Assembly: GCA_948439995.1 (NCBI GenBank)
Contig: CAOJNP010000011.1
Location: forward strand, 1 to 34,091
Reading direction: 5' to 3'
DNA from: an uncultured Erysipelotrichaceae bacterium
GTDB lineage: Bacteria > Bacillota_I > Bacilli_A > RF39 > UBA660
DNA length: 34,091 bases
Below, piece after piece: positions 1 to 34,091 of the stretch. How positions within the stretch are numbered: the stretch's first letter is position 1; each line of letters opens with the position of its first letter. Both the position numbers and the translations under genes were made by a program. The notes under the pieces were generated by a model, which was not told the origin of the DNA, searched no databases, and saw only the letters and a list, made by a program, of their open reading frames with translations.

Positions 1-352
1 CTTTGATAGCTTCACTTGCTTTGGTTTTTTTCTTTTCTTTAAATGGTCGATATAAGTCTTCTACTTCCGTTAATTTTTCACATGCTAAAATTTGTTTTTT
101 TAATTCTTCAGTCATTAAATCTTTTTCTTCAATTAAGCGTATGACATCTTCTTTTCTTTTTTCTAAATTAGATAAATATTGATATTCAGTTTCAATCAAA
201 CGAATTTGTTCTTCATCTAAACCACCAGTTGCTTCTTTTCGGTATCGAGCTATAAAAGGTATGGTTGCATCACTTTCTAATAATTTTAAAACACTGAATA
301 TTTGTTCTTCTTTAATATTCATTTTTTTTGCTAAATATTCGGTTAACTTCAT
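1..352 (-). CDS. tex: Tex-family transcription accessory protein, N-terminal part (cut by window edge)
   Basis: The visible 117 residues start with ATG at 350-352, after an AGGAGTG ribosome site at about 361-366. They match the N-terminal Tex domain: the IPFIARYRKE-ATGGLDE block at about residues 31-47, then NLEKRKE, then EVEDLYRPFKEKKKTKA at about residues 97-113. Tex proteins are about 720 residues, with a YqgF nuclease-like fold, helix-hairpin-helix motifs and a C-terminal S1 RNA-binding domain. Those parts lie beyond base 1. The family is linked to transcription and RNA metabolism. A terminator for the upstream gene lies directly before this start and no separate promoter is evident, so expression may depend on read-through. 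Confidence 0.9.
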   Translation of the reverse strand, partial: MKLTEYLAKKMNIKEEQIFSVLKLLESDATIPFIARYRKEATGGLDEEQIRLIETEYQYLSNLEKRKEDVIRLIEEKDLMTEELKKQILACEKLTEVEDLYRPFKEKKKTKASEAIK

Positions 353-365
353 TTTTTTCACTCCT

Positions 366-394
366 AAAAAAAAGAAATAGTTTTTCTACTTCTT
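366..394 (-). terminator. Rho-independent terminator after the 393-935 gene
   Basis: On the minus strand AAGAAGTAG, loop AAAAA, CTATTTCTT form a 9-bp stem (one G-T pair) followed by a T run. The stem overlaps the stop codon of the 393-935 gene. Confidence 0.75.
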
Positions 395-935
395 ATACTA
401 ACATATCGATCACAGCACTAATATTTTTTCCCATATCTGCTGATTGATCTAGATCCGTATTTTTATATATGATTGTTAGTGTATAATTTTTAGTTGTTCC
501 AGGTGCTATTTTTAGATCATTTTTAATTATACTTTGAGTAGTTGTTGTATCTGGTAATACTTGATTTTGACTTTCTGAAATAATCTGATTTTCTTCTTCT
601 TCTAATGTTACAATTAAATCTTGCTTGTTGATAAAATTATTTACTACGGATTGCCAAACTAAACTAAAGGTTCCTTCTACATTTCCTGTATTTTTTATTT
701 GAAATGTTTTAGTAATGGTATCTCCTGGAATTAAATTACTTCCTTTTAATGTTCCATCGACTATTTGAAATTCTAATTTATTCGTATTTACATTTGTTTT
801 ATTATTATCAGGATTGGTTGTTTCCATTTTATTTGTATAAAAAGAATATGTACCTCCTGCCACAATTAAAATTAATAAAACAATCGATACTGCAAATGTT
901 ATAATCAATTTTGTATTGTTTTTTTCCTTGTCCAT
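393..935 (-). CDS. Secreted or anchored protein with SipW-dependent-type signal (TasA/camelysin-like)
   Basis: 180 residues. After a charged start there is one hydrophobic segment (about residues 11-28) ending in GGTYSFYT, the typical SipW-type signal peptide ending seen in TasA and camelysin relatives. The rest is beta-rich and polar, with a Gly-Asn-Val-Glu-Gly segment. It ends in a Y-x-L-x-I-x-Y-x-N-x-D-x-D-Q pattern that recurs in the other surface proteins of this window (25440-26084 and, more loosely, 22086-22622 and 23644-25251). Start ATG 933-935 follows AGGTGA. It has its own promoter and terminator and is unlinked to sipW, which is about 22 kb away. Function is inferred from family: an exported envelope or matrix protein processed by the ER-type signal peptidase. 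Confidence 0.65.
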   Translation of the reverse strand: MDKEKNNTKLIITFAVSIVLLILIVAGGTYSFYTNKMETTNPDNNKTNVNTNKLEFQIVDGTLKGSNLIPGDTITKTFQIKNTGNVEGTFSLVWQSVVNNFINKQDLIVTLEEEENQIISESQNQVLPDTTTTQSIIKNDLKIAPGTTKNYTLTIIYKNTDLDQSADMGKNISAVIDMLV

Positions 936-959
936 TTTTTTTCACCTATCTTCTTTTTT

Positions 960-988
960 ATTATCTAAAATTATTTGATTTTTGTCAA
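960..988 (-). promoter_or_regulatory. Sigma-A type promoter for the 393-935 gene
   Basis: Minus strand TTGACA (983-988), 17-bp spacer, GATAAT (960-965). It lies between the trxB stop and the start of the surface-protein gene. Confidence 0.7.
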
Positions 989-1006
989 TCGATAGAAAAT
1001 GAAAAA

Positions 1007-1897
1007 CTAGTTTTTTCTACTAAAACGTATCGCTGCTGTAGCTCCTTCTGAAGCAGCTGTTATAATTTGATAAACTTTTTTGATGATAATATCTCCTGCT
1101 GCATAAATTCCTGGTACGTTTGTTTCATAATTTTTATCTACTTCAATATATCCAGCTGGATTTGTAATGTTTAATTTTTTGGCAAAATCGGTTTTGGGCG
1201 CATATCCAATATAGATAAACAATCCATCTATTTTTAGTTCTTTTGCTTCATTTATTTCAATTCCTGTTAAAATACCGTTTTCTTCAATGTAATTAGTAAT
1301 TTGAGAATTATAAATGATTTCTATGTTTTCAGATGATTTTATTTTTTCAATTAATTCCTTTTCTGCACGAAACTCTTCTCGACGATGTATTAAATATATT
1401 TTTTTTACAATTTTAGACAAATATAGTGCTTCTTGAAGTGCACTATTTCCACCACCTACTACTGCTACGTTTTTATTTTTATATAATGTTCCGTCACATA
1501 ATGCACAAGTACTAATTCCTTTTCCAATTAGTTCTTCTTCTTTTGGAAGCCCCAATAATATCGGGCTTCTTCCAGTAGCTATCAAAATATTGTTACATTG
1601 GTATGTTTCTTTTTTTGTTTTTACTATTTTTAAGTCATCTTGTATTGTGATATCGATTACTTCTTCTATTTTATAAGGGATTTTTAATTCATTTATTTGT
1701 TCAAACATTTGAAGCGATAAATCTGGTCCACTAATTTTTTTAAATCCAGGATAATTTTCAATATTATCTATTATATTTAATATTCCTCCAGGTCTTTCTT
1801 TTTCCAGTAATAAAACGTTATTGCCAGCTCGTTTGGCATAGATTGCTGCCGCTATTCCAGCTACACCCATACCTATAATGATTGAATCGTATTTCAT
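1007..1897 (-). CDS. trxB: Thioredoxin reductase
   Basis: 296 residues. NADPH- and FAD-dependent reductase that recycles thioredoxin in the cytoplasm. FAD-binding GMGVAG lies at residues 9-14, the redox-active CALC at 131-134 (followed by DG), the NADPH-binding GGGNSA at 148-153, and VPGIYAAGD near the C-terminus. A longer frame opens at a TTG at 1954, but the ATG at 1895-1897 is chosen because AGGAGG sits just upstream and the extra 19 residues are not part of the family. The lgt stop codon (1908-1910) abuts this Shine-Dalgarno, so lgt and trxB are one operon. The active site reads CALC where CATC or CAVC is commoner; this is a mild variant. Confidence 0.95.
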   Translation of the reverse strand: MKYDSIIIGMGVAGIAAAIYAKRAGNNVLLLEKERPGGILNIIDNIENYPGFKKISGPDLSLQMFEQINELKIPYKIEEVIDITIQDDLKIVKTKKETYQCNNILIATGRSPILLGLPKEEELIGKGISTCALCDGTLYKNKNVAVVGGGNSALQEALYLSKIVKKIYLIHRREEFRAEKELIEKIKSSENIEIIYNSQITNYIEENGILTGIEINEAKELKIDGLFIYIGYAPKTDFAKKLNITNPAGYIEVDKNYETNVPGIYAAGDIIIKKVYQIITAASEGATAAIRFSRKN

Positions 1898-1907
1898 GTT
1901 TTCCTCC

Positions 1908-2720
1908 TTAAAATTTAATTTCTTCATGATTTTCTTCTCGATAAAGGTCTTCAAATTTTCCTTTTCTACTTAAAATCATAAATACTAATAGTCCTATAAT
2001 AAATAATACAATAGATATCATTTGTGCTACTTTAAACGCACCTATCATTAAAGAATCTGTTCTCATGCTTTCAATAAAAAATCTTCCAAAACTATACCAC
2101 ATTAAATAAACACAAGTTAGTTGTCCAACTTTTAAATATTTATAGTGTCTTATTATAATTAATAAAATTATTCCTAATAAACACCACATGGATTCATAAA
2201 AAAAGGTAGGATGGTAATAATGTCCTTGTATATACATTCCTTCAATAATAAACGTAGGTAAGTGTAATTTTTGTAATTCTGATAGTGCTACTTCATAGCC
2301 ATGTGCTTCACTGTTAAAAAAATTTCCCCATCTTCCAATGGCTTGACCTAATAATACTGATATCGTAGCCATATCTACGATTTTAAATAATCTTACATGA
2401 TATTTTTTACAATACAAGGCCATAGCTAAAAAACCAAAGATTAATCCTCCATGTATGGCTAATCCACCTTCCCATATTTTAAAAATAGAAAATGGATCAT
2501 CTTGATAAAGCGACCAATTAAATATCACATAATAAATTCTTGCACCTATAAATGCTGCTACAATACTCCAGAAAAAAAGATTAAATGTAAAATCACTTTT
2601 GTAATGATACTTCTTTGCTTCTTTTTGAAAAATATAATAACCAAAACCTACACCTAATAAAATACAAACCGAATACCATTTTATTTCAATACTACCAATC
2701 GATACCATTACTGGATTCAT
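1908..2720 (-). CDS. lgt: Prolipoprotein diacylglyceryl transferase
   Basis: 270 residues, polytopic membrane enzyme. It moves a diacylglyceryl group from phosphatidylglycerol to the lipobox cysteine of prolipoproteins, the first step of lipoprotein maturation. The HGG motif is at residues 90-92 and the Lgt signature GRWGNFFNSEAHG at 129-141. About seven hydrophobic segments are visible. ATG at 2718-2720 follows GGAGGG. First gene of the lgt-trxB operon. Confidence 0.96.
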   Translation of the reverse strand: MNPVMVSIGSIEIKWYSVCILLGVGFGYYIFQKEAKKYHYKSDFTFNLFFWSIVAAFIGARIYYVIFNWSLYQDDPFSIFKIWEGGLAIHGGLIFGFLAMALYCKKYHVRLFKIVDMATISVLLGQAIGRWGNFFNSEAHGYEVALSELQKLHLPTFIIEGMYIQGHYYHPTFFYESMWCLLGIILLIIIRHYKYLKVGQLTCVYLMWYSFGRFFIESMRTDSLMIGAFKVAQMISIVLFIIGLLVFMILSRKGKFEDLYREENHEEIKF

Positions 2721-2745
2721 AAAAAAGCCCTCCTATTGTAGTTCT

Positions 2746-2754
2746 ATTATATCA
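2746..2754 (-). promoter_or_regulatory. Extended -10 promoter for lgt-trxB
   Basis: Minus strand TGATATAAT, a perfect TATAAT with an upstream TGn. No good -35 box is visible; a T run occupies that place. Confidence 0.6.
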
Positions 2755-2764
2755 CTCAGAAAGC

Positions 2765-2786
2765 AAAAAAAAAAGAAGAGCTTTTT
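2765..2786 (-). terminator. Weak terminator after the 2794-4738 operon
   Basis: Minus strand AAAAAG, loop CTCTT, CTTTTT, then more T. The stem is short and AT-rich, but the T run is long and it is placed just after the stop at 2794. Confidence 0.45.
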
Positions 2787-2793
2787 AATTCAC

Positions 2794-3048
2794 TCATTCT
2801 TGTTTTTCTTGAAATTTTTTTTGGAAAAGTTTTAAAACTTCTAATGCGATTTCATCATCATAAATTTCATCTACAATTATTTGATTTTGCTCTGTCTTTA
2901 ATTCCATTATTATTGCTGTTTCTTCATTTAAAGATTCATTTTTTAAATTACATGGAATGCCATAAGCATATTTCTTTCCTAAATAATCAATTTCATCTAT
3001 TATATAATAACTATCTCCATTTTTTAGACTTATTATTTTATCTTTCAT
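2794..3048 (-). CDS. Small acidic protein, DUF1292-like pattern
   Basis: 84 residues, not firmly recognised. The pattern (YYIID-x-IDYLGKKYAYG, then a run ending ETAIIMELK, then a C-terminal DDE with an LFQKKFQ helix) resembles the small DUF1292/YrzB-type proteins. It also resembles the first gene of this operon (4475-4738): both have YLG-[KE]-KY, an AYG/AFG, an IIV strand and a C-terminal F-Q-[KR]-K helix. ATG 3046-3048; the previous gene's stop is at 3050-3052, so the two are translationally coupled. Ends in TGA. No signal peptide or membrane segment. Function unknown. Confidence 0.65.
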   Translation of the reverse strand: MKDKIISLKNGDSYYIIDEIDYLGKKYAYGIPCNLKNESLNEETAIIMELKTEQNQIIVDEIYDDEIALEVLKLFQKKFQEKQE

Positions 3049-3049
3049 T

Positions 3050-4471
3050 TTATCTCGCTTTTCCTATTGTATTTTGATATGCATTAAGGATATCTTGTAC
3101 ATTTAACCATGCATAATCACCATTTTGATTCATAACTCGTGCTGATATTTCACTTGGATCAAATCCTTGGCTAATTAAATCTCCAATGCTGCCAGTAAAC
3201 ATTTCTCCATTTGGAAGTTTGAATGCTTTTATAAAAGTACCATTGCCTTTTGTGGCATATTCAGTTAATAAACCTACAGAATTTTTATTTGTCATAGCAT
3301 TTAAAGAATCTCTAAATCCTTCTTTAACCATTGATAAATCGATATTTTCTCCTGTTTTTAGCCATTCTATATCCGTTGAAAATTGATTTCCAATATTAGT
3401 TGCACTTTCTGAATTCAATAATTTGTTACTTCTTGTTAGTGATGGACCATTTTTTAGTTGACGTTCCACATTTAAATCATATGGATCATTTACAGTTCTA
3501 GATATTGGAGAATTTTGATCACTTAATGTTGCTGAATTTAAATTATTTTGTAATGAAGACCTTAAATTATTATTAAAAATTTTGCCGTTTAAATCATAAT
3601 AATTTCCTACAACGTATCCTGCAGCCATACCATTCAAAAACCATTGTACTTCTCTTTTTTTCAAAAATAAACTTACTTTTTTAGCCTTAAGTGCCCATTT
3701 TTCATAGCTGTCTTTTAAAGATTTTTTGGCAAATGATTTCAATTTTTCTTTCCCTAAATCTATAACTTTATCAATTGGGGTAGGTTGTCCTTTAAGAAAT
3801 TTTTTCGACCAAATTTTATTGGCACATTTTCCAATCGAATAAGTAATTCTGATCCCTCCAAGCATAGATACTCCAACACTTGGTATTATAATAGATGCTC
3901 CTAAACCTACACTTGCTCCAAGAACTGAATATTTAAGAAACGGAACTAATTTTTTCATTACTTTTACATAGATTTCTTTCTCATCTAACTTTTTATTATT
4001 AGTTTGAATCATTTGACTAGATTTTTCTTCTTGTTCATGGGATCCTTCTTGCTCATAAGATTCTTCTGGTTCATAGAATCCTTCTGGTTCATAAGATTCT
4101 TCTGGTTCATAAGATTCTTCTGGTTCATAGAATCCTTCTTGTTCATAAGATTCTTCTGGTTCATAGGATCTTGCTTGTGCTTGTAAGTTCATAGATGCCG
4201 TACTCAAAAAAGATAATATATTTATGTATGTGTTTTCCTCAACATTAGGTTCTGAATAAAAATCACAACGAATTTTTTCTACAACGTCTCTAAGTTCAGA
4301 TGGATTTATTGGTTTTTCATTCAATTCATCTAAAAATATTTCTTTATAAAATTCAAATTTTTCTTCGTCTGAGTACTTCCCAATTCCTGTAGCATGGACT
4401 TTGTCTAAAACTCCATTCTTGCTATTTTCAACTAATTTATCTTTTACTAAACTATAAGTTATGCTAATCAT
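3050..4471 (-). CDS. Unknown membrane-associated protein with hexapeptide repeats
   Basis: 473 residues, not recognised. Visible parts: an N-terminal helical region (1-95); eight acidic hexapeptides at 102-149; a Gly-rich hydrophobic stretch at about 182-205 that could insert in a membrane; a Lys-rich helical region to about 275; a second short hydrophobic patch (FLNGMAAGYVVGNYYDL); a Ser/Asn-rich linker; and a C-terminal globular part with LPNGEMFTGS. ATG 4469-4471 follows GGGGGA. Only 3 bases separate it from the upstream gene's stop and 1 base separates it from the downstream start, so it is the centre of a tight three-gene operon. Possibilities are an effector, a scaffold or a division-type protein; the sequence does not decide. 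No signal peptide at the N-terminus. Confidence 0.7.
   Translation of the reverse strand: MISITYSLVKDKLVENSKNGVLDKVHATGIGKYSDEEKFEFYKEIFLDELNEKPINPSELRDVVEKIRCDFYSEPNVEENTYINILSFLSTASMNLQAQARSYEPEESYEQEGFYEPEESYEPEESYEPEGFYEPEESYEQEGSHEQEEKSSQMIQTNNKKLDEKEIYVKVMKKLVPFLKYSVLGASVGLGASIIIPSVGVSMLGGIRITYSIGKCANKIWSKKFLKGQPTPIDKVIDLGKEKLKSFAKKSLKDSYEKWALKAKKVSLFLKKREVQWFLNGMAAGYVVGNYYDLNGKIFNNNLRSSLQNNLNSATLSDQNSPISRTVNDPYDLNVERQLKNGPSLTRSNKLLNSESATNIGNQFSTDIEWLKTGENIDLSMVKEGFRDSLNAMTNKNSVGLLTEYATKGNGTFIKAFKLPNGEMFTGSIGDLISQGFDPSEISARVMNQNGDYAWLNVQDILNAYQNTIGKAR
4025..4168 (-). repeat. Eight 18-bp in-frame tandem repeats (hexapeptide)
   Basis: Eight hexapeptide units of the form [SF]-[YH]-E-[PQ]-E-[EG], 144 bp in all, inside the 3050-4471 gene at residues 102-149. 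On the DNA the unit is close to TTCTTCTGGTTCATAAGA on the plus strand. Adjacent near-identical units allow slippage or unequal exchange without changing frame. Confidence 0.9.
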
Positions 4472-4474
4472 TTT

Positions 4475-4738
4475 TTATTCCCCCATATTTAAAATTTCAT
4501 CTAAATTATTCTTAAGTTTTCTTTGAAACTTAGGTAATAATTTATAAATTATTTCTTGATTTACAATTATTTCTATATCATCATTTTTTTTCTTAAAAAT
4601 GTAATATTCATCTGTTGACTCATTATAATTATCCAATTGATTTCCAAAAGCAAATTCTTCATTCTGTTCTTTCATGACAGATAAAATAATATATTTTTCA
4701 CCTAAATAATCAATTATTTTTTTTTCGATTAATTTCAT
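4475..4738 (-). CDS. Small protein, first gene of a three-gene unknown operon
   Basis: 87 residues. It resembles the 84-residue protein at the other end of the operon in layout: YLGEKYIIL near the start, EEFAFG, a YYIFKKK strand, IEIIV, then a C-terminal helix LLPKFQRKLK. ATG 4736-4738 follows a strong GAGGGGGA. The last codons (ATG GGG GAA TAA) also serve as the ribosome site of the next gene. Probably cytoplasmic. A distant DUF1292-like relationship is possible but weak. Confidence 0.65.
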   Translation of the reverse strand: MKLIEKKIIDYLGEKYIILSVMKEQNEEFAFGNQLDNYNESTDEYYIFKKKNDDIEIIVNQEIIYKLLPKFQRKLKNNLDEILNMGE

Positions 4739-4758
4739 CTAATTCCCCCTCATCATTC

Positions 4759-4821
4759 ACGAAACTTTACTTTCGTCTTGTTAATGTTAATTATTTTAGT
4801 TTATTTTTAACATTTTGTCGA
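4759..4821 (-). promoter_or_regulatory. Promoter and leader hairpin of the 2794-4738 operon
   Basis: Minus strand TCGACA (4816-4821), 17-bp spacer, TAAAAT (4793-4798). Between promoter and start is a perfect 6-bp hairpin, ACGAAA and TTTCGT (4759-4776). It lacks a T run, so it is more likely an RNA-stability or regulatory element than a terminator. Confidence 0.55.
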
Positions 4822-4834
4822 ATTTTATAGTGTT

Positions 4835-4858
4835 AAAAAAGAGCTTTTTTAAAGCTCT
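4835..4858 (-). terminator. Rho-independent terminator of uvrA
   Basis: Minus strand AGAGCTTT, loop AAA, AAAGCTCT, then TTTTT, beginning 2 bases after the uvrA stop. Perfect 8-bp stem. Confidence 0.9.
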
Positions 4859-4860
4859 CA

Positions 4861-7665
4861 TTATAAATATTTTTTTAACCATTGACCTGTATATGAATCT
4901 TTTACTTTTGCTACATCTTCTGGTGTACCTGTTGCAACAATAGTACCACCACCATCACCACCTTCTGGTCCTAAATCAATGATATGATCAGCTACTTTTA
5001 TTACATCTAAATTGTGTTCAATAACAATTACAGTATCTCCATTCTCTACAATTCGTTCTAATATTTTTAATAGCTTGCTAATATCTTCACTGTGTAGACC
5101 AGTTGTGGGTTCATCTAAAATAAATAAACTTTTTCCTGTTGCTTTTTTTTGTAATTCTTTGGCAAGTTTTACTCTTCCTGCTTCACCACCTGAAAGTGTT
5201 GGCGCACTCTGGCCAAGAGTAATATAGGTAAGTCCTACATCCATTAAAACATCTAATTTTTGTTTTATTTTTGGAACATTTTCAAAAAATTCTACGGCTT
5301 CGTTTACCCTCATATCCAATACATCAGCAATATGTTTTCCTTTGAATTTAATGTCTAAAGTTTCGTGATTGTATCTTTTTCCTTTACAAATGTCACAAGG
5401 AACATAAACATCAGGTAAAAAATGCATTTCTATTTTTTTGACTCCATCACCCCAACAAGCTTCACATCTACCACCTTTGACATTAAATGAAAATCTTCCT
5501 TTATCATATCCACGCATTTTACTTTCTTTGGTATTAGCAAATAAATCTCGAATGTCATCAAAAACTCCAACATAGGTAGCAGGGTTACTTCTTGGAGTTC
5601 TACCGATTGCATCTTGCGTAATCATGACCACTTTATCGATCTCTTTTAATCCTTTTACCTCTTTGCATTTTCCTGGCTCTTCTTTAGAATGATATACTTC
5701 CTTAGCTACACATTTGTATAATATCTCATTTACTAATGTACTTTTTCCAGATCCAGAAACACCTGTTACACATATTAGTTTACCAAGGGGAAATTTTACA
5801 TTTATTTTCTTTAAATTATTTTCTTCAGCTTTTACGATTTCTAAATATTTTCCATTTCCTTTGCGTCTTGTTTTGGGTACTTCTATTTTTATTCTTCCAG
5901 ATAAGTATTTTCCTGTTAAACTATTTTTATTTTTCATTACTTCTTCTGGAGTTCCACAAGCTACAATGTGACCTCCTTCTGTACCCGCACCAGGTCCAAC
6001 ATCTACTAAAAAGTCACTTGCTAACATGGTATCAGTATCATGTTCTACTACAATCAAAGTATTTCCTAAATCTCTCATTTCTTTTAGTGATTGAATTAAT
6101 TTTTCATTATCTCTTTGATGAAGTCCAATACTTGGTTCGTCAAGAACGTATAAAACTCCGGATAGTTTACTTCCAATTTGAGTAGCCAAACGAATTCTTT
6201 GACTTTCTCCTCCAGAAAGAGTTCCCGCACGACGATTTAAACTTAAATATTCTAAACCTACATTTTGAAGAAAATCTAAACGGTTGTTTATCTCTTTTAA
6301 TAATAACCGACTAATTTCTTCTTGCTCTTTTTTTAATTTTAAATTTTTTAAAAAATGAGATAATTCTTTAATGCTCATCATGGTTAAATCATAAATATTT
6401 TTTTTGTTAATATATACTGATAAAATACTTTCTTGCAATCGAGATCCGTTACATACATTACATTCTTTTTCTACCATGAAAGTTTCTAACCATTCTCTTA
6501 CCCATGCACTGCTAGTTTCCATATACCTGCGTTCTAAATTGTTTATAACTCCTTCATAATAATCTTTGGTATAACGAACATTTCCATTTTTGGAAACATA
6601 TTTAATTTCAATTGGTTCTGGCGTTCCAAATAAAATTATATTCATTTTTTCTTTTGAAATCTCATTTATTGGAGCATTCATATCAATTTGATATTTTTCA
6701 CATACTGCTTGAATTGTTGTACTATGGATATTATTATCTAAATTATAAGCAACAATTGCTCCTTCATTTAAAGATTTCTCTTTATTGGGAATAATTAAAT
6801 TTTCACTAATTGTTAATTTTGTACCTAATCCTTTACATTCTTCGCATGCTCCATAAGGAGAGTTGAACGAAAACATTCTTGGCTCTAATTCACCAATTGA
6901 ATAATTACATTTTAAACAAGCATAATTTTCACTCATTAAAATTTCATCACCATCAATTACATGAATTAATACTTTTCCATCTGTTAGTTTTGTACTTGTT
7001 TCAATCGCTTCAAAAATACGTGAACGTTCCGAAGCGTCAATCACAATTCGGTCAATTATCACATCAATATTATCTTTTTTATTTTTTTCTAGCGTAATTT
7101 CTTCTTCTAAACCAAACATTTTTCCATTTACTCGAACTCTAGAAAAGCCTTCTACTCTCAATCTTTCAAATAATTCTTTGTGTGTTCCTTTTTCTCCTCT
7201 TATGATGGGTGCTAATATTTCTATTTTTGTCTTTTCGCCCAATTCAATTACTGAGCTTGTCATTTCATCAATACTTTGTGAAAATATAGGTTCATGGTGT
7301 TTTGGACAATAAGGTATACCAATTCTAGCAAATAAAAGCCTTAAAAAATCATAAATTTCTGTAATCGTTCCAACTGTACTTCTAGGATTTTTATTGGTTG
7401 TTTTTTGATCAATTGATATACTTGGAGATAGTCCTTCAATCGAATCTACATCTGGTTTATCGACATTTCCAATAAATTGTCTTGCATATGCACTTAAACT
7501 TTCAACATAACGTCTTTGTCCTTCTGCATATATTGTATCAAAAGCTAAACTGCTTTTTCCAGAACCAGATACTCCGGTCATGACTACTAATTTGTTTTTT
7601 GGAATTTCAATATCAATATTTTTTAAGTTGTTTTCTCTAGCACCTTTAATCTTTATTTTATCCAT
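4861..7665 (-). CDS. uvrA: Excinuclease ABC subunit A
   Basis: 934 residues, the usual length. DNA-damage-sensing ATPase of nucleotide excision repair; it loads UvrB at lesions. First Walker A GVSGSGKSS at residues 31-39, followed by the hallmark AEGQRRYVESLSAYARQF. There are two ABC signatures (LSGGESQR and LSGGEAGR), a second GVSGSGKST, and two zinc-binding CxxC pairs (CLKC with CEEC; CEAC with CDIC). The second ATPase half ends in IIDLGPEGG. ATG 7663-7665 follows AGGTGG. It is monocistronic here and separated from uvrB by about 4 kb, unlike the common uvrBA operon. Its promoter carries an SOS-like box. Confidence 0.98.
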   Translation of the reverse strand: MDKIKIKGARENNLKNIDIEIPKNKLVVMTGVSGSGKSSLAFDTIYAEGQRRYVESLSAYARQFIGNVDKPDVDSIEGLSPSISIDQKTTNKNPRSTVGTITEIYDFLRLLFARIGIPYCPKHHEPIFSQSIDEMTSSVIELGEKTKIEILAPIIRGEKGTHKELFERLRVEGFSRVRVNGKMFGLEEEITLEKNKKDNIDVIIDRIVIDASERSRIFEAIETSTKLTDGKVLIHVIDGDEILMSENYACLKCNYSIGELEPRMFSFNSPYGACEECKGLGTKLTISENLIIPNKEKSLNEGAIVAYNLDNNIHSTTIQAVCEKYQIDMNAPINEISKEKMNIILFGTPEPIEIKYVSKNGNVRYTKDYYEGVINNLERRYMETSSAWVREWLETFMVEKECNVCNGSRLQESILSVYINKKNIYDLTMMSIKELSHFLKNLKLKKEQEEISRLLLKEINNRLDFLQNVGLEYLSLNRRAGTLSGGESQRIRLATQIGSKLSGVLYVLDEPSIGLHQRDNEKLIQSLKEMRDLGNTLIVVEHDTDTMLASDFLVDVGPGAGTEGGHIVACGTPEEVMKNKNSLTGKYLSGRIKIEVPKTRRKGNGKYLEIVKAEENNLKKINVKFPLGKLICVTGVSGSGKSTLVNEILYKCVAKEVYHSKEEPGKCKEVKGLKEIDKVVMITQDAIGRTPRSNPATYVGVFDDIRDLFANTKESKMRGYDKGRFSFNVKGGRCEACWGDGVKKIEMHFLPDVYVPCDICKGKRYNHETLDIKFKGKHIADVLDMRVNEAVEFFENVPKIKQKLDVLMDVGLTYITLGQSAPTLSGGEAGRVKLAKELQKKATGKSLFILDEPTTGLHSEDISKLLKILERIVENGDTVIVIEHNLDVIKVADHIIDLGPEGGDGGGTIVATGTPEDVAKVKDSYTGQWLKKYL

Positions 7666-7716
7666 AATACCACCTAACTTTTATTATATATCAAGTAACA
7701 TATTTCATACGGGCTT

Positions 7717-7745
7717 ACTATAGCATACGTACATATGCTCGTCAA
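7717..7745 (-). promoter_or_regulatory. uvrA sigma-A promoter
   Basis: Minus strand TTGACG (7740-7745), exactly 17 bp, TATAGT (7717-7722). About 50 bases upstream of the uvrA start. Confidence 0.8.
7728..7741 (-). promoter_or_regulatory. LexA/DinR (SOS) box in the uvrA promoter spacer
   Basis: Minus strand CGAGCATATGTACG matches the Gram-positive SOS box CGAACATATGTTCG at 12 of 14 positions, with the mismatches placed symmetrically. It fills the spacer and touches the -35 box, so a bound repressor would block RNA polymerase. This fits known SOS control of uvrA. Confidence 0.75.
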
Positions 7746-7760
7746 GTCTTTTATTACATA

Positions 7761-7783
7761 AAAAAACAACCGTAGTTGTTTTT
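7761..7783 (-). terminator. Terminator after the 7789-8940 gene
   Basis: AAAAACAAC, loop of 4, GTTGTTTTT is a perfect 9-bp stem with T runs on both strands. It follows the 7789 stop closely and could also work on the plus strand. Confidence 0.85.
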
Positions 7784-7788
7784 AAAAT

Positions 7789-8940
7789 TTATTCTTGTTT
7801 CTTTTCTTCTCTTAAAAACTCGCCATTTAAATTATAAAACAAATAAGTCGTTTCATTTTGAATAACAAATTCTTGATTTTCGTTATATTCCACATTTTTG
7901 CCATCAAATAATTCTTTTCCAAACTCATCGAGAACTTGATAAGATGCTTTTTCATTTTTTATTTTTTCAACTAAATAATAATTCTTTTCTGGATTTATTA
8001 AGCTAATATTGATTTCCGTATCTTCGTCTGTTTGAATTTCTTTTTTCCATATTTCCTTTTTTTCTTCTATTGTTGTTAAAATTAATTCTTGAAGGTAACC
8101 ATTTTCATTTTTTGCTTTTTTTAATTTTAATAATAAATCAGAAGTCACAAGTTGATAGTCATAATTTTCATAAGTCGTTATTTGTTCTTTTTTGTTTAAA
8201 CTGTAATATGCATTTTCTTTTTTCTTGTTTTGTATTTTTAGTCCTTGTATCGTATCATTTAATTTTATATACTGTGCTGAGATAAAATCTTGTTCTACCA
8301 TAATTTGTTCTTTTGCCCTTGTTATATAATTATAATAATAGTAATTAGAGTCCCAAAGAACTGTTTCAGAAATTGCATTTTCTGTATGTATCATTTTGCA
8401 ATCTTCAGTATTACATCGATAGGTATGGATAATATTATCTTGGTTTCCATCTTTTGTACTTAACAATTCATCATCTTTTTGATATAAATATATTTCTGTT
8501 CCTAGTGTTTTATTGGCTTTGCTTTTTAATTCTGCTCGAATATAACCATCAAATATATAAGATGTAAGCTCTTCAGCAGCAGTACTATCAAATGGAATTA
8601 AATAATATCTTTTATTTTGACCATTAAATATGGTAATTCCTTCTTCTTCTTTTGGAATTTTCGTTTCTTTTATTTTTTTTGTAATTTTACGCAATAATTT
8701 TACCGCATTATAGTCTGTTTTCTCTAGTAAAAATTTATTTTCGCCTTCTACTTTTTCAATTTTTCCATTTTGATTATAAAAATTATATTCTATCTCTTTT
8801 GCATTTTCATATTCAAATGATACTGTAAATAAAATGCCATTTTCTAAAGTGTTCTCATGAACTAAGAACAAAATCAAGAAGAAAATTAAAATTGCTCCAA
8901 TTAGAGTAAATAATATATATAATCCCTTTTTGCTTTTCAT
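7789..8940 (-). CDS. Membrane-anchored extracytoplasmic protein of unknown function
   Basis: 383 residues. Positive start (MKSKKG), one strong membrane helix at about residues 6-28, then a large polar domain rich in Glu, Lys, Asn and Tyr, presumably outside the cell. A CNTEDC pair could form a disulphide. There is no lipobox, no LPxTG and no recognisable catalytic motif. ATG 8938-8940 follows AGGTGA. It stands between the uvrA promoter and a short-chain dehydrogenase, with its own terminator. The layout (basic N-terminus, single helix, beta-rich exterior with YYLVE- and YLFYN-type strands) is like 28956-30107, but I cannot show homology. Confidence 0.7.
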   Translation of the reverse strand: MKSKKGLYILFTLIGAILIFFLILFLVHENTLENGILFTVSFEYENAKEIEYNFYNQNGKIEKVEGENKFLLEKTDYNAVKLLRKITKKIKETKIPKEEEGITIFNGQNKRYYLIPFDSTAAEELTSYIFDGYIRAELKSKANKTLGTEIYLYQKDDELLSTKDGNQDNIIHTYRCNTEDCKMIHTENAISETVLWDSNYYYYNYITRAKEQIMVEQDFISAQYIKLNDTIQGLKIQNKKKENAYYSLNKKEQITTYENYDYQLVTSDLLLKLKKAKNENGYLQELILTTIEEKKEIWKKEIQTDEDTEINISLINPEKNYYLVEKIKNEKASYQVLDEFGKELFDGKNVEYNENQEFVIQNETTYLFYNLNGEFLREEKKQE

Positions 8941-9023
8941 TCTTTCACCTCAGTATTCACTGATAGTATTTTAACATAAAAATAAGAAGAAAAAAAATCT
9001 TTCCTTCTTTCTTTACAATGTAA

Positions 9024-9770
9024 TTAAACTTTTTTTTGAATTTTACTCATTATTTTTGCAATAAAACTCCAAGGAAGAAAGCGACTACTAAATAATCCTA
9101 ATTTTGAAAAAAATCCTGGTATTATGATTTTTTTATTTTTTAAAGCTTGATTAATACTATATATAGCAATATTTTTAGCACTAAATTCTTGAATCAAAAA
9201 CTTTCCTTCTGCAACTCTTTCAAATTCAGTGGCAACTGGTCCTGGACACAGAACACTTATTGATACATGACTTTTCATTTCTTTTAATTCCTCTTGCACT
9301 GCAATGGTTAATTTTGCAATATAGTTTTTGGTTGCATAATAAGTGCTTAAATTGGGCCCAGTTAAAAAACCTGCTGCAGAAGCAACATTTAAGATTCTTC
9401 CATGATCTTTTTTTATAAAATCCTGTAAAAATAATTTCATCAAAATATGATATGTTTTGATATTTAAGTCAATCATTTCTAGTTCTCTTTGTAAACTCGT
9501 TTCTATAAATTTTCCAAATAATCCAAAACCGGCATTGTTGATCAAAAAATCTATGTTTTCGTTTTTTACTTTATGATATAAGTCTAAAACATTTTCTAAT
9601 TTTAATAGATCATAATTATAGATGGTTACTTTTGTTTTGATTTCTTTTTTCATTTTTTCTAATTCTTCTTGTCTTCTAGCTACCAAAATCAAATCATATC
9701 CCAGATCAGATAAATAAAAAGCCATTTGTTTTCCAATACCACTACTTGCTCCAGTAATTAATGCAATCAT
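9024..9770 (-). CDS. Short-chain dehydrogenase/reductase (SDR family)
   Basis: 248 residues. NAD(P)-dependent oxidoreductase of the classical SDR fold: cofactor motif GASSGIG at residues 7-13, INNAG in the middle, an upstream Ser region (NVASAAG), and the catalytic YxxxK as YATKN. The PG motif after it is LCPGPVATEF. Basic residues RRQEE after the second strand suggest NADPH preference. The C-terminal tail with FLPWSFIAKIM is hydrophobic and may touch the membrane. Substrate cannot be read from the sequence. ATG 9768-9770 follows GGTGAT. Confidence 0.9.
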   Translation of the reverse strand: MIALITGASSGIGKQMAFYLSDLGYDLILVARRQEELEKMKKEIKTKVTIYNYDLLKLENVLDLYHKVKNENIDFLINNAGFGLFGKFIETSLQRELEMIDLNIKTYHILMKLFLQDFIKKDHGRILNVASAAGFLTGPNLSTYYATKNYIAKLTIAVQEELKEMKSHVSISVLCPGPVATEFERVAEGKFLIQEFSAKNIAIYSINQALKNKKIIIPGFFSKLGLFSSRFLPWSFIAKIMSKIQKKV

Positions 9771-9893
9771 TTTATCACCATATATTTATTTTACCAAATC
9801 ATTGTAGTTTTATAATAAAAAAATACTCTTCGTTTCTACGTCTTGAATCAATTATTTTCTATTTTTGTATTTGTTTATTTGATCATTTATGTC

Positions 9894-9919
9894 AAAAAAA
9901 AGCATAAATCTTTCATGCT
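9894..9919 (-). terminator. Terminator of ppaC overlapping its stop codon
   Basis: Minus strand AGCATGAA, loop AGA, TTTATGCT (8 bp with one G-T pair), then seven T. The TGA stop of ppaC lies inside the hairpin, which supports TGA being a true stop in this organism. Confidence 0.85.
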
Positions 9920-11532
9920 CTTTTTTCTAATGTTTCCATAATATTTGGAAGCATTTGTTTTTTTCTTGATACTAAATCTTTTATAAAATATCCTTCTATA
10001 ATTGCTACATCAAAACTATCAGAAATAATATCTTTTGCTTTAGTGTTAAATAAAACATAAGATCCGTTTTTTATTACGTCGGTTACAAAAAGAGTAACTA
10101 CAGTATATTCTCCTTTTGCTATTTCATCTAATTTCTCAATATATTCTTCTAAATCCTTTTTAATATTTTCAAAGTCCATTGTAAATACTTGACTGATTCC
10201 AAGTGTTGTATTTCCTACTTTGTATGATTTGAAATCTTGGTAAATGACATCTTCAATTGTCATTCCTTTAATGGAACTTGCTTCTGTTAACATTTGAATT
10301 CCATAAGTTTCAATGTCTACTTCAGCAATTCTAGATAAATCTTCTGCTGCTTTTTTATCCTCTTCGGTGCAGGTCGGACTTTTAAATAGCATTGTGTCTG
10401 ATAAAATAGCTGATAACATTAATCCTGCAATGTTTTTCGGAATTTCAACATTATATTCTTGATACATTTTATACAATATGGTAGAAGTGCATCCTACTGG
10501 CATGGAACGAAAATTAATCGGAATTGCTGTTCCTATAGCTCCAAGATTATGATGATCTATAATTTCCGCAATTTCTGCTTCTTCTATTCCAGGAACACTT
10601 TGTTCTAAACTGTTATGATCTACTAAAATTACTTTTTGTTTACTATGTTTATCTACATCTGTTACTTTAATGAGTCCTAAGCATTCTTTCTTTTTATTGA
10701 CAATTGGATAATTTGTATGTCCAATTTTATTTGCTAATTCAATAAATTCTGTTCGGTAGTCTAAATAATTACATGTTACAGGATTGGTATTTGCAATAAT
10801 ATTTTTAATGTAGTTACTATAAAAAATTGAATTACCAGTGTTAAAAGTATCTTTGGGAGTTGCAATAATATTTACTTTATTTGTTTTCGCTTTTTCCAAT
10901 AGTTCTTCTTTCATTTGATGTTTTCCTGTAATAATAATTAATTTTACTTTGCTTTCAATTGCATAATTTATTACTTTATAGCGATCCCCAATAATTAGAA
11001 TATCATTATTGGTTAATTGTACTTCATCAAAAAATGTTTGACTTTGGTAACCACCAATTAAAACTTTACCAATGATTTCTTCATCATATCTTAATATTTC
11101 TTCTCCATCTAATGCTTGTAAAATATTATCATAAGAAGTATTCAAATTTTCTGCTACCCCATTTATTACCATTGTAGCAATTTCTTTTAGAGAAACAAAA
11201 CCAATTAGTTGTTTTTTTTGATTTACGACTGGAATTGCAGTTGCTTCTTTTTTTTGCATAAAATTAATTGCATTAATAATTGATGTATTTTCGTTTACAA
11301 ACATATTTTTATTGTATTCTATATTTCTTAATTGTACTTTTACATCATTTAAGTATTCTGGTTCTTTTACACCAAAATAGTCTAAAACAAATTTGCTTTC
11401 TTTATTAATATGACCAAGAACTCTTGGTACAGTATTTTGTCCTAATTTATTTTTTAAATAAGACAAACTGATACTGGAACATACACTATCCGTATCTGGA
11501 TTTCGATGTCCAAAGATAAAAATTGATTCCAT
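9913..11532 (-). CDS. ppaC: Manganese-dependent inorganic pyrophosphatase with CBS and DRTGG regulatory insert
   Basis: 539 residues, against about 310 for a plain family II enzyme. Hydrolyses pyrophosphate to two phosphates in the cytoplasm using Mn or Co. DHH domain: GHRNPDTDS at residues 8-16 with metal ligands His9, Asp13 and Asp15, and IDHHNLGA further on. Between them lie a CBS motif (about 65-125), a DRTGG-type segment (about 140-240) and a second CBS motif (about 250-305). A DHHA2 domain is at the C-terminus. This is the architecture of CBS-PPases, which are inhibited by AMP/ADP and activated by diadenosine polyphosphates. ATG 11530-11532 follows GGGAGG. Confidence 0.95.
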   Translation of the reverse strand: MESIFIFGHRNPDTDSVCSSISLSYLKNKLGQNTVPRVLGHINKESKFVLDYFGVKEPEYLNDVKVQLRNIEYNKNMFVNENTSIINAINFMQKKEATAIPVVNQKKQLIGFVSLKEIATMVINGVAENLNTSYDNILQALDGEEILRYDEEIIGKVLIGGYQSQTFFDEVQLTNNDILIIGDRYKVINYAIESKVKLIIITGKHQMKEELLEKAKTNKVNIIATPKDTFNTGNSIFYSNYIKNIIANTNPVTCNYLDYRTEFIELANKIGHTNYPIVNKKKECLGLIKVTDVDKHSKQKVILVDHNSLEQSVPGIEEAEIAEIIDHHNLGAIGTAIPINFRSMPVGCTSTILYKMYQEYNVEIPKNIAGLMLSAILSDTMLFKSPTCTEEDKKAAEDLSRIAEVDIETYGIQMLTEASSIKGMTIEDVIYQDFKSYKVGNTTLGISQVFTMDFENIKKDLEEYIEKLDEIAKGEYTVVTLFVTDVIKNGSYVLFNTKAKDIISDSFDVAIIEGYFIKDLVSRKKQMLPNIMETLEKRA

Positions 11533-11556
11533 ATTATTTCCTCCCTTAGCAATAAG

Positions 11557-11565
11557 AGTATAGCA
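11557..11565 (-). promoter_or_regulatory. Extended -10 promoter of ppaC
   Basis: Minus strand TGCTATACT in the 57-bp gap between uvrB and ppaC. The -35 position holds only TCTCTT. Confidence 0.55.
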
Positions 11566-11589
11566 TAAAACTCTAAAAAAAGAGAAATT

Positions 11590-13542
11590 TTATTTTTTTT
11601 CACTCTTCATCTCAAATAAAATGTCTCTTAATTCCATTGCTCTTTCAAAATCTAAATTTTTAGCAGCAAGTTTCATTTCTTCTTCTACCTTCAAAATCAT
11701 ATCCATTTGCTCTTTTTTACTTAATTTTGTAGTAGATTTCTTTTGTTTTACTTCATTTGTTATAATTTCATTAATGGCTTTTTTAATTGTTTTTGGTGTA
11801 ATATGATGTTCTTTATTAAAATTTTCTTGAATGGTTCTTCTTCTAGCTGTTTCCATAATCGCTGTTTGCATTGCTTCTGATTTATTATCTGCATACATTA
11901 TTACATGTCCATTTGCATTTCTTGCACATCTTCCTATGGTTTGGATTAAACTTCTACTACTTCTTAAGAATCCTTGTTTATCTGCATCCAAAATACAAAT
12001 TAAACTAACTTCTGGAATATCGATTCCTTCTCTTAATAAATTAATTCCTACCACACAATCATATAAACCTAATCTTAAGTCATGAATAATTTTTAATCGT
12101 TCTAAAGTTTTTATTTCATTATGTAAATAAGCCACTTTTATATTCATTTCTTTTAAATAATTTGTTAATTCTTCACTCATTCTTACTGTAAGAGTAGTTA
12201 TTAATACTCGCTCATTTTTTGATGATCGAATTTTTATTTCATGAATGATATCATCAATTTGTCCAAGAGAAGGTTTTATTTCTATGGTTGGATCTAAAAG
12301 TCCTGTTGGTCTTATTACTTGTTCTACAATTTCGCCATTTACTTTTTCTATTTCATAATCTCCAGGTGTAGCAGAGACATAAATAGCTTGATTTATTTTA
12401 CTTTCAAATTCATCAAATTTTAAAGGCCGATTATCCAATGCGCTAGGAAGACGAAAGCCATAATCAACCAAAGTTTGCTTTCGCATACGATCTCCATTAT
12501 ACATTCCTCGAACCTGTGGTAGCGTTACATGAGATTCATCTACTACTAATAAAAAATCTTTCGGAAAGAAATCAATTAAACAAGTAGGGGTTTCTCCTTC
12601 TTCTCTTAATGCTAAATGTCTTGAATAATTTTCGACACCACTACAGAATCCTGTTTCTTTTAGCATTTCAATATCATAATTGGTTCTTTCTCTTATACGT
12701 TGTTCTTCTAATAATTTGTTTTGATTTTTTAATTCTATTATTCTTTCTTTTAATTCATCTTCTATTCTTTTAATGGCTTCTTGCATTTTTTCATCACTTG
12801 TCACAAAGTGACTTGCTGGAGAAATGGTAATCGTTTTTTTCTCAGAGATAATCGCTCCTGTTACCGGATCAAAAGAACATATTCGTTCCACTTCATCTCC
12901 AAATAGTTCTACTCGAATACCATGCGCATGTTCATTCACTGGAATAATGTCGATGATATCTCCTCGAACGCGAAAAGTTCCACGATGAAAATCAATGTCG
13001 CTTCTTTCATAAGTCATATCAATCAATTTATTGATTATTTGACTTCTTTGTATCCTATCTCCTAAATTTAAAATTAACATCTTATTTTGATATTCTTCTT
13101 TTTCTCCAATTCCATATATACAAGATACACTAGATACTACTATCGTATCATTATAATTAATTAAAGCACTTGTTGCTGCATGGCGAAGTTCATCTATTTC
13201 ATCATTAATAGAAGAATCTTTCTCAATATATGTATCACTACTTGGAACATACGCTTCTGGTTGATAATAATCATAATAAGAAACAAAATATTCTACATGA
13301 TTCTCTGGGAAGATCTCCTTGAGTTCCGCATACAACTGTCCCGCAAGTGTTTTATTGTGTGCCAAAACGAGAGTTGGTTTCCCAGTTTTTGCAATTACAT
13401 TTGCAATCGTAAAAGTCTTACCAGTTCCCGTAGCCCCCAGTAAAACCTGCTCTTTCTCACCATTTTCGATACCACTCACTAACTTATCAATTGCTTGTGG
13501 TTGGTCTCCACTTGGTTTATATTTTGATACTAATTTGAACAT
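11590..13542 (-). CDS. uvrB: Excinuclease ABC subunit B (intact, mosaic 5' end)
   Basis: 650 residues, full length. DNA-damage verification helicase of nucleotide excision repair. Walker A GATGTGKT at 36-43, beta-hairpin [10 protein letters not shown] at about 89-98, DESHVTLPQ, helicase motif QTIGRCARN, and the UvrC-binding UVR motif at about 612-650. ATG 13540-13542 follows AAGGAGGG. Codons 1-90 differ from the two truncated copies at 16091-16360 and 18038-18307 (about 14 of 90 residues), and are more GC-rich (about 38% by hand count) than the next 270 bases of the same gene (about 27%). The break falls exactly where the copies end. I infer that this 5' end was delivered by the newest inserted cassette. 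Confidence 0.97.
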
Positions 13543-13628
13543 ATTGCCCTCCTTATTACGACTACACTTAACCTGGAAATTCGTGTCCTAACTCATTTTT
13601 CATGTTCAAAAAATCTGACTTTTTGCTT

Positions 13629-13680
13629 GGACACGAATGTTGGTCACAAATTTACTAAATAGCACCAAATAACACTAAAT
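13629..13680 (-). repeat. A-type cassette repeat upstream of intact uvrB
   Basis: Plus strand begins GGACACGAATGTTGGTCACA and continues through three near-copies of ACTAAATA spaced about 10 bp apart. The same motif lies upstream of both truncated uvrB copies (16467 and 18394). An inverted copy, ATTCGTGTCC, is at 13579-13588. It looks like a recombinase-binding or attachment site. Confidence 0.7.
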
Positions 13681-13726
13681 GTTATAAGTCAATTTATAAT
13701 GATATATTTTAACACTTATTTCAAAG

Positions 13727-13757
13727 CAAAACAAGGAAACTCTATATGTTTTCCTTG
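13727..13757 (-). terminator. Cassette-end hairpin, copy near intact uvrB
   Basis: Minus strand CAAGGAAAAC, 7-base loop, GTTTCCTTG, then TTTTG. The same hairpin occurs at 18482-18512 at the matching place before uvrB copy 2. It probably ends cargo transcription before the uvrB leader. Confidence 0.6.
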
Positions 13758-13901
13758 CTCTTATTTTTACCTTTTTCGTTTTATTTATACATATCTACTA
13801 ATTATTAGATTCGTATCCAATTTGGTTGAATGTTAGATATCTTGTATTTTTTCTTTTTGTTTAATTTATAAATATAACTATTTAAATTATCCTTAGACCA
13901 G

Positions 13902-13921
13902 GAGAATAACAAATTATTCTC
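13902..13921 (-). other. Perfect hairpin just after the ASCH gene
   Basis: GAGAATAA, 4-base loop, TTATTCTC, 8-bp stem, 4 bases past the stop codon. There is no T run, so it may stabilise the mRNA 3' end rather than terminate. The rest of 13543-13925 holds only the cassette repeats and the uvrB leader. Confidence 0.5.
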
Positions 13922-13925
13922 AATT

Positions 13926-14903
13926 CTAAAATTTTTCTAAAACTTTCACTTTTAAATAAGTAAGTAAACTTTCATCTGTAAATTCTTCTTGAAACATTTT
14001 CGCTTTTTCTAGATAATCTTGATACAAATGTTTTTTGTATTCTAAAAATGTTTTATAACCTGCAAGTTTATAATCAACCATTTCGTCTTTTAATTCTTTA
14101 AAAGGAATAAATTCTTCACTAATTACTTCTAAGGTTCCACAATATTCGTTATTTGCATTTACAACCATATAACGCTCACCTACTTGTGTTTTTTTATCAA
14201 AAGAATATTTGCGATTCAAAATATAATCTTTTTGGCCATTCAAATAAGCTTCTGCTATTCCTTTTTTCTCAGTATAAAGAGGATAGTAAGAACTATACAA
14301 CGACGCTTTTTCATTAGTATATCTTTTTAAATTTTCTTTTTCTCTTAATTTTTCCCATCTTTTTGAGTAGCCTAGTAGAAAAAAATAATCTTTTATACTT
14401 TTTCTTTTTTTATCATCAATTTCTTTCCATTTTTTATTTAATGTTGTAATTTCTGAACTTTCCTTTTCATCTAGTAAACCAATCGCTTTTAAATAGCTTT
14501 GCATTTTCTTTAAACAACTTAATTCTTGTTTGCTATACTCTTCTAAACAATCATCAGGTATATGAAATGTTTCTGGATATCTATAAACACAACTTACTAC
14601 TTCATCAAAAGAATGACAATGACTCTCCATCATTTGATACTTAGCTTCTTTTTCTTCTGGATCTTTTCGCCCATACATTAAAGCTTCATAGTGATATGTA
14701 ACTCCACTACTAGAAACATTACCTAGCGCTTCATATAAGCTTATCTGTATATCATAACCAGCTTGTCTATATTCATCAAAATACACCCATTCAAAAGTAT
14801 CTCGTTTTTTATCCCAAAAAGGATAAGGTAAACTACAATTTTTAATTTTTTTATATCTTTTTTTCTGTCTCCAGAAATAATATTTGTTCTTTAAACTTTT
14901 CAT
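13926..14903 (-). CDS. ASCH-like domain protein, cassette cargo
   Basis: 325 residues from ATG 14901-14903. A longer frame can start at a TTG (14930) overlapping the fic stop, but that start has no ribosome site, whereas AAGG lies about 14 bases before this ATG. The last 95 residues match the ASCH pattern: VGERYMVVNANNEYCGTLEV, then PFKEL, then a Gly-x-x-x-Phe-Leu-Glu-Tyr segment and a closing Leu-rich strand. ASCH domains resemble PUA domains and are thought to bind RNA or act in nucleic-acid control. The N-terminal part (about 45-150), with FDEYRQAGYDIQISLYEALG, is unknown to me. It is translationally close to fic and probably co-transcribed with it. Confidence 0.65.
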   Translation of the reverse strand: MKSLKNKYYFWRQKKRYKKIKNCSLPYPFWDKKRDTFEWVYFDEYRQAGYDIQISLYEALGNVSSSGVTYHYEALMYGRKDPEEKEAKYQMMESHCHSFDEVVSCVYRYPETFHIPDDCLEEYSKQELSCLKKMQSYLKAIGLLDEKESSEITTLNKKWKEIDDKKRKSIKDYFFLLGYSKRWEKLREKENLKRYTNEKASLYSSYYPLYTEKKGIAEAYLNGQKDYILNRKYSFDKKTQVGERYMVVNANNEYCGTLEVISEEFIPFKELKDEMVDYKLAGYKTFLEYKKHLYQDYLEKAKMFQEEFTDESLLTYLKVKVLEKF

Positions 14904-14926
14904 AATTATCAAAACATCCTTATTTA

Positions 14927-15913
14927 TCAATCTTCTACTTTTATACTCCAGTATCCACCATTATCAGGTCCAACTCTTTCAATTATATTATTATCAACTA
15001 ATTTTTTTAAATTATATTTAACACCATCAGATGTAATATTTAAAAAACTAGCAAGTTCATTTCTTGTAACTTTAGGATTTTCTTTTATTAGCTCTATAAT
15101 TTTTAATTGATTATTATTTAATTTTGTTTTTTGGGTAGTTTTCTGGGTAGCTTTTTCTAACGATGAGTGAATACACTTTAACATAAAATCTATAAATACA
15201 TTCGCATTACCATTAACATGGCACTCTGCAATAGAATCATAATATTTTTGTTGATTTAAATATATTTCTTCTTCAATAGGAATATATTCAAACTTTGAAT
15301 TCCAATCAGTTAAAATTAAACTTACCCAGAATCTAGCCATTCTGCCATTACCATCACTAAATGGATGAATATATACAAAATAATAATGAAATATAGAGGA
15401 TAAAACTAAAGGATGAATTTTATTTTCATTATCAATCATAAACTCAAATAATTTTTTCATGAGAGATGGGACCAATATAGATTGCGGTGCTGAATAAATT
15501 ACTTCATTTCCTTTTTTTACTCCTTCACCATGATTTCTATAATAACCATTGTCATCATCAAAATACTTCATCATTAGTGTATGAGCTTTTAAAAAATCAT
15601 CTTCATCTTTCCAGTTATATTCATTTATATGTTCATATAATTCATTAGCATTTTTGACTTCTTGAATTTCTTTTCTATCGCCTAAAACAAGTTTTTTTTC
15701 TACAATATTCTCAACTGATTCTAATGATAAAGAATTTGCTTCAATTGCTAGTGATGAATGAATTGATCTAACCTTAGACTTAATTTGTAATTTCCTTTTT
15801 TTATCACTATCATCAATAATAATTAAATCAAGTTTTTTTTCAATTTCTTTTATAATTTTTTTATTATCATCTGTGATATAAAATACTGGTGTTATTGAAG
15901 CTATATTTTTCAT
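14927..15913 (-). CDS. Fic-family protein with C-terminal winged helix
   Basis: 328 residues. The Fic core HPFSDGNGRMAR (residues 183-194) matches HxFx[DE]GNGRxxR, so AMP transfer to a protein hydroxyl is likely. An N-terminal inhibitory motif SSLAIEAN (53-60) fits the class II arrangement, in which a Glu blocks the active site. A QKTTQKT linker is followed by a winged-helix domain (about 265-325), so it may bind DNA and control itself. ATG 15911-15913 follows GGAGGG. Ends in TGA. Such Fic proteins are common in genomic islands and near restriction systems; here fic is cargo between uvrB fragments. Confidence 0.9.
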   Translation of the reverse strand: MKNIASITPVFYITDDNKKIIKEIEKKLDLIIIDDSDKKRKLQIKSKVRSIHSSLAIEANSLSLESVENIVEKKLVLGDRKEIQEVKNANELYEHINEYNWKDEDDFLKAHTLMMKYFDDDNGYYRNHGEGVKKGNEVIYSAPQSILVPSLMKKLFEFMIDNENKIHPLVLSSIFHYYFVYIHPFSDGNGRMARFWVSLILTDWNSKFEYIPIEEEIYLNQQKYYDSIAECHVNGNANVFIDFMLKCIHSSLEKATQKTTQKTKLNNNQLKIIELIKENPKVTRNELASFLNITSDGVKYNLKKLVDNNIIERVGPDNGGYWSIKVED

Positions 15914-15947
15914 TTTTTATCCCTCCATTTCTATATATTTTTATAGT

Positions 15948-15975
15948 ATTATATTAAGAACACGAATGAATACAA
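15948..15975 (-). promoter_or_regulatory. Promoter of fic, partly inside the cassette repeat
   Basis: Minus strand TTGTAT (15970-15975), 16 bp, TATAAT (15948-15953). The conserved ATTCGTGTTC repeat lies in the spacer, so the end repeat and the cargo promoter overlap. Confidence 0.55.
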
Positions 15976-16090
15976 CTCTTAGCCACAAATTTTATTTGTT
16001 CATCTAATATTACCTAGTGTTATTTAGTCCTTTTTTGTGTATTAAATGATACTAAATAGCACTAAATATAAGGGTTTTAGGAGTGTCGCT
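15958..16090 (-). repeat. B-type cassette end, copy 1
   Basis: Closely matches 17914-18037. It contains GAACACGAAT, a TTTTATTTGTTCA block, and an inverted pair AGTGTTATTTAGT (16016-16028) and ACTAAATAGCACT (16051-16063). It ends in GTGTCGCTATA exactly where uvrB homology begins. Confidence 0.75.
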
Positions 16091-16360
16091 ATAATATGAA
16101 ACAAAGTATTCTACATGATTCTCTGGAAACAATTCTTTCATTTCTGCATACAACTGACCTGCTAGTGTTTTGTTATGTGCAAGAATGAGTGTTGGTTTGT
16201 TTACTTTTGCTATTACATTTGCCATTGTAAACGTTTTCCCAGTTCCTGTTGCACCCAGTAAAACTTGTTCTTTTTTCCCTTCTTTTATTCCATTAACTAA
16301 TTTTTCAATCGCTTTTGGTTGATCCCCTGCAGGTTCATATTTCGATACTAATTTAAACAT
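16052..16360 (-). pseudogene. uvrB: Truncated uvrB 5' fragment, copy 1
   Basis: 102-codon frame. Codons 1-90 are uvrB (Walker A GATGTGKT intact, ending VEYFVSYY), followed by 12 codons of cassette sequence and a TAG stop. Start and AAGGAGGG ribosome site are preserved, so a short peptide could be made, but all helicase motifs after the beta-hairpin are missing. About 87 of 90 residues match copy 2 and about 76 of 90 match intact uvrB. I read it as the 5' end stranded when cassette II inserted. Confidence 0.88.
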
Positions 16361-16466
16361 TTTGCCCTCCTTGTTATGACTACAGTCAGCTTATTATTCG
16401 TATCCAAAATTCAAAAATTTGTATCCTGACTAATTTTTAGTGCTTCAAAATCTGTCTTTTTTGCCT

Positions 16467-16499
16467 GGACACGAATGTCGGCCACAAATTTACTAAATA
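16467..16499 (-). repeat. A-type cassette repeat, copy 1
   Basis: Plus strand begins GGACACGAATGTCGGCCACA and ends ACTAAATA. It is almost identical to the first 33 bases of the repeat at 13629. Inverted partners ATTCGTATCC (16396-16405) and ATTTGTATCC (16417-16426) lie between it and the uvrB fragment. Confidence 0.7.
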
Positions 16500-16529
16500 A
16501 TATATTTTACCATCCATTTAGTAAGTAAT

Positions 16530-17825
16530 TTATTTCTCACTAATTTCTATTACCATTTGGTATTCATCTGTGTATAAGGTTTTATTACCAATTTCGTTAT
16601 AAGTATTTATTTCAATATTCTCCTTATCTAAATATTTAAGTAATATTGGTAAAGTTTTTTGTTCAAACAATTCATACCCTTTTTTAGTAAAATAGGATTT
16701 ATTTTTAGAAGTGTATTCAGGCGGTTTTGGTAACCAATTTATCTGTTTATCATTTAATAATTCTTTCCATGTATAATCTCCAACTATATTTTTTAAGGCA
16801 TTATAAATTCCTTCTTCATTATAAGTTATACGATAATATACATTTTGATTATTTAATGTTTTAATCATAATATCAAAATCACTTTCTAAAGTTCTCATTT
16901 CTCTTTCACGATACAGATTAAATTCTTTTTCAGCTTTTTCTATTGCTTGCTCATGTGAAATCTTACCATTTCCTTCTAATATTTTTCTTCTATTTAATTT
17001 AATTTGATTATCTAGCTCATTCACCCAATCTAACATTTTCATAGGTCTTTGCTCTAGTGCTTGAAGCTCGGCATAATCTAAAAATTGTGATACTAATAAA
17101 TTAAGTCTTTGAAGTTCTATTTCGGTTAAATAATTTTTAGCAATCTTCGTATCATCCAATGTTACATAATTTCCTTTGAAATTTGTCATTCCAACATAAG
17201 GTTTTTCGTTATTAACTCTTTCATAAATAAGCTCCGCTGCAGTATGTTCATGAACTGCAAAATGGAGTTTATTTTGGACTGTTGCAAAAAATTTTTTGGT
17301 CATATTGCTTCTTGGATTATAGTCAATGCTTGTGGCATAAATATCGGTAACTTGTTGATAGAAATTTCTTTCACTTGAACGTATATCTCTTATTCTTTGC
17401 AAGAGTTCTTTAAAATATCTATTTCCACCTTGTTTTAACCTTTCATCATCCATGCTAAAACCTTTTTGAATATATTCATGTAATCTAAGAGTGGCCCATT
17501 TTCTAAATCTTACTGCAACTTCTGATTGAACACGATAACCCAAAGCAATTATCATATCTAAATTATAATGATCTATATTTCTTTTTACATCTCTATTTCC
17601 CTCTTTTTGAACTAACAAGAAATTCTTGTGAGTTGCGTCCTCTTGTAATTCTTTATTTTCATAAATATTTTTAATATGCAAACTAATATTTTGCTGTGTA
17701 GTTTTATAAATATTTGCTATATGATTTTGTGTTAGCCAAATATCTTCATCAATAAATTTTATATTTACTTTAGTAATTCCATCTTTATCTTCATAAATCA
17801 TTATATCATTATCATTTTTAGTCAT
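16530..17825 (-). CDS. RhuM-family protein with a C-terminal extension, cassette cargo
   Basis: 431 residues; usual RhuM proteins are about 330-345. The N-terminal half has the family blocks: DEDIWLTQNHIANIYKTTQQN (a helix-turn-helix-like start) at about 27-47, then NLDMIIALGYRVQSEVAVRFRKWA at about 88-111, then HFAVHEHTAAELIYER. The family part ends near ESDFDIMIKTL (about 314-324). The last about 105 residues, with YRITYNEEGIYNALK and NWLPKPPEYT, look like an added domain I do not recognise. RhuM proteins are named as virulence proteins but have no settled biochemical role; they are frequent in islands. ATG 17823-17825 follows GGTGAGGT. Confidence 0.85.
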   Translation of the reverse strand: MTKNDNDIMIYEDKDGITKVNIKFIDEDIWLTQNHIANIYKTTQQNISLHIKNIYENKELQEDATHKNFLLVQKEGNRDVKRNIDHYNLDMIIALGYRVQSEVAVRFRKWATLRLHEYIQKGFSMDDERLKQGGNRYFKELLQRIRDIRSSERNFYQQVTDIYATSIDYNPRSNMTKKFFATVQNKLHFAVHEHTAAELIYERVNNEKPYVGMTNFKGNYVTLDDTKIAKNYLTEIELQRLNLLVSQFLDYAELQALEQRPMKMLDWVNELDNQIKLNRRKILEGNGKISHEQAIEKAEKEFNLYREREMRTLESDFDIMIKTLNNQNVYYRITYNEEGIYNALKNIVGDYTWKELLNDKQINWLPKPPEYTSKNKSYFTKKGYELFEQKTLPILLKYLDKENIEINTYNEIGNKTLYTDEYQMVIEISEK

Positions 17826-17877
17826 ATTTACCTCACCTTCTAACTTTGATTTCTTATAACAACTTTATCCCCTTAAT

Positions 17878-17906
17878 AATATACTATTGTTATCTTTTTT
17901 GATCAA
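17878..17906 (-). promoter_or_regulatory. Promoter of the rhuM-like gene
   Basis: Minus strand TTGATC (17901-17906), 17 bp, TATATT (17878-17883), directly inside the B-type repeat end. Confidence 0.5.
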
Positions 17907-17913
17907 TGTTACA

Positions 17914-18037
17914 AGGGCACGAATGTCAGCCATATATTTTATTTGTTCACTTAATATCAAGAAGTGTTATTTAGTCCTTTTTTGTGAATTAAATGATACT
18001 AAATAGCCCGAAATATAAGTTGTCTATCTGTGTCGCT
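17914..18037 (-). repeat. B-type cassette end, copy 2
   Basis: Same plan as 15958-16090: GGGCACGAAT, TTTTATTTGTTCA, AGTGTTATTTAGT (17963-17975) and its inverted partner ACTAAATAGCCCG (17998-18010), ending GTGTCGCTATA at the uvrB junction. The 11 bases next to the junction are identical in both copies, although the following uvrB codons belong to a housekeeping gene. Confidence 0.75.
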
Positions 18038-18307
18038 ATAATAAGAAACAAAGTATTCTACATGATTCTCTGGAAATAACTCTTTCATTTCTGCATAAAG
18101 TTGTCCCGCAAGGGTTTTGTTATATGCTAATATTAATGTTGGTTTGTTTACTTGTGTTATCACGTTGGCCATTGTAAACGTTTTCCCAGTTCCTGTTGCA
18201 CCCAGTAAAACTTGTTCTTTTTTCCCTTCTTTTATTCCATTAACTAATTTTTCAATCGCTTTTGGTTGATCCCCTGCAGGTTCATATTTCGATACTAATT
18301 TAAACAT
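17999..18307 (-). pseudogene. uvrB: Truncated uvrB 5' fragment, copy 2
   Basis: 102-codon frame identical in plan to copy 1: uvrB codons 1-90, then 12 cassette codons and TAG. The changes from copy 1 within uvrB are Ala to Thr, Lys to Gln and His to Tyr, in the stretch after VI and in LILAH. The last (His to Tyr) hits a well-conserved AHNKTLAGQ block, consistent with relaxed selection. It is farthest from the intact gene, so it should be the oldest stranded end. Confidence 0.88.
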
Positions 18308-18393
18308 TTTGCCCTCCTTGTTATGACTACAGTCAGCCTATTATTCATGTCTAAAATGATAAAAATGATTGGTTCATTTTCAACTTTTGTCTT

Positions 18394-18430
18394 GGATACA
18401 AATGTTAGCTACAAATTTACTAGATAACAC
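18394..18430 (-). repeat. A-type cassette repeat, copy 2 (diverged)
   Basis: GGATACAAATGTTAGCTACA followed by AATTTACTAGATAACACTA. Same position relative to uvrB as the other A repeats, with several changes. Its presence means uvrB copy 2 was itself delivered by an earlier cassette. Confidence 0.6.
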
Positions 18431-18481
18431 TATATGATACAAGTTGATCTCTAATAATATATTTTAACACTTATTTTACAA

Positions 18482-18512
18482 CAAAACAAGGAAACACCTA
18501 TATGTTTCCTGG
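18482..18512 (-). terminator. Cassette-end hairpin, copy near uvrB fragment 2
   Basis: Minus strand CCAGGAAAC, 8-base loop, GTTTCCTTG, TTTTG. Matches the hairpin at 13727-13757, and the surrounding 100 bases align with 13690-13820. Confidence 0.6.
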
Positions 18513-18685
18513 TAATTATTTTTATCATATTTACTATTTTTTATACATATCTTTTATTCATGAAATTTGTGTCCAAATCTTCCACTACAGGTATTAATAA
18601 ATCATTAAATATTTCTTTTGGTTTAACTTCTTGCTTTGTCATATATTATTTTGTTTTGCAATTTTTTATTGTCAAATGCTTTAAA

Positions 18686-18751
18686 TAGACACAATTGTGG
18701 ACTAAAAATTTATTAAATAGCAATCAATAATACAACCCAATTTATAATGAT
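18686..18751 (-). repeat. Degenerate fourth A-type repeat without a uvrB fragment
   Basis: It carries GACACAATTGTGGACTAAAA, TTTATTAAATAGCA and then CAATTTATAATGATATA, which aligns with 13631-13706 apart from one gap. No uvrB codons follow. It is probably the scar of an older cassette. The rest of 18308-18780 (no gene) holds the uvrB leader, repeats and hairpin listed here. Confidence 0.55.
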
Positions 18752-18780
18752 ATAAAAATGAATGTTCTTACACTCCTATT

Positions 18781-20208
18781 CTAAATTTTCTTAAAATTTG
18801 TCAAACAGTTCTTTCTTATTTCATTAATAAAAGTAAGTTTCTCATCTGTTCTAGAGTCGTTTTTTTCAATTAAATAACTTTCAATTTTTTCTAAAAATTG
18901 CTCAAAAAGTTCTGTAAAAGTTAATCCTTGCATTAATAATAATCGCATTTTTTCACTTAACTCCATTCCAAATTGATAGTACTGATATCGTTTATATTCT
19001 TTTTCTCCTAAAATTTCTTGAGCTGATTGTTCTTTTTTGTTTTGATATGTTCGAATGCTTTCTTTTCCTTCTTTTATTTCTTCTTTTAATAGAGATTCAA
19101 ATTTTTCCAAAGTAAATAATTGTAATTCTTGTAATAGTTTTTCTTGTTTTTCCGGTGGCTCACTTGAAATAAACTCTTTTTCATCAGAAATAATTTCTCT
19201 ATATTTTTCCAATAATAAATCATGATTTTGTAATATATTTATTCTTTCATTTACCATTTCAATGTGGTATTGTAAATTTTTTGTATTATTCATTCTATTT
19301 AATTCTAACACATATGAAATACTTTGCTCACAACCTTCTATTTTTTTTGAACAACGATTTATACTTGTTTCTATTGAATTATTAAATATTTCTATAGTAT
19401 TTTCAGAATTACAAGAAGCTGCAATAAGTGTTGCCAAAGAAAATATAGAAGAAAAATTATTTCTATTTTCTTCTGAATCAGTTATATCTTTAAAAATGTC
19501 GAAAAAAGTGTAGCAATTAAAATATTTATTATCGGTTTTATTCCAGGAATCACGCATTTTTTTTGGAATAACAAACATTAGTAACGTATATACAATATAG
19601 TAAATATAATAGGAATCTTTTTCTTCAATAGGAAAAAAATCTACGATCATATTTAAGAGATAATAATGATATTCGCCTTCTCCCTCTTTTAGCATTCGTA
19701 ACATATCATTTGCAAATGGAAATTCACTTGGGTAAATATAATTTTGATTTATATGCTGCAATTCGTGGTGTAATACCCGAGCTAATCCTGTTTTGTCTTC
19801 CAATTCAATTGTTTTTCCGTCTTGACATACTCCTGACGCTGATAAATAATATTCACCATTTTCATCTAAAAAATAACTTCCTTCTTTTTTTGAAAGTCGT
19901 TCTGTTAGTCCATCTAAATTAAATGGCATTTTTTTAATACATTCATATAATAAACTCTGAGGATTTATAATTATTTTATTTAATTCTAATACTTTTATAT
20001 CATTTGTCTGTTTTAATTTTTTAAAATTATATTCTATATATTCTTCTACACTTAAATGATCCAAAACATTAGATTTAGGCTTATAAAAATTCACAATATA
20101 TTGCAACCATCGTTTCACAGTGTTAATCGTTTTATTATCCCAACCCTTTTCTTCACAGATTTTATCTAATTCCATAAAGTAAGAGTGAAAATTAGTATAA
20201 TCCGGCAT
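18781..20208 (-). CDS. Putative zinc metallopeptidase-like protein (HExxH)
   Basis: 475 residues, family not recognised. The motif HHELQHINQ gives an HExxH at residues 148-152. An EGEGEYH at 175-181, about 25 residues later, could supply the third, Glu, zinc ligand as in gluzincins. The N-terminal part has a YFLDENGEYYLSASG strand pair. The C-terminal half (about 290-440) is long, charged and probably coiled-coil. No signal peptide, so it probably acts in the cytoplasm. ATG 20206-20208 follows AAGGAAGAT and overlaps the upstream gene by 17 bases. It may be cargo of an older cassette, because a degenerate repeat lies just downstream. An inactive protease fold is also possible. Confidence 0.65.
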   Translation of the reverse strand: MPDYTNFHSYFMELDKICEEKGWDNKTINTVKRWLQYIVNFYKPKSNVLDHLSVEEYIEYNFKKLKQTNDIKVLELNKIIINPQSLLYECIKKMPFNLDGLTERLSKKEGSYFLDENGEYYLSASGVCQDGKTIELEDKTGLARVLHHELQHINQNYIYPSEFPFANDMLRMLKEGEGEYHYYLLNMIVDFFPIEEKDSYYIYYIVYTLLMFVIPKKMRDSWNKTDNKYFNCYTFFDIFKDITDSEENRNNFSSIFSLATLIAASCNSENTIEIFNNSIETSINRCSKKIEGCEQSISYVLELNRMNNTKNLQYHIEMVNERINILQNHDLLLEKYREIISDEKEFISSEPPEKQEKLLQELQLFTLEKFESLLKEEIKEGKESIRTYQNKKEQSAQEILGEKEYKRYQYYQFGMELSEKMRLLLMQGLTFTELFEQFLEKIESYLIEKNDSRTDEKLTFINEIRKNCLTNFKKI

Positions 20209-20398
20209 TTATATCTTCCTTCATCGCTTGGTATAATTTAAAATCTTTGCTTTTAATGTCTTCTATTTTATTTAATTTTTCTTCTTTAGATGTAAAAATA
20301 TTTTGATTTAAAAATACAATCCATTTATCAAATATTTCATAAGCTAAATCTTCATTTTCACAAATTCTAAGATATTTTAATTTACATTTTTCTGGCAT
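20192..20398 (-). CDS. Small unknown protein coupled to the HExxH protein
   Basis: 68 residues, Lys- and Glu-rich, helical, with two Cys near the start (MPEKCK and RICENED). ATG 20396-20398 follows AGAGGATG. The last codons overlap the start of the HExxH gene by 17 bases, so translation is coupled. A small protein ahead of a large putative peptidase could be a partner or antitoxin-like inhibitor, but nothing in the sequence proves that. Confidence 0.65.
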   Translation of the reverse strand: MPEKCKLKYLRICENEDLAYEIFDKWIVFLNQNIFTSKEEKLNKIEDIKSKDFKLYQAMKEDINAGLY

Positions 20399-20422
20399 AT
20401 TTGCACATCCTCTTATTTATCC

Positions 20423-20431
20423 ATTATAACA
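20423..20431 (-). promoter_or_regulatory. Extended -10 promoter for the 20398-18781 gene pair
   Basis: Minus strand TGTTATAAT, about 25 bases before the start; no convincing -35. Confidence 0.55.
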
Positions 20432-20451
20432 AATGTTAAAAAAATATACAG

Positions 20452-20512
20452 GTAATAATGTTATTACTCTAATTTAATTACAATATAATTTACATTATAA
20501 GGAAATTGTAAT
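20452..20512. promoter_or_regulatory. Two dyads between divergent promoters
   Basis: GTAATAA-TG-TTATTAC (20452-20467) is a perfect 7+7 palindrome. ATTACAAT (20477-20484) and ATTGTAAT (20505-20512) form a perfect 8+8 inverted repeat; the second arm covers the plus-strand -35 box. They look like operators for the divergent genes. Confidence 0.4.
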
Positions 20513-20535
20513 CATCTTTTCTTTTTTTTTATGAT
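20506..20535 (+). promoter_or_regulatory. Promoter of the PAP2-like gene
   Basis: TTGTAA (20506-20511), 18-bp spacer, TATGAT (20530-20535). AAGGAG follows at about 20551. Confidence 0.55.
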
Positions 20536-20570
20536 ATGATAAATAGACATAAGGAGTAAAAGTATTTAAA

Positions 20571-21236
20571 ATGAAGAAAAAAATTGAGCATTATCTGCCA
20601 AATTATGCATATGTTCCTCTTATTATTATTTTTTTAATGAATCAAATTACTTATAGTGGTTCTAAATTAATCACAAATCACTTTTACCATTATAATATTT
20701 CCACATTCATAGACAATTGGATTCCATTTTTGCCGATCTTTATCATAGTATATCTTTTTGCATTTATTATATGGCTTATAGGGTATATTGTCATTGCGAG
20801 AGAAAGTAAGGAAGTCTGTTACCAAATTTTTTCAGCAGAGTTAATTGCAAAATTCTTTTGTTTATTTTTCTTTTTTGTATTTCCTACCACTATAAAACGT
20901 CCCGAATTTGTAGCATCAAATATTTGGGAATCTATTTTACTTTTTGTTTATTGGATAGATGCCCCTGTTAATTTATTTCCTTCCATTCATTGCTTAGAAA
21001 GTTGGTTGTGCTTTCGAGGGTCAACTTATCTTAAGAAACCTTCTTTTGGATATAAAATCTTTATTTTTATTTGGGCTATACTCATTTGTTCTTCTACGGT
21101 ATTGATAAAACAACATGTATTTATTGATATCGTTGGGGGCATTTTAATTGTAGAAATTAGTTTATTTTTAGCAAAATATTTTCATACAGATGTTTTTTTT
21201 AAAAAAATAGAAAAAATAATACAACATTTTAAATAG
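20571..21236 (+). CDS. PAP2-superfamily membrane phosphatase or phosphotransferase
   Basis: 221 residues, about six membrane helices; the only plus-strand protein gene. PAP2 motifs: KRPEF, then PSIHCLESW (the PSxH with catalytic His), then STVLIKQHVFIDIVGGI (nucleophile His with the Asp four residues on). The Arg of the classical SR motif is replaced by Thr, as in the Aur1/IPC-synthase-like branch, which moves lipid head groups or dephosphorylates lipids. The ATG has AAGGAG about 14 bases upstream, rather far, but no better start is visible. Its stop directly abuts the stop of the convergent minus-strand gene with no base between. Confidence 0.85.
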   Translation: MKKKIEHYLPNYAYVPLIIIFLMNQITYSGSKLITNHFYHYNISTFIDNWIPFLPIFIIVYLFAFIIWLIGYIVIARESKEVCYQIFSAELIAKFFCLFFFFVFPTTIKRPEFVASNIWESILLFVYWIDAPVNLFPSIHCLESWLCFRGSTYLKKPSFGYKIFIFIWAILICSSTVLIKQHVFIDIVGGILIVEISLFLAKYFHTDVFFKKIEKIIQHFK

Positions 21237-21986
21237 TTATTTTAATTGTTTATTTTCCTTTCCTCCTAGAAATAAAAATTCATATAAAAATTCGGCATCT
21301 TCATTCAATAAATTTTCTAATGTTACTGTTTTATAGTCTAAAGCGTCTATTAAACTGCAACTATTTATTCTAGCATGATTTCTTTTATATAAATCTAGTG
21401 TTGCCTTTATTTTTTCTAAAACATTCTCTTTTAAAAGAATTGGTTGTTCTTCATAATCTTTCAAACATTTTTTAATTTGTTTATTATTATCATGCATATA
21501 AATCATTAAACGTATATCTTGACATTCTAATCTTATACTTTCAGATGCTTCTTTTAGAATATGTTTTAATAATGAATCATATTGTATATTTTTTCCTTTT
21601 AATAAAGCAATTATTATTTTTAATCGCTCTACATAGTCTTTTATTTTATGTATTACTTTTTTTTCTTCTGATTGGGCTAATTGTTTCATATAACCCAAAT
21701 TTCGTCTTTCTAATTCCGCTTTTTTCTTTTTTTTGCTACTTTCTTCCATATCACTCCAATCTCGTAATTCCATATTTTTTATCTTTTGTTGACTTAATTT
21801 ATTTTCTTCTTCTTTTTCTTGCAAAGTATCTTGATAATTTTGTTCACTTTTCAATAAATTTCTATTATGGTTTTTTAGCTGATTATTTTTAGTTTCTATC
21901 AAATATAAAATATAATTAATTGCTTGTTGTTTTTCTTTTGCATTTAATTGTCCAATATCTTTAATTAAAATATCTACTATATCCAT
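21237..21986 (-). CDS. Coiled-coil cytoplasmic protein of unknown function
   Basis: 249 residues from ATG 21984-21986, which has GAGG nine bases upstream; a TTG three codons earlier is less likely. It begins IVDILIKDIGQLNAKEKQQAI, then a charged coiled coil at about 35-125 rich in Lys, Gln and Glu, then a helical C-terminal half. No signal, no membrane segment, no motif I recognise. It ends where the convergent PAP2-like gene ends. Confidence 0.65.
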   Translation of the reverse strand: MDIVDILIKDIGQLNAKEKQQAINYILYLIETKNNQLKNHNRNLLKSEQNYQDTLQEKEEENKLSQQKIKNMELRDWSDMEESSKKKKKAELERRNLGYMKQLAQSEEKKVIHKIKDYVERLKIIIALLKGKNIQYDSLLKHILKEASESIRLECQDIRLMIYMHDNNKQIKKCLKDYEEQPILLKENVLEKIKATLDLYKRNHARINSCSLIDALDYKTVTLENLLNEDAEFLYEFLFLGGKENKQLK

Positions 21987-22006
21987 TTTCTTCAACCTCG
22001 TAGAGG

Positions 22007-22035
22007 ATTATAACATTATATAAAAATTCGAACAA
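22007..22035 (-). promoter_or_regulatory. Promoter of the coiled-coil gene
   Basis: Minus strand TTGTTC (22030-22035), 17 bp, TATAAT (22007-22012) preceded by TGT. A hairpin, AACAAGT and ACTTGTT (22031-22050), overlaps the -35 and may be an operator. Confidence 0.55.
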
Positions 22036-22069
22036 GTTTTTTTACTTGTTATAACATTTTTTGACAAAT

Positions 22070-22099
22070 AAAAAATTGCAAAAATTTAAATTGCAATTT
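22070..22099 (-). terminator. Terminator of the 22086-22622 gene
   Basis: Minus strand AAATTGCAA, 9-base loop, TTGCAATTT, TTT. The stop codon is in the loop region. Confidence 0.75.
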
Positions 22100-22622
22100 G
22101 TTTTTGTATTTCAAAGGTATAGCTTAATGATTTTCCTTGCATTTCATTTCCTGTTTTTTCATCCATCCAAATTCGAAATTGATATTCTTTTATTTCACCA
22201 TCAATAGAATTGGAATCCAATAAAAAATAATAGTTTTCTTCATCTTCATTTATAGTTAATTCTGCTAATGATGTAATGTTATTATTTAAGGAAATATTTA
22301 CGCAATGATAATCTAAACTAGAATTTTTGCTTACTTTCATCAATAAAGTATAATCTTCTTTTGTTTTTGTATCATTTATTACTTTAATGCTACTTGGATT
22401 TATATTTTTTAAAGCTTTTTCATTGCTAATTGGAAACATTGCTCCCAGTGATAAATTGGTAACTTCTAAATGGGAAAATTGAACATCGCTATAACTAGCT
22501 GCAATCGATAATACTTCATTTTTTTCTAATGTCTTCCATATGGGAAAACTTATGACTACTATAGATATTAACAATGATATTTCAATCATTTTCCAATGAA
22601 TAATTTTATTTATATTTTTCAT
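22086..22622 (-). CDS. Anchored surface protein, TasA/camelysin-like, downstream of sipW
   Basis: 178 residues. One N-terminal hydrophobic helix at about 13-30 without a clear cleavage motif, then a beta-rich domain. The C-terminal YQFRIWMDEKTGNEMQGKSLSYTFEI matches the ending common to SipW-linked proteins of gut Bacillota: aromatic, R-x-W-x-D, N-E-x-Q-G-K, then a final strand. ATG 22620-22622; GAGAGGA lies about 11 bases upstream. It sits right after sipW, though a terminator separates them. Probably an envelope or fibre component. It may remain membrane-bound, since the GTYSYFT-type end of the signal is missing. Confidence 0.65.
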   Translation of the reverse strand: MKNINKIIHWKMIEISLLISIVVISFPIWKTLEKNEVLSIAASYSDVQFSHLEVTNLSLGAMFPISNEKALKNINPSSIKVINDTKTKEDYTLLMKVSKNSSLDYHCVNISLNNNITSLAELTINEDEENYYFLLDSNSIDGEIKEYQFRIWMDEKTGNEMQGKSLSYTFEIQKQIAI

Positions 22623-22675
22623 ATCCCTATTATTCCTCTCAACTTGGTTTTTTATACTATCATTTTTTTCTTAAA

Positions 22676-22705
22676 AAAGCAAGAAAAGAAGAATCACTTC
22701 TTCTT
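22676..22705 (-). terminator. Terminator of sipW
   Basis: Minus strand AAGAAGAA, loop GTGA, TTCTTCTT, then a T-rich tail. Overlaps the sipW stop. Confidence 0.75.
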
Positions 22706-23543
22706 ATTTCTTTAATTTAGGTAAATTATATCTTTCTTCATCATCTTGATCTTCTTCTTTTTCTATTTCTTTTTTTGGTTCATTTTTCTTTATTTTCGTA
22801 TTTACATTTGTTAATTCTTGTTTTGTTTTTAAAGGGTCTGGTTCTTTTTCACCACGTCCTGAATAATAACGTTTTTTTAATTTTTCTTCAATTTCTTTTT
22901 TCTTTTCTTTTTCTTTTTCTTCTTTTTTTACTTCCGTAGTTAATGCTTCATTTACTTTCTTTTTGGCTCCCGTTAATCGGAATATTTTTAATATATCACT
23001 TAATATGATCAGTAAAGCTGGTATTACAACTATAATAAGCCATCCATATGAACTAGATAAGAAGGATTGCAATCTTCCTAATTGTGGTACTTTAAATAAA
23101 ACTTTTCCCAAAACGTTTTTAAATTGAACAGTGGTAGAATCTGGACTTAAATTATTATCTCCTTGAGTTTTATATTCTAAACCATTTTCTGTTTCAGTAA
23201 TTGCTACAACACGATGTGTAATGGTTAATCCTTTTGAAATACTGCTAGTGGAAATAAAAGTTATGATATCTCCTACTTTAATATCTTCTGGTTTTTTTAC
23301 TTTCACATCTACAATTACATCATATACTTTTAAATTTGGGGTCATACTTGGACTTACAATCGTGTATAGACCAATTTTAGGTTCGTATTTTTCACCTTTA
23401 CTGGCATATAATTTATTAGCAAGAAAATAATAAGCTAAAAAGGCAGCTAAAAACAAGAGAATCACTAAAACGACCCAGGAAATGACGCTTGCAATCGTTT
23501 TGACAATTTTTTTGATGCCATTATATGATTCTTTTTGATTCAT
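22704..23543 (-). CDS. sipW: Signal peptidase I, ER type (SipW-like)
   Basis: 279 residues. Membrane helix at about 18-42, then the catalytic Ser in VSPSMTPN (Ser66) and a His in ITHRVV (His110) in place of the bacterial Lys. This Ser-His pair marks the archaeal/eukaryotic-like SipW branch. GDNN at 128-131 and a second membrane helix at about 170-190 follow. The tail from about 205 is unusually long and highly charged (Lys/Glu repeats) and faces the cytoplasm. SipW enzymes cleave TasA-type proteins; four candidate substrates lie in this window (393, 22086, 23644 and 25440). ATG 23541-23543 follows GGAAGGG. Confidence 0.9.
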   Translation of the reverse strand: MNQKESYNGIKKIVKTIASVISWVVLVILLFLAAFLAYYFLANKLYASKGEKYEPKIGLYTIVSPSMTPNLKVYDVIVDVKVKKPEDIKVGDIITFISTSSISKGLTITHRVVAITETENGLEYKTQGDNNLSPDSTTVQFKNVLGKVLFKVPQLGRLQSFLSSSYGWLIIVVIPALLIILSDILKIFRLTGAKKKVNEALTTEVKKEEKEKEKKKEIEEKLKKRYYSGRGEKEPDPLKTKQELTNVNTKIKKNEPKKEIEKEEDQDDEERYNLPKLKK

Positions 23544-23568
23544 AGCTACCCTTCCTATTCTATTATTT

Positions 23569-23597
23569 ATTATAATCGATATGGATTAAAAAAACAA
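23569..23597 (-). promoter_or_regulatory. Promoter of sipW
   Basis: Minus strand TTGTTT (23592-23597), 17 bp, TATAAT (23569-23574). Confidence 0.6.
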
Positions 23598-23623
23598 GGA
23601 ATTATTCTATTCCATAAAAAAGT

Positions 23624-23645
23624 GAAAAAGAGCAATTTTGCTCTT
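23624..23645 (-). terminator. Terminator of the calcium-repeat protein gene
   Basis: Minus strand AAGAGCAA, AA, TTGCTCTT, TTT; perfect 8-bp stem that includes the stop codon. Confidence 0.85.
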
Positions 23646-25251
23646 AATTTACTGCTTCAATTTCAACTTTTGTACTAAATATTTTATCTTTATTTTGATC
23701 TTGATTCACTCCAGTTTCCAAAAATTCATATGTTATGTCATAAGTATAACTAGTATTACCTGGAATAATAATATTTTCTAAAATATAAGAATCTGCATTT
23801 GGAGCTACTATTCTAGATCTTTGTGTAATTCCATTTCTTTTTAATGAATAAACAAAATCACTCGCAGGATTGAATGTATTTTGTACATCTTTTAATTTAA
23901 TATTATAAATCATTGTTTTGTTTGTATTATTATTAATGGTAAATCTTTGTGTGTCACTCCATCCTGGAGCTATTTCAGTAATTGAGATTCCTTTAATATA
24001 AGATACATATAAAATTTGATTATTTGTTGAATCAATATTTACTTTATCGTCTCCAGATACGCTAACAGAACAGTTTTTTTCACACTTTCCATCTTCGTTG
24101 GTGTCAATATTTTTATCTGGTTTGTTGTCACCATTCGTATCAATGTTAATATCTGGTTTTCCATCTCCATCTATATCAATATTAATATTTGGGAATCCAT
24201 CATTGTTTGTATCGCAATTGATATCACAAATTCCATCGTTATTTGTATCTTGATTCATTGGATTTCTATCTGGCTTCCCATCTCCATCTGTGTCTACTGC
24301 AATATCTGGTGTTCCGTCTTTATCAATATCAATGTTAATATCTGGTTTGTTATCACCATTGGTATCAACGTTAATGTCTGGTTTTCCATCTCCATCTATA
24401 TCAATATTTATTTCTGGGAATCCATCGTCATCAATATCACAATTGATATCACAAATTCCATCATTATTTGTATCTTGGTTCATTGGATTTCTATCTGGCT
24501 TCCCATCGCCATCGGTATCTACTGCAATATCTGGTTTTCCATCTCCAGTAACATCAATATTCATATCTGGTTTCCCATCGCCATCGGTATCAATGTTAAT
24601 ATCTGGTTTCCCATCGCCATCGGTATCAATGTTAATATCTGGTTTTCCATCTCCATCAGTATCAATGTTAATATCTGGTTTTCCATCTCCATTGGTATCA
24701 ATATTAATATCTGGCTTTCCATCTCCATCTAAATCAATATTTATTTCTGGGAATCCATCATCATCGATGTCACAGTTAATATCACAGATTCCATCATTAT
24801 TTGTATCTTGGTTCGTTTTGTTAAAATCTGGTTTTCCATTGTTATTGGTATCAATATTAAAATGTGGAACTCGATCATTATTATAATCAATGTTAGTATC
24901 TGGCTTTCCATCTCCATCGGTATCACAATTGATATCACAGATTCCATCTCCATCTAAATCAATATTTAAATCAGCTTCCCCATCTCCATTGGTATCACAA
25001 TTTAAATCACATTTTCCATCACCATTCATGTCACAATTAATATCACATTTTTTTGGTTCATCTACTGATGATCCATATAACTTAATATAAGAATATGTAG
25101 TTCCTATCATTGCTAAGAAAATAATGATTATACATAGTACAACTATCGCTACTGTTTTTTTACGTGCAGACTCTTTTTCTTCTGCTAATAGTTCTTGATA
25201 TTGTTCTTCATAGTCTATATTATTTTCCATTGATTTATTATTACGTTCCAT
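23644..25251 (-). CDS. Membrane-anchored protein with 26 calcium-loop repeats and a TasA-like C-terminal domain
   Basis: 535 residues. A charged N-terminal tail (1-32), then one membrane helix at about 33-50 ending GTTYSYIK, a SipW-type signal variant. Residues 74-394 are 26 tandem units of consensus D-x-[DN]-x-D-G-x-x-D-x-N-[IVC], the DxDxDG loop used for calcium in thrombospondin type 3 and dockerin repeats. Several units carry paired Cys (ICDINC). The C-terminal about 140 residues are beta-rich, with IAPGWSDTQRFTI and a final NQDQNKDKIFS, like the other TasA-type proteins here. ATG 25249-25251 follows AAGGATGAT. Probably an extended calcium-stiffened stalk outside the cell, possibly a matrix or fibre part. 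Whether SipW cuts it is unproven. Confidence 0.8.
   Translation of the reverse strand: MERNNKSMENNIDYEEQYQELLAEEKESARKKTVAIVVLCIIIIFLAMIGTTYSYIKLYGSSVDEPKKCDINCDMNGDGKCDLNCDTNGDGEADLNIDLDGDGICDINCDTDGDGKPDTNIDYNNDRVPHFNIDTNNNGKPDFNKTNQDTNNDGICDINCDIDDDGFPEINIDLDGDGKPDINIDTNGDGKPDINIDTDGDGKPDINIDTDGDGKPDINIDTDGDGKPDMNIDVTGDGKPDIAVDTDGDGKPDRNPMNQDTNNDGICDINCDIDDDGFPEINIDIDGDGKPDINVDTNGDNKPDINIDIDKDGTPDIAVDTDGDGKPDRNPMNQDTNNDGICDINCDTNNDGFPNINIDIDGDGKPDINIDTNGDNKPDKNIDTNEDGKCEKNCSVSVSGDDKVNIDSTNNQILYVSYIKGISITEIAPGWSDTQRFTINNNTNKTMIYNIKLKDVQNTFNPASDFVYSLKRNGITQRSRIVAPNADSYILENIIIPGNTSYTYDITYEFLETGVNQDQNKDKIFSTKVEIEAVN
24070..25032 (-). repeat. 36-bp tandem repeat array coding the calcium-loop units
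   Basis: 26 in-frame units, mostly 36 bp; three units have 9 extra bases coding TNQ or MNQ. There is a higher-order pattern: the block starting DTNNDGICDINC recurs three times (units 7, 16 and 22), each time followed by a [DN]DGFP unit. Units 9-13 are nearly identical. This indicates growth by unequal exchange. Confidence 0.9.
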
Positions 25252-25286
25252 AAATCATCCTTCTTTCGGTTCTCTATTCTGTTTTG

Positions 25287-25316
25287 ATTATAGCATATTC
25301 TGTTATTTTCTTGCAA
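25287..25316 (-). promoter_or_regulatory. Promoter of the calcium-repeat protein gene
   Basis: Minus strand TTGCAA (25311-25316), 18 bp, TATAAT (25287-25292) with an extended TGC. A consensus-like, probably strong promoter. Confidence 0.7.
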
Positions 25317-25397
25317 GAATATCAGATTAAAATTCTTCTTTATTTTAAAATTATTTTATTTCTTTACTATTTTTTTTCTTTTTCTTAATTTTATTCC

Positions 25398-25430
25398 AAA
25401 AAAAATCTATCATATAGATAGATTTTTTTT
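25398..25430 (-). terminator. Terminator of the TasA-like gene
   Basis: A8TCTATC, 5-base loop, GATAGAT8: perfect 14-bp stem ending in eight T. Works on either strand by symmetry; it follows the 25440 gene. Confidence 0.9.
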
Positions 25431-25439
25431 CATTCACGA

Positions 25440-26084
25440 TTATGCTTTTGGAGCAAAACTCATTGCTACACTAAATGTTTTACCTTGTTCACTATTTTGA
25501 TCAGCATCTTCGTCATTGATATATTCGATAACTAAATAATAAGTATCATCTGTGCTAGGTGTAATTGTAATATCTGTAGTAACAGGTGTAGTTCCTGTAA
25601 ATGTACCAGTCTTAACAGCTGTTCCTGCATTTGTTACATCACATGTCATAGCATCAGAATACTTTGTAATGCTTCCATCTACTACAGCTTGTGGATTTGA
25701 TTCTGTACAAGTAACTCCATTTGTAGCTACATTAGCTGTAGATACTTTATATAAACTATATTGAATATGATTTCCAAAATCTGTAACACTTGGAGTTAGC
25801 GTTAATGTTCCTGTAACACTTTCTGCATCCGCAGCTCCACTTCCTTTTACTGTAACGGTTTTTAATGCTTTGTATCCTGGATAAACGGTTCCTTCAGGAC
25901 TTACATTGCTTCCCATATCCATTACTGCACTTGCTAATGTTTGTGTTTTAACAGTTGTTGTATTATTTTCATTATTACTTGTAGTTACACTTGCTGTAAA
26001 GTATGCAAATGTCGCACCTACCACTGCTACTAATAATGTAGCTACTGCAATTACAGTTAATAAAATTGTATTTTTCTTTTCCAT
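25440..26084 (-). CDS. TasA/camelysin-like secreted protein with SipW-type signal
   Basis: 214 residues from ATG 26082-26084, preceded by AAGGAGG. A TTG 19 codons upstream lies on the promoter and is rejected. The signal MEKKNTILLTVIAVATLLVA ends VVGATFAYFTA, a textbook SipW-dependent signal. The mature part is rich in Thr, Val and Ser and poor in Lys, with a YYLVIEYIN strand and a closing D-x-D-Q-N-x-x-x-G-K-x-F-S pattern. Codon use favours more GC-containing codons than its neighbours, as in highly expressed genes. It has its own strong promoter and terminator. Likely a major surface or fibre subunit processed by SipW. Confidence 0.8.
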   Translation of the reverse strand: MEKKNTILLTVIAVATLLVAVVGATFAYFTASVTTSNNENNTTTVKTQTLASAVMDMGSNVSPEGTVYPGYKALKTVTVKGSGAADAESVTGTLTLTPSVTDFGNHIQYSLYKVSTANVATNGVTCTESNPQAVVDGSITKYSDAMTCDVTNAGTAVKTGTFTGTTPVTTDITITPSTDDTYYLVIEYINDEDADQNSEQGKTFSVAMSFAPKA

Positions 26085-26112
26085 GACTCTCTGTATCCTC
26101 CTTACAATATCA

Positions 26113-26141
26113 ATATTAGCAAAAGTCTTTTTTGAATTCAA
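26113..26141 (-). promoter_or_regulatory. Promoter of the TasA-like gene
   Basis: Minus strand TTGAAT (26136-26141), 17 bp, TAATAT (26113-26118) with TGC just before it. The stretch 26142-26324 holds nothing else I can see. Confidence 0.6.
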
Positions 26142-26324
26142 GTATTTTTTCTAATTATCCACTTATTTTACTTTATTTTTTTGCTTTCATAACTGATATT
26201 TCAATTTTAATTAACAAATGTGCCCATATCATAAGATTATTTTAAACAGCGATTAAAATTAATTTTATTCTTTACATAGTAAGAATTAAGCTTATTCAAT
26301 ATTTTTTCCTTGTTTTTATATATC

Positions 26325-26353
26325 AAAAACGCACACTTCCTAAAATGTGTGCG
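26325..26353 (-). terminator. Terminator of tRNA-Cys
   Basis: Minus strand CGCACAC, 10-base loop, GTGTGCG, TTTTT. The most GC-rich stem in the intergenic regions here. Confidence 0.9.
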
Positions 26354-26367
26354 AGTTTAAACCTTAA

Positions 26368-26441
26368 TGGAGGAGCCTACCGGATTTGAACCGGTGCTGA
26401 CGGAGTTGCAGTCCGTTGCCTTACCACTTGGCTAAAGCTCC
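26368..26441 (-). tRNA. trnC: tRNA-Cys (anticodon GCA)
   Basis: 74 nt with a full cloverleaf. Acceptor GGAGCTT pairs with AGGCTCC (one G-T). D-arm AGCCAAGTGGTAAGGCA. Anticodon stem ACGGA/TCCGT around CTGCAAC, anticodon GCA. T-arm CCGGTTCAAATCCGG. Discriminator base T (U73), the key identity base for cysteinyl-tRNA synthetase; CCA is encoded. It is a single-gene unit with its own promoter and terminator. Confidence 0.97.
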
Positions 26442-26457
26442 ATTTCTTATATTCACT

Positions 26458-26486
26458 ATTTTAATATAAACAATAATGTTTGTCAA
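26458..26486 (-). promoter_or_regulatory. tRNA-Cys promoter
   Basis: Minus strand TTGACA (26481-26486), 17 bp, TAAAAT (26458-26463), 16 bases before the tRNA 5' end. Confidence 0.75.
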
Positions 26487-26657
26487 AGAATACTTATTAT
26501 AATATATGTAAGGAAAAATTTATTTATACTAAATTACAATAAAGCTGAACAAAAAATAATATTATTATGAAATTACTTTATTTACATATGATTTATAATT
26601 TTGCTGATTTCTTAAATTGGAATAAACCATTAATGTATTAAGTAATTATTTATTTGA

Positions 26658-26686
26658 TTACATTTAAAAATAAATGTAAGTTTTTT
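26658..26686 (+). terminator. Orphan plus-strand terminator-like hairpin
   Basis: TTACATTTA, AAAA, TAAATGTAA, G, TTTTTT: perfect 9-bp stem with a T run on the plus strand only. No plus-strand gene precedes it. The gene-free stretch 26487-26695 otherwise shows nothing clear. Confidence 0.5.
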
Positions 26687-26691
26687 AATTA

Positions 26692-26749
26692 TATAAAAAG
26701 AAGAATGATTAACAATATATGGATATAAGATGTTTTTCATTCTTCTTTT
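26692..26749 (-). terminator. Terminator of the 26764-28371 gene
   Basis: Minus strand AAAAGAAGAATGA and TCATTCTTCTTTT, a perfect 13-bp stem with a loop of about 28 bases and a short T run. Confidence 0.7.
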
Positions 26750-26763
26750 CAAAACGTTTTAAA

Positions 26764-28371
26764 TTATTCTTTTAAGTTTATAATATATCTTTGATCTCGA
26801 ATGGTTATTAATAAATCTATTTTACTAGCATTTAATATTTCAGCAGTTGTTTCTAAAATTACACCCTTTTGATAAGTCTGTGACGTTTGATTCTTTGCTT
26901 CTGCAATTTTTTTACTTCCATCATAACTTGTATATTGAACACTTAAAAAATGTTCTGGAAATAATCGACTGGTTCTAGCTGTTTTATAATAATCAGTTGT
27001 GTGATCAATCATGTATTCCCCTTCTAATATTAACAGTGTCGTGTTACCAGAATTGGCTGATACTTTTTCTGTTAAAGAACGGCAATCTTTTTCATTACAT
27101 TGATTGTATTGGTAGGAATAATGATTTGTGATATTGTAATTTTTAATTTGAAACGAACTATAACCAATATTAGTACCATCAAATGTTAATATTTTTCCTA
27201 ACTTCGTTTCTTTTTTTATTTTTATATCAATTGCTTGATAGGGTTTTAATGATACCGTTTTATATTCTGGTGCAATACTTCCTAATTGATATGCAATTTG
27301 TTCTAATATTTTTAAGGTATATTCTTTTCCTAATTCTTTTTTTTGTAATTCATAGACTAAAACATAATTATTTTCTGTATTATTTTTTAAAACAGTATCT
27401 TGTCTCATTGGTAATCCATAATCTAAAAAATAACCTGCTCGATCTAATATTGGATAAACTCTTCGTTCTTCTAATTCAATAAAAAAGCTATTATAGTCAA
27501 AAGTTTGATTTTCTTTTCCTTTATTATTAATATTCAATTTTAAAACCAAATAGTATTTGTCTTCTTTAAATGTTTTTCCACTATAGTCACGATTTGTGAC
27601 CATACTATCTAAAACTTTAATATTTAAATTATTATGACTAAGTGTTTGACTTTGTTTATATGTTTTATGATAAACTTCAAAGTTTAAATATATAAATGTT
27701 CCAATTATAATCGTACCAATTGCACATAAAATGGAAAAAATAAATCGATTTTCTTGAATATAATATTTTATTTCTCGTATGAATCTTCTGATATTTCGCT
27801 TCCATTTATATTCATCAATATTTATGTTAAATTCAAATTCTTCTGCATCATAATTTGTAATTTCTAATTCTTGTAAATCTGTTTCAAAATTAAATTTTTT
27901 AATATCAAAACCGATCCCACGAAATAAAGTAAAAGCAATAAAAATAAATTGTGGTAAATAAAACAAATAAGATATGTCACGATATGCTCTTGCAGCAGTT
28001 GCTTCCATGGTTTTCATTTCCATATTACTTAGGATTCCATGTGTAATACCGATTAAAACAAAAATCATAACATAAAAGATAATTAATAAATAATAATATT
28101 TAGTAGATTTTTCTTTTTCTTTCATTAGAAAGTAAATAAAGATTCCTACAATTAAAATAAAAATTACCGCAAAATACATGAAATAATTAATAAAGGTTCC
28201 TGCTATGTTAGAAACAGAGGTGAAATAATTCGCATTAATATAATCTGAAAAAAATTGAACAATATCTCCTGTACGTAATAATAAATAAATCATTGGAATT
28301 GCTAATAACATATGGATGATACGGAAATGTTTGATCAAAAATGCATATGGTTTTTTTAGTATCATATTCAT
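26764..28371 (-). CDS. Polytopic membrane protein with extracellular C-terminal domain, unknown
   Basis: 535 residues. Membrane segments at about 18-35, 60-82, 92-112, 133-152 and 211-232, with a charged cytoplasmic loop at about 153-205 (including ELEITNYDAEEFEFNIN). The last 300 residues should be outside; their LDSMVTNRDYSGK and KYYLVLKLNINNKGKENQTF pattern resembles DUF4352/Telobox-like exported domains that often follow membrane helices. The first ATG is only three bases from GAGGG; the ATG two codons later (28363-28365) has better spacing and may be the true start. CNEKDC may form a disulphide. Function unknown. Confidence 0.7.
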   Translation of the reverse strand: MNMILKKPYAFLIKHFRIIHMLLAIPMIYLLLRTGDIVQFFSDYINANYFTSVSNIAGTFINYFMYFAVIFILIVGIFIYFLMKEKEKSTKYYYLLIIFYVMIFVLIGITHGILSNMEMKTMEATAARAYRDISYLFYLPQFIFIAFTLFRGIGFDIKKFNFETDLQELEITNYDAEEFEFNINIDEYKWKRNIRRFIREIKYYIQENRFIFSILCAIGTIIIGTFIYLNFEVYHKTYKQSQTLSHNNLNIKVLDSMVTNRDYSGKTFKEDKYYLVLKLNINNKGKENQTFDYNSFFIELEERRVYPILDRAGYFLDYGLPMRQDTVLKNNTENNYVLVYELQKKELGKEYTLKILEQIAYQLGSIAPEYKTVSLKPYQAIDIKIKKETKLGKILTFDGTNIGYSSFQIKNYNITNHYSYQYNQCNEKDCRSLTEKVSANSGNTTLLILEGEYMIDHTTDYYKTARTSRLFPEHFLSVQYTSYDGSKKIAEAKNQTSQTYQKGVILETTAEILNASKIDLLITIRDQRYIINLKE

Positions 28372-28395
28372 CTACCCTCTTTTCTTTATTATAAC

Positions 28396-28428
28396 AAAAA
28401 AAAATATGAAAACTAGTCCATATTTTTT
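28396..28428 (-). terminator. Terminator of the LysM gene
   Basis: Minus strand AAAAAATATG, 10-base loop, CATATTTTTT, further T. Overlaps the stop codon region. Confidence 0.75.
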
Positions 28429-28879
28429 ATCTTATTTTGTTTACTAATATTTGTCCAGATTGTAAATAAATCGTTGAGTTGTTATCCAATAATTTATTTT
28501 TGCTTATTTTAAACATTCCTGATACTGTATCCAAAGTGTCTCCATCTTTGGTAATATAATAACTGTACTCGCTTTTTGGAATTAATATTTCTTGTCCTGG
28601 ATATATAAAATCATCCATTTCTAATCCATTTAAGCTAGCTAAGAGTTCTGGATTTATATTATAACGTCTAGCAATTCCATATAAAGAATCTCCTGATTCT
28701 ATTGTATAGTATGAAAAATAAGTATTGGTATTTTTGGGAACAATAATATCCATTCCAGCTCTAACGGAATCAGAATAATAAATATTATTTAAATCTTTTA
28801 AAGTACTTTCATTGGTTGAGAATTTTTTGGCGACACTTTTTAAAGTATCTCCAGGTTTTAAACGATATTGGTCAAACAT
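28427..28879 (-). CDS. Triple LysM protein without signal peptide
   Basis: 150 residues made almost wholly of three LysM domains: about 5-49 (YRLKPGDTLKSVAKKFSTNE), 57-102 (YTIESGDSLYGIARRYNINP) and 106-149 (YYITKDGDTLDTVSGMF). LysM binds N-acetylglucosamine polymers such as peptidoglycan. No signal peptide or membrane segment is present, which recalls spore coat/cortex LysM proteins that assemble from the mother-cell side, though this is only an analogy. ATG 28877-28879 follows AGGAGTGA. Confidence 0.88.
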   Translation of the reverse strand: MFDQYRLKPGDTLKSVAKKFSTNESTLKDLNNIYYSDSVRAGMDIIVPKNTNTYFSYYTIESGDSLYGIARRYNINPELLASLNGLEMDDFIYPGQEILIPKSEYSYYITKDGDTLDTVSGMFKISKNKLLDNNSTIYLQSGQILVNKIR

Positions 28880-28955
28880 AACAAATCACTCCTAGTATAA
28901 AGTATGTAACTCTTTTTATTTGGTTCTTTTTATTATATTAGGAAAAGAAAAGAAC

Positions 28956-30107
28956 TTATTGTATAAAAATCATATTTTTATAATTAAAGTTCCATTCAAA
29001 ATAACTCATCAATAATATTTCTCCCGTTGCTTCACTATATAAATATAAAGATTCATCGGCAAGATAATAAATTTTATCTTCTTCTATCTTCACTATTTCT
29101 TTTACATTTTGATTACTTATTTTCTTTTTCAAAGGACAATCTAAGTATTTTACATATAATCCATCCTTTATTTCATATTGATATATTTCTTTTTTTTCAA
29201 AAGCATAACGGTTAGACGTTAACTTATTTAGACTAATTTTTTCCCATTCCCCATTTTTTAAAATTTTTCCATCTTTTGCTTCTGTCCCAATTTTTCGCAT
29301 TTTTTTCTTTTTTGGAAGAAATTCCCATTCTGTTTTGGTCTTCTTGTCTACATAAAATAAAGAATTTTTATCACTTCCTAAATAATATCCATCGAAATAA
29401 ATGCTTTCCTTTAATTTCCAAGTTTTTTTACTACCATCTTTTAGATTAATGATATAAAATTTATTAAAATAATAGGATTCTTGATAATCTGGTATGATTA
29501 AAAATTCGTTGATTTGAGCTATATTATTAATATTATAAATATCTTTTTCAAACAATTTAATATTTTCTTTCTGTTTTTTATTAATTCGATAAAATCCTTT
29601 ATAATTCCAAATATAAAAAGTTTGATCGTTTAAATATTTTATATCAATTTTTTCATAATTGTCTTTTAAAATTTCTCTGGATTCAAAAAATTGAGAGTCT
29701 ATTTTTTCTTTTATTTCATCTGGTATTAGATGGTAATCAATTGTGTTTTTTTCTTCCATGCATTGTGGATATGTTTTTAGTTTAGAACTTTTTGGTATGA
29801 TACATGTTACATTTTTCTCTTGTATCAATTCTACTTCTTCTATTAATTTTCTTTTTTGATTGTAAGAATGTTTCACTACAAAATACCATTTTTGATCATT
29901 TTTTGTAATTTCAAAAGAATATACTTTTAATTCTTTATTATAGGTCTCAAGAATTTCAAAATCATTTTTAAAATATCTTTTTACATAATTTTTAGGTCGA
30001 AACAGAAAATACCCCATTATTAAAATAATAAGAAGTAAAACTAAAAAAGCGTTTCTTCTTCTTTTTTGTTTGATTTTTCTTATTTTATTCTTGGATGCTT
30101 TGAGCAT
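28956..30107 (-). CDS. Membrane-anchored protein with repeated beta-strand pattern, unknown
   Basis: 383 residues. Very basic start (KASKNKIRKIKQKRRR), one membrane helix at about 19-37, then an extracytoplasmic part with recurring short strands (TFYIWNYKGFYRIN, FYIINLKDG, SLFYVDKK, KIYYLADESLYLYSEATGE) that suggest a beta-propeller. Two Cys (CIIPK and PQCMEE) could pair. ATG 30105-30107 lies inside the end of the upstream PH-like gene (23-base overlap), so the two are translationally coupled. Confidence 0.7.
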   Translation of the reverse strand: MLKASKNKIRKIKQKRRRNAFLVLLLIILIMGYFLFRPKNYVKRYFKNDFEILETYNKELKVYSFEITKNDQKWYFVVKHSYNQKRKLIEEVELIQEKNVTCIIPKSSKLKTYPQCMEEKNTIDYHLIPDEIKEKIDSQFFESREILKDNYEKIDIKYLNDQTFYIWNYKGFYRINKKQKENIKLFEKDIYNINNIAQINEFLIIPDYQESYYFNKFYIINLKDGSKKTWKLKESIYFDGYYLGSDKNSLFYVDKKTKTEWEFLPKKKKMRKIGTEAKDGKILKNGEWEKISLNKLTSNRYAFEKKEIYQYEIKDGLYVKYLDCPLKKKISNQNVKEIVKIEEDKIYYLADESLYLYSEATGEILLMSYFEWNFNYKNMIFIQ

Positions 30108-30528
30108 ATTTTTTCTTCTCTTCCATCATAAATTCAGTAATATTGGTTTCAATTTCTGGTAAGCTTTTTTTGGCTAAGTTAGTAATTTCTACTACTTCTT
30201 TTACTGTATCAATTGTCACCTTTCCCCAAATTAATCCTTGATAGACTTGCATATCATTAAATAGATCAGGCGTAATGGAAGTAAGAAGATATCCAAATAA
30301 TACTCTTTTTTGTCCAATTAATAATCTTTTATTTGTAATAGCAACAATGCAAGTTGAAAAGACATCACTAAATGTTGAATTTTTTTGTCCTGGAAATGCA
30401 TATTGTACAAATTCTCCGGGATTTAAATGACTTTCTATTACTTTAGCGTGTTTTTTTAATCTCCACCATGTTATTGTTGTTGGATATTTCTTTTTAAATA
30501 AGTTTACTTGATCATATATTACTCCCAT
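30085..30528 (-). CDS. Bacterial PH-like domain protein
   Basis: 147 residues. The core HLNPGEFVQYAFPGQKNS, then STCIVAITNKRLLIGQK and the IDTVKEV strand, follow the YokE/bPH-type bacterial pleckstrin-homology pattern: a beta barrel with a T-[ND]-x-R-L-L strand. No signal or membrane helix. Ligand unknown. ATG 30526-30528 follows GAGGTG. First gene of a pair with the membrane protein 28956-30107. Confidence 0.65.
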   Translation of the reverse strand: MGVIYDQVNLFKKKYPTTITWWRLKKHAKVIESHLNPGEFVQYAFPGQKNSTFSDVFSTCIVAITNKRLLIGQKRVLFGYLLTSITPDLFNDMQVYQGLIWGKVTIDTVKEVVEITNLAKKSLPEIETNITEFMMEEKKKYAQSIQE

Positions 30529-30547
30529 TATTACACCTCATGCTCTT

Positions 30548-30576
30548 ATTTTATAATTTTTTTTTGGAATAGGCAA
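30548..30576 (-). promoter_or_regulatory. Promoter of the PH-like/membrane protein pair
   Basis: Minus strand TTGCCT (30571-30576), 17 bp, TAAAAT (30548-30553), starting next to the proS stop. Confidence 0.5.
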
Positions 30577-31857
30577 TTAAATAGAAATATTGTTGAAATA
30601 TTTTATTATTTCATTTTTATCAATAAAGTCTTTTTCTCCAGTTGCTATGTCTTCTATTTCATAAATGTTGCCATCAAATTTATTACCGATTACTATCATT
30701 CTTGGAGTTCCTAATACAAATACATCGTTAATTCGATTGCCTATTGTTAAATTTTCTCGATCATCTAAAATAGCACTAATGTTATTCTCACATAAATTAT
30801 TATATAATTCTTCTGCAACTTCTTGATTTTTTTCATTTGCAATGATTTGAACTTTGTATGGTGCTATTTGATAAGGTAAAGCAAAGCCTTTTATTTTGTC
30901 ATTTTCTTTTATGACATTATTTTCTATTAGACAGGCAATAATTCGTCCGAGTCCAATGCCATAGCATCCCATAAAATATGGCTTATCCTCTCCATTTTCG
31001 TCTTTAAAATATAATTTCATACTTTCAGAATATTTAGTTCCTAATTGAAAATTATTTCCCAATTCTACGGAATTGTATTCTTTTAATACTTGATCATCTT
31101 TAATATTTAATTGTTTTAAATATTCCTCTTTATTTTCAAATTCTAAAACTTCTTTATTCATTCCCAAATCTTGAGATTCATCGTATAAAATTTTATCTTC
31201 TCCTAAATTGGTTATAGCTTGAAATTCTTCTGCTACTTTTCCACCTATCACACCGTTATCGCTGATGGTAGGAATAATTTTTATTCCTAATCTTTTAAAT
31301 ATATTTAGATATGCATCATGCATTAAATGATATGTTTTTTGCATGTCACTTTCTGATTTATCAAAAGAATAAGCATCCATCATAACGAATGTTCTAGGTC
31401 TAAAAAGATATCCTCTTGCTCTTATTTCTTTTCGAAATTTTTCTCCGATTTGATAGTAAACTGCTGGTAAGTTTTTATAAGAATTCAAACGATTCGCTCC
31501 AAAAAGAGTTGCACATTCTTCAGCAGTAGGTGCAAGACCATATTCTCCTAAATTATTGTTTAATGTAAACATAATATCTCCATCTTTTGTATAGGTATCC
31601 CAACGATTTGATTGACACCAAATTTTCTTTGGTTGTAATTTTGGAAATTCCACTTGAATACATCCTACTTTATCTAATTCTTCAATGATGATGTTTTCAA
31701 CATTTCTTTCTAATTTTGTCCATAAATTTCCATAACCATAAATTCCACTTTCAAACTGATATAACTCTCCTAATTTCATTAAAATATCTTGGCCTGAATA
31801 ATTTTTATCAATGTCATTTAAATTTATTTTTCTAATATTTAATTTACTTAATCTCAT
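30577..31857 (-). CDS. proS: Prolyl-tRNA synthetase lacking the editing insert
   Basis: 426 residues. Class II synthetase charging tRNA-Pro. Motif 2 region FRKEIRARGYLFRPRTFVMMDAYSFD, LAPTAEE ahead of it, and motif 3 GCYGIGLGRIIACL are all present. A C-terminal anticodon-binding domain (QIAPYKVQII, then LDDRENLTIGNRIND) follows. Bacterial ProRS with the INS editing domain is about 570 residues; here only about 65 residues of linker separate motifs 2 and 3, so the cis-editing domain that removes Ala-tRNA-Pro is absent. ATG 31855-31857 follows AAGGAAC. Controlled by a T-box just upstream. Confidence 0.93.
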   Translation of the reverse strand: MRLSKLNIRKINLNDIDKNYSGQDILMKLGELYQFESGIYGYGNLWTKLERNVENIIIEELDKVGCIQVEFPKLQPKKIWCQSNRWDTYTKDGDIMFTLNNNLGEYGLAPTAEECATLFGANRLNSYKNLPAVYYQIGEKFRKEIRARGYLFRPRTFVMMDAYSFDKSESDMQKTYHLMHDAYLNIFKRLGIKIIPTISDNGVIGGKVAEEFQAITNLGEDKILYDESQDLGMNKEVLEFENKEEYLKQLNIKDDQVLKEYNSVELGNNFQLGTKYSESMKLYFKDENGEDKPYFMGCYGIGLGRIIACLIENNVIKENDKIKGFALPYQIAPYKVQIIANEKNQEVAEELYNNLCENNISAILDDRENLTIGNRINDVFVLGTPRMIVIGNKFDGNIYEIEDIATGEKDFIDKNEIIKYFNNISI

Positions 31858-31914
31858 TTTTTCGTTCCTTTCTTTTTTTAATTATATTATTTTCCGATTC
31901 TTTCAATCCCTTAT

Positions 31915-32112
31915 AAAAAAGAAAAAAGAATGGCTTTAAGGAGTCTAATAGACGGTGCCATCCTTTTCTTTTCTTAATTTTGGTAACGGTGTAAACCGGA
32001 GAATGTTTTCATTTCACTCAGAAGGTAGGAATTAATTAGTTTCATATCTTGTTTTCACTATACCAAGCTCACTTTATTATGAGGATCTAAATAATATTCC
32101 TTCGTCTTTGTT
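31915..32112 (-). promoter_or_regulatory. T-box riboswitch of proS, proline specifier CCU
   Basis: The T-box element GGATGGCACCGTC is at 31951-31963. Stem I shows GAGCTTGG on the distal side and CTGAGTG on the 3' side. Just before that, CCT at 32027-32029 is followed by ACCTTC, which pairs with GAAGG near the 5' end; this places CCT in the specifier loop, a proline codon. The terminator stem AAGGATGGC with GCCATTCTT, then a T run, competes with the antiterminator. Uncharged tRNA-Pro (UGG or AGG type) should turn proS on. Confidence 0.9.
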
Positions 32113-32122
32113 TTATGGTTTT

Positions 32123-32150
32123 ATTATATCATAAATTCGTAGCATCTCAA
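32123..32150 (-). promoter_or_regulatory. Promoter of the proS T-box transcript
   Basis: Minus strand TTGAGA (32145-32150), 16 bp, TATAAT (32123-32128) with an extended TGA. Confidence 0.7.
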
Positions 32151-32168
32151 TCTTTTTTTAAATTTATT

Positions 32169-32520
32169 TTATTCTTTTTCTTTCCTTTTTTTACATTCCT
32201 CGTCAAAACAATAAGCTACACTTGAATACATACTGCTAAATTGTTTTTCAGCATATTTTTCACCATATCTCGCTAATTCATTTATCATATGTTTTTTAAA
32301 TTTATTTGGATTATATTTCTCAATGTTAAAAGAATTTTCTTGGCGATATAAATTGAAAAAATAAATCTGTTAAATCGAAATCAATAATAGTATTTATTCC
32401 CATAGCTAAAGCAGTTTCTCCAACTCTTTTTACACAAATGAGATCCACCAATTACCAACTTTTCAATATCTCCTAATTGCCATTTAATAATCTTATCTTT
32501 GATTAAATTTAACGCAATCT
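32169..32520 (-). pseudogene. Frameshifted remnant of an unknown gene
   Basis: Three reading frames join into one protein-like run: LIKDKIIKWQLGDIEKLVIG (about 32508-32440), then CVKRVGETALAMGINTIIDF (about 32440-32360), then YRQENSFNIEKYNPNKFKKH through CFDEECKKRK to a TAA at 32169-32171. The shifts fall near homopolymers. No usable ATG start is seen, and the first frame overlaps the end of the PEP-synthase-like gene. I do not recognise the family. Confidence 0.5.
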
Positions 32521-34059
32521 AATAATATTTCCAGATGCACCATCCATTTTTACTATATCACCATTTTTTAAAGTTTTTGTAGCATTTTTACATCCTACTA
32601 CACAAGGTATTTTTAATTCTCTTGCAATTATGCTAGCATGGCAAGTAACTCCACCTTCATCTGTTATTATACCTTTTGCAATTTTAATAACTTTCATAAA
32701 TTTTGGAACAGTCATAGGTGTAACTAAAATATCTCCTTTTTCAAATTTATCAAAATCTTTTTCATTATAAATAATGCATACTTTTCCTGTAATATTCTTT
32801 GAATATGCAACACTACCAGTTAAAGAAACATGAGTATCTATTTTAATTGAAATATTATTATCTTTTAGCCACTTATTATAATCTTCTGTAGTATATAATG
32901 AATAAAAATAAATATAACCATTTTTGCGTAATTCAAGAGTGTTTAAGTCTGGGAGTTTATTTATGCACTCATCTAATGTTATAAAATTAATATATTCCTT
33001 ATATTGCTTAGGTAACATTTTTGAAATTTCATCAATCAGAAAATCACTAGCATCATGAATAATAGAATCATAACTATTTCGAAAATTTATAAGAAATTTT
33101 TTTAGCTTTGAACTTATGTCTTCAAAATGTCCCGCTATTTGTCCTAAACTGATAAAAGGGTAAATTCGAATTATTTTTTCTATTAATTTATTTAAATCAA
33201 TATCAATTTTTTTTAATATCATATCTTGTATATAATTAATATCTTCTTTTATAACTTTATCATAATATGTTTTTAATTTATTTAAATCTTTGTCCATATA
33301 GTAATACATAAGTCTTGGGTCTTCTTCTAAATCGATATCATTATAATATATTTCTACATTATTATGTTCTCTATTATAAATAAACAATGGTTTGAAATAA
33401 TACAAATTTCTAGTAATACTTTTGATTCCTTTATATTCTCCTTTAAAATATATTTCTATTTCAATTATACTCTGTGGCCTTGTAATAGCTAATGAAAACT
33501 GTTTGATACTTAAATTTTTCGTTGTTATAGGTCTTGCTTGTAAAATATAAATTATATTGTTTTTTATTGAATATTCAATATCCATAGGACATTGATATAT
33601 TTTTTCAATTTTCAGTACTAATTTTTCTAAATTTTTAATAATTTTATTATCAATATCAATATTTCCAATTTTTAAATCAATATTATTTGTAGTTCTTCTT
33701 ATAAGAAATTTAGTAGGTGTTACCTTGCCAGAAACAAGATTTTCACCCAATCCTTTTACTAGTTCAATAATAGAGTAATTATTCGTATTAGAGGTTGGAT
33801 CAATTGAAAAAACAACACCTGAATAATCTGAGTCTATCATCTCTTGAATTATTATATTCATACCTAAAACACTGATATCTTCACAATATTCACTCACACT
33901 TTCGTTATAAAATGATATCCAGCATAATTTTATTTTTTCTAATAAATTCTTTTCAGTAACATTTAAATAACTATCATATTGACCAGCAAAAGCTTTATTT
34001 TTACCATCTTCGTTTAATGCAGAAGAACGAACAGATACAAACTTGCTAATATAAATCAA
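32509..34059 (-). pseudogene. PEP-synthase/rifampicin-phosphotransferase-like protein, 5' end probably frameshifted
   Basis: 516 residues from a TTG at 34057-34059. It begins inside the ATP-grasp PPDK N domain (VSVRSSALNEDGKNKAFAGQ), missing its first part. It continues through GVVFSIDP and ILQARPITT, a middle region of about 280 residues, and a swivelling phosphohistidine domain with GGVTCHASIIARELKIPCVVG (catalytic His). There is no C-terminal PEP-binding barrel. This order resembles rifampicin phosphotransferase-type enzymes more than PEP synthase. The in-frame TGA at 34078-34080 sits next to an A run; a one-base shift there would extend the frame upstream (ELKK before YKKYLIYISKF). So it is either a decayed gene or an odd start, and the window edge hides the rest. 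Confidence 0.65.
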
Positions 34060-34091
34060 GTACTTTTTATAACTTTTTCAATTCATAAATT

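Follow-up and report, generated by a model that had tools for sequence, protein, structure and literature searches.

The closest described counterparts of the locus examined here are TapA-SipW-TasA of B. subtilis and SipW-TasA-CalY-CapP of B. cereus, in which an ER-type signal peptidase lies beside TasA/camelysin-like subunits with SipW-type signals and the locus includes an accessory protein (PMC9674648, PMC13082335). TasA fibres polymerise by donor-strand exchange, the N-terminal strand of each subunit completing the next one, and TapA has been proposed as the giver of the first strand (PMC9674648, PMC10151520). As regards anchoring of the fibre, a role of TapA goes no further than being "thought to be involved" (PMC9674648). 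The ER-type SipW, the camelysin/TasA fold and the Dx[DN]xDG loop are already known. The difference resides in the accessory protein, here named Rep, which bears a TasA-like head on a stalk of calcium-type repeats. TapA, by contrast, donates a strand and its Ig fold is complete (PMC10151520); CapP contains QKKV/AEE repeats as well as a DUF4047 domain (PMC13082335). We identified no TapA-like gene, and by none of the tests made is Rep a TapA homologue.

The window, i.e. the whole stretch of 34,091 nucleotides that was analysed, is contig C11 of the 52-contig, 1.14 Mb genome of an uncultured gut bacterium. Four genes follow one another on its minus strand, in the order of transcription Cam (25440-26084), Rep (23644-25251), SipW (22704-23543) and D178 (22086-22622), and this order is kept within the genus. 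The open reading frames are where the preliminary description had placed them (22086-22622, 22704-23543, 23644-25251 and 25440-26141, all on the minus strand), and its view of a SipW-centred locus, with a repeat stalk fused to a TasA-like head and the Cam gene close by, was borne out. It had also credited each gene with its own promoter and terminator. Separate sigma-70 promoters had to be discarded, as promoter-like matches were no commoner than in shuffled sequence (61 versus 66.9 +/- 7.5, i.e. chance level). Terminators fared better, and terminator-like hairpins with T signals were found on the minus strand after Cam (25403-25425, hairpin and T run, -8.1 kcal/mol), Rep (23628-23645, hairpin and T run) and SipW (22686-22705), hairpin-plus-T signals at least as stable appearing in 3, 7 and 10 of 400 random windows, respectively, but none was found after the D178 gene.

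The signal peptidase (279 aa) is of the ER type, as had been claimed. It matches TIGR02228, the ER/archaeal type, with 95 bits (cut-off 51.9, E 4e-27), and scores 91.8 bits on the SipW model NF046067, below the cut-off of 190. The catalytic Ser66 and His110 are invariant across eight relatives. Past the second transmembrane (TM) segment the protein ends in a charged tail some 90 aa long (22704-22980), in which an EPDPL motif is kept in the genus. The gene that follows encodes D178, a membrane-anchored beta-sandwich protein of 178 aa found near sipW in 23 of 80 loci. Two TasA/camelysin-like proteins had been announced between 22086 and 26141, and only Cam could be confirmed as such. The D178 profile shows no kinship either with the Rep head or with Cam (hhalign probabilities of 0.1 and 0.5), its modelled fold is a generic beta-sandwich, and the Z of 6.2 that the model reaches against TasA is tied with unrelated folds. 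D178-like domains recur in many ORFs of about 450-690 aa in the genomes G002, G004 and G018, with up to 12 matches per genome, as a family of surface proteins. In relatives uvrB comes after D178, separated from it by one small gene at the most. In the window, two 102-aa N-terminal uvrB fragments (16052-16360 and 17999-18307), which flank a RhuM-family gene (16530-17825), precede the full uvrB (11590-13542), all within the interval 11590-20208. The order in relatives, together with the partial uvrB copies, suggests that an island of about 8 kb was inserted here.

Cam (214 aa, 25440-26084, minus strand) is camelysin/TasA-like and carries a SipW-type signal, GATFA-YF, which is the sole match over the TIGR04088 cut-off in the whole genome and places Cam among SipW substrates. 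Its likeliest start is the ATG at 26084 and not the TTG at 26141, because the 35-member Cam family begins with MEKKNTILLTVIA at that point. We take Cam as a member of the TasA/camelysin (Peptidase_M73) family from PF12389, which matches seven of the 35 Cam homologues (E 8.5e-8 for the best member), the window Cam itself giving an E of 0.0024, under the gathering score. A relationship with CFA/I pilins, hinted at by a PDB search (E 1.8e-5), had no single stretch that passed and was not used as homology. Outside this locus, a further camelysin/TasA-like protein of 180 aa is encoded at 393-935 (minus strand; PF12389 24.8 bits, cut-off 22.5). It is also matched by the Rep-head profile (E 5e-18), and its gene has conserved neighbours of its own in one relative (L019).

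Rep (535 aa, 23644-25251, minus strand), with syntenic homologues in relatives, comprises an N-terminal anchor, 26 repeat units and a C-terminal TasA-like head. Our preferred reading, which we hold to have about an even chance of being right, is that Rep would be a membrane-tethered, length-variable, calcium-stiffened stalk whose TasA-type head ends or tethers the Cam fibre. The head (23647-24018, minus strand) had already been described as a TasA-like C-terminal domain, and both profile homology and fold support this. Compared with the Cam family profile, it aligns over 122 columns with an hhalign probability of 99.3 (E 4e-20). The AlphaFold2 model of the head (pLDDT about 83-97, with 90-97 given for the domain at 23647-24018) finds the TasA fibre 8aur as its best VIA match (Z 8.1, rmsd 3.4, 124 aligned residues), and TasA entries take ranks 1, 2 and 7 (8aur 8.1, 5of1 7.9, 5of2 7.7), with unrelated matches following closely at 7.8 and GOLD-domain folds within 1 Z; in Foldseek the TasA fibre ranks third. 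Sequence and structure agree on a TasA-like head, though unrelated folds trail closely in Z, a narrow lead that we count against our preferred reading, and the computation shows its homology to Cam and, in the model, its TasA fold.

The array (24070-25032, minus strand) covers residues 74-394, with a spacing of 12 residues and three steps of 15. Its units follow the pattern D-x-[DN]-G-D-G-x-[CP]-D-x-N-[CI]; the 26 units previously counted are all there in register, but only 21 of them fit D-x-[DN]-x-D-G strictly. Taken over 1384 units (45 proteins), the consensus reads D1-T-[ND]3-G-D5-G6-K-[C/P]8-D9-x-N11-[C/I]12, with Asn11 at 93% conservation. Both Cys8 and Cys12 are present in 707 of these units and both are absent in the remaining 677, not a single unit having just one of them. 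The rule holds with zero exceptions when only the 812 distinct unit sequences are considered (335 with both, 477 with neither). No such coupling exists between Cys12 and the Cys8 of the following unit, so that the partner of each cysteine is most simply sought within the same unit. The all-or-none pattern predicts an intra-unit bond or bridge, a disulfide being the plainest reading and a metal site the alternative. No VKOR match over the cut-off was obtained in 21 genomes, which we count against the disulfide in our preferred reading. Synonymous changes outnumber non-synonymous ones in two of three block comparisons (9:2, 9:5 and 4:5). In the AlphaFold2 model, which comprises the head and the final units, short bridges recur every 12 residues at unit positions 10 and 12 (pLDDT 79-89), and the units appear to stack in a solenoid-like manner. 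An array that were simply a low-complexity expansion, constrained in composition and devoid of ordered fold, so that anchor and head alone matter, would agree with the great variation in unit number among species and with one relative that has no repeats. The perfect pairing of Cys8 and Cys12 over 812 distinct units, the conservation of Asn11, the strict 12-residue register and the periodic bridges of the model all speak against it, and make such an expansion very improbable.

Calcium binding by the units is suggested by their loop signature, D-x-[DN]-x-D-G-x-x-D, common to TSP3 and other Dx[DN]xDG loops, which bind Ca2+ in a near-identical way across diverse families (PMC3123361). Rep units differ from TSP3 in the strict 12-residue register, the Asn at position 11 and the cysteines paired at 8 and 12. 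The TSP3_bac profile had no match in the genome of the window, with working controls; hmmscan of five Rep-type proteins gave no TSP3 match, and neither did the TSP_3 profile in a genome search that lacked a working control. Another parallel are the serine-aspartate Sdr/Clf stalks of staphylococcal MSCRAMMs, also Asp-rich spacers that separate a functional domain from the cell. Rep differs from them by its opposite orientation (head C-terminal, anchor N-terminal), its ordered 12-residue units and a C-terminus at which no LPXTG was seen. NCBIfam matches of Rep to Sdr/Clf-type families are compositional and far below cut-offs. The matches of the array to MSCRAMM, Filamin and Ntox24 were set aside as compositional; they either missed the cut-offs or had no single stretch that passed. 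Arrays on plasmids of Enterococcus, Prescottella and Gordonia, with 33-45% identity among the matches listed, were not retained as relatives, their likeness probably reflecting loop composition; no signal peptidase is annotated in the Enterococcus plasmid region examined. A search of 392 genomes with a degenerate 33-base pattern, designed on one Cys-type unit, had no match and is uninformative, since the pattern also misses the window.

The dissection of Rep into regions is telling with respect to which parts vary. The anchor is mostly about 60-78 aa long across homologues and the C-terminal tail 142-156 aa in most of them, a second group having about 240-264 aa, and between these constant ends the array ranges from about 7 to about 108 unit lengths. 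A more distant relative, G017, has the ends of Rep on either side of a cadherin-like beta-sandwich domain (PF12733, 1e-6) in place of the repeats. With the ends kept and the middle swapped or stretched, the array behaves as a spacer. At another locus (L074), a 93-aa ORF before sipW, with two Cam genes upstream, corresponds to the N-terminal anchor of Rep alone and may be a decayed or stand-alone anchor.

The N-terminal part (25033-25251, minus strand) contains, in the homologue alignment, a conserved cytoplasmic EEQYxxLLxEEKE segment, a TM helix and a SipW-like site, GTTYSY. This site was seen by eye, and the whole-genome TIGR04088 search, by which Cam was classed as a SipW substrate, gave no match to Rep. 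Of the 42 homologues that are full-length, 20 have a SipW-like GATYS-Y site, Rep of the window being one of these, and the strict form is missing in the other 22, which together with the lack of a TIGR04088 match makes processing of Rep uncertain. Such a site, and the position of Rep adjoining sipW, would also fit a protein that SipW cuts and releases as a matrix spacer in or between TasA-type fibres, comparable to the accessory TapA and CapP, with the array storing calcium or gelling the matrix. We consider this unlikely, given that more than half of the homologues are without the strict site and that the conservation of the cytoplasmic EEQYxxLL segment would be unexpected in a discarded signal peptide. 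The genome has three sortase matches, so that other anchoring routes exist, a point against our preferred reading.

The distribution of Rep leaves little doubt about its link with the peptidase. Long Rep matches were found in five of 40 related genomes (G002, G003, G006, G013 and G018), adjoining sipW in all five. For a broader sample, 80 loci were collected by scanning species genomes with a SipW alignment, and were thus chosen for sipW and not for repeats; nearly all come from metagenome-assembled genomes (MAGs) of uncultured gut Bacilli/Tenericutes, including two Candidatus Ventrenecus. ORFs with at least four repeat units amount to 45 of the 1041 in these loci. Directly upstream of sipW lie 41 of them, one is directly downstream, two are one called ORF away, and the remaining one, of 2640 aa, is found two genes downstream. 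With so few repeat ORFs and 41 of them directly upstream of sipW, the linkage cannot be chance. The linkage is not reciprocal, many sipW loci being without Rep and without Cam. The head is present in 43 of the 45 repeat ORFs, one of the two exceptions being cut by the contig end, and appears in 17 of 296 genomes of the class, all in the family of the window. Where upstream sequence exceeds 2 kb, as it does in 24 Rep loci, a Cam-like gene lies within five genes in 18 of them. The preliminary description had set down that its proposal would fall if most relatives had the repeat protein but lacked sipW or TasA-like genes with it. This is not the situation found, with 44 of 45 repeat ORFs beside sipW or one ORF from it, and with the head and Cam counts just given on the TasA-like side.

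The remaining six of these 24 Rep loci have no Cam gene nearby, and we count them against the fibre-tether reading. They would suit an adhesin, in which the head, carried on the calcium-array stalk, would be a tip that binds host mucus or other cells, and Rep would never join the Cam fibre, and so would the stalk-plus-tip layout and the variable length. A tip homologous to the adjacent fibre subunit, and an almost invariant place beside a dedicated peptidase, are hard to reconcile with this explanation, and we judge an adhesin to be improbable.

Under our preferred reading of Rep as a fibre tether, the N-terminal TM helix would keep the protein in the membrane, or SipW would cut it where the GATYS-Y site persists. 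The 12-residue units, each with a calcium loop of the Dx[DN]xDG type, would stack into a stiff solenoid, with a short bridge on both sides of Asn11 (positions 10 and 12) in every unit and a Cys8-Cys12 cross-link in about half of them; unit number would set the length of the stalk, and the C-terminal head would point away from the cell. There it would join a fibre of SipW-processed Cam subunits through beta-strand complementation. In the simplest case the head would accept a donor strand at the fibre terminus, so that the Cam fibre would be tied to the cell. The acceptor role appears the more natural because the TasA-like domain lies at the C-terminus and is preceded by a linker modelled with low confidence (model residues 79-93), which leaves no obvious free N-terminal strand. 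Since TapA is proposed as a donor, Rep as acceptor would sit at the opposite end of the fibre. Gram-negative donor-strand pili (FimH, CsuE, CFA/I pilins) follow the principle proposed for head and Cam, a beta-sandwich completed by the strand of a neighbour, and pilin domains are among the structural matches; unlike these pili, the Rep/Cam locus has no usher and no periplasmic chaperone, and the likeness carries no claim of common origin. A bolder proposal, which we regard as tentative and somewhat doubtful, is that the array may represent an undescribed class of calcium solenoid (12-residue rung, Dx[DN]xDG loop, Asn11 ladder and optional Cys8-Cys12 staple) in a length-tunable membrane rod, its TasA-like tip being a terminal donor-strand acceptor, i.e. 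a Gram-positive fibre base opposite to TapA.

In the open literature searched we found no description of a length-variable fusion of anchor, stalk and head fixed beside sipW, nor of the all-or-none Cys8/Cys12 rule. The latter translates into a sharp prediction about structure, and a designable calcium rod might be made from the repeat. The attachment of TasA-type fibres to the cell is still under discussion, and dozens of lineages now provide natural fusions of a fibre-type domain to a membrane anchor, the spacer between the two differing more than tenfold in length. Through these lineages anchoring, strand polarity and stalk length become directly testable.
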